Of a DNA stretch of 41,312 nucleotides, positions 1 to 41,312 are shown in pieces. The position numbers were made by a program, and so were the translations under genes. Every line of letters starts with the position of its first letter. The first letter of the stretch is position 1. The notes under the pieces are model-generated. The model saw nothing but the letters and a program-made list of their open reading frames with translations. It did no database searches and was not told the origin of the DNA. The stretch comes from Promethearchaeota archaeon (lineage in GTDB: Archaea > Asgardarchaeota > Lokiarchaeia > Sigyniarchaeales > SOKP01): positions 1-41,312 of the forward strand of contig JAHLWH010000030.1 in the NCBI GenBank assembly GCA_019058015.1. The letters run 5' to 3'.

Positions 1-400
1 CTTTTCCTAAAATCAATTCTTTATCAGTTATCGGAAGTATTAAAAGGCTTTCAATTGTTTTTCGTTCCTTTTCTCCTGCAAAAGAATCAGATGCTATTAC
101 CATGGTCAATATCATGGGAGTGAATAAGAAAAGTGGTTTCATTATAAAGTTAATATTATAATAAATAATAATTTTTAAAACTTCATTTTCTTGGCCTTGA
201 AAGAAAGGAATTAAGTCTGCAAGACCTTCACCATTATTATATTCTTCTGGTGGGATGAATAAAGCTGTTCCAATAAGTAGAATTGGAAAGATTATTGAAA
301 AAAGTATTGGTAATATAATAATAGGCAATAAAATTTCCTTATTCTTATAGATTTCTTGCCAATCTTTTTTAAATATATAAAAAGAATTTTTTACTTTCAT
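1..400 (-). CDS. ABC-2 type transporter permease, N-terminal part (runs off left edge)
   Basis: The gene starts at the ATG on 398-400 and continues past position 1, so only the first 133 codons are present. The N terminus (MKVKNSFYIFKKDWQEIYKN) is the usual short cytoplasmic start of ABC-2 permeases. It is followed by a membrane segment at roughly residues 25-45 and a second hydrophobic segment at about 90-107. The motif after it, AGEKERKTIESLLILP near residues 112-127, is the conserved cytoplasmic coupling loop of the NatB/ABC-2 family. The start lies 2 bases after the stop of the ATPase gene, so the two should be co-transcribed and form one exporter at the cell membrane. The substrate cannot be told from this fragment. 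Confidence 0.85.
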   Translation of the reverse strand, partial: MKVKNSFYIFKKDWQEIYKNKEILLPIIILPILFSIIFPILLIGTALFIPPEEYNNGEGLADLIPFFQGQENEVLKIIIYYNINFIMKPLFLFTPMILTMVIASDSFAGEKERKTIESLLILPITDKELILGK

Positions 401-402
401 TA

Positions 403-1371
403 TTATTTCTCCCCTGATTGTTGATTGATTTTAGAATCTTCCATTAATTTTACATAAATATCTTCTAAACTATACTCAATAGGTTCAACTGATATTATTT
501 TTCCACCCAATTTTACAACTTTTTCGACAATAATCGGAGTAAATTCTTCAAGATCTTTTAAATGGATTCGAATACTTCCATTAATTGGAAAAATTTCTTT
601 AATAAAATCAAGTTTGGATAGTTGAGATATTATTTCATCTGATAATCTTTTTAATTTGATTTCTAAAATTCTAAATTCCCACAAATTTTTACTAATTTCA
701 TCTGATGTACCAATCCGTTTTATCCTACCTTTATCAATAATCCCCACTCTATCACAAACTTTTTGTACCTCTTCTAAATTATGAGAATTAATAAATATCG
801 TCCGATTTCTTGATTTTAATTTTATTATTAATTCTCTTACTTTTACAGCAGCAATTGGATCTAAACCAGCAGTAGGTTCATCAAAGAAAAGAATTTTAGG
901 TTCATGAATTAGAGTTCTAGCTAAAGCAAGTCTTTGTTTGAGTCCTTTTGACAATTCACCAGCATACATATCAATTCTATCTAACATCTCAAATTGCTCT
1001 AAGATATTTTCGATCCTTTCATTGAGATTTTGAATATTATAGAATTGTCCAAAGAATTCTAAATTCTGTTTAACAGTTAGATTTTCATAATTCCCATGAT
1101 TTTCTGTTAAAAATCCAATAATACTTCTTATATTTTCTTGATCTTCTAATATACTCATACCATTGAGAAATGCGTTTCCAAGAGTTGGTTTTAATAAACA
1201 GGCTAGCATTCTTATGGTTGTTGTTTTTCCCGCACCATTTGGTCCCAAAAAACCGAAAATTTCACCAGAATTTACTGAAAAATTGATATTATCAACAGCT
1301 AAAACTTCAGTTTTATCTTTTTTATTAATAAATTTTTTGCTTAGATTCTCAACTCGAATAATCTCGGTCAT
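403..1371 (-). CDS. ABC transporter ATP-binding protein (NatA/ABC-2 type)
   Basis: A 322-residue nucleotide-binding subunit that would power the adjacent ABC-2 permease. Walker A is GPNGAGKT at 43-50, the signature is LSKGLKQR at 140-147, Walker B is ILFFDEP at 160-166, the D-loop AGLDP follows, and the switch histidine is H197. The order and spacing are those of a full ABC ATPase. Residues after about 230 form the C-terminal extension common in drug and antibiotic exporters of this class. The usual Q-loop glutamine is not obvious: the segment reads IGFLTENHGNYENLTV, with TEN at the expected place. The ATG on 1369-1371 is well placed, with the ABC domain starting at once. Substrate unknown; export of a lipid, peptide or ion is equally possible. 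Confidence 0.93.
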   Translation of the reverse strand: MTEIIRVENLSKKFINKKDKTEVLAVDNINFSVNSGEIFGFLGPNGAGKTTTIRMLACLLKPTLGNAFLNGMSILEDQENIRSIIGFLTENHGNYENLTVKQNLEFFGQFYNIQNLNERIENILEQFEMLDRIDMYAGELSKGLKQRLALARTLIHEPKILFFDEPTAGLDPIAAVKVRELIIKLKSRNRTIFINSHNLEEVQKVCDRVGIIDKGRIKRIGTSDEISKNLWEFRILEIKLKRLSDEIISQLSKLDFIKEIFPINGSIRIHLKDLEEFTPIIVEKVVKLGGKIISVEPIEYSLEDIYVKLMEDSKINQQSGEK

Positions 1372-1502
1372 TAATTCATTTTCTCATAAGTATCATTTAT
1401 CTAAATCTTATTATACAGAAAGAGATTTAATTCTTTTCTATAAAAAATTAAAAAGAAAATAAGAGAAATTGTGCGAAATATTTATTCAATACTTCATGTC
1501 AA

Positions 1503-2588
1503 TTAGAACACAAACAAAATTATAGCGATAGCTGCAACACAACCTAGTAAGGATAAAGTAAATGTAAATAAGTGATTACCGACTCTAAAATAAATTCGAG
1601 AGATTTTTAAATCAACATCAATTGTGAAAATATTATTGTTTGTTTTTAAATGACCATATAGAATTAAAGGCGTTAAATATCGAACATAAAACCTGCTCCA
1701 AAACATTATTGAGAACATAGCTATAATAGAAAAGAAAGTAATTTCCAAGAGGTCGGCTTTTTTAACTCGAAATAGGAGATATAATAGGAAAATAACCGTA
1801 ATTGGAATTAATTTTATAAATATTGGAATCCCTTGAAATAGTGTTGTATTAACGCCGGAAAGCCAATTAATATAAAGAGATAAATAATTAGGTAAATATA
1901 AAATCGGACTGATTAAAAAGATAATAATTGGAATAACCAAATAGATCATAAATTTTTTGATCTCATCCCAATTTTTTTCGAATAAAAATTTTAAGAAGAA
2001 AAAGAGTGCTGCTGGTAAAGTAAACCATTTTGAACACATAGTTAATCCTGAAAAAAGATAAAATAATGATTTATTTTCATTTGGATAAAAATATAATGAT
2101 AACATTAGAAAGATATAAAAAAAACTATCTGTTATATGATAGCCACAATTAATTGGGCTGAAGACATTATTTAAAAGTACAAATGGATTAATTAAAAATA
2201 ACCCTAAAATAAGATTCCTCTTAGGAACTTCAAATTTTTTTAAAACAAAATAAAATGACAGAGATACTAATAGATCTAAGAGAAAAGCATAAAAAGCGAA
2301 TACTTCAACAGAATTAAATGAGATTAGCTTGAAAATAAGTATTATGTATAAAGTTAAAGGGGGATATTCTAAATCCCCGGCATCCCAAATCCATTCGCCC
2401 GTAAACATTGTATCTGTTGTGCGAAAATTTACTGCAACATCTCCCCAAGAAATTGTTGGATCCAAATGACTAAAATAGTAATAAATTATCATAAAAACTC
2501 TAATTGCAACTCCAGCAATGATCAGTAATAATTCGCTAATGAATGATGTTCTGATTTTCCAAAGTCCATTGAACTCTTTCTCAGACAT
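1503..2588 (-). CDS. GT-C type polytopic membrane glycosyltransferase
   Basis: A 361-residue protein that is hydrophobic over nearly its whole length, with about nine or ten membrane segments. After the first segment, the outward loop carries the acidic residues and the LEYPPLTLY motif typical of GT-C enzymes, which use lipid-phosphate sugars as donors (DUF2029/PIG-M/ALG-like groups). Further family-like signs are the run INPFVLLNNVFSPINCGYHI, where an exit-loop helix is expected, and CSKWFTLPAALFFFLKF in a later segment. It lies head to head with a dolichyl-phosphate glycosyltransferase-like gene, which could supply its donor. The acceptor cannot be predicted. The GT-C fold is likely; the exact family is not certain. 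Confidence 0.7.
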   Translation of the reverse strand: MSEKEFNGLWKIRTSFISELLLIIAGVAIRVFMIIYYYFSHLDPTISWGDVAVNFRTTDTMFTGEWIWDAGDLEYPPLTLYIILIFKLISFNSVEVFAFYAFLLDLLVSLSFYFVLKKFEVPKRNLILGLFLINPFVLLNNVFSPINCGYHITDSFFYIFLMLSLYFYPNENKSLFYLFSGLTMCSKWFTLPAALFFFLKFLFEKNWDEIKKFMIYLVIPIIIFLISPILYLPNYLSLYINWLSGVNTTLFQGIPIFIKLIPITVIFLLYLLFRVKKADLLEITFFSIIAMFSIMFWSRFYVRYLTPLILYGHLKTNNNIFTIDVDLKISRIYFRVGNHLFTFTLSLLGCVAAIAIILFVF

Positions 2589-2686
2589 AATCCTAATTAT
2601 TTTTTCTACTTTTTAAGATTTTTTAAAATTAAAAACTAATAAACTGTGTAAAAATGTTTTTAAGAGATTTAATTTACTTTTAATTG

Positions 2687-3400
2687 ATGGAAAATTTTAA
2701 GTTAAGCATTATAATACCTGCATATAATGAAGAAAAAAGGATCCCCCTCTTTTTAGAAAGTTTAATTAACTTTTCTCTCAAAAATCTTAGTAATTATGAA
2801 ATTTTAGTTGTTAATGATGGATCCACAGATAATACCAAAAAAGTTGTTGAAAAAATAAAAAAAAATTATGATCACGTTAAATTTATTAGTTATAAGAATA
2901 ATAAAGGAAAGGGACACGCTGTTCTTCTAGGAGTTTTAAAATCTACTGGGGATTTTGTTATATTCATAGATGCTGACGGTTCAATAGAACCTTATGAAAT
3001 TTTGAAAATGCTCAAGGTTTATAAAAAGTATGAATTTGATGTAATAATTGGATCGAGAAAATTAGAAGAATCGGAAATTACCCACTCGCAACCTTTTAGT
3101 AGAAGGATGTTTAGTAAAATTTTTAACTTATACTCAAATTTTTTTTTCAGATTAAAAATAAGCGATTTATTATGTGGATTTAAAGGATTTAAGAGAGAGG
3201 TTGCATTCCAAATTTTTAAAGATTTAAAAGCTTATAGATGGGAATTTGATGTGGAAATTCTTTATAGAATAAAACGAAGAGGATTCAAAGTTATAGAATT
3301 ACCCATTAAATGGAAACATGAAGAAGGGTCAAAAATTAAACCTCTTGATCCAATACTAATTTTTTTAAATATACTAAAACTGAGATTAAAATATATTTAA
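2687..3400 (+). CDS. GT2 family glycosyltransferase, dolichyl-phosphate sugar synthase-like
   Basis: A 237-residue GT-A enzyme expected to move a sugar from a nucleotide sugar to a polyprenyl phosphate at the inner face of the membrane. It shows SIIIPAYNEE at 7-16, VVNDGSTDNT at 41-50, a GKGHAVLLG nucleotide-binding loop at 74-82, and the metal site DADG at 95-98. GSRK, DLLCGFKGFKRE and the late RRGFKVIELPI segment are typical of the ALG5/DPM1 branch. It has no membrane helices, as in soluble DPM1-like forms. I chose the ATG at 2687; an in-frame TTG lies one codon upstream at 2684. Together with the divergent GT-C gene and the convergent AglD-like gene it forms a small lipid-linked glycan group. 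Confidence 0.85.
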   Translation: MENFKLSIIIPAYNEEKRIPLFLESLINFSLKNLSNYEILVVNDGSTDNTKKVVEKIKKNYDHVKFISYKNNKGKGHAVLLGVLKSTGDFVIFIDADGSIEPYEILKMLKVYKKYEFDVIIGSRKLEESEITHSQPFSRRMFSKIFNLYSNFFFRLKISDLLCGFKGFKREVAFQIFKDLKAYRWEFDVEILYRIKRRGFKVIELPIKWKHEEGSKIKPLDPILIFLNILKLRLKYI

Positions 3401-3419
3401 CTTTAGGATGTAAGTGTTT

Positions 3420-4454
3420 TCACACAATCTTTTCTAATTTTTTTTCCTGTTCATCTAAATGTTCTAGATCTATTCCTATAAATTTGAAATTGAAAGACAT
3501 AGTCGCAATTCCTCCATAAATAAAAACATAAACCATTCGAATAATATGATCTAAAATAAATATAGATAAAATTTCATTGTAAGGGATTGTTGGATAGAGT
3601 AAAGAAATAAGTATGGCACCAGCGATTTCTGATACACCCCAGCCTCCTGGTGTAATAGGGATTGTTTTTGTAAAGAAAGTAACCAACTGTGCCAACAATA
3701 TAATAAATATATTAATTTCATAACCGGCAAAAAAGAAAAAAATTACCAACGTGAGAGCTTCAAAAAGCCACGTAGGAAAGTTCAAAATTAAAACCCAAAT
3801 TAATTTTTTCTTATTTTCTCGAAAATCGTTTAATCCTTCAATCAAATTTTTAAGAAATCTTTCTATAAGATTTCTAAGTTTCTTGGAAATTTTCCCAATC
3901 AAGTTAAGAAACCATTCAGTCTTAAAGAAAAGAATTATCAATCCAATTAGCCCCCCTACCAAAATTAATGCCCCTATTAATAGAAAGAATTGTAAATTCA
4001 ACTGCGTAGTTCCCGTTATATTATTTAAGTATAAATATAGCAAGGCAATACAGCTTATGGAAAATAAAATAATTAAATCGATAAACCGTTCAATTGCAAC
4101 GGCACATATACTTTTACTCAAACGGATATTGGGATTTCTTTCATGAATAAATTCTATTTTCGCTAAGTCTCCAATTTTTGCAGGGGTTAATTCATTTGTA
4201 GCCCATCCCGCACCAATAGCACTATATATAGTTAAAAATGAGGGATTAAGATTGATTCCTTGAAATATTATTTTTAATTTATATGTTCGAAAAAAAAATG
4301 CAGCAGTATAAGTCATAATGAATAAAAGAATTCCTATAATAGAGATTCGACATAAATTTTCTAATATAGTATTATAATCAATAAAAATAATCATAAAAAC
4401 AATGAGAATAATAGTAAAAACTCCAAAAAGAATACGTCTTGTCCTCGTTTCCAT
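3420..4454 (-). CDS. Lysylphosphatidylglycerol synthase TM-region / AglD-like membrane protein (UPF0104)
   Basis: A 344-residue polytopic protein with about eight membrane helices. Family marks are FFRTYKLKIIF in the first cytoplasmic loop, NELTPAKIGDLAKIEFI near residues 93-109, AVAIERFIDLIIL near 122-134, and TPGGWGVSEIAGA near 272-284. These define the flippase-like domain found in bacterial MprF and in archaeal AglD, which is linked to S-layer N-glycosylation in Haloferax. Members are suggested to move lipids or lipid-linked sugars across the membrane, but the exact role is open. The neighbouring glycosyltransferases fit a glycan role. It starts at the ATG on 4452-4454. Its 3' end converges with the GT2 gene, leaving 19 bases between them. 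Confidence 0.85.
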   Translation of the reverse strand: METRTRRILFGVFTIILIVFMIIFIDYNTILENLCRISIIGILLFIMTYTAAFFFRTYKLKIIFQGINLNPSFLTIYSAIGAGWATNELTPAKIGDLAKIEFIHERNPNIRLSKSICAVAIERFIDLIILFSISCIALLYLYLNNITGTTQLNLQFFLLIGALILVGGLIGLIILFFKTEWFLNLIGKISKKLRNLIERFLKNLIEGLNDFRENKKKLIWVLILNFPTWLFEALTLVIFFFFAGYEINIFIILLAQLVTFFTKTIPITPGGWGVSEIAGAILISLLYPTIPYNEILSIFILDHIIRMVYVFIYGGIATMSFNFKFIGIDLEHLDEQEKKLEKIV

Positions 4455-4549
4455 TAGAATTAAAATTAAGAATATTAAATAAATTTATAGAATTTTTAGT
4501 GATAACATTTATTCACTATTACATCAGTTCATTTTAAAATATAATTTTT

Positions 4550-5161
4550 TTATAGGTCGGGAAGTATATTACTTATTACCCATACAACGATGATCAAAAT
4601 AATAAGAATAGGTATCATGAATATTAAAAATTGATAAGCTCCTTTTATAGTTGCCCTGCTAAATTCCCTCATTCCTTCTTTGAATTCTTGTTTTTGTTGT
4701 TCTCTCCATTTATCATAGTCCCCTTTAATTTTGTGCAATTGGTTTTCCCAATCAACCTTAGCCTTTTCTTGCTTATTCTTGAATTCTTCTTGCCAAGTTC
4801 CAATTTGTGTATCCCATTTATTTTTCAAATTTTTGAAAAATTGATTGAATTTATTTTTGTTTTCTTCAGATTCTTCTAAAAAAGACTTGGATTGCTCTTC
4901 CATAGATTTTTTTAAAACTCCAAATCCGTTTTGAATGCCAGAAATGAAATTATTCCATCCTTCATTAAAATTTTTTGAAATATCTACTTTCGTAAGGTCT
5001 CCCGATTTCGCATCTGCTTCTTGAGTTTTTTGTTTAACATCACTTGTTTCAATCTCTTCACTAATCTTCTTTATTTCAAAAAGATTATTAAAGTTTTCAG
5101 TAATTTTATCAAACTGTTCTTTTATCTTTTTATTTAATTCATCTAAATCTTGATTTTTCAT
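4550..5161 (-). CDS. Tail-anchored protein with 11-residue (hendecad) aromatic repeats
   Basis: I do not recognise a family. The 203-residue protein is highly charged and helical, and ends in one hydrophobic helix at about residues 177-199 with four residues after it, so it looks tail-anchored with most of the protein in the cytoplasm. Aromatic residues sit exactly 11 apart: F94, F105, W116, F127, W138, Y149 and F160, with L83 and F72 continuing the phase upstream. Eleven-residue repeats occur in right-handed coiled coils and in lipid-binding amphipathic helices such as apolipoproteins and synuclein. A membrane tether, a coat-like or lipid-binding protein, or a SNARE-like coiled coil are all possible, none shown. 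It is a single gene with its own flanking gaps. Confidence 0.75.
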   Translation of the reverse strand: MKNQDLDELNKKIKEQFDKITENFNNLFEIKKISEEIETSDVKQKTQEADAKSGDLTKVDISKNFNEGWNNFISGIQNGFGVLKKSMEEQSKSFLEESEENKNKFNQFFKNLKNKWDTQIGTWQEEFKNKQEKAKVDWENQLHKIKGDYDKWREQQKQEFKEGMREFSRATIKGAYQFLIFMIPILIILIIVVWVISNILPDL

Positions 5162-5319
5162 AAGAATAATTTAGATTTGCATATATTTAAAAATGCGCAC
5201 TTTCAAAAATAAGCATATTTTACTTATTTGTTTTTATTTTCATTTTCTTCACAGGACCATAAAGGATTTTCTATTTAAAAAAAAATTTATAACTTTACTC
5301 TTACTAAGAATAGCTAATT

Positions 5320-6693
5320 ATGGAATTTGTAACAATTAAAAATACTCCAATTTATAAGGCATTTTCTGAAGTCGGAAAAAAGATTTTCTTACCAAGAAGT
5401 ATTTTTTATTGGGCTGAAAGAGCAAAAAAAGAAGCAGAAATAAGTGGAACAATCGGAGCAGCATTTGGTTTTGAAAAAGATTTTATTGAGGCTGGAGGAG
5501 ATCGATGGGTTCCTTGTTATCTACAAAATATAAAACATTTTTTCAATACTGATATTACTAATGTCGTACTTTATGCTTCTATTGCTGGCTTAACTGATAG
5601 TAGAAAGAGATGGAAAGATTGGGTTATTAAGAAATCGCAATTAGATGATAACAAAAAAAAATCATTAAAAGATCTCGAAAAATATCTGACTTTAACACTA
5701 ATTACACCTGGGATTACTCATGGGATTTTTACATGTTGTAGCATGTTCTTAAATCAGAGTGAATATATCATTTTACCAAATAAACGTTGGGGAAATTATG
5801 ATAATATCGTAGAAAAAAACATTGGTGCAAAAATAAAATCTTTTAACTATTTCTCAGAAGATAGTATTGATTTAAAAAGCTTAGAAAAAGCAATGCAAGA
5901 TGTATTAAAAATACAAGATAAAATAATTTTAATTCTGAATATTCCAAACAATCCTACGGGATATATTCCGACAAGAAAGGAGGCTATTGATTTAATAAAT
6001 TTATTAAAGAATATGGTTGAACAAAATAAAAAACCGTTAGTAATTCTTTGCGATGATGCCTATGAAGGATATACTTTTGATATAGACGCCATAAAAACCT
6101 CATTATTTTATGATTTATTTCAATTGGACGAAAATATCATTCCAATCAAGTTAGACGGAATAACCAAAGAATTATTAATGTATGGAGGGAGAATAGGTGC
6201 TCTTACTATAGGAATACATAAAAATTGGATTAAAACTGATCTTGAATTAGAACAGTTAAAAGTTGAAATAGAAAATAAATTTTCAGGTTTTATAAGAAGC
6301 ACAATCTCAAATTCAAATATTTTATACCAAACTATTCTTAACTCTTTACTCTCAAGTCAGGAAATTGAAAAAACCCTACAGCACCGTAAAAAAGTAGAAA
6401 AAATGTTGGAAAAAAGGTATATTTTACTTAATCAAGAATTGAATACAATTAAAAGCAACGAAATTTCTATTGATCCTAATCGTGGTGGTTTCTTTCTATT
6501 TGTCAGTTTAAAGTCGATTAAAGCGACTGATTTTGCTGATTTGTTGCTAAAAAAATACAAAATTGGAGTAATTCCCATAGAAAAACCTCATGAAGGAATT
6601 AACGGCTTCAGAATTGCATATAGCTCAATAGATATTAAAAAAATTCCAGAATTTGTCTCAAGAATTAAAAAAGCTATAAGCGAATACGAATAA
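5320..6693 (+). CDS. Class I/II PLP-dependent aminotransferase
   Basis: A 457-residue fold-type I PLP enzyme that probably transfers an amino group between an amino acid and a 2-oxo acid in the cytoplasm. The substrate-loop motif NIPNNPTG is at 207-214, the cofactor-binding D245 and Y248 lie in CDDAYEG, and the Schiff-base lysine is K283 in GITKELLMYGGRIG. Near the C terminus, GFRIAYSS should hold the carboxylate-binding arginine. It is longer than the usual ~400 residues, with extra N-terminal sequence (LPRSIFYWAERAKKEAEISGTIGAAFG) like that of an uncharacterised aminotransferase subgroup. The substrate cannot be named. It stands alone between unrelated genes. Confidence 0.88.
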   Translation: MEFVTIKNTPIYKAFSEVGKKIFLPRSIFYWAERAKKEAEISGTIGAAFGFEKDFIEAGGDRWVPCYLQNIKHFFNTDITNVVLYASIAGLTDSRKRWKDWVIKKSQLDDNKKKSLKDLEKYLTLTLITPGITHGIFTCCSMFLNQSEYIILPNKRWGNYDNIVEKNIGAKIKSFNYFSEDSIDLKSLEKAMQDVLKIQDKIILILNIPNNPTGYIPTRKEAIDLINLLKNMVEQNKKPLVILCDDAYEGYTFDIDAIKTSLFYDLFQLDENIIPIKLDGITKELLMYGGRIGALTIGIHKNWIKTDLELEQLKVEIENKFSGFIRSTISNSNILYQTILNSLLSSQEIEKTLQHRKKVEKMLEKRYILLNQELNTIKSNEISIDPNRGGFFLFVSLKSIKATDFADLLLKKYKIGVIPIEKPHEGINGFRIAYSSIDIKKIPEFVSRIKKAISEYE

Positions 6694-6756
6694 GTCCTCG
6701 AGATCTGCTACAACCCAATTATCTTTTTAATTTTAATCGGATTTTTTTGATATAAA

Positions 6757-6766
6757 TTTATATATT
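6757..6766 (+). promoter_or_regulatory. Probable TATA element of the gelsolin gene
   Basis: The sequence TTTATATATT lies about 50 bases before the ATG at 6817. An archaeal TATA box here would place the transcript start near 6785-6795. Between that point and the start codon, GAGGT at 6803-6807 is a good ribosome binding site 9 bases before the ATG. In such AT-rich DNA the TATA call is weak on its own; the ribosome site strengthens it. Confidence 0.4.
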
Positions 6767-6816
6767 GAAAGAAACATAAGAAAAATATAAGTTAAAATTT
6801 GTGAGGTATTTTTTTT

Positions 6817-7764
6817 ATGAAAATCTTTATAGTTGCTAAGGGTGAATTAAAGGAAGTAAATAAGCCAATATTTTCCTCTGGAGATACTTATATTGTTGAT
6901 GATGAAAAAACCATTTATATATGGCTTGGTAAATATTGCTCGGTAGATGAAAAAACATTTGCGGCAATGAAAGCTAGAGAATTGGATGAGCAAAGAAGTG
7001 GTGCTGCAAAAATTATTACTCTTGATCAAGGTCAAGAAATAAAAGAGTTTTTACAACTTGTTGGAGGAATGAAAATCGTAGATAAAAATTTAGCAAAGAC
7101 TATGCTTATTGATGTAGACACTGGTGATTGGTCAGGTGCGGGAGAGCATGTAAACACACTCTATAGAGTCTCTTCTGAAGAGTTTGAAGATATAAATACC
7201 ATGAAATTTATCCAAGTACCCTTTAAAAAAGAAAGTTTAGATTCTGAAGATTGTTTTATTGCAGATTTAGGAGATAAAATTTATATTTGGCAAGGTGCGA
7301 ATTCTAATGTCAAAGAAAAAGTAAAAGGTGGACAATGGGCAAGAAGTTTTGACGCTGAACGAGCAGGATCACAAAATGAAGTTATTTTTGAAGAAGGTGA
7401 TGACTCAGAATTTATGAAAATTTTCGAAGAAAAAGTTGAGACCTCTGTTGATGAACATGTACAATTTTCTGCAGAATCTGCATTAGAGAAAGAAGAAGTC
7501 TCTGAACCGGTAAAAGAACCTGAGCCTGAAATGGTAATTATACCTATAAAAGAACCCCCTACCCCAACTACAATGGATTTGGATACTGGGATATTAACAG
7601 TAGGAAAACCCACTGGACGACGTAAATGCCCCAAATGTGGCGAGGAACTTAAGTATATGATTCATGAGACCATTGACAAAAACAACATCATAATGGATTA
7701 TCCAAGAGTATATGGCAAGAAATACAAATGTGGAAAGTGCGGAACGGAGTGGAGGGAGAAATAG
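6817..7764 (+). CDS. Two-domain gelsolin-like protein with C-terminal zinc ribbon
   Basis: A 315-residue protein with two gelsolin-type repeats. The first spans about 2-82 (DTYIVDDEKTIYIWLGKYCS at 23-42) and the second about 113-205 (DCFIADLGDKIYIWQGANS at 145-163). The D-x-(Y/F)-I...-I-(Y/W)-I-W-x-G core is the gelsolin/villin hallmark. A Pro/Glu-rich linker (about 206-260) leads to a zinc ribbon at 266-315 with CPKC (C271, C274) and CGKC (C305, C308). Two-domain gelsolins from Asgard archaea are known to bind and sever actin, so an actin-regulating role is likely here. The attached ribbon may bind nucleic acid or a partner. A promoter and GAGGT ribosome site support the ATG at 6817. Confidence 0.88.
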   Translation: MKIFIVAKGELKEVNKPIFSSGDTYIVDDEKTIYIWLGKYCSVDEKTFAAMKARELDEQRSGAAKIITLDQGQEIKEFLQLVGGMKIVDKNLAKTMLIDVDTGDWSGAGEHVNTLYRVSSEEFEDINTMKFIQVPFKKESLDSEDCFIADLGDKIYIWQGANSNVKEKVKGGQWARSFDAERAGSQNEVIFEEGDDSEFMKIFEEKVETSVDEHVQFSAESALEKEEVSEPVKEPEPEMVIIPIKEPPTPTTMDLDTGILTVGKPTGRRKCPKCGEELKYMIHETIDKNNIIMDYPRVYGKKYKCGKCGTEWREK

Positions 7765-7820
7765 CCTAAAGAAATAGTATTCCCTAATAAAATTATTCAT
7801 TTATTTTAAATTTCCTTTTA

Positions 7821-7828
7821 TTTTTTTT
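7821..7828 (+). terminator. Oligo-T stretch, possible terminator after the gelsolin gene
   Basis: A run of eight T on the coding strand about 55 bases past the stop of the gelsolin gene, within a longer T-rich patch (7800-7830). Archaeal polymerase commonly stops at such runs without a hairpin. This would separate the gelsolin gene from the zinc-ribbon gene that follows. Confidence 0.35.
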
Positions 7829-7921
7829 AATTCAGAAAAACGTTATTAATCCAAAAAGATTAATATGTAAACCAATATGATTTTGATATACAAATTGCAT
7901 GTTTATACAAAATAAAAAATA

Positions 7922-8179
7922 ATGAATATAATGTCTGAAGAAAATAAAGAACCAGAAAAAGAAACTGAACCAGAAACTACTCCTCCAAGCGAAGAGTTCT
8001 CAGATATATTAACCGTACCAAAACCTGAGGGACGCCGAAAATGCCCTAAATGTGGTGAGGTACTTAAACATATGATTCACGAGAGTGTCGATAAGGGAGT
8101 GATCGTTCTCGATTACCCTCGAATTTGGGGTAAGAAATACAAATGTGGAAAGTGTGGCTGTGAATGGCGCGAAAAGTAG
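7922..8179 (+). CDS. Small zinc-ribbon protein, paralogue of the gelsolin C-terminal domain
   Basis: An 85-residue protein. Its last ~50 residues closely match the C-terminal zinc ribbon of the upstream gelsolin protein: GRRKCPKCGE, MIHE, DYPR, GKKYKCGKCG and EWREK are shared. The N-terminal part is a Glu/Pro/Thr-rich tail, like a shortened version of the gelsolin linker. So the gene looks like a duplicated linker plus ribbon without the gelsolin domains. It may compete for, or share, the partner of the larger protein. The start is ambiguous: ATG at 7922 or ATG at 7931 (MSEENKEP). A TATA-like GTTTATAC at 7901-7908 is so close that the transcript may be leaderless or nearly so. Confidence 0.85.
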   Translation: MNIMSEENKEPEKETEPETTPPSEEFSDILTVPKPEGRRKCPKCGEVLKHMIHESVDKGVIVLDYPRIWGKKYKCGKCGCEWREK

Positions 8180-8227
8180 TAAATTTCTAAATCTTTTTTA
8201 TTCATTTTCTTTTTTAGCAAAAATCCT

Positions 8228-9418
8228 TTAAGAACTACCTCTACGTAGAACTTTAATTTTCTTTTTTAAATCAATTATTTCATCTTTTAGTTTTCCAGAT
8301 TCCTTTTCCATCCGTGAATTTTCCATTTTAAGGATTTGAATGTTATCCAGATAACTGTTCTCTTTAGCCTTTAATGCTTCTAATTCTTTCTCGAAATTAA
8401 TTTTCAAATTTTCAATTTCAATATCTTTTTTTACAGATTCCTTTTGAGCTAATTCAAGTTTTTGTTCAACTCTCTTTACAATTTCTTCTTTTGCCATGCT
8501 TGATTTAGTGATTTCCACATTTTCTCTTTCTCGCTTAATAAGTTGCTCTTCAAATTCTTTAATTTTATCTTGCAATGATTTGGATTTTTCAAGTTGTTGA
8601 TTCAAATGATTTATTTCCCCGTTAAGAAAATTAATTTCTTCATTCTTTTCTGCCAATTTATCATAAATTTTCTCTCTTTCTTTAACTTTTTCTGTTAATT
8701 CTTGAATTTCTTCTTTTGCTTTATTGAGAGAGTTTTCCTTATCAAAAAGGGCTTTTTCTTTTTGTGTTATAATTTCATCTTTCTTTTCAATAATAACTTT
8801 TAATTTGTCATACTTAGACTTTTGAATAGTATCTTTCTCAAGATATTGAATTTGTTGATGAAGTTCTTGAATTTGAGAATCTCGTTGTTTAATTTTTTCT
8901 TGAAATTCACTAATACCATGTTCTCCTAATTCATATTCCTTAATTTTTGCTTCAAGTTGCTTGATTAGATTTTCCTTTTCATTTAATTGGCTAAATTTTA
9001 CAGAAAACTCATTAATTTGTTTATCTTTTTCAATCAATAAATCATTTTGTTCCCCAACTTTTAAATCCAAGGAAATAATTTTTTCTCTTTGTTCTTTTAT
9101 TTTTTTATTAATGTTATCTCTTTCTGCCGTTAATTTAGAAATAATTCCATCTTTTTCATTAATTTTTGACTCAAAATCGTTTGGGACTTCAGGTTTTTCA
9201 GCTTTAGAGGAGCTTGAATCCAACTGTTCAATATAATTTTTTAGCATTAAATTTTGTTCTTCTAATTGTTTATTTTTTTTCAGTAAGAAATCAACTTGAT
9301 CTTCTAAAGAAGACGGCATTTCTTCCTTGCTTTCTTTGCCTTCTTCTTCTTCTAGCCAACCTAATGCGGATAGGGCATCTGAAAGTGAATCGTTTTTTTC
9401 TTTTTTTTCATCATTCAT
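8228..9418 (-). CDS. Long coiled-coil protein of unknown function
   Basis: A 396-residue protein. Residues 1-35 are acidic and charged, and from about 40 to 388 it is almost unbroken Glu/Lys/Gln/Leu heptad sequence. That predicts one long rod with no enzymatic motif, signal peptide or membrane helix. It ends in a short basic tail (KKKIKVLRRGSS). Coiled-coil rods of this kind act as scaffolds, spacers or SMC-like companions, but composition alone does not allow a name. The ATG on 9416-9418 is the first start. Its 3' end converges with the zinc-ribbon gene 48 bases away. Confidence 0.75.
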   Translation of the reverse strand: MNDEKKEKNDSLSDALSALGWLEEEEGKESKEEMPSSLEDQVDFLLKKNKQLEEQNLMLKNYIEQLDSSSSKAEKPEVPNDFESKINEKDGIISKLTAERDNINKKIKEQREKIISLDLKVGEQNDLLIEKDKQINEFSVKFSQLNEKENLIKQLEAKIKEYELGEHGISEFQEKIKQRDSQIQELHQQIQYLEKDTIQKSKYDKLKVIIEKKDEIITQKEKALFDKENSLNKAKEEIQELTEKVKEREKIYDKLAEKNEEINFLNGEINHLNQQLEKSKSLQDKIKEFEEQLIKRERENVEITKSSMAKEEIVKRVEQKLELAQKESVKKDIEIENLKINFEKELEALKAKENSYLDNIQILKMENSRMEKESGKLKDEIIDLKKKIKVLRRGSS

Positions 9419-9614
9419 TTATTTTATCAACGAAAGGGAGATATTTCATTCAATATTGAGTTTATCTATGTTAAAAATATAAAATGTTTATCTATATATC
9501 TTTTTCTTAAAATTCTAAGAATATAAATAATAATAGAAAGGAAATATTAAAATAATATTCGATATATTCGCAATATAGATCTATAAAAAATTTGAAGGAA
9601 AAAAATAAAGTATT

Positions 9615-10058
9615 ATGCAAATTCGTGCATTTACGGAGCAAGACGAAGATGAAATCACTAATCTAATGAAACAATTATGTTCAATAACAAATCAAGAATT
9701 TGGCGAGGACCGATGGAAGCACTCATTAATAGCGGAATTTAAGAAAGATATTAAGAATGAAATGATAGTTGCGTTTAACGAGATGGAAAACAAAGTTGCA
9801 GGGATGGCATTGATTTCTATTAGAAAAACAAATTTTGGATTTTTATTTGGAAATATTTCAAACTTAATAGTTGATCCAAATTATAGAGGAGAAGGTTTAG
9901 GGGAAAAATTAATAAGATACTCTATTGATTTCTTCAAAAAGAACCATATTAACTCTGTAAGAATTATTGTTAAAAAGGAGTTAGATGAAAGTGCAAGGAG
10001 TTTATTTATTAAATTTGGATTTAATGAAATTTTTAAAGTATTTGAATTAAAAATATGA
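9615..10058 (+). CDS. GNAT-family N-acetyltransferase
   Basis: A 147-residue protein of the usual GNAT size. Acetyl-CoA binding motif A is in VDPNYRGEGLGEKLI (about residues 92-106), where the RGEGLG loop holds the pyrophosphate. The C-terminal part DESARSLFIKFGFNEIF is motif B, the common end of the fold. It should acetylate an amine on a protein, peptide or small molecule; the acceptor is unknown. GAAGGA near 9594-9599 serves as a ribosome site for the ATG at 9615. It is followed 64 bases later by the Clp1-like gene on the same strand, possibly in one transcript. Confidence 0.88.
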   Translation: MQIRAFTEQDEDEITNLMKQLCSITNQEFGEDRWKHSLIAEFKKDIKNEMIVAFNEMENKVAGMALISIRKTNFGFLFGNISNLIVDPNYRGEGLGEKLIRYSIDFFKKNHINSVRIIVKKELDESARSLFIKFGFNEIFKVFELKI

Positions 10059-10122
10059 TATTTAAATTTTTATCTTCTAAATTAGTATTTTAAAGCAATT
10101 CAATAATATTTTTTGATACAAT

Positions 10123-11364
10123 ATGATAAAAAAATACAAAAAAGGGCAATCAATTTTATTAGAAGGTCCAGCTAAGGCCGCATTATTAAATGGAGAAGTT
10201 GAGATTTTTGGAAAAGTTATAAAGGTTACAGATAAAAGAGAAAGAATAGATCTTTTAGAACCGAATAAAAAAGATCCTAATGTAATAATTATTTCAACCG
10301 GTATAAGGTATCCTTTATTATTTTTGGAAGATTCTGAGATTGATATTTATGTGGCGAATGAAGACCAGGTTATTGAATTGGAGGATAATTCGATTCCAGA
10401 AAGTTGGGCTAAAATTTCTAATAAAATTATTGAAGATATTAAAAAATCGACCAGTACTACCCCAGCAAAAATAATGGTATTGGGTCTTAGCAGCGGGAAA
10501 ACGACAATTATTAAATATTTAGCCAATAAATTATTAGCAGAGGGTTTAAAGGGAGGATATTTAGATTCGGACTTAGGGCAGCAGCAGATGTATATTCCCA
10601 CAACGATTAATATTGGAATGATAGATTCACATGTTTTATCAACTCAAGATTTTCTTTCTAAAGACACAAAATTTATTGGTTCTACGTTTCCAAAAGCTGA
10701 CTTGAAATATATCTTACCACATTATTCTAAAGAATTAATAGAAGAATTTTGCAAGAAAAATAAAGAGATTCGATTCATTCTTATTGATACAGATGGCTGG
10801 ATCAAGACAGAAACTGGTATTCTTTATAAAAAACTTTTTACTTCTATGATTCAACCAGATTATGCTATCATATTTAAAAACAAGGAAGTAAAAGAGTTAG
10901 AGGAAATTGAGAAAGATATAAAAAAACTCAGTTCAAAACCTAAAATCTTTTTAATAGATGCTGAAAATAAATATTATTTTGAAAGAACTAAAGAAGATCG
11001 CCGGTTTTTAAGACAAAGGCAATTTGCTATGGTTTTTGAAAAATTTCGCAAAATTACTGTCCCTTTTAATGAGATAATACTGATTAAAGAGGAATATGAT
11101 ATGGAAAATAAAAAAATTATCGAAAAACAATTAAATTTCGAAGAATTGGGAAAATTACCCTATCATTATGTAATAATTGCTTTAAAAACCGAAAAGAATG
11201 AACTAATTAATATAGGACTTCTTTTTAACATAAATACTGAGAAACAATATTTTCTTTTGTATTCGGATTTTAATTATAAGGAGCAAATTAAAATTAAAAA
11301 GATCGTAATAGGAAGTCTTAGGCTCTCCGTCAAGGGAAATTATCAGGGGTATTTATATCTTTAA
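10123..11364 (+). CDS. Clp1/Grc3-like polynucleotide 5'-hydroxyl kinase family protein
   Basis: A 413-residue P-loop protein with the layout of archaeal Clp1/Grc3/Nol9 proteins: an N-terminal beta domain (about 1-90, with ILLEGPAKAALLNGEVEIFGK), a central kinase domain, and a C-terminal beta-rich domain. The P-loop is at 121-128 (GLSSGKTT), followed by the family mark YLDSDLGQQ at 146-154, where the Asp after the strand is the usual catalytic or lid-proximal acid. Family members phosphorylate RNA 5' ends in tRNA or rRNA processing. The P-loop has three rather than four residues between its glycines, one fewer than the G-x4-G-K-[ST] rule, so activity is uncertain. Translation begins at ATG 10123. 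Confidence 0.8.
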   Translation: MIKKYKKGQSILLEGPAKAALLNGEVEIFGKVIKVTDKRERIDLLEPNKKDPNVIIISTGIRYPLLFLEDSEIDIYVANEDQVIELEDNSIPESWAKISNKIIEDIKKSTSTTPAKIMVLGLSSGKTTIIKYLANKLLAEGLKGGYLDSDLGQQQMYIPTTINIGMIDSHVLSTQDFLSKDTKFIGSTFPKADLKYILPHYSKELIEEFCKKNKEIRFILIDTDGWIKTETGILYKKLFTSMIQPDYAIIFKNKEVKELEEIEKDIKKLSSKPKIFLIDAENKYYFERTKEDRRFLRQRQFAMVFEKFRKITVPFNEIILIKEEYDMENKKIIEKQLNFEELGKLPYHYVIIALKTEKNELINIGLLFNINTEKQYFLLYSDFNYKEQIKIKKIVIGSLRLSVKGNYQGYLYL

Positions 11365-11472
11365 AGAAGTAAGTGATTCTATGTCTTTAATTTCAGAAAT
11401 CTCATTATTGCTGATGTTGTTCGTAGGGATTTCTCATAAGGTAAAAATTTTTCTTTATATTTGAAATATTTC

Positions 11473-11478
11473 GGGGAG
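11473..11478 (+). promoter_or_regulatory. Shine-Dalgarno site for a TTG start
   Basis: GGGGAG lies 5 bases before the TTG at 11484 and decides that start: the next in-frame ATG is at codon 59, inside the conserved part of the protein. The region 11365-11472 before it holds no gene. Confidence 0.6.
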
Positions 11479-11483
11479 AACAA

Positions 11484-12875
11484 TTGAACTTAGATGATTC
11501 AGATTTAATTGAGTTGGGTAAATATTTTGGTGTAAATCTAATATCATTTAAATTACTGAGGGAATCACAAGATGACAAATACGCCGATAAAATCAGAGAA
11601 AGGGCATTAAAAAAACTGGAGAAATCAAAGGAGAATTATTTAATTGAGAAAGAAATGTTTTATGCTGGAGCTATTGATTTTATGGTGGAAGAAAATAATG
11701 GACGCAAAAGATTTTTCGTACTTGAGACGAATGGAGGCTCATCAAGAGGTCTTTCAATTATAACACCTAAACAACAAGGATTGTTATTTGATGGATATTT
11801 ACAAGCAATAAAAAATTCCTTAAAAAACAATAAAAGAGAAGATAATAAGCTCTTTATTTTAGTTGGCACGCCTATTGATGATGCGCTGCTTCATGAAAAG
11901 ATTTTTCTATTAGAATATTTGAAAAAAAAAATATTAGAAATTGGATATAGCGTCAATATTTATACTGAATTAAATTTTAAGGGATTTTTTACTGAAGACG
12001 TGGCATTTTTTATCACAGATTATAAAAAAATAGCCTTGAATATCTCATTTAAAGATAATTGGGTTATGTATACAGATCAAAAAATAAATCTATTAATAGG
12101 AGATGGAATTGCTCGTAGGATAAAAGATGAAGTTTTTAAGCGATTAATAAGAGAAGATTTTCGAAAAATTAATACAATTATTGTCAATCCGATTTTTTTA
12201 ATTACAGATGATAAATCTTTAACTTATTTGGCTGAATATTTCGCTAAAAGTAAGTTAGAAAAATATCGAGTAAAATATCTGATGTTTAGTAAAGGAATTA
12301 ATGAAGAGGATTTATTGAAAAAAATGGATTTTGTTGTTAAAAATTACAATACAAATTTTATTATCAAACCAAGTGGTGGATCTGGTGGAGCAGGTATTAT
12401 TCCTATTAGTTCTGACGAAGATCCCTCGAATTTTAAAAAGATTATTAAAAAAAGTAAAGATGAATTTTTTGGAAAATTTCTTAAAAATCGAGATCCATAT
12501 CCCTACACAATTATGGAAATGGCAGATTTCTCCTTAATTGATTGGAGAAATGGAAATCACACTTTTGATATTAGAATTTATTTGAGTCAAAAAGAAGGGA
12601 AAATAATTCCAATTGGTGGTTTGGTTAGAATTGCACGTAATTCTTATGGAGGGACACTGAATAAACAGGAGTTTGTGGTTAATTTAAGTGGTTATAATGG
12701 AAACATTGAGGCAGATCGTGCATTAGCAATATCACCAAGTACTAGGGACATATTAAACCTCTCTGATGAGGATTTTGTTGATATGTTTTGTATTGGCTGT
12801 GTGCTCTTCAAGAGCATTACTGAAACGTATAAAAAAATTATTAATTTTTCAGATTGGAGTAAAATAATTGAATAA
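11484..12875 (+). CDS. Circularly permuted ATP-grasp ligase
   Basis: A 463-residue protein with ATP-grasp motifs in permuted order. The metal/catalytic segment AGAIDFMVEE...VLETNGGSSRG (D65, E81, N83) is near the N terminus. The ATP-binding lysine and glycine loop FIIKPSGGSGGAG (K295, loop 297-304) come later, then the hinge-like TIMEMA (342-347), FDIRIYL (361-367) and GGLVRIARNSYGG (378-390). This order recalls CP_ATPgrasp/glutathionylspermidine synthase-like enzymes, which join a carboxylate to an amine through an acyl phosphate. The start is a TTG with a GGGGAG site 5 bases upstream. The stop overlaps the first codons of the M14-like peptidase gene, so synthesis is coupled. The substrate is unknown; the pairing suggests a peptide or amino-acid adduct. 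Confidence 0.72.
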   Translation: MNLDDSDLIELGKYFGVNLISFKLLRESQDDKYADKIRERALKKLEKSKENYLIEKEMFYAGAIDFMVEENNGRKRFFVLETNGGSSRGLSIITPKQQGLLFDGYLQAIKNSLKNNKREDNKLFILVGTPIDDALLHEKIFLLEYLKKKILEIGYSVNIYTELNFKGFFTEDVAFFITDYKKIALNISFKDNWVMYTDQKINLLIGDGIARRIKDEVFKRLIREDFRKINTIIVNPIFLITDDKSLTYLAEYFAKSKLEKYRVKYLMFSKGINEEDLLKKMDFVVKNYNTNFIIKPSGGSGGAGIIPISSDEDPSNFKKIIKKSKDEFFGKFLKNRDPYPYTIMEMADFSLIDWRNGNHTFDIRIYLSQKEGKIIPIGGLVRIARNSYGGTLNKQEFVVNLSGYNGNIEADRALAISPSTRDILNLSDEDFVDMFCIGCVLFKSITETYKKIINFSDWSKIIE

Positions 12876-14040
12876 TTCAAATTATTATATAGATAAGGAC
12901 ATATTAAACAAACTATTAATTCCACAAGAAAGAAAAAAATTATTAAATGAAATTTTTAATAAATTGGAATTATTTAATAAATCCGATTTTGTTGAGCTTG
13001 AATATTTAGAAATATCAGATGGTAAGATACCAGTTTTAACTATTAATCAGCCAAAAAGTTTAGATCAACTAAGAAAATTATATATAATGGTCGCATCTCA
13101 GCATAATGAATATTGCGGGCTTTTTGGACAAATATCTTATCTATTTGAATTAACCTCTACTAAAAATAAGGACCTCATATCCAATGAACTAAAAAATTCT
13201 ATGATAATATTATTTCCATTAATGAACCCTTATGGTTTCTTAAACCCTCGACCTGATAATAAATTCGGTTATTATTTGAAAAATGGTGACAATTTAAATA
13301 GATATTGGAGGAAGACTTTTATTCCCAATTTTAGGGAGAAAGATGAGGACAATAACCCATATATTATTCCGGAAAATGCTTTAGTCTTTAAAAATTTTAT
13401 GCAGAAATATTGGGAGAGGGATCTCGAGATATATTTAATCGATTTTCATGAAACTTCATTATTCAGAAGATTTACAGAGGATATGGTTAAAAATTTAAAT
13501 GCTTTCTACAAATTAGAGCATTATTATAAAATGTGGATTGTTGAATATCTCGTAAAAAGAGAAAATTTACCTAAGAGAGAACCATTATTTATGAAACCTC
13601 ATCCAGATTTAGATCACCATCATTTTAATATTACTATTAACCAAGGGGAACAATTAAGAGATAATTTAAAAGAAGCTTGGGAGAAAAATAATGACAAATT
13701 GCCCTTTGCTTATATTTATAATTACAAGAGCGGTGATTTTTGCAGATCAATTGCAAGAAATGTTCAAAGTAAATTGAAAGATCTCATGTGGGATATAAGA
13801 CAACCAGCATTTCTTCACCCAGAAGATCATGGATGTTTTGTCTGCTTGGGACATTCTACTCGAAGACCTAAAACATTCACATTTGAATTAGAATGTGACA
13901 AACAATTATTTAATCTTTTAGAAGAAATTGAAAAATGCAAAAGCAATCAAGTCTATTTTAACAAAAAAATTGATAATATCAATAAAATAATAGATATAGT
14001 AAGAGAAACAATTAAAGCAGCAGTAAATCTTAATTTTTAA
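12868..14040 (+). CDS. M14-like zinc metallopeptidase / amidohydrolase
   Basis: A 390-residue protein. Zinc-site elements are QHNE at 78-81, DFHE with H194, the substrate-side NLNRYW (R145), and a carboxypeptidase-like FTFELEC with E340 as the likely general base. Classical M14 enzymes have H-x-x-E; here that frame holds Q78 and E81, as in the helical-shape peptidases Csd4/Pgp1 where Gln is a zinc ligand. H79 could instead serve. It should cut an amide bond at the C-terminal side of a small or peptide substrate. The TTG start at 12868 overlaps the ligase stop by 8 bases, and the gene's end overlaps the convergent hydrolase gene by 11. The fold call is good; the substrate is unknown. Confidence 0.7.
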   Translation: MNNSNYYIDKDILNKLLIPQERKKLLNEIFNKLELFNKSDFVELEYLEISDGKIPVLTINQPKSLDQLRKLYIMVASQHNEYCGLFGQISYLFELTSTKNKDLISNELKNSMIILFPLMNPYGFLNPRPDNKFGYYLKNGDNLNRYWRKTFIPNFREKDEDNNPYIIPENALVFKNFMQKYWERDLEIYLIDFHETSLFRRFTEDMVKNLNAFYKLEHYYKMWIVEYLVKRENLPKREPLFMKPHPDLDHHHFNITINQGEQLRDNLKEAWEKNNDKLPFAYIYNYKSGDFCRSIARNVQSKLKDLMWDIRQPAFLHPEDHGCFVCLGHSTRRPKTFTFELECDKQLFNLLEEIEKCKSNQVYFNKKIDNINKIIDIVRETIKAAVNLNF

Positions 14041-15028
14041 AGAAATTTAAGGCACAAGTAACTATTGACAATTCATTCTTTTTCAGTAAATGACCTCCCT
14101 TTTTAAAAACTAATGTGTTTTTGTTTGATAGCTCCAACAATTCTTTGTTTTTTATAAAATTCTTAAATTTTACGATTCTATCGTTTCTTGCATGAACTAA
14201 CATTACTTTTTTGGTGAATTCTTTCCATTTTACCTCGGAACCAGAAAAATTTTGAGTTTTAAAGTTTTTAATCACATGATAAGGAGATATTGCTAAATTG
14301 GTCTCTTCACTAGGAAATTGGTGCATTCCTTTAAAGAAATATCGAAGCCACACAATTGGATTAAAATGAGGAATGTTTTCTCTAAAGTCAGCAATTGCAG
14401 ATACTGCAAATACTTTTTTAATTTCTTCTAAAGGAAAACCTCCACATAAAATGGTCAACGCACCAATACTAAATCCGGCTGTATAAATCTCTTTGTTGCC
14501 CATCTTATCATTATTTTGAATCCATCTCACAATATGTAAAAAATCATTAATTCTATTCTTAATATCAGCTTTTTTTCCTACTTTTTTAGATTCACCAGTA
14601 CCACGAGCGTCATAAACAAGAACAGGATAACCAAAATTTACGATTGGAAGGAAAAAATATTCTAAATCTTCTTTTAGATCTGAAAATCCCGGGGATATTA
14701 TGATTATGGGTTTATTTTGAGATAAATAAGTTGAATTAGAAATTTTCAATTGATATATTGCACCGGATAAAGATCCCCCTTCAACAGAAATACTTATTTT
14801 TTCCATGTGTATATTTTTTAGGTTAAACTTATTCCATCTATCAAGCCATATATCACGAAAACTCCAATAAACTTCAAATGGAATTAATACAAATAGAAAA
14901 GTTATAAGGGATAATATAAAACATGTATAAAAAGGATTTCTCCAAGATGCATTGACATAAAAGATAAAAGCAGAAAAGAAGATATCCACAGTAATTAATA
15001 TTAATCTTTTACTATTTTTCGAAAGCAT
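14030..15028 (-). CDS. Membrane-anchored alpha/beta hydrolase
   Basis: A 332-residue protein with two N-terminal membrane helices (about 9-25 and 33-53), then an alpha/beta hydrolase domain. The oxyanion strand is IIIISPGFSD (108-117), followed by VYDARGTGES (138-147), the nucleophile elbow GFSIGA with S187, the acid D283 in HARNDRIV, and H313 in KKGGHLL. The triad is complete, so it should be an active serine hydrolase (esterase, lipase or peptidase) with its domain near the membrane. The 3' end overlaps the convergent M14-like gene. The substrate is not predictable. The ATG on 15026-15028 is the first start. Confidence 0.82.
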   Translation of the reverse strand: MLSKNSKRLILITVDIFFSAFIFYVNASWRNPFYTCFILSLITFLFVLIPFEVYWSFRDIWLDRWNKFNLKNIHMEKISISVEGGSLSGAIYQLKISNSTYLSQNKPIIIISPGFSDLKEDLEYFFLPIVNFGYPVLVYDARGTGESKKVGKKADIKNRINDFLHIVRWIQNNDKMGNKEIYTAGFSIGALTILCGGFPLEEIKKVFAVSAIADFRENIPHFNPIVWLRYFFKGMHQFPSEETNLAISPYHVIKNFKTQNFSGSEVKWKEFTKKVMLVHARNDRIVKFKNFIKNKELLELSNKNTLVFKKGGHLLKKNELSIVTCALNFFKN

Positions 15029-15158
15029 GGTTCCCTAATTATTTTAACTTAAATACTTTAAAAAAAACCATCAATAAAAACTTGAAAAAAAAATAAATTC
15101 TGAAGAATCCTTTTTTTTAAAATTATCAAAAGTTGGTTTAAATTATCATTGTAGATTT

Positions 15159-15458
15159 TTATTTGTTAGCTTTATCCGACGGACAACCATAGTCGGTTCT
15201 AATCTCACAATTTCTCTTTGAACTACTTCCCGAACAATTTACACAAATTGTAGCCTTCAACATTTTTTCAATTTCACTTGCTGAACGCCCCGATTTTTCT
15301 TTATCAGTCTCATCTGCCAGCATCTCATCTTTAATTTTATTTAGATCCTCATAGGTTTCCTCTTCTAAATCATCGTCCCAGTCTTCTAAATCTATTTCCT
15401 CTTGAGCTGGAATGTCATCAATTTCTTCTTCTTTTTCTACGGTTTTTTTTTTACCCAT
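15159..15458 (-). CDS. Small acidic protein with C-terminal four-cysteine motif
   Basis: A 99-residue protein with no family I recognise. After MGKKK it is extremely acidic over residues 9-55 (EEIDLEDWDDDLEEETYEDL and beyond). The C terminus carries C72, C75, C84 and C92 in the pattern C-x2-C-x8-C-x7-C, which suggests a zinc site or small Fe-S site. There is no signal or membrane segment. It is an isolated gene between the hydrolase and the PLP enzyme, transcribed with both on the minus strand, with a gap of 91 bases to the upstream one. Real-gene status is supported by the ordered Cys motif and the good ATG start. Confidence 0.65.
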   Translation of the reverse strand: MGKKKTVEKEEEIDDIPAQEEIDLEDWDDDLEEETYEDLNKIKDEMLADETDKEKSGRSASEIEKMLKATICVNCSGSSSKRNCEIRTDYGCPSDKANK

Positions 15459-15549
15459 AATATATCATTAATTTATTACTATGAAATAAATTTTATTTTT
15501 AGATTTTATAATAATATTTTCAATTTAAATAAAATAGAAATCTGAAAAA

Positions 15550-16827
15550 TTATGCATCTTCAAGCTTTATAATATCTTTTAATTGGTTATAAGCGATGCA
15601 ATTCTTTCTCTCTTGTTCAGAGCACATTTTAACTTTCCAACATCGATATTCATCACATAAGTAAGCGGGACATTTTTTCCTCTTTTGTTCTAAGCACTTT
15701 TTTATTCTCCAGCATTGAAAAGATGTTTCATAAAATTTGTGAAATTTTTTAGGAAGTTGGGTATAGTCAAAATTTGTCTTTTTCAAATGATCATCTAATG
15801 AGACTGAGTTATAGGTGTTCCAAAATAATAGAACTTTTTCTTTGTTTTCGGGTTGTTTTGCAAAATCAATCATCGCTGCTAATGTTTTTCCAGTATAAGT
15901 TGTCTCAATTTTGAAATCTTTCTGTTTTCCTTCTAATTCGTAAATTTTATCAACAGCTGCCTGACCACGCTTAGTTTTAACACCGTAATTTGATCCATAA
16001 TAACCTATCTCTAAATCAAAATCATTTTCATTTATTATAATATTAGGAACGGATTTATCATATTTGCGTAAAAGTTTAATAACCTTATTTGCAGTTCTCG
16101 CAATATTTTTAGTGTTTATTACGATTGCATCAGCTACTCTAACTGGTCTAATTTTTGTTTTTAATCCAACAATTTTACATCCAGCAATTAAACCTGCCGC
16201 AGTGCCCGTAGAACCACATGGTACAAAGATATAATCTGGCACAGGTATCTCTCCAGCATCTATTTGTTTTTTTAATTCAAAAACTGCATTTACAAAACCT
16301 AATGTTCCGAGGGAAGTACCAATGCCCAACAGAGGTGAAGCTCCAATAAGCATTAGATAATAGTTTCGTTTAAACAATCTTACTCCGAGCAGTCTAAGTA
16401 TTAATCTATAAACACCTTTTACAAATATAATCTTTGCACCAAGATGATGATATAATAATAATGATCGCTGAACATGCCACGTTAAAGGTTGAGGAAATAA
16501 ATATAATTGAGTTTTTAAGCCAAATTGATTTCCAACAAATACAGCCGCTAATCCGTGATTGGTGCCTATGCCACCAGCAGTTGCAACGATTTTTTTTCCA
16601 GACTTTAAAATTTTCCCATAAACAAATTCGTATTTTCTGATTTTATTTCCACCATAGAAATCGGTACTTATATCATCCCTTTTAATCCATAGGTTATTAT
16701 GCTCAAGCTCCTTTCCTAAATTTTCCATCTTTTGAACAGGAGTCGGATATTTGGCTATAGCGACCCATGGAATCCTATCCTTTAAGTTTGGATATCTTTC
16801 AAAAAGAATTGGTTTATCTCTGACCAT
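15550..16827 (-). CDS. D-cysteine desulfhydrase / ACC deaminase-family PLP enzyme with doubled CW tail
   Basis: A 425-residue fold-type II PLP enzyme. The Schiff-base lysine is K62 in FYGGNKIRKYEF, followed by the ATAGGIGTNHGLA substrate loop at about 80-92 and a phosphate-binding loop in PCGSTGTAAG. This is the layout of the D-cysteine desulfhydrase/1-aminocyclopropane-1-carboxylate deaminase family, which removes ammonia (and sulfide) from small amino acids. About 50 residues beyond the normal end hold two Cys modules 24 residues apart: C372-W-x4-C378-x7-C386-x-A-Y and C396-W-x4-C402-x7-C410-x-A-Y. These match the CW modules seen at the ends of redox or metal-binding proteins. They may bind a metal or Fe-S centre. 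Substrate unproven. Confidence 0.82.
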   Translation of the reverse strand: MVRDKPILFERYPNLKDRIPWVAIAKYPTPVQKMENLGKELEHNNLWIKRDDISTDFYGGNKIRKYEFVYGKILKSGKKIVATAGGIGTNHGLAAVFVGNQFGLKTQLYLFPQPLTWHVQRSLLLYHHLGAKIIFVKGVYRLILRLLGVRLFKRNYYLMLIGASPLLGIGTSLGTLGFVNAVFELKKQIDAGEIPVPDYIFVPCGSTGTAAGLIAGCKIVGLKTKIRPVRVADAIVINTKNIARTANKVIKLLRKYDKSVPNIIINENDFDLEIGYYGSNYGVKTKRGQAAVDKIYELEGKQKDFKIETTYTGKTLAAMIDFAKQPENKEKVLLFWNTYNSVSLDDHLKKTNFDYTQLPKKFHKFYETSFQCWRIKKCLEQKRKKCPAYLCDEYRCWKVKMCSEQERKNCIAYNQLKDIIKLEDA

Positions 16828-16948
16828 AATTATAAGATTAATGTATTTAATTTAATGATTATTATCAGTTATCAGCCGTATTATCATTGTTTAAATAAAA
16901 TCTCACTAATTCTGAACGTTTTTTAATTAATACCTTTAATATTATGAA

Positions 16949-16956
16949 TATATAAA
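16949..16956 (+). promoter_or_regulatory. Probable TATA element upstream of the four-helix membrane protein
   Basis: TATATAAA about 80 bases before the ATG at 17035, with a second candidate (CTTTATAAC) at 16961-16969. AAAGGATGAT just before the start codon (about 17019-17028) can act as a ribosome site. The 207-base gap 16828-17034 separates two divergent genes and must hold both promoters; nothing else is visible in it. Confidence 0.35.
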
Positions 16957-17034
16957 CAAACTTTATAACTATCAATTGATTTATTCACAAACAAAACTTA
17001 AATTTTAATTAAAAATTTAAAGGATGATTTCAAT

Positions 17035-17481
17035 ATGAGTGAAGTTGAAAAAGATTCAAATGAATTGTTGAATATTTTGCTGCTGATAGTTGGTGTTTTC
17101 TTTATAGTAAAAGGAATTCTTGATTTCTTGGCATGGGGCGGCATTTTGGTTCCAGATTGGTTGAGTAATTTTGCAACGAATCCTGATACAGCTGCCGCTC
17201 TTTCGTTCTTTGGCTCACAAGGTCTAATCTCGGTAGTTTTGGGCTTCTGGTGTTTAGTTGCGGGAATAGGAATGTTTAAAGAAGAAGAATGGGCTATGGG
17301 GCAAGCACTTGTAGTTCTAAGTTTAATGGTTGTGACAGGGGTTTCAGCGATAATGGGTTGGATTGGTGCTCCAGCTTCTTTTGATTTGGCTTATTGGCCA
17401 AATTATATAGTAATAGTTGCTTTTATTATCGGATTAGTTGGTTTCTTCTGGCTTTTATTCACAAGAAAGAGATACGATTAA
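17035..17481 (+). CDS. Small four-helix membrane protein of unknown function
   Basis: A 148-residue protein with four membrane helices at about 13-33, 62-81, 91-110 and 120-143. A charged N terminus (MSEVEKDSNE) and a basic end (TRKRYD) bracket them. The layout recalls small DoxX/DUF-type integral membrane proteins, but I cannot assign a family. Acidic and Trp-rich connecting loops (GGILVPDWLSNF and KEEEWAMG) may matter. An oligo-T terminator follows, so it is probably a one-gene transcript. Confidence 0.7.
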   Translation: MSEVEKDSNELLNILLLIVGVFFIVKGILDFLAWGGILVPDWLSNFATNPDTAAALSFFGSQGLISVVLGFWCLVAGIGMFKEEEWAMGQALVVLSLMVVTGVSAIMGWIGAPASFDLAYWPNYIVIVAFIIGLVGFFWLLFTRKRYD

Positions 17482-17509
17482 ATTATACAAATTAAAAATA
17501 AATATCTCA

Positions 17510-17528
17510 TTTTTTTTACTTTTTTTTT
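17510..17528 (+). terminator. Double oligo-T terminator
   Basis: Two T runs of eight and nine bases on the coding strand, split by a single AC, lie about 30 bases past the stop of the membrane protein. This is a strong archaeal-type termination signal. Confidence 0.5.
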
Positions 17529-17668
17529 AATAAAACAATTAAAAATTCTACAGAAGTATTTTTTCATATTTCTAGAATAACGCTTTTAATTTTTTTAAAA
17601 TGATTCATTTAATAATGAGAACAAACATAGTTTTTATTATTAATTAGAGTTTAAAGTCAAGAAGGACA

Positions 17669-18598
17669 TTGAGAGCAAACAAATTTCAAGGAAACATTTT
17701 AAATTATTTAGGGGAATATAATAATATTGTTTCACTTCGAAATTTTAAAAGAAGACAAAACAAAAAAGTAAAGAAAATTGTTGGTGTCCCACACCCTTTT
17801 ATTAAATGGGCAGGTGGAAAAAAACAATTATTAGAACAAATAAATAAATACCTTCCAAAAAAATTTAATAAATATTTAGAACCATTTGTTGGAGGAGGAG
17901 CATTGTTTTTTTACTTACTACCGAATAAAGCAATCCTAATTGATAATAATAAAGAATTAATAAATTGTTATAGAGTAATTCAGAATAAAATTGGAGAATT
18001 AATTAATTCTTTAAAAAAACATAAAAACAAAAAAGATTACTTTTATAAAATCCGAAGTATTGACAGAATCCCAGAAGAATTTAAAAAGCTCACAGATGTA
18101 GAGAGGGCTTCTCGAACTATTTTTTTAAATAAATGTTGTTTTAATGGGTTATATAGAGTCAATAGTAAAGGAGAATTTAATGTTCCCTTTGGTAAATATG
18201 AAAATCCTAAATTTTGTGATGAAGAAAATTTATTAGCTGTAAATACGATACTGAAAGATATTGAGATTATTAATGGAGATTTTAAGGAATGTTTAGAATT
18301 AGCTGAAAAGGATGATTTTATTTATTTTGACCCTCCATATCAACCAATTTCGACCACTGCTAATTTTACTAGTTATACCAAAGAGAATTTTAATAAAGAA
18401 GATCAAGTGAGACTGTTTAAAGTTTATGAAGAGTTAGATAATCGTGGATGTAAAGTTATGTTAAGTAATTCCTATAATGATTTTATTTTAGATTTGTATA
18501 AAAAATATGATTTAAAAACAGTTTATGCAAAAAGAGCTATAAATTCAGATGCTTCAGGTAGAGCACAAATTAAAGAGGTTTTAATTATAAACTATTAA
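17669..18598 (+). CDS. Dam-type adenine-N6 DNA methyltransferase (D12/alpha class)
   Basis: A 309-residue enzyme that should methylate adenine at N6 in a short DNA site. The SAM-binding start FIKWAGGKKQLL is at 44-55, motif I LEPFVGGGALFF at 70-81, and catalytic motif IV DPPY at 221-224, the order of Dam/M.DpnII enzymes. The region about 120-190 would hold the target-recognition part. The only usable in-frame start is a TTG at 17669: a TAG lies 24 bases upstream, and no ATG or GTG occurs before the SAM motif. The N terminus is therefore longer than usual (about 43 residues before the motif) and basic. It points at a second, convergent methylase gene 35 bases away. No restriction gene adjoins it. 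Confidence 0.88.
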   Translation: MRANKFQGNILNYLGEYNNIVSLRNFKRRQNKKVKKIVGVPHPFIKWAGGKKQLLEQINKYLPKKFNKYLEPFVGGGALFFYLLPNKAILIDNNKELINCYRVIQNKIGELINSLKKHKNKKDYFYKIRSIDRIPEEFKKLTDVERASRTIFLNKCCFNGLYRVNSKGEFNVPFGKYENPKFCDEENLLAVNTILKDIEIINGDFKECLELAEKDDFIYFDPPYQPISTTANFTSYTKENFNKEDQVRLFKVYEELDNRGCKVMLSNSYNDFILDLYKKYDLKTVYAKRAINSDASGRAQIKEVLIINY

Positions 18599-18633
18599 AA
18601 TTAGTAGAATCTTTTCAAATTTTAACTTATCCT

Positions 18634-20691
18634 TCATAAATTTTCAATTAATTTAATCCACTTATGACTTAGGATTAGAGTCATTTCATTATGAAGCTTA
18701 TTTGAATTAGAGTAAAAATCATAAAGATTTACAATCTGGTCCAATATATTTTTAGATTTAAATGGGGCTAATTTTCTAAAATTATTTGATTTTATTTCAC
18801 GATAAGGAAATATTTCATTTATATCAGGAAAGATATTTTCATTTTTCATAATTTTTAAAATCTCCTTGCAATAAATATTATCATTCTGAATAATTTCGGA
18901 GAAATATAGATAATATACCAAACAATTAATTAATTTCCTAAAGAACTCAAGAATGCTATTAAGAGATTCCTCTTGAATACAGTTGCATTGTTGATCTTGA
19001 ATAATTTCATATTTTAATTGATGTAGAAAGTGAAGTAATTTTCCTAGTTTTGAGAAAATTTGGGGAATGTTTGAAGGAAGGGGAATTCTCTTTAAGAAAC
19101 TTCCATTAAAGCGTAGGTATCCAGAAGCCATATGTAAGGAGCTGAAAAGTGATTTAAAAATATAATCTACACATTTAGAGTTCATAATAACTGAGAGAGA
19201 AAATAGCTTTTCTACTGAGATATCTTCTCCTAAAAGCATATAAGCCCCTGTTATATTAATAAAATAACCAAGATCGCAAAATACTGTCATGTCTTTTGCA
19301 ATTTCTTTAAAAATCAATTTAGGTTTCTGAAGATCATTCCAAAATCTATTAAAATTTTTATTATAAGGAAAAAATGACATAAATAAACGTCTATTGGCAA
19401 TTTTTATTTCTTTATTAAATTTAATGTGGAATTTTCCAATATTGCTCGTCCCGATCAATATAAGATCCTTTTCATTATATCTTTTATTCACAATAAGGTC
19501 CAGATATTTTGCCCAATTCGTAAAAGTGAATGGTCTATAGATGAATTTTGAATTTATATAGATTTCTTCAAGTGGTTTAAAATTGGATATAAGATAATTT
19601 ATAATATTAAAATCACCAACAATCGGAATTACTAAAGATGGAATTTGATTAATGTTGGATTGTACTATTTTTTTACTAAGAAATCTTTTAAATAGAAAGT
19701 CTTCGATGATTTCAGATTTTTGAGCATTTTTAATTGAAATCATATGTTCAGAATTCAATAAATTTTTCGATTTTAGGAAAGAAATAATTATTGGATAGAT
19801 TGAGGCCTTTTTAAAGATTTTTAATAAAGAAATATCAACTATTTCCAGAATTTTTGTTTGATTTATAAGTAGATTTCGAATTTTTAGACCATAATCAGCT
19901 GAAAGAAATTTATTTGTTATAATGAAAGAGCAATATCCTTTATTTTTCAATAATTGATATGCTCGTTCTATAAATAAAATAGAAATATCATATAATTTAT
20001 AAGCAGATTCATATTTTTGCTTTAGAATTTGTTTGTTAAAGTAGGATTTCATTTTTTTATTTTCAATATATGGAGGATTTCCCAATATAATATCGAATTT
20101 TTTAAAATCAACGATTTTATCTTCAATTAAAAAATTACCGAGAATTATATTATTTTTTAATAAATCACGTTTTGGAGTTGCTTTTCTATTATAAAACCAG
20201 TTTATTAGGCGTAATTGACATAATTTAATAGCTTGTGTGTCCAAATCTACACCAAATAAATTGTGTTTAATAATTGATTTTTTTATTTTAAATTGATCTT
20301 CAGTGGGATTTAAGATCTTAAATAGTTGAAAGAGGATAGTAGCCATTGATATTAAAAATCGGCCAGTTCCACAAGCGGGATCGAGTATTTTAATTGAGTT
20401 AATTAAATCGTTTAATACTTTTTTTAAATTATTATTATCTTTTAATAATGATTTTAGTGATGAAAAATTTGGTTCTTTTATAAGATCGAGATATTTAGAG
20501 ATTTCCTGTTGTTTTAATATAGCGTTTATATGATATTGAATACTTTTTAAACAAATATATCTGCATATTGTTGCCGGAGTATAAACAGTTCCTTTAAGTT
20601 TCCCACTCTTTTTATTATTAGAAAGTTGGTTTTCAAAATCTTCGATTTTTTTTTGAATTTCATCGAAGTTTTCAAATATTGTTTTTTTCAT
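18634..20691 (-). CDS. Eco57I/TaqI-like adenine-specific DNA methyltransferase
   Basis: A 685-residue gamma-class N6-adenine methyltransferase. Motif X-like KGTVYTPATICRYIC is at 33-47, motif I DPACGTGRFL at 104-113, the acidic strand FGVDLD at 146-151, and catalytic motif IV NPPY at 205-208. The remaining ~380 residues look like a TaqI-type specificity domain and helical tail. Full type IIG enzymes of this group have an N-terminal nuclease, but this one starts right before the methylase core and shows no PD-(D/E)XK motif. It may therefore be a lone methylase, or the modification part of a system whose nuclease is elsewhere. The ATG on 20689-20691 is the first start. Confidence 0.85.
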   Translation of the reverse strand: MKKTIFENFDEIQKKIEDFENQLSNNKKSGKLKGTVYTPATICRYICLKSIQYHINAILKQQEISKYLDLIKEPNFSSLKSLLKDNNNLKKVLNDLINSIKILDPACGTGRFLISMATILFQLFKILNPTEDQFKIKKSIIKHNLFGVDLDTQAIKLCQLRLINWFYNRKATPKRDLLKNNIILGNFLIEDKIVDFKKFDIILGNPPYIENKKMKSYFNKQILKQKYESAYKLYDISILFIERAYQLLKNKGYCSFIITNKFLSADYGLKIRNLLINQTKILEIVDISLLKIFKKASIYPIIISFLKSKNLLNSEHMISIKNAQKSEIIEDFLFKRFLSKKIVQSNINQIPSLVIPIVGDFNIINYLISNFKPLEEIYINSKFIYRPFTFTNWAKYLDLIVNKRYNEKDLILIGTSNIGKFHIKFNKEIKIANRRLFMSFFPYNKNFNRFWNDLQKPKLIFKEIAKDMTVFCDLGYFINITGAYMLLGEDISVEKLFSLSVIMNSKCVDYIFKSLFSSLHMASGYLRFNGSFLKRIPLPSNIPQIFSKLGKLLHFLHQLKYEIIQDQQCNCIQEESLNSILEFFRKLINCLVYYLYFSEIIQNDNIYCKEILKIMKNENIFPDINEIFPYREIKSNNFRKLAPFKSKNILDQIVNLYDFYSNSNKLHNEMTLILSHKWIKLIENL

Positions 20692-20795
20692 CTAAAATTT
20701 ATTGATTTTTTTAGAAAATAAATCTTTTTTAATAATTTCAACTATAAGATAATTAAATTAAAAAGGTTCAAAATGAGATAAAACAAGAACTTGTT

Positions 20796-21200
20796 ATGGT
20801 GGAAATTCCTAACCAAGAAATTGCAAAAAAGATAATGGATGATCTAAATGAAAATGAAAGTTATAGGAAAACTGCAAGAGATTGGGAAGGAGCTATTATA
20901 ATAAAGTTTTTATCTGATGGTAATAAATTTAAAAAAAAATATTATTTATATCTTGATTTATGGCACGGAAAAGTTAGAGGTGCGGAGTTAATTGGCGGAC
21001 AATCCGAAAAACCTTTTGAATGTTATATTTCGGCAAATGAGACTGATTGGAGAAGATTATTTAAGGGAGAAATAGACCCGACTATTGCGATGAGGATGGG
21101 CAAATTTAAATTTCAAGGTAATTTGGATAAATTAATCCGTAATACAAAAGCAACAACCTACATTTTGAAATATCTAACAAAGTATCTCAAGGATTGGTGA
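20796..21200 (+). CDS. SCP2 sterol-carrier-like lipid-binding protein
   Basis: A 134-residue single SCP2 domain. The conserved C-terminal half is clear: ANETDWRRLFKGEIDPTIA followed by MGKFKFQGNLDKL (about 88-121), where the small-residue/GNL turn and amphipathic helix form the lipid tunnel. SCP2 domains bind fatty acids, acyl-CoA or isoprenoids. The next gene is an SCPx-like thiolase only about 30 bases downstream, so the pair matches the two halves of animal SCPx encoded separately. It probably carries the thiolase substrate or product. The ATG at 20796 gives the usual family length. Confidence 0.82.
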   Translation: MVEIPNQEIAKKIMDDLNENESYRKTARDWEGAIIIKFLSDGNKFKKKYYLYLDLWHGKVRGAELIGGQSEKPFECYISANETDWRRLFKGEIDPTIAMRMGKFKFQGNLDKLIRNTKATTYILKYLTKYLKDW

Positions 21201-21232
21201 TTTTTTCAAAAAAATTTGTTTTATTAAAATTT

Positions 21233-22429
21233 ATGGAAAATATGAAAAAAAAAATGGTTATAAAAGGTATTAGAGATAAAGTTGCAATAATTGGTGTTGG
21301 TGCAACAAAATATGGAGAACTATGGGATGAAAATCAATTTTCTTTATTGATTAAATCTACCGATGAAGCAATGGCAGATGCTGGAGTAAAAAGAGATGAG
21401 ATTGAAGCAGTTTGGATAGGAATATATTATTATTTTACAGGATTATCAGGCGGAACATTTGCAGATGCTTTAAAATTGTGGGGTATTCCAATTACAAGAG
21501 TAGAAAATTATTGTGCTTCTGGTATGGATGCATTTAGAAATGCATGTAATGCTGTCGCTTCAGGTGTTAATGATGTAGTTATAGCATGTGGTGTTGAAAA
21601 AATATTAGATGAGGGTTCTCGAGGTTTACCTGGATTTCGGAAATTTGGTCATCCAATGTATCCAAGACCTTCTGCCCCTGCGATATTTTCACTGGCAGCT
21701 ACTCGTAGTTTTAAAGATTATGGATGGACCAAGGAAGATTTAGCGAGAGTTGCAGTAAAAAATCATGATAATGGAGCACATCATCCTAAAGCCCATTTTA
21801 GAAGGCCAGTTTCATTAGAAACGGTTTTAAACGCTCCAATGATTGCAGATCCTTTGGGTCGATACGATTGTTGTGCTATTTCAGATGGTTCAGCAGCATT
21901 GATATTAACGAGTCCAGAGCTTGCACCGAGTTATGCCCATGGAGATGATTATATTTTAGTAAAAGCTAATGCATTATCGGTTTATACAAATATGCCTTGG
22001 TATTGGCCTAGCTTTGGTTTTATATCATTTCCATCGACAACAACCGCTGCCAAATTGGCATATAAAGAAGCCGGAATAACGGTTCCCCGAAAAGAAATTG
22101 ATTGCGCTGAAGTCCATGATTGTTTTACAATTACCGAATTATTAAATTGCCAAGATCTTCAGTTTTGTGAAAGAGGACAGGCAGCTGAAGAATTAAAAAA
22201 TGGTACGTTTAACTGGGACGGAGAAACTGCGGTTAATCCATCAGGGCGTCTTAAAAGTTTTGGTCATCCAATTGGTTCTACAGGTTGCCGGATGCTCTAT
22301 GAAGTAACCAAACAAGTTCAGGGAAGAGCAGATGGAAGACAGGTTCCAGATGCTAAGATTGGGCTAGCCCATAATTTGGGTGGAGCCTACACTGTATGTT
22401 CCGTTACAATCTTAAGTCAAAATCCATAG
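21233..22429 (+). CDS. SCPx-type thiolase (acetyl-CoA acetyltransferase family)
   Basis: A 398-residue thiolase of the archaeal/SCPx branch. The acyl-enzyme cysteine is C94 in ENYCASGMDA, a histidine lies in EVHDCFTITE, and the GHPIGSTGCR motif near the C terminus supplies the second active-site histidine. It should join or split acyl-CoA and acetyl-CoA, for instance making acetoacetyl-CoA for the mevalonate pathway or cutting 3-oxoacyl-CoA. Starts at ATG 21233, 21242 or 21254 are all possible. The last gives the N terminus closest to that expected for the family (MVIKGIRDKVAIIGVG), and a TTG at 21194 would overlap the SCP2 stop. Unlike most archaeal thiolases it is not beside a DUF35/OB partner or HMG-CoA synthase here. 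Confidence 0.9.
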   Translation: MENMKKKMVIKGIRDKVAIIGVGATKYGELWDENQFSLLIKSTDEAMADAGVKRDEIEAVWIGIYYYFTGLSGGTFADALKLWGIPITRVENYCASGMDAFRNACNAVASGVNDVVIACGVEKILDEGSRGLPGFRKFGHPMYPRPSAPAIFSLAATRSFKDYGWTKEDLARVAVKNHDNGAHHPKAHFRRPVSLETVLNAPMIADPLGRYDCCAISDGSAALILTSPELAPSYAHGDDYILVKANALSVYTNMPWYWPSFGFISFPSTTTAAKLAYKEAGITVPRKEIDCAEVHDCFTITELLNCQDLQFCERGQAAEELKNGTFNWDGETAVNPSGRLKSFGHPIGSTGCRMLYEVTKQVQGRADGRQVPDAKIGLAHNLGGAYTVCSVTILSQNP

Positions 22430-22515
22430 AATAATATTTTCATCATACATTATCTTTTAAGGTAATTTAAAATAGTGTTTTTAATATTGAAGTCATAAAG
22501 GAATGGCAAATAAAA

Positions 22516-23436
22516 ATGAAAAATATTAATATAGGTTTTGATGAATCTCATAATAATAAACTAAAGATTGAAGATACAGCATTTGCTGACTTTTTGGAGT
22601 ATATAGTTAATTCAAATTTTAAGATAGGAAAAATAGAGGCGGGTTTAACCGAAAAAAAATTATCAACATATGATATCTTTATTATTGGAGTTCCTACAGA
22701 ATCTTTAATCGAAACGGATGAAATTACTGATTTAGTTAAATATGTTCATGATGGAGGAAGTTTATTAATTATAAATGACCAAGGCGGTGATTATGAGAAT
22801 CAAAATAATTTATCAGAACTAACCAAAAATTTTGGTATAACATTTAATAATGATACTTTATATGATGGTCGATATTTCTCTATTGAAAATTCTCGGCCAG
22901 TAATAAAGGATTTTATACCTCATTTTATCACGCGAGATATTTCAAGTATTATTCATTCTAATGGCTGCACATTATCAATTGATAAATCAGTTGAAAAAGA
23001 CAATATAGATGTTGATTATATTGCCTATTCTTCCAAAGATACTTCATGGCACGAATATTTCAATGGAAGTGATTGGGTTGAGGAACCAGTAAGTGAATTA
23101 CCAGTAGTTGCAGTAGGACATTATGGTTCAGGTAAGATTGTAGCTTTAGCAAATATGTCTTTGTTTTCAAGCTTACATGATTCTTATGGAATAAATGCTG
23201 AAGATAATTTTAAATTGATCTCAAATATTGTTTCTTGGCTATTAAATAAGGCCGAATCGGAAGAAACAAGGGAAATGCAACCTATTTATTTAACTGCGCC
23301 GATAGACCAGGATATCTTCTATTGGGTGAAAGAACAGATTAGAAAGAAAAAATGGAGCAATATTGGAGATGTAATTAATTTTGCTTTAAGAGTACTTAAA
23401 ATAAGGTTGAAACGAGAGATTGAGGAAGAAGAATAG
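22516..23436 (+). CDS. GIFT-domain protein (IFT52/GldG-like) with C-terminal ribbon-helix-helix-like segment
   Basis: A 306-residue protein. Residues 1-250 match the GIFT/DUF4350 layout of IFT52 and GldG. YDIFIIGVP (52-60) is the second strand, then LVKYVHDGGSLLIINDQGG (73-91), a NLSELTKNFGITFNNDTL stretch (98-115), and the late VAVGHYGSGKIVALANMSLFS followed by NIVSWLL. The last ~45 residues (IDQDIFYWVKEQIRKKKWSNIGDVINFALRVLK) look like a ribbon-helix-helix DNA-binding or dimerisation unit. GIFT domains are non-catalytic and bind partners or glycans; in IFT52 the domain sits in the ciliary transport complex. Here a sensor or scaffold role, perhaps with DNA binding, is possible. AAGGA near 22498 may be its ribosome site. 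Confidence 0.72.
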   Translation: MKNINIGFDESHNNKLKIEDTAFADFLEYIVNSNFKIGKIEAGLTEKKLSTYDIFIIGVPTESLIETDEITDLVKYVHDGGSLLIINDQGGDYENQNNLSELTKNFGITFNNDTLYDGRYFSIENSRPVIKDFIPHFITRDISSIIHSNGCTLSIDKSVEKDNIDVDYIAYSSKDTSWHEYFNGSDWVEEPVSELPVVAVGHYGSGKIVALANMSLFSSLHDSYGINAEDNFKLISNIVSWLLNKAESEETREMQPIYLTAPIDQDIFYWVKEQIRKKKWSNIGDVINFALRVLKIRLKREIEEEE

Positions 23437-23537
23437 AAGAATATAAATTCAACTGGTTAATTAAAATAAAACCCATAAATCGCAATTTTTAAATCAAATT
23501 AATATGTAATCACGTTAAATTTGAGTCATTTTTAAAA

Positions 23538-24428
23538 ATGATAAAAAAAATATTACAATCACCTTTTTCTGAAAAAGAGATTAGCTTTAGTGACTTTATT
23601 GATATTATTAAAAAGAGCAAGATTATATTTGAAAAGGAACCTTATGTATTAAAATTGAATGCATCATCTCCCCAAGAAAAAATTCTCATCATAGGAGATA
23701 TCCATGGAAACCTACCCTCATTGGTTAAAATCAAGGAAAAAATCGATGAAATTAAACCTGAAATGGTTCTTTTTTTAGGAGATATTGTTGACCGAGGGCT
23801 TTATCAATTAGAATGTCTATGTTTTATTTTATGCTTAAAAATTACAGAGCCAGAACGTTATTTTTTACTAAAAGGAAATCATGAAACAATCGAAATTAAT
23901 CGATATTATGGATTTTTGGATGTTCTTTTGAATCAATTTGGTGATACAAAATATATGAAATATCTTTTGGAATTATACAATTCTCTCTCCCTTTGTTCAA
24001 TAATTAATAAAAAAATATTTTGTGTGCATGGGGGCATTCCTGAAGATATTGAAATCATCAATAAATTAAAAAAATTGGATAAAAAACCAAATTTGATGAG
24101 TGATCCTGAAATCTCTAATGAAGTTTTTCAAATGATATGGAATGATCCTATAGAACATGAAGCATCTCCTTATTTTGTAGACAATTTCAGAGGTGAGGGA
24201 ATAAAACGATATGGTTATAAAGCATTTGAAGAATTTATGGTGCATTATGGTTTTAAATCTTTAATTAGATCACATGAAATATTTCCTCCTCAAGGTTATC
24301 AATACTTCTTTAATGGTAGATTATTGACGATTTTTTCCTCAAATAATTATCGAGGTCAATTTGCACCTAATCCAGCAACGATCGCTTTAATTGAAGACAC
24401 GAACGTCAAGTTACTCATATTACAATGA
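23538..24428 (+). CDS. PPP-family serine/threonine protein phosphatase (PP1/PP2A-like)
   Basis: A 296-residue metallophosphatase with all core motifs: GDIHG at 53-57, GDIVDRG at 81-87, GNHE at 113-116 (KGNHE in place of RGNHE), VHGG at 163-166, and near the end SHE plus the SSNNYRG segment where PP1/PP2A have SAPNYC. It should bind two metal ions and remove phosphate from Ser/Thr in proteins. The C-terminal pattern, with GYQYFFNGRLLTIFSS, is close to the eukaryotic branch rather than to small bacterial ApaH/PrpA forms. It is followed 54 bases later by a tandem SH3-like gene on the same strand, which could target it. The start is the ATG at 23538. Confidence 0.9.
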   Translation: MIKKILQSPFSEKEISFSDFIDIIKKSKIIFEKEPYVLKLNASSPQEKILIIGDIHGNLPSLVKIKEKIDEIKPEMVLFLGDIVDRGLYQLECLCFILCLKITEPERYFLLKGNHETIEINRYYGFLDVLLNQFGDTKYMKYLLELYNSLSLCSIINKKIFCVHGGIPEDIEIINKLKKLDKKPNLMSDPEISNEVFQMIWNDPIEHEASPYFVDNFRGEGIKRYGYKAFEEFMVHYGFKSLIRSHEIFPPQGYQYFFNGRLLTIFSSNNYRGQFAPNPATIALIEDTNVKLLILQ

Positions 24429-24482
24429 TTTTTTAACTATAAAATTCCTTAATCAAACTTAATTAATTAGGTTAATTTGAAA

Positions 24483-24830
24483 ATGAAAGCAATTAAATGC
24501 CAAGTAATATCAGACTATAAATCTGCTTTTTCTGATCCGTTAATAATTGTTAAAGGTGAGATTTTAACAATTAGTGTGAAAGAAAGCGAGTGGAAAGAGT
24601 GGCTATGGTGTATTAACCAATTTCGTAAAGGAGGATGGGTTCCGGAAAAATATATCGAGAAATTAAATGATAAAAAATGTAAAGCTCTCAGAGATTATGA
24701 TGCAACTGAACTTACTGTGAAAATTGGAGAAGAATTAATAATTAGCAATGAAGTAAGTGGTTGGGCTTGGGTTACCAACAAGAAAGGTAAAAGCGGTTGG
24801 GTACCATTAGAGAATATACAAATAATTTAA
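24483..24830 (+). CDS. Tandem SH3-like domain protein
   Basis: A 115-residue protein made only of two SH3-like barrels, about residues 2-59 and 67-115. Each shows the SH3 order: A-x4-DY near the start, then L-x5-GE-x-L-x-I, then EWLWCINQF...GGWVPEKYIE (first) or GWAWVTNKKGKSGWVPLENI (second). The second copy, with ALRDYDATELTVKIGEEL, is very like eukaryotic SH3 domains. I chose the ATG at 24483; a TTG two codons upstream is also possible. Its place just after the PPP phosphatase suggests a binding partner or targeting subunit. Bacterial SH3b-type domains exist too, so a eukaryotic link is inference. Confidence 0.72.
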   Translation: MKAIKCQVISDYKSAFSDPLIIVKGEILTISVKESEWKEWLWCINQFRKGGWVPEKYIEKLNDKKCKALRDYDATELTVKIGEELIISNEVSGWAWVTNKKGKSGWVPLENIQII

Positions 24831-24848
24831 AATTAATTTTATTAAAAA

Positions 24849-25292
24849 TTAAAGAATTAATTCTGGAAATTTTTCAATTAGTTCTGGGTATTTCTTTATT
24901 TCATTTTTCCATCTATCTTCTGCATCAATATCTAATATTATATTATACTGTTTAATTATTTTTTCTGTTGGAACATAAATATCTGCGCTTATTTCTATAT
25001 CATTTTTAAGAAAAACCTTAGTTGCAATTCGAGAATAAAGTCCTAATTTTACTCCTTCAAAAGTGTCGAGTTGAATTAATTGATCAAAATTAACATCAAA
25101 TTTCAAACCCCAAAATTGTGCATTTTTATCTGGCAAAACGTATGGAAACCAATTCCCTGGGGGTAATATTCTTCTATAATTTTTTACTAAACATACCTCA
25201 ACATTTTCATAATTTTTCCATAGATTATTAGTGATAAATGTTCCATATGCTACTAAAGTAGTCAATGGTTGAGAGTGTGAATTGTATCTCAT
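24849..25292 (-). CDS. AIG2-like gamma-glutamylcyclotransferase fold protein
   Basis: A 147-residue protein of the GGCT/AIG2 fold. The substrate loop YGTF is at 16-19 and the probable catalytic glutamate is E79 in LDTFEGVKLGLYSR, where the family usually has E-G-(x)n-Y-x-R. The family removes gamma-glutamyl or similar groups as cyclic products. The exact substrate cannot be told. It converges with the SH3 gene. It starts at the ATG on 25290-25292. Confidence 0.75.
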   Translation of the reverse strand: MRYNSHSQPLTTLVAYGTFITNNLWKNYENVEVCLVKNYRRILPPGNWFPYVLPDKNAQFWGLKFDVNFDQLIQLDTFEGVKLGLYSRIATKVFLKNDIEISADIYVPTEKIIKQYNIILDIDAEDRWKNEIKKYPELIEKFPELIL

Positions 25293-25408
25293 ATTGAGTT
25301 AATTTTTTATTAAATAATCTTTTTCAAAATTATTTGATAGAATTGAATTTAGGGGAAAAATAAAGCATAATAGGCAAACACAAGAAATGGATAAGTCTAT
25401 TAGCTGAT

Positions 25409-25645
25409 TTAGAGAATCTCGGAGGCGTCTGGCTTGATAAACAACAGGTTATTCCCTCTTATGAAGATCTCAGAATATTTAGCTACAGCTGCTCCATCCA
25501 TAAATTCTGTGGCATCTTCTATTATCATATTCATATAAGAGTCAATTTCTTTCATTTTACCTCGGTATTCCGTTCCGTCTTTTAATCTTAGTAGAATAAC
25601 GGAATTTACTGCCTTTTCTAGAATTTTGAGTGGGTCTCGTTCCAT
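25409..25645 (-). CDS. Sm-like RNA-binding protein (LSm)
   Basis: A 78-residue archaeal LSm protein, the usual length. Sm1 motif: VILLRLKDGTEYRGKMKEIDSYMNMIIEDA (key residues G24, G29, N39). Sm2 motif: IFIRGNNLLFI, with the RNA-binding R-G pair. LSm proteins form six- or seven-membered rings that bind U-rich RNA and RNA ends. It is the most recognisable archaeal information gene here. The upstream gap to the divergent methyltransferase (25646-25771) contains AT-rich promoter-like sequence for both genes. Confidence 0.95.
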   Translation of the reverse strand: MERDPLKILEKAVNSVILLRLKDGTEYRGKMKEIDSYMNMIIEDATEFMDGAAVAKYSEIFIRGNNLLFIKPDASEIL

Positions 25646-25771
25646 TTTATTAATTTACCTGATAATTTTTCTCTTTGATTAAAAACAATATTAAATATAA
25701 TTATATACTCTTAAAAAATACTCTTAAATTAAAATCTTTTTAATTTTTTTACGTTATTAATTTCAATTAGA

Positions 25772-26344
25772 ATGAGAAATTTGAATGCAAAAAAATTGGA
25801 TAAGAAGAAAAAGATTATAGAGGATTATAATTCTTCTGCCAAAATTTATGATAACCGATATAAAATAATTCAAAATTATAAATTCAAGCTATTAATTGAA
25901 AATCTTATTTTTAAACGTGGACTTTATCTGGATGCAGGTTCTGGAACAAATTTATTTTTAGATTATCTCAATAGAGAAAAGATTACAAGAAATATTAGAT
26001 TAATTGGTTTAGACATATCTTTTAATATGCTAAAGATTGCAAAAGAAAAACAAAAAAACTCTTGTTTAATCTTAGGAGATATTGAACATCTTCCATTCAA
26101 AAGGAATCTTTTTACGGGTTTTTTTTCGATTACCACCTTTCAAAATCTAGCTGATATTAATAAAGGTATTGAAGAGTTGATTCGGGTTTTTAAAAGTAAA
26201 GGATTATTAGCTATTACAATTTTAAAAAAAAGCTTCAATTTAAATGAAGTTAAAAAATTATTTCAGCCACATTTTCAAGATTTAAATTATATTGATGATA
26301 ACAAATGCGGAGATTGGATTATTTTAAGAGATAATCGATTTTAA
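25772..26344 (+). CDS. Class I SAM-dependent methyltransferase
   Basis: A 190-residue enzyme of the UbiE/methyltransferase-11 type. Motif I is LYLDAGSGTN at 51-60, the acidic end of strand 2 is D81 in GLDIS, and LILGDIEHLPF then gives the adenine-contacting acid. The N-terminal YNSSAKIYDNRY segment is typical of small-molecule or lipid methylases. The acceptor is unknown. The last 21 bases overlap the end of the convergent RIO2 gene. Confidence 0.85.
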   Translation: MRNLNAKKLDKKKKIIEDYNSSAKIYDNRYKIIQNYKFKLLIENLIFKRGLYLDAGSGTNLFLDYLNREKITRNIRLIGLDISFNMLKIAKEKQKNSCLILGDIEHLPFKRNLFTGFFSITTFQNLADINKGIEELIRVFKSKGLLAITILKKSFNLNEVKKLFQPHFQDLNYIDDNKCGDWIILRDNRF

Positions 26345-27196
26345 AATTTCTTCAGCATTACTCTCTACATTAAATCTCTTTTTAAAAAATAAACATATAT
26401 TTTCAATATCTCTTTTCAAAATTGATAATCCATTGGGATGGCTCTTGGGGACCCACTGTGGCCAATCTATTATTAAAATGTCACCTTCAGAATTTATTAA
26501 GACATTAAATTCTCCGAGATCTCCATGAATTATACCTATATTTTTATAAATAATACTTATTTGATTAATTATATCTTCAAAAATAAATACCGGATCTTCT
26601 ATATCGATGAGATTATTAAGTTCTGTTCCTTCAATAAATTCCATTATTAAAATATGACGATTGATTCCAATCGGTTTTGGAATATTTAATCCTAATGGAG
26701 CAATTTTTGAAAGGGCTTCATATTCTCGCATAGCAGCAAGTCGATTAATGTAAAGCCAGGAAAAATGGCGTCTTTCACCGACAAATATTCTTAATTGTTT
26801 TACCTTTCGGAAACTTGTCCGACCTATTCTAAAAATTTTCATAGTCATTTCTTCATTATCATCGTTTATGCACTTATATACATCTGCTTCTTTTCCTTTC
26901 CCAATCTCTACCCCGAGTTGAGAAATTATTCCTTGTCCAACTAAAATATGAAAAGCGAGCATATCATACCCAATTGAATTTAATTTATAACTGGTCACAC
27001 CTGTTGAATCACGCACGATGAGATTATTTTTATGAACTTTATTGAGACGGAATAAAACTTCCTCCATTTTCAATTTAGAAAAAAAACAGATATCACTCAT
27101 TTTTACGGTGGCAGCTCTTCTCATACCCCGTTCAATCGCTCTTAATACGCGGAAATCTTCCTTTTCCATTGATTTTATAATTTTAGCTACTTCCAA
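26324..27196 (-). CDS. RIO2-type serine/threonine kinase
   Basis: A 290-residue archaeal RIO2. An N-terminal winged-helix domain (about 10-85, with VLRAIERGMRR and a RDSTGVTSYKLNSIGYDMLA strand-helix) is specific to RIO2. The kinase part has GKGKEADVYK as P-loop (99-108), lysine K120 in MKIFRIGRTSFR, the hinge MEFIEG (185-190), catalytic HGDLGEFN with D226, and metal-binding IDWPQ with D244. It lacks activation and substrate loops, as RIO kinases do. The family acts in late small-ribosomal-subunit maturation, mostly as an ATPase switch. The start is the ATG on 27194-27196. The 3' end overlaps the methyltransferase gene. Confidence 0.94.
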   Translation of the reverse strand: MEVAKIIKSMEKEDFRVLRAIERGMRRAATVKMSDICFFSKLKMEEVLFRLNKVHKNNLIVRDSTGVTSYKLNSIGYDMLAFHILVGQGIISQLGVEIGKGKEADVYKCINDDNEEMTMKIFRIGRTSFRKVKQLRIFVGERRHFSWLYINRLAAMREYEALSKIAPLGLNIPKPIGINRHILIMEFIEGTELNNLIDIEDPVFIFEDIINQISIIYKNIGIIHGDLGEFNVLINSEGDILIIDWPQWVPKSHPNGLSILKRDIENICLFFKKRFNVESNAEEILKSIIS

Positions 27197-27307
27197 ACCT
27201 TAGTTTCTCTTTAATTCATATTGTAAATATACTCAATTTAAATAATACAATTTAAATAATTTATTATTAAGGTAAATCGCGATTGAATATTTAAGGATTT
27301 TTTTTTT

Positions 27308-28066
27308 TCAAGCATTTGAATGTTTATATATCCAGAAAATGGAGTATATTGTTGGGCAAACTAAAATAATAATTCCAATTAAATTTATTAATAAAAATAT
27401 TCTTAAATCATTTTGGGAAATTAAATACATTGTTGTAGTTGAGCCAGATTGAAATAAAAAAAGAAAAATTCCTTGGGAGATATATAGTAGAAAACCTATT
27501 GACATAATAATCCCAATTGCTGCTATTATAATTGATATAACGCGATTTATTATGAAGGATAGGACTTGATTTCCAATAAAAATAAGGAGAAATATGAGAA
27601 TTAAAATTTGAGAAGTGAAAATCCACCCATTATATATTTGTGCATTAATTTGTAAGCTTCCATTTGTTTGAACCCATGATAATGGCGATAATAGGTTAAG
27701 ATAATATGTAAATGAGAGAATAGTTCCAATTAGTCCGAATATCAGATAAAGTTTTAAATAAATGGTTCTCTTTAAGATTATTTTCTCTTTTTTACCAAAT
27801 TTTTTCAATAAATTCATTAATTGTGTGTGAATTTCTGGTGGAATGTTATCTTTTAAAATTTTAAGTTTAAAATTTTGATACTTCTCTTGTATTAATGATA
27901 GTGATTTAAAACCAAGCTCCTTCTTTTTCTTTTTTGATTTTGGACCTTGCCATAAATATACAATTTTATTCTTCTCATCTAAAAATATTGCAAGATCATG
28001 AAGTAAAAGGCTGGTTTCTTCTTCAACCCAGTTTTCTAAATTTTCATCAAAAATAAATGTTTTCAT
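27308..28066 (-). CDS. Membrane protein with N-terminal gelsolin-like domain
   Basis: A 252-residue protein. Residues 20-88 resemble one gelsolin repeat: HDLAIFLDEKNKIVYLWQGPKS (23-44) has the D-x-x-I-x-L-D...I-(V)-Y-x-W-x-G core followed by a charged amphipathic helix. The same core appears in the clear gelsolin protein at 6817. Residues about 104-124, 147-168, 176-205 and 218-246 are membrane helices. So the soluble domain would sit at the cytoplasmic side of a four-helix anchor. This would be a way to tie actin-like filaments to the membrane, but that is inference. Confidence in the membrane protein is high and in the gelsolin call moderate. Confidence 0.65.
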   Translation of the reverse strand: MKTFIFDENLENWVEEETSLLLHDLAIFLDEKNKIVYLWQGPKSKKKKKELGFKSLSLIQEKYQNFKLKILKDNIPPEIHTQLMNLLKKFGKKEKIILKRTIYLKLYLIFGLIGTILSFTYYLNLLSPLSWVQTNGSLQINAQIYNGWIFTSQILILIFLLIFIGNQVLSFIINRVISIIIAAIGIIMSIGFLLYISQGIFLFLFQSGSTTTMYLISQNDLRIFLLINLIGIIILVCPTIYSIFWIYKHSNA

Positions 28067-28103
28067 GTATAGGATTTGTAATTAAATTGTTATTATTAAA
28101 ATT

Positions 28104-29027
28104 TTAAAGAAGTTGTGTAGTTAAATTTTTACTTTTAATATATTCCCATGACTGATTAATATAGCGTTTATATTCTTCTATATCTTCATTGCTTAATCTA
28201 TTAAATCTCTTTTGAGTGGATAAATACTCTTCAATTGGTTTTCGCTTTGCCGGATCTAAAAGCCTTTTACTTGGGGTAGATAATGAGAACTTTCCGTTTT
28301 CAATCTCATATAATGGCCAAAATCCCGTTTCAACAGCTAATTTTCCCATTTTAATTGTATCTTTTGTGGAAAATCCCCAACCTGGTGGGCAAGGAGATAA
28401 AATATGAATATATTTTGTTCCCTTAATTTCCTTAGCTCTTTTGAATTTTGCATAAATATCTAATGGATAAGATGCGCAAGAAGTTGCAACGTAAGGAATA
28501 TCATGGGCTTCTAAGATTTTTGGCATGTTTTTTTTATGTTCTGTTTTTCCATATATTGGAGTTGTTGTAGTAAATGAACCATAAGGAGTTGATCCGGAAC
28601 GCTGAACGCCAGTATTCATATAAGCTTCATTATCATAGCAAGCATAAATAAAATTGGTTCTTCTTTCTGCCGCTCCGCTTAAACCTTGAATTCCAATATC
28701 CGTAGTCCCTCCATCACCTGCGAATGCAACACAGGTAACCTCATCATCTTTTCCCATAGCTTCCAAGGCTGCTTCAATCCCAGACGCTGAAGCTGCTACA
28801 GTAGCAAAAGGAGTATTAAGAACCGAAATTTTATCAACACTTGTAAATCCTTGCATCCCATGCAACACAGTAAGACATGAAGCAGGAACTGTAATAATTG
28901 TATTGGGACCTAGAGCTTTTAAAGCTGTGCGATATATAAGTGATAATCCACAACCAGCGCACATACGATTACCAGGTAATAAAAATTCCTCTTCAGGAAT
29001 GTCATATAATTTAACTTTATCAGCCAT
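28104..29027 (-). CDS. porB: Pyruvate:ferredoxin oxidoreductase, beta subunit
   Basis: A 307-residue thiamine-diphosphate subunit. GDGGTTDIG at 104-112 is the TPP/metal motif. MCAGCG (C23, C26) with C51 and the later CASYPLD cysteine are the four ligands of the beta-subunit [4Fe-4S] cluster. With the other three subunits it turns pyruvate and CoA into acetyl-CoA, CO2 and reduced ferredoxin. Residues YDNEAYMNTG (131-140) are typical of PorB. It follows porA with three bases between stop and start, and is the last gene of the operon. Confidence 0.95.
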   Translation of the reverse strand: MADKVKLYDIPEEEFLLPGNRMCAGCGLSLIYRTALKALGPNTIITVPASCLTVLHGMQGFTSVDKISVLNTPFATVAASASGIEAALEAMGKDDEVTCVAFAGDGGTTDIGIQGLSGAAERRTNFIYACYDNEAYMNTGVQRSGSTPYGSFTTTTPIYGKTEHKKNMPKILEAHDIPYVATSCASYPLDIYAKFKRAKEIKGTKYIHILSPCPPGWGFSTKDTIKMGKLAVETGFWPLYEIENGKFSLSTPSKRLLDPAKRKPIEEYLSTQKRFNRLSNEDIEEYKRYINQSWEYIKSKNLTTQLL

Positions 29028-29030
29028 TTT

Positions 29031-30287
29031 TTATTTTACCACCTCTTGCAAGAAATCTAGTTCATCAAGTTTTAATCCAATAAATTCTGTTTGTTCAGAA
29101 TATTCATTTTTTTTCTCCAAATCAATCGCTCTATAAACTCCATCGATTAGATCCTCAGCATTTACATCTCTACCACCTAGTCCTACAATATATCCTTTGA
29201 TAAACGGTCTATTTTTCGATTGGTATAATGCACTCTTCAATTCATAACAGAGAATTCCTTCATAACCATAACCGATATCTCTATCGAACACTACTATTAG
29301 TTTTGCATCTTTAAAAAGTTCCCGAAGATATTTAGTGGGAAAAGGTCTGAATAATTTTAAACTTATAAGCCCAATTTTTACGCCTTTTTCTCTCAATTTG
29401 TCGATAGCTAAACGTGATTCTGAAGCAACAGAACCAACTGCAAAAATATACATCTCGGCATCTTCTGCTCTATATGTTTTATAAATCCCATTTCCATAAG
29501 AACGGCCGAATTTTTCTGCAAATAAATCATGGACTTCTTTAACTTTTTTTATGGAATTTTCTATAGAGCGTTGAAGTGAATATCGAAACTCATAATACCC
29601 AGGTGCAGTCCCCTCCTCTCTTTTAACTATATCTGGAGTTGTAACAGGACAAACTCCCATTACAACATTCATATCTCCTAAGTTAAGATGATGCTTCAAT
29701 GGTGGTAAAAATTCATCAATTTTTTTTTGGGGTTCCAATTTAACTAACATGGAAGTATGGGATAATATATATCCGTCATAATTTACAAAAGTTGGGACAT
29801 AAACACTGGGATCTTCTGCAATTCTATATGCTTGCAAGTTAGTATCATAAATTTCTTGATTATCTTCACAAAACATTTGTATCCATCCAGTATCTCTAAC
29901 TGTGAATGCATCTTGGTGATCAGTCCACACAGACCATGGTGCTCCAACAGATCTCATAGCAATATTCATAACAATAGGTAAACGATTTCCTGCCGCCCAA
30001 CATAAAATCTCATACATTAATAATAATCCATGAGAAGATGTTGCAGTATACACTCGAACACCTGTGGCAGATGCCGCCACACATGCGGTGAGAGCAGATT
30101 GTTCTGATTCTACTCTAACCATACGCGCATTTAACTCCCCATTTTCTATAAAAAATGAAATTTTTTCAACGACTGGACTCTGTGGTGTGATGGGATATGC
30201 TGCTACAACTTGAACTCTAGCGCCCTTACATGCATTAGCTGCTGCATGATTTCCGGTCATAACTTGATATTCTTCCACGCTTGTCAC
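29031..30287 (-). CDS. porA: Pyruvate:ferredoxin oxidoreductase, alpha subunit
   Basis: A 418-residue subunit with the PorA start MTGNHAAANACKGARVQVVAAYPITPQSPVVEK: the ITPQSP motif near residue 34 holds the TPP pyrimidine site, and SSHGLLLMYE follows. The C-terminal domain shows FDRDIGYGYEG. The start is a GTG on 30285-30287 that overlaps the porD stop as GTGA. GAGGAG within the porD end, about 9 bases upstream, supports it and implies coupled translation. It works with porB, porC and porD in acetyl-CoA formation. Confidence 0.95.
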   Translation of the reverse strand: MTSVEEYQVMTGNHAAANACKGARVQVVAAYPITPQSPVVEKISFFIENGELNARMVRVESEQSALTACVAASATGVRVYTATSSHGLLLMYEILCWAAGNRLPIVMNIAMRSVGAPWSVWTDHQDAFTVRDTGWIQMFCEDNQEIYDTNLQAYRIAEDPSVYVPTFVNYDGYILSHTSMLVKLEPQKKIDEFLPPLKHHLNLGDMNVVMGVCPVTTPDIVKREEGTAPGYYEFRYSLQRSIENSIKKVKEVHDLFAEKFGRSYGNGIYKTYRAEDAEMYIFAVGSVASESRLAIDKLREKGVKIGLISLKLFRPFPTKYLRELFKDAKLIVVFDRDIGYGYEGILCYELKSALYQSKNRPFIKGYIVGLGGRDVNAEDLIDGVYRAIDLEKKNEYSEQTEFIGLKLDELDFLQEVVK

Positions 30288-30580
30288 AGTTCACTCTCCT
30301 CAACCATTTTTATTGCTTTTGGCGGACACACTTCCGCACAAATTCCACAACCTTTACAATATTCATAATTTATTTTTGGAGGGATTGTTCGGCTTATAAT
30401 AGGCTCGGGACAATATAACCAACAAAAGTGACAAACATCTTTATTCATTTTCACAACACTACATTTATCAAGATCTATTTTTGGCTTGAATCTACTCCAA
30501 GAACCAGTTTTTCCAGCCTCTCCCACAACTGGCTTTTGAATGGATGCTAATATTATTTCATAAACTTTTTGATCAACCAT
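30284..30580 (-). CDS. porD: Pyruvate:ferredoxin oxidoreductase, delta (ferredoxin) subunit
   Basis: A 98-residue 2x[4Fe-4S] ferredoxin subunit that passes electrons from the TPP centre to free ferredoxin. The TGSWSRFKPKID segment at 25-36 is the PorD signature that contacts the other subunits. The second cluster is regular (C75, C78, C81, C85 then P). The first is unusual: C40-x9-C50-x2-C53-x3-C57-P instead of C-x2-C-x2-C-x3-C-P. The stop overlaps the porA start by four bases. ATG on 30578-30580. Confidence 0.93.
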   Translation of the reverse strand: MVDQKVYEIILASIQKPVVGEAGKTGSWSRFKPKIDLDKCSVVKMNKDVCHFCWLYCPEPIISRTIPPKINYEYCKGCGICAEVCPPKAIKMVEESEL

Positions 30581-30665
30581 TTTTCTTCCTTTTTATTTTT
30601 TTTACGATTTTTTTCTTAATAATTGGAATACAGACTTAAATTAGAATCAATATCAAGGATTTTTT

Positions 30666-31262
30666 TCAAAAATTGAGGAGCATAGCAAGTTTTGCTGCCT
30701 CTTCAGCAAGAGAACTGTTAGATTCTCCTTTTTTTTCCCCCATTACTTTTATTATAGCTTTTTTCATGGATTTCAAATCAATAGAGTCTAAAGCCTTTGT
30801 TAATACCCCTAAAATCGGAGTATTAACTATGGGAATATCTTCTAAATACAGATCTCTTTCAATACAAAATTTATTAATATTTGCAGATGCAATTTTTATT
30901 TTATTAGCGAGATTATAAAAATTCTTTAACGCTTCAGGTGTTTTTTCAGAATTAATTATTAATATTCCATTTTCTTTAATATTTTTAATAATATCTGGAG
31001 TAATAACCGTCTCATCTAAAACAATAGTAATATCTGGACGTTTAATTTGCGCTCGAGTCCAAATTTTTTTATTTTTTGAAATACGGGCAAATGCCTGAAC
31101 TGGAGCTCCTCTCCGTTCAGCTCCAAATGATGGAAATGCAACAACATCCTTATAGTTACCGCTTATGTAGGCTGCTTCTACTATTATTTGGGATGCTAAT
31201 ACACATCCTTGACCTCCTCGGCCATAAAAAACAATCTCAGTTATTTCTTCTGCATCCGACAT
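30666..31262 (-). CDS. porC: Pyruvate:ferredoxin oxidoreductase, gamma subunit
   Basis: A 198-residue subunit starting with EIVFYGRGGQGCVLASQIIVEAA, the mark of the gamma domain, then FPSFGAERRGAPVQAFARIS (about 43-62), which is characteristic of PorC. It is the first gene of the order porC-porD-porA-porB. AGGAG on the minus strand (31276-31280) lies 13 bases before the ATG on 31260-31262. The gap 31263-31422 carries the likely operon promoter, AT-rich, with no other feature seen. Confidence 0.93.
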   Translation of the reverse strand: MSDAEEITEIVFYGRGGQGCVLASQIIVEAAYISGNYKDVVAFPSFGAERRGAPVQAFARISKNKKIWTRAQIKRPDITIVLDETVITPDIIKNIKENGILIINSEKTPEALKNFYNLANKIKIASANINKFCIERDLYLEDIPIVNTPILGVLTKALDSIDLKSMKKAIIKVMGEKKGESNSSLAEEAAKLAMLLNF

Positions 31263-31422
31263 TATTTACAACTAAACTCCTATTTTTTTAAAAAAATTTA
31301 GATATTTAAGGTAATGTCTTAATGAATATTAAAAAAAAGTTAAAAATTTTTTGATAATGATATGAAAATTTTTTTATGGGTTTTCAATAATTTTTTATGC
31401 TTCTTTAATTGTATTTCAAAAT

Positions 31423-32259
31423 TTATTTAACATGGCTTTCTAACCAGTCGCTTAAATTTTTTAAAACCTTTTTACGATCATCTTCTACTTCGTTATAAAC
31501 TTCATGGAATAGTCCATCATAAATATAAGCGGTTTTGTCATCCATTATGAACAAATCTTTCAGATTTTCAGCTCCTCCCATTAATTTATCTTCTGAGCCA
31601 CATTGCATTAATAACGGAAGTTTAAGATTGCCTACAAATGTTTCTAATTTGTTAAGGGCTTTCATCATTTCATAACCAAGTTTTGTAGTAATTTTTTCAG
31701 CGTGCACCAAGGGGTCATTTTCATAACCACTTACTACTTCAGGGTCGTGACTAAGAAATTTTGCATCAATATTTGGATCGATTTTCATATGGGGGGCAAT
31801 TTTTGAGAATAATTTTGCCATAAATTTTAGGAAGCCACTTACTTCTCCACCAGTACTTGTACCTGCTCCGGAAAGAATTAATCCACTTAATAGGTTTTCA
31901 TATTTTTTCGTAAAGTAAAGGGCAATTAATGAGCCCATAGAATGACCAAGCAAAAATATAGGTAAATTTTGATGTTTTTCTTTTATAATGTCATATAATA
32001 ATTTTTGATCTTCGATATATTGATCCAAATTATCCACAAAATTTATTTCTCCCTCGGATTTACCGTGACCGCGATGATCATTAGCATATACTGCATATCC
32101 GAGTGGAATTAGCTCATTTACAATGTTCAAATATCTTCCAGAATGTTCAGCAAATCCATGTGCAATCTGAACCACGGCTTTTGGAGATTCTGGAATCCAT
32201 GCTTGATAATAAATTTTTAATCCTTTAACACCCTCAAATTCACTTTCTAAATGTTTCAT
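31423..32259 (-). CDS. Monoacylglycerol lipase-like alpha/beta hydrolase, copy 1
   Basis: A 278-residue hydrolase of the Hydrolase_4/monoglyceride lipase family. The oxyanion loop is VQIAHGFAEHSGRY (30-43), the NDHRGHGKSEG signature is at 60-70, and the nucleophile is S108 in LLGHSMGS. The acid lies in CGSEDKLMGG and the histidine in GLFHEVYNE. There is no signal peptide, so it is probably cytoplasmic. It would free glycerol or another alcohol from an acyl ester. In an archaeon with ether membrane lipids, the natural substrate is open. It is a close paralogue of the next gene, and the pair is clearly a tandem duplication. Confidence 0.88.
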   Translation of the reverse strand: MKHLESEFEGVKGLKIYYQAWIPESPKAVVQIAHGFAEHSGRYLNIVNELIPLGYAVYANDHRGHGKSEGEINFVDNLDQYIEDQKLLYDIIKEKHQNLPIFLLGHSMGSLIALYFTKKYENLLSGLILSGAGTSTGGEVSGFLKFMAKLFSKIAPHMKIDPNIDAKFLSHDPEVVSGYENDPLVHAEKITTKLGYEMMKALNKLETFVGNLKLPLLMQCGSEDKLMGGAENLKDLFIMDDKTAYIYDGLFHEVYNEVEDDRKKVLKNLSDWLESHVK

Positions 32260-32378
32260 AAAAAACCTCAGTTTTTATTTGATTATTTTTTAAATAAATA
32301 GAATGGAAATAATAAAAAAGTTTTTCTCACAATTTATTATGTCTTAATCATTGAAAACTCGTCTTTTTTTTTATTACT

Positions 32379-33245
32379 TTATTTTTCTACTTTATTTTTA
32401 TTTTCAAAATTTATCACATGTTTTTCTAACCAAGCGCTAAGATCTTCTAAGACCCTTTTCCGTTCTTCTTCAACTTCATTATAAACCTCGTGATATAAAC
32501 CATCGTAAATAATAATGGTTTTATCTTCCATTTTAAATATGTCTTTAAGAATTTCTGTTCCTGCGGTTAATTTATCTTCTGAGCCACATTGAACTAATAA
32601 TGGAAGTTTAAAAGTATTCACAAATGTTTGAACTTCATTGAAATATTTTAACACCTCATAGCTAAGTCTCATAGGAATTTTATCGGTATGAACTAGGGGG
32701 TCTTGTTCGTAATTTCTTACTACTTCAGGGTCGTGGCTGAGTAATTTTGCATCAAGTCCTGTACTCATTTTCATATGTGGCGCAATTTTTGAGAAGAGTT
32801 TAGCCATAAATTTTAAAAATCTACTTACTTTTCTGCCGGCTTTTGTACCTGTGCCCGAAAGGATAAGACCATTTAACAAATTTTCATATTTCTTTGTGAA
32901 ATATAACGCAATAAATGAACCCATAGAGTGACCCAGCATAAAAATTGGTAAATTAGGATGTTGTTTTTTTATTATTTCATATAACAATTTTTCATCTTCT
33001 ACATACTGATCAAGAGAATCTGCATAATTTCTTTTTCCTTCGGATTTACCGTGACCTCTATGATCATCGGCATAAATTGCATAATCAAGTGGAACTAACT
33101 CATTTACAACATTCAAATATCTGCCTGAATGACTACCAAATCCATGTACAATCTGAATAACAGCCTTAGATGTTTCTGGAAACCATGCTTGATAATATAT
33201 TTTTAATCCTTTAATACCCTCAAATTCACTTTCTAAATGCTTCAT
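32379..33245 (-). CDS. Monoacylglycerol lipase-like alpha/beta hydrolase, copy 2
   Basis: A 288-residue paralogue of the gene 119 bases downstream, alignable end to end with only scattered substitutions and sharing the first residues MKHLESEFEG. The triad is kept: GHSMGS nucleophile, GSEDKL acid, GLYHEVYNE histidine. It reads HGFGSHSGRY where copy 1 has HGFAEHSGRY, a change in the oxyanion/lid area that may shift specificity. A charged tail (NFENKNKVEK) extends it by ten residues. Each copy has its own upstream gap, so they may be expressed separately. Confidence 0.88.
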   Translation of the reverse strand: MKHLESEFEGIKGLKIYYQAWFPETSKAVIQIVHGFGSHSGRYLNVVNELVPLDYAIYADDHRGHGKSEGKRNYADSLDQYVEDEKLLYEIIKKQHPNLPIFMLGHSMGSFIALYFTKKYENLLNGLILSGTGTKAGRKVSRFLKFMAKLFSKIAPHMKMSTGLDAKLLSHDPEVVRNYEQDPLVHTDKIPMRLSYEVLKYFNEVQTFVNTFKLPLLVQCGSEDKLTAGTEILKDIFKMEDKTIIIYDGLYHEVYNEVEEERKRVLEDLSAWLEKHVINFENKNKVEK

Positions 33246-33759
33246 AAAATAACTTTCTTCTATTAATTATTTTTCAATTAAAAAGAATTAAAATCTAAAA
33301 AAAAGCTTTGTATTATGTTATCATCTTAATAAAAATCATTAAAATTTAACGGAGATATTTTATTTAAATTAAGAAAATAGATTATTGTTTTAGAATATCT
33401 TCAAAACCATAATAATTTTTCATTTAATAAAAGAAATCGGGGAGAGGTTGGATTGCAATACGATAATGAATGGCAGATGAATCCTTAAGAATTTTGTTTA
33501 AATCAACCCTTTTTTTTATTCTTAATTTTATTTCTCATAAGTTTATACTTTTTTTTAACTCGGTTTATTATTTTTTATAATCCGAAATCTAATTATTTAT
33601 AAACTTTAAAGAGAGATTAAAAATTATTTTTCGTAAATTGGATTCCGCTTAATTGAAATTTTGATTTTTCCTATTTCTTTACTTCAAAATATTGAAACAA
33701 TATTGAAAATATTAATTCATCACCCTATCATTATTTATTAGAATGAAATTCTTATTCTT
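33246..33759. other. Intergenic stretch without a recognisable gene
   Basis: 514 bases, very AT-rich, between two divergent genes. I see no convincing coding frame, tRNA or repeat. Single points: a T run at about 33510-33517, and a TATA-like TAATTATTTATAA at 33590-33602, about 160 bases before the disrupted nuclease gene. A less AT-rich patch at about 33438-33482 (GGGGAGAGGTTGG and on) has no structure I can name. An unknown small RNA cannot be excluded. Confidence 0.5.
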
Positions 33760-35402
33760 ATGCAACAAAATCAATTTTTTTTTGAGAATCAATCACGAAA
33801 TTTAAAAAAAATAGAAAGTGGTAAAAAAATTAATCCTAAGCGGGATACGCCTAAATCAGTAACGGGCCAGAGTTATGCAATTCGCATTGATAAAAATAGA
33901 GAAAATATAAAACAGTTTCCAAGGAAAAGCAGAATTGCTTTAAGTTTTTATATATATAAACTTTTAAACAAAAAACCCGAAATAACAAACGGATTAATAA
34001 TTGAAAAAATTTTTCTAAATATTGAGAATTCATCAAAAATTAAAGTAATTCCACTTTCAGAACGCAAGGAAATAAAAGAAAAGAGGAAAAACCGAGATTT
34101 TAAAAAAGCAATACACAAATATTTCCTTGAACTAATTGAAATTATAAGAGAACTAAGAAACCTTAATATACAGAAAAAGAAATATGCTCAGCAAGGTTTT
34201 GTAAATGAGCTTATATCTCAAGGAATTACATTGGGATTATCTCCTACATACTTAAAAGAATTTATAAAAGAACTAGTAAAAGAACTGCAAAATAAATTCG
34301 ACGATTTCAATCTCAAAGGTATTACTACAAGATGGACATACGAAGATTTACAAAAATTGGCGCAAAAAAAAAGAGGAAAACTACTTAACACTAGAGAAGA
34401 GTTTGAATCTATTAAGACACCACCATCTCATACAATATTTTTATGGGAAGGGAAAATGGTCATAAATTTAAATTAAGTCCCGCTAAGATTATGCAAGAAA
34501 TTTGGTGTCCTCAAGAGAGAAAGCAAAAACCATGGACTTATGAGAGATTGAAAGAATTGGCGAGAGAGAGAGGTTTAGAAAAAAAAAGCATTCCTGGAAA
34601 ACTCCTAATAGCCAGAGAACAATTTGAAAAATTGAAAAAAATTAAACCCCCAGCTAGAACTAAATATCTATGGAGCTGTGAAATTGAAGGGCATGAACCG
34701 TGGGAGGCAAGACCAGATAGCATTAAGGATGGAAGTTGGTGCCCTATTTGTGCACCAGCAACTCCATTGACTTATGAACACATAGTAAAATTGGCTAGGG
34801 ATATAGGAATAGAATCTACTGGAAAACCCGGCAAATTTTTAACACCTAAATATAAAGTCAATAAAATCTCAGCTAAATCAAAAAAGCATTTTCTATGGCA
34901 ATGTGGAGAAGGACATGAACCTTGGAGTGCCACACCCTCAAATATTAAGTTAGGAAGATGGTGTCCAATTTGTGCGGAATGAACTAGCGAAAGAATTACA
35001 AGATACTTTTTTGAAAGCATATTTAAAGCAAAATTTCCAAAAAGCTCTCCAAAATGGTTGCAAGAATTAACAGGTCGAAAATTACATTTAGATGGATATA
35101 ATGAAAAATTAAAATTAGCGTTTGAATTCAATGGCATACAACATTACGAACCGATATATGGGTATGAAAAGTTAATAATCCAACGAGAAAATGACGCTTC
35201 TAAAGAGTTGGCATGTGAGAAAGAAGAGGTTATTCTTATTATTATTCCTTATGATTTTGAAGGAAGAAAAGATTTCGTAGATTACGATAAAATGCAGAAT
35301 TTCATTGTTAATGAATATGAGAAAAAAACAGATAAGAAATTACCTAAATTACCTTTTCTTGATTATAGAACAAGGAATTTTAAGAGATTAGATGAGTTCT
35401 AA
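33760..35402 (+). pseudogene. Disrupted repeat/zinc-finger PD-(D/E)XK nuclease gene
   Basis: Three open segments (33760-34476, 34443-34982, 35058-35402) join into one product of about 547 residues if one base is restored near 34450 and the TGA at 34980-34982 is read through. The N-terminal ~190 residues are basic and unassigned. Three ~70-residue repeats follow: a W/L-T-Y-E-x-L/I helix, a K-x-L-L/F loop, then L-W-x-C...G-H-x-x-W/F...W-C-P-x-C fingers. The end, LHLDGYNEKLKLAFEFNGIQHY, carries the D...E-x-N-G-x-Q-H pattern of a Vsr/PD-(D/E)XK-like nuclease. After the TGA, 25 codons (TSERITRYFFESIFKAKFPK and on) continue the family sequence in frame. This is typical of a mobile endonuclease that has decayed. 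Sequencing error could explain one of the lesions. Confidence 0.75.
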
Positions 35403-35515
35403 ATTTTCATTTCAATTTTTGTGTTTTATTAAGAGAATAATAGTAAGAATAAATTCTTGGAGTCTATTAATTTATTTTAAATACTAATTTAAATTTTTTA
35501 TTAAACTTTTCAATA

Positions 35516-38248
35516 ATGCCCATGGAAGATTGGAAAACTAAAAAATTAACTCCTATGATGGAACACTGGAGATCAATAAAGTCAAGGTTTCCCGATGAGT
35601 TAGTGGCTTATAGGATGGGGGATTTCTTTGAATTTTTTTACCAAGATGCGGTTAGAGTATCAAAGCTCTTAGGTATCACGCTCACAAAAAGAACATTTGG
35701 AGGAAAAGACTCATATCCGTTAGCAGGCATTCCACATCATTCTGGAAATTATTTTAAAAATCTTGTTAATTTAGGAGAAACTGTTGTAATCGTAGAACAG
35801 CTGGAGGACCCAGCAGATGCTAGAGGACGAATTGTTAAACGAGGTATCGTGAGGATAATGTCACCTGGAACAATTATCGAATCGGACATGTTAAAAACAA
35901 ATGAGAATAATTACATTTCTTCAATAATTAAAGGTAAAAAAGGCTATGGTATTGCATTTGCCGACTTATCAACTGGAGAATTTTCAACCACTCAATTCGA
36001 ATCTAAAGAAGGTATTGCTGAAGAAGATCTTTTCGCGATTTTTTCTCGTTATAGTCCTGTTGAGCTTATATTACCATTAAACCTCTATCAGGATGACGAT
36101 TTCATAATTAAAATCAAAGATATTAGTAAATGCATTATAAAGGAATTTCAGGATTATGTTTTTGAATATGAAAATGGATATTCGATAATTATTAAGCATT
36201 TTAATTTAAGCAATCTAGAATCTTTTGATTTAGAAAATTTACAAATGGCAGTGCAAGCCTCTGGTGGTTTATTAGCATTTTTAAAGGAAACTCAAAGAGA
36301 TGTTATACCAAATATTTTTCAAATTAAGGTTATTAAACAAAAGGAAGTATTAAATTTAGATTATTCAACTCAGAGAAATTTAGAACTATTAAGGAATATT
36401 AGGGACCGAGGAAAAGATGCAACACTTTTTTCCATTTTTAATCATACTCAAACACCTATGGGTGGTCGTTTATTAGCTAAAATTATTGTAGAACCACTTA
36501 TAAATAAAGATCAAATTAACCAACGATTAGAAATCGTTCAAAAATTTAAGGATGATGTTTTTTTAAGGTCTGATCTTAGGGATAAACTTGAGAAAATGGG
36601 GGATCTTGAGCGAATTATTAATAAGATTAATTATTCTCGTTCCGCAAATGCGAGAGATTTATTAAATTTGAAAAATTCTCTCGAAATAATTCCAGAAATT
36701 ATAGACTTGTTAAAAAAAGGAAAAACTCCAGAGTTAGAAAGTTTTTTAAAAAAAATTAAAGATTTTTCGGTAATTCGAGACTTAATTAAGAATTCCATTG
36801 CAGAAAATCCTCCAACTACCATAAAAGAAGGCGAAATAATTAAAGAAGGTTATAATGAAACGGTTGATGAGTATCGAAACATAATCAATAATGGAAAAAG
36901 TTGGATGTTAAAATTTGAGAAATCGTTAAAACGACGTTTTGCTATACAAACTGGGATTAAGGTATCACATAATAATATTTTGGGATATTTTATAGAAATT
37001 ACTCATGCTACCAAATCTAAAATCAGAAATTTTCCCGAAGAATTTATTTCAAGGCAATCCATTAAAAATGCTGTAAGATATAAAAGTAAAGAATTAAACG
37101 AATGGGAGGAAAAGATTCTAACAGCTGAGGAGTCAATTAATGATTTGGAATTTCAAATGTTTTCAGAAATACGAGAGAAAGTAGTTATGCAAACTGTTGA
37201 TATTGGAGATGTTTCTGAATCAATTGCAATGATTGATGTATTATGTACTTTTGCTGAAATAGCAGAAAAATATGATTATTGCAGACCGATTATGCGAGAT
37301 GATGATAGAATTATTATTAATGAAGGGCGTCATCCCATTGTTGAGCAAATTAATTTTTCGGAACCCTTTATTCCTAATGATTGCTATATGGATACGGAGA
37401 AAGAACAGATATTAATTATAACTGGACCGAATATGGCGGGAAAATCAACTTTTTTAAGGCAGGTTGCATTAATTTGTTTGATTGCACAAATGGGGAGTTT
37501 TATTCCAGCGAAATCGGCAGAAATTGGTATTATTGATAGAATTTTTACAAGAATTGGAGCATCGGATGATCTTGCGAGACGATTAAGTACTTTCATGATA
37601 GAAATGAACGAAACTGCAAAAATCCTTAATTATTCTACTCCAAAAAGCCTTATAATCATTGATGAGTTAGGGAGAGGGACATCATCCTCAGATGGAGGCG
37701 CAATAGCAATAGCAACTTTAGAAAAATTACATTCCATGAAAGTAAAAACTCTATTTTCTACTCATTTCCACCAACTAACAGAAATTAAACTTCCTCGAGT
37801 AAAGAATTATCATTTAGATATAAAGGAAGATGAGGATGGTAACATAACATTTATTAGAAAAGTTCAAGAAGGAAGTACAGATAAATCGTATGGCATACAT
37901 ATTGCACGACTTGCCGGGATCCCAGAAGATACTATTATAAGAGCTTTTAAGGTCCTTGAACAGATAGAAAAAAATGATACTTTTAGAGAAACAATTAGAA
38001 ATGGAAATAAAATAAAAAAGGAGACTCCTAAACCTAGGAAAAAAGAAATAAAAAAACCCGGGAAAACTGTGCAAACATCATTCTTTAAGCCAATTGTGAA
38101 AATAAAACATGAGATAAGTGAAGAATATATTAAATTATTTGAAATTATTTATAATGTCGATATTGATAATATCACTCCACTAAAAGCAATAGAGAAATTA
38201 AGCGAAATAAAAAAAAAAATTGAAGATATTGAATCTAATAATCACTAG
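35516..38248 (+). CDS. mutS: DNA mismatch repair ATPase MutS
   Basis: A 910-residue bacterial-type MutS1. The mismatch-reading F-x-E is F37-x-E39 in YRMGDFFEFF. A connector and lever core follows. The ATPase has Walker A GPNMAGKST at 637-645, Walker B DELGRGTSSSDG, and the ST(H/F)FHQL switch. A basic Lys/Pro-rich stretch and a C-terminal helix pair (EEYIKLFEIIYNVDIDNITPLKAIEKL), as used for dimer/tetramer contact, complete it. It binds mismatches and recruits MutL, whose gene begins 12 bases after the stop. ATG at 35516, or the ATG two codons later. MutS1 is patchy in archaea and is usually ascribed to transfer from bacteria. Confidence 0.97.
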   Translation: MPMEDWKTKKLTPMMEHWRSIKSRFPDELVAYRMGDFFEFFYQDAVRVSKLLGITLTKRTFGGKDSYPLAGIPHHSGNYFKNLVNLGETVVIVEQLEDPADARGRIVKRGIVRIMSPGTIIESDMLKTNENNYISSIIKGKKGYGIAFADLSTGEFSTTQFESKEGIAEEDLFAIFSRYSPVELILPLNLYQDDDFIIKIKDISKCIIKEFQDYVFEYENGYSIIIKHFNLSNLESFDLENLQMAVQASGGLLAFLKETQRDVIPNIFQIKVIKQKEVLNLDYSTQRNLELLRNIRDRGKDATLFSIFNHTQTPMGGRLLAKIIVEPLINKDQINQRLEIVQKFKDDVFLRSDLRDKLEKMGDLERIINKINYSRSANARDLLNLKNSLEIIPEIIDLLKKGKTPELESFLKKIKDFSVIRDLIKNSIAENPPTTIKEGEIIKEGYNETVDEYRNIINNGKSWMLKFEKSLKRRFAIQTGIKVSHNNILGYFIEITHATKSKIRNFPEEFISRQSIKNAVRYKSKELNEWEEKILTAEESINDLEFQMFSEIREKVVMQTVDIGDVSESIAMIDVLCTFAEIAEKYDYCRPIMRDDDRIIINEGRHPIVEQINFSEPFIPNDCYMDTEKEQILIITGPNMAGKSTFLRQVALICLIAQMGSFIPAKSAEIGIIDRIFTRIGASDDLARRLSTFMIEMNETAKILNYSTPKSLIIIDELGRGTSSSDGGAIAIATLEKLHSMKVKTLFSTHFHQLTEIKLPRVKNYHLDIKEDEDGNITFIRKVQEGSTDKSYGIHIARLAGIPEDTIIRAFKVLEQIEKNDTFRETIRNGNKIKKETPKPRKKEIKKPGKTVQTSFFKPIVKIKHEISEEYIKLFEIIYNVDIDNITPLKAIEKLSEIKKKIEDIESNNH

Positions 38249-38252
38249 AGGT
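38248..38252 (+). promoter_or_regulatory. Ribosome binding site of mutL overlapping the mutS stop
   Basis: GAGGT begins at the last base of the mutS TAG and lies 8 bases before the mutL ATG. Ribosomes finishing mutS will uncover or reuse it, so the two proteins are probably made in a fixed ratio. Confidence 0.6.
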
Positions 38253-38260
38253 AATTTATT

Positions 38261-40141
38261 ATGCGGCGAATAAAAAAAATTAAAGATTTCGAAAAAATTG
38301 CTGCAGGAGAAGTTGTTGAACGGCCTGCTTCAGTTGTTAAAGAATTGGTGGAAAATTCGATTGATGCAGGGGCAAAGAACATCAAGATTATCATTAAAAA
38401 TGCTGGAAAAAGTTTAATTCAAGTAATTGATGATGGCTACGGTATTGAAAAAGAGGATGTAGAAATCGCTTTTGATCGTTACACAAGCGGAAAAATTGAA
38501 AAATTTGAAGATTTAGATACTCTAACAACATTAGGATTTAGGGGAGAAGCTCTTAGTAGTATCGCGGTAGTTTCACAAGTAGAATTAATAACACGCACTA
38601 AAAATGATGATTTAGGTTCGACCATCGTAATTCATGGCGGGGCGGTTATTGAAAAAAAGGAAATTTCAGCTCCTGTCGGAACGAATATTAAAGTAAAAAA
38701 TCTATTCTATAATATTCCCGCAAGACAAAAATTTTTAAAAACAAACAGGGTGGAACTTGGTCATATTACCGATATAATCACTAGATATGCCTTAGGTTAT
38801 CCTCAAATTCATTTTGTTTATCAACACAATAATTTAGATATTCTTAATTGTCCATCTTCAGATGATTTAAAAGATATGGTTTTCCATATATATGGAAAAG
38901 AAACTGCGAAAAAAATGCATCCAATCGATTATATCCATCAGGATGGGCTATTTGCATTGTCCGGATTGCTAGGCGACCCAGAAATTTCGAAAAAAAAAAG
39001 AACTAGCCCCAGTTTATTTCTTAATAAGAGATATGTTATATCTGATAAATTTTTTGAAGTGATTAAGGATGCATATAAAGGTTTCTTAATGATTGGGAGG
39101 TTTCCTTTCTTTATTTTAAATTTAGATACAAATCCTGCTTATGTTGATTTTAATATCCATCCCCAAAAGATGTCTGTCCGCTTTAATAATGAAAAGATAT
39201 TATTCCCCTTTATAGAAAATGCATTAAAGGCTCATTTAGATGAGTTATTCTTAACAAAAAAGGGCGAAATAATTACAAAACCATTGGAAACATTTATTGA
39301 AGAAGAGAAAGAGGAAATTCAATCTGGTTTAAAAAATATTACGGTTCATGTAGATGATCAATCTATAATAGCAAAAGAACAAGTATTAAATTTTCAAGCC
39401 GATTCAAACATTATCGATTCAGCAAAATCGAAGGAAATGATACAAACTAAACTAATATCCGAGGGCATACTTGAAAAGAAATTTGAAAATGCCATAGCAG
39501 AATCATTATACCGAGAACAATATATTATCACTGATACTTTACCTAAAATGCGTCCTATTTCAAGAACAGGGCAATTAAGTAACAAAATATATATATTATT
39601 TGAAAGTAAAGACGAGGATGGTAATCCAGCAATATTAATTATAGACCAGCATGCAGCTTCTGAACGAATTATGAAAGAAAAGTTTTTAAATCAATATAGA
39701 GATTCAAAAGTTCAAAAACAGCAATTAATTTCTCCCTTAAAAATTAATATCTCTCCAGCTGAACGTTTTTTTTTGAAAGAACATTTAAGTGAGGTTAATA
39801 AGTTTGGATTTGAATTAGAGGATTTCGGAGGAAATACATTTATATTAAGAGCAGTGCCAGCAATTATCGAAAAACTCCCCAAAATAGATATACTTAAAGA
39901 TATGATCGAGGAAATCGCACATATAGGAAAACAGCAGAGTTTCTCCGAATCTGAAGAGGAGATTATCAATTATCTTGCATGTCATAAAAGCATTCGGGGA
40001 GGGGATTATCTCACAACGAAAGACATTAGAAGGTTGGTTTTAGAGCTTTCGAAATGTAAAGACCCCTATCATTGCGCACATGGAAGACCCACTTTAAGAT
40101 TTATTACTTTTAAAGATCTTGATAAAATGTTTCACCGATAG
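38261..40141 (+). CDS. mutL: DNA mismatch repair endonuclease MutL
   Basis: A 626-residue MutL. The N-terminal GHKL ATPase is intact: AAGEVVERPASVVKELVENS with the general base E28 and Mg-binding N32, DDGYGI, and TLGFRGEALSS. The C-terminal domain has the endonuclease motif DQHAASERIMKE at 462-473, the ACHKSIRGG segment, and the final CAHGRPT metal-site motif. So it should nick DNA itself, as in organisms without MutH; none was seen in this window. The linker (about 340-440) is variable and charged. It is translated in tandem with mutS. The nicking strand signal is unknown. Confidence 0.97.
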   Translation: MRRIKKIKDFEKIAAGEVVERPASVVKELVENSIDAGAKNIKIIIKNAGKSLIQVIDDGYGIEKEDVEIAFDRYTSGKIEKFEDLDTLTTLGFRGEALSSIAVVSQVELITRTKNDDLGSTIVIHGGAVIEKKEISAPVGTNIKVKNLFYNIPARQKFLKTNRVELGHITDIITRYALGYPQIHFVYQHNNLDILNCPSSDDLKDMVFHIYGKETAKKMHPIDYIHQDGLFALSGLLGDPEISKKKRTSPSLFLNKRYVISDKFFEVIKDAYKGFLMIGRFPFFILNLDTNPAYVDFNIHPQKMSVRFNNEKILFPFIENALKAHLDELFLTKKGEIITKPLETFIEEEKEEIQSGLKNITVHVDDQSIIAKEQVLNFQADSNIIDSAKSKEMIQTKLISEGILEKKFENAIAESLYREQYIITDTLPKMRPISRTGQLSNKIYILFESKDEDGNPAILIIDQHAASERIMKEKFLNQYRDSKVQKQQLISPLKINISPAERFFLKEHLSEVNKFGFELEDFGGNTFILRAVPAIIEKLPKIDILKDMIEEIAHIGKQQSFSESEEEIINYLACHKSIRGGDYLTTKDIRRLVLELSKCKDPYHCAHGRPTLRFITFKDLDKMFHR

Positions 40142-40487
40142 GATAATAACCGAGGACAGATTTAATAAAAAATTTTTCTTGATCATCACTTGCTAATCTT
40201 AAAATCATATATATAAAAATTATATAAAAATATAAATCAATTTATAGAAAAGTATAACCTTACTTATTTTATCTTAATTTGATTTGTTTATTTTTTATAA
40301 TAATTCTTTTACATTTTGGAGCTTAAACCTTCTTTATTGATTTTGGTATGACGGTATATATATTCCGAAATTAGATTTATTTTGATAATAAATTATTACA
40401 CCTTAATTATTTATAAGTTACGGTTCCCAATTTTCCATAATTAAATATATCTCATAAATTTTAAAATAAAATGAAAAGAAAAATAAA
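40142..40487. other. Intergenic stretch without a recognisable gene
   Basis: 346 bases of strongly AT-rich DNA after mutL. No frame of note, tRNA or inverted repeat was found. A TATA-like TAATTATTTATAA at 40404-40416 lies about 70 bases before the following TTG start. A short ATG frame at 40471 (MKRKIN, then stop) overlaps that start and is probably not a gene. Confidence 0.5.
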
Positions 40488-41312
40488 TTGACTTCGGAGA
40501 GAAATAGTGAAAATAATAAATCAGAAAAAAATTTTTCACAAAAAGAATTACGAGAAAGACTTCCATTTGATAGGAAAAACTTTTCTGATAAAGTCTTAAA
40601 ATTTTTTGATGATTATAATATTCCTTACACAGATAAACAGAAAAGGTGGGATTGGATTAATAGAAAAACTGCACCTATATATTATCGAGAGATTATTTAT
40701 CCAGATGTAAAGGGTAAGTTAAATAGGGATGATTATTATCTAAAAAATGGAGAAGCGCCCACTCTTGAACAGATAAAAAAATATGGGCATCTAGATTTTG
40801 CATCAGCTTGTACATACAGAGGCATCAAATATAACGATATTTTAAGGGGAGTGGGGTTAAAAATCAATATAGAAATGAATCGTTGGGAAGGATTAAATTT
40901 GGAGAAAGCTGCAATAAATCTATTAAACATACTTAATGAAGGTTTAAGGGAGAAATTAGGTTTGGCAGATAATGAATCACCTACTCTTAAGCAATTGAAT
41001 GATAATGGATTCAGGGATTTTGCATCAGCTTGTAGAAAGAGAAGGATTAAAATAAACGATGTTATAATCGAAGCAGGGCTAAAAATTAATAAAGAAATGA
41101 ATCGTTGGGAAGGATTAGATTTAGAAAAAGCTGCCGAACATTTATTAAAAATACTTAACGGAGGTTTAAAGGAGAAATTAGATTTGGCTGATAACGAAGC
41201 ACCTACAATGGACCAATTGATCGATAATGGGTATGGAGACTTTTTGAGAGCCTATACAAATAGAGGCATCAAACATAATGATGTTTTGAAGGAATCTGGG
41301 TTAATTCCTCAC
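40488..41312 (+). CDS. Protein of 74-residue tandem repeats, N-terminal part (runs off right edge)
   Basis: An open frame of 275 codons begins at a TTG on 40488-40490 (MTSERNSENNKSEKNFSQKE) and has no stop before the window ends. A TAA lies 21 bases upstream in the same frame and no in-frame ATG precedes the conserved part, so TTG is the best start. After about 55 residues come three repeats with a core A/S-P-T-(L/M)-x-Q-(I/L)...F-x-x-A...G/R-I-K-x-N-D-V/I-(L/I)...G-L. Such short helical repeats occur before the catalytic domain of homing-endonuclease-like proteins (HNH-repeat/IENR type). The catalytic end, if any, is outside the window. I am confident it is coding; the function is only suggested. 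Confidence 0.7.
   Translation, partial: MTSERNSENNKSEKNFSQKELRERLPFDRKNFSDKVLKFFDDYNIPYTDKQKRWDWINRKTAPIYYREIIYPDVKGKLNRDDYYLKNGEAPTLEQIKKYGHLDFASACTYRGIKYNDILRGVGLKINIEMNRWEGLNLEKAAINLLNILNEGLREKLGLADNESPTLKQLNDNGFRDFASACRKRRIKINDVIIEAGLKINKEMNRWEGLDLEKAAEHLLKILNGGLKEKLDLADNEAPTMDQLIDNGYGDFLRAYTNRGIKHNDVLKESGLIPH
40875..41312 (+). repeat. Direct 222-base in-frame repeat
   Basis: The unit starting ATGAATCGTTGGGAAGGATT at 40875 recurs at 41097, a shift of exactly 222 bases (74 codons), and the second copy continues to the window end. The copies stay close at the DNA level. A more diverged unit, five codons longer, lies just before, starting near 40644. The closeness of the last two copies points to recent duplication or ongoing recombination. 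Confidence 0.8.

What the first reader, a model, noticed from the sequence alone, without database searches (positions are those of the whole stretch)
11484..14040. Coupled ATP-grasp ligase and M14-like peptidase: a possible writer/eraser pair
A circularly permuted ATP-grasp ligase (D-E-N segment first, K295/Gly-loop later) overlaps by 8 bases a metallopeptidase with DFHE, NLNRYW and FTFELEC motifs. Ligases of this fold add amino acids or amines to a carboxylate, and M14 enzymes remove C-terminal residues. Tight coupling of opposite activities suggests a reversible modification or a peptide-like compound that is made and trimmed. Eukaryotes use an analogous pair (tubulin tyrosine ligase-like enzymes and cytosolic carboxypeptidases). 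No described system with exactly these two is known to me.
Basis: partly seen in the sequence, partly recalled or inferred. Interest (0 to 1): 0.7.

Follow-up and report, generated by a model that had tools for sequence, protein, structure and literature searches.

The report
Archaeal ligase with its own trimmer
Two adjoining genes of Loki-type Asgard archaea encode an ATP-using enzyme predicted to build an amide bond and a carboxypeptidase-like partner that would likely cut it again; in the genomes searched every intact partner lies beside the builder, but many builders have no partner and three carry only its stub, so the partner has likely been lost repeatedly, and the substrate of both is unknown.

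The parts
11484..12875 (+). Circularly permuted ATP-grasp ligase, 463 aa, TTG start
12868..14040 (+). M14-fold metallo-hydrolase-like protein, 390 aa, TTG start
12868..12875 (+). 8-nt overlap of the two genes
11676..11732 (+). Permuted N-terminal metal-site segment of the ATP-grasp: D65, E81, N83 (100% in 125 rows); D65-E81 spacing of 16 equals Asp130-Glu146 of yeast glutathione synthetase (PMC2845819)
12366..12395 (+). K295-P-x-GGSGGxG: ATP-binding lysine and glycine-rich loop
12567..12575 (+). D362-x-R364, shared with the distant operon homologues
13099..13110 (+). Q78-H79-N80-E81: place of the canonical HxxE zinc motif, with Gln at the His place
13291..13308 (+). N142-L-N144-R145-Y-W147: matches the Asn-Arg of M14 carboxypeptidases that binds the substrate carboxylate
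13441..13452 (+). D192-F-H194-E: third metal ligand position (His196 equivalent by motif)
13876..13896 (+). F-T-F-E340-L-E-C: catalytic Glu position (Glu270 equivalent by motif)
10123..11364 (+). Flanking synteny marker, not part of the pair: Clp1-type P-loop protein (PF16575, 8.4e-28)
14030..15028 (-). Flanking synteny marker, not part of the pair: alpha/beta hydrolase, convergent

Best explanation
The two genes form a conserved pair in which the permuted ATP-grasp enzyme is predicted to activate a carboxylate with ATP and join an amine or amino acid to it, and the M14-fold protein encoded right behind it would likely hydrolyse the same bond or take a C-terminal residue off that product. The product is probably a small peptide-like compound of the glutathione or glutathionylspermidine kind (inferred from fold and from operons of a distant homologue), though not glutathione itself. 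The hydrolase is an accessory: it was never found without the ligase and has been lost repeatedly, as expected of a trimming, turnover or editing step. Shown: residues, predicted folds, pairing, one-way distribution, selection. Inferred: both reactions, that they act on one substrate, and the nature of the substrate.
Confidence: 0.48

Rival explanations
1. Writer and eraser of a protein modification: the ATP-grasp enzyme adds amino acids to the C-terminus or a side-chain carboxylate of a cell protein and the M14 protein removes them, as TTLL ligases and cytosolic carboxypeptidases do on tubulin.
Confidence: 0.2
2. The M14 protein is a pseudo-enzyme or binding subunit: with its zinc site changed it holds or regulates the ligase, or binds its product, without cutting.
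For: Gln at the His69 place in 106 of 106 rows; inactive M14 homologues with lost active-site residues are known (table in PMC11266112, passages); another Asgard M14-like protein over the Pfam cut-off has SQANEF at the same place.
Against: Positions equal to Glu72, His196, Arg145 and Glu270 are kept at 98-100%, whereas all five pseudopeptidases in that table lost Arg145 and four of five Glu270, and none lost His69; H79 stands next to Q78 and could serve as ligand; Gln binds zinc in some other enzymes (recalled).
Confidence: 0.2
3. No joint function: two neighbouring genes that merely share a stable chromosomal stretch.
For: The whole neighbourhood is conserved, from the Clp1-type gene to the alpha/beta hydrolase and beyond, so adjacency alone is weak evidence; the M14 gene is often lost alone.
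Against: M14 was found neither away from the ligase gene nor in a genome without it; the order with a short gap (about 80 nt) is seen even in an outgroup family, G092/L130; the Clp1-type gene and the ligase gene are parted by other ORFs in several loci.
Confidence: 0.1

Closest known systems
Glutathionylspermidine synthetase/amidase and trypanothione synthetase-amidase
   Same: ATP-grasp ligase of the matching class joined with a hydrolase of its product; PMC2784880 (passages) speaks of opposing synthetic and hydrolytic functions, with the synthetase essential and the amidase not, which resembles the losses seen here.
Eukaryotic glutathione synthetase
   Same: Permuted ATP-grasp order; Asp to Glu metal-site spacing of 16 as in the yeast enzyme; Foldseek 3.6e-12.
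   Different: No Arg at the gamma-glutamylcysteine position; 10-16% identity in the structural alignments; no glutathione synthetase among the PDB sequence matches.
TTLL ligases and cytosolic carboxypeptidases
   Same: ATP-grasp writer and M14 eraser logic (the eukaryotic pair is recalled).
   Different: TTL fold matches only from about residue 120 on and at lower Z; no target protein known; zinc motif differs.
Amidoligase operons surveyed by Iyer et al. 2009 (known here only as a reference in PMC6376114; the paper itself is not held)
   Same: Ligases in operons with other enzymes; [quoted passage not shown]
   Different: Gene content differs; whether the 2009 survey lists an M14 pair could not be checked.
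LysX/ArgX with LysW and its release enzyme (carrier and release step recalled)
   Different: Their match begins at residue 123, so they are not permuted in this way; no LysW-like carrier gene was recognised in the pair.

Membership tests
ATP-grasp superfamily | ATP-grasp fold with Lys, glycine-rich loop and acidic metal ligands | tested here: met
   Structural matches; residues invariant
Permuted ATP-grasp of the glutathione synthetase / glutathionylspermidine synthetase type | Metal-site hairpin at the N-terminus, ATP lysine and glycine loop after it, over most of the chain | tested here: met
   D65/E81/N83 precede K295; matches spanning residues 2 to 419-423
Eukaryotic glutathione synthetase | Arg two residues before the metal Asp, meeting gamma-glutamylcysteine | tested here: not met
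   Residue 63 is Ala in the window protein, Ser in the family consensus; equivalence by motif spacing
Glutathionylspermidine synthetase by sequence | Match to the curated family model | tested here: inconclusive
   Not among the three Pfam hits of the window protein nor among the 25 families shown, of 31 found, for 49 members
Tubulin tyrosine ligase-like (TTL) | Match to PF03133 | tested here: not met
   No hit for the window protein up to E 1; 1 of 49 members at 4.9e-4
M14 carboxypeptidase | Carboxypeptidase fold | tested here: met
M14 carboxypeptidase | HxxE zinc motif (His69, Glu72) | tested here: not met
   Gln at the His place in 106 of 106 rows, Glu kept in 99% (canonical set in PMC11266112). 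Whether H79 takes over is open
M14 carboxypeptidase | His196, Arg145 and Glu270 equivalents | tested here: met
   H194 100%, R145 98%, E340 99% of 106 rows; equivalence by motif, not by coordinates
M14 carboxypeptidase | Hydrolysis of C-terminal residues with bound metal | not testable with these tools
   Needs protein
Cytosolic carboxypeptidase subfamily | Subfamily N-domain and motifs | not tested
   No call was made for it

The most novel reading that the evidence does not exclude
Lokiarchaeia, among the closest archaeal kin of eukaryotes, run their own reversible amino-acid ligation system: a glutathione-synthetase-type ligase and an M14-type eraser with a glutamine-bearing metal site, making and trimming an unknown peptide-like cofactor or tagging a cell protein in the manner of TTLL enzymes and cytosolic carboxypeptidases.
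Probability: 0.25. Interest if true: 0.8.

Novelty: new variant of a known kind. Interest (0 to 1): 0.5.

Why it matters
If the pair works as proposed, Lokiarchaeia have an undescribed amide-forming and amide-cutting cycle, either around a new low-molecular-weight peptide or around a protein mark. The one-way dependence of eraser on writer makes the joint function directly testable, since natural genomes with, without and with decayed erasers exist. The Gln-for-His change offers a test of how far an M14 metal site can drift.

Tried and rejected
Glutathione synthetase proper: set aside for lack of the substrate Arg. Dependence on a GCS2 partner: the operon-type GCS2 query matched 29 of 227 genomes; of the window's family (65 genomes) 12, namely ten in full, one piece with a stop (G113) and one very weak hit (G097); none in the window's genome. 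A divergent GCS2-like protein is in 45 of 58 relatives, with or without the ligase, so it is no specific partner; the Pfam GCS2 model by itself rang in 29 of 58. A 402-aa Asgard protein lies beside the ligase in G082 and near the M14 piece in G092, but is in 103 of 227 genomes and elsewhere in the window's family: rejected. The small acidic Cys protein at 15159-15458 as a LysW-like carrier: its EDW stretch is not kept in the one relative shown: dropped. Conventional M14 (PF00246) in relatives: 12 of 39 genomes, one of these hits being this very family (G094, under the cut-off); AstE_AspA: 2 of 39, one of them again this family (G095). Profile comparison of the M14 family with single Asgard M14 sequences gave no usable alignment; the one touching this place (L136) put H79, not Q78, nearest the canonical His pair, at 3% probability; with the FGase-like protein there was none. 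So the register of Q78 rests on the Glu right before the helix and on the L145 protein. PDB sequence searches gave nothing for M14 and, for the ligase, only weak hits, best a PurD enzyme at E 0.011 over the glycine loop. A script that lists neighbours dropped the L061 M14 gene by its overlap rule; tblastn shows it. A paper on CDC123-type ATP-grasp enzymes held no lead (passages). Families not listed among fold matches are not thereby excluded.

Full report
What is there. Conservation was read from 125 ATP-grasp rows (the window, the 120 listed of 375 database hits, four loci) and 106 M14 rows (the window and 105 of 108 hits, three short ones left out; the window's protein is among the hits, so it counts twice). 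Both evolve under purifying selection in the genus: dN/dS 0.12-0.14 (three relatives) and 0.15-0.25 (two); a further relative was saturated.

The metal site. Canonical M14 residues are H69, E72, H196; R127, R145; E270 (table in PMC11266112, passages). H194, R145 and E340 fit by motif; R127 was not placed. The HxxE motif does not fit: the family has Q78-H79-N80-E81, with Q78 in 106 of 106 rows and H79 and E81 in 99%. The Glu stands right before the helix that starts at residue 82 of the model, which puts Q78 in the His place; a register shift making H79 the ligand is not excluded. Another Asgard M14-like protein over the Pfam cut-off has SQANEF there. Two His and a Cys (H317, H321, C323) are also invariant and unexplained.

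Distribution. A pattern scan of one genome for each of 84,980 species with the ligase alignment gave 57 loci, 56 titled Lokiarchaeota or Lokiarchaeia and one Helarchaeota (records of the window's own genome may be left out). In the protein database every listed row with a source name names an Asgard archaeon, but most rows have no name, and for the ligase only 120 of 375 were listed. In 227 genomes of the phylum the profile search finds the ligase in 61, of which I take 59 as real (57 of the window's family of 65, G092 and G082; G084 and G169 are weak and left out; G137 rests on the last 26 residues). The M14 profile finds 35: 32 intact or cut by contig ends (31 of the family, and G092 with residues 2-87 and 259-383 on two contigs, the middle not seen) and three stubs (G109 and G113 with stops inside, G117 with 31 residues). 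In all 32 the ligase gene or its tail lies directly upstream on the same contig. G093 has two such places, a full M14 gene and an N-terminal piece only 59% like the window's at a contig end. Eight family genomes have no ligase; none has M14 (Fisher p 0.005; kinship not corrected, and five of the eight are under 80% complete). In two of them, G136 and G129, the flanking Clp1-type and hydrolase genes lie about 65 and 320 nt apart with nothing of the pair between; in G152 about 4.4 kb without either gene lies between; in G103 the contig ends about 2 kb beyond the hydrolase gene; the other four gave no close copy of the flanking hydrolase gene and were not judged.

Loss. Of 58 loci (window plus 57), 32 show an M14 match behind the ligase, two of them stubs; 23 have the convergent hydrolase gene within 90-396 nt of the ligase end (one of these, L091, is the third stub by profile); three could not be put in either group by the script. 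One of these three, the Helarchaeal locus, was scored absent for the tree, the other two were left without state. On a tree of 55 ligases (three short pieces left out) with 29 M14-present and 24 absent rows, presence needs seven changes, six forced by well-supported branches (quick method). With the stubs this says repeated loss, though the root state is open since the Helarchaeal outgroup lacks M14. So the hydrolase seems to depend on the ligase, not the reverse. In trypanothione synthetase-amidase, too, the synthetase is essential and the amidase is not, although its loss slows growth (PMC2784880, passages).

A parallel operon. A distant permuted ATP-grasp homologue (profile match 94.6% probability, E 6.8e-8 over 159 columns) was found at E 1e-58 or better in six genomes of three other Asgard families; two of three database relatives of the G169 protein are named Njordarchaeales. 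Aligned, the two groups share the D65/E81/N83, R211-R212, K295, D362/R364 and R382 positions. In 6 of 6 genomes it lies with a GCS2-like gene and an FGase-like gene, in one order in five and another in G004. Three ATP-grasp, three FGase-like and one GCS2-like protein of these operons were scanned against Pfam (one FGase-like protein is under the cut-off); the others were labelled by blastp to the G169 set. This supports a ligase-plus-hydrolase habit and a small peptide product by analogy only: the hydrolases are not shown to be related, and GCS2 is not a consistent companion in the window's family.

Mechanism and limits. The ligase would form an acyl phosphate and pass it to an amine; the M14 protein, with its carboxylate-binding Asn-Arg kept, would take a C-terminal residue off the product. 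No substrate was identified, no reaction tested, and Q78 leaves the hydrolase's activity open. Hence a new variant of a known kind, of middling interest, with a testable split between metabolite, protein mark and pseudo-enzyme.

Noticed in passing
L159:1566-5201 and L195-L199: Three-gene cluster of permuted ATP-grasp, FGase-like hydrolase and GCS2-like ligase in six genomes of other Asgard families, gene order different in one.
   Followed up: partly
L192:2-2678 (G000:C10): A divergent 583-aa GCS2-like protein of the window's own genome lies next to a gene that looks by eye like an amidohydrolase (no Pfam match); the GCS2-like part is in 45 of 58 relatives.
   Followed up: partly
L145: Another Asgard M14-like protein with SQANEF in place of HxxE, so the Gln variant is not confined to the pair.
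   Followed up: no
window 12868-14040, residues H317, H321, C323: Invariant His-x3-His-Gly-Cys in the M14-like protein before the catalytic Glu strand; role unknown.
   Followed up: no
L162:18101-19306: 402-aa protein without Pfam match, in 103 of 227 Asgard genomes, adjoining the ligase gene in a Helarchaeal genome.
   Followed up: partly
G093:C363 and G093:C446: Two ligase-M14 places in one genome, with M14 parts 59% and 84% like the window's; second copy or mixed bin.
   Followed up: no
window 6817-7764: Protein that looks by eye like tandem gelsolin-type repeats with a Cys-rich tail.
   Followed up: no
window 15159-15458: Small acidic protein with a Cys-rich C-terminus, syntenic in 35 of 41 loci.
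   Followed up: no
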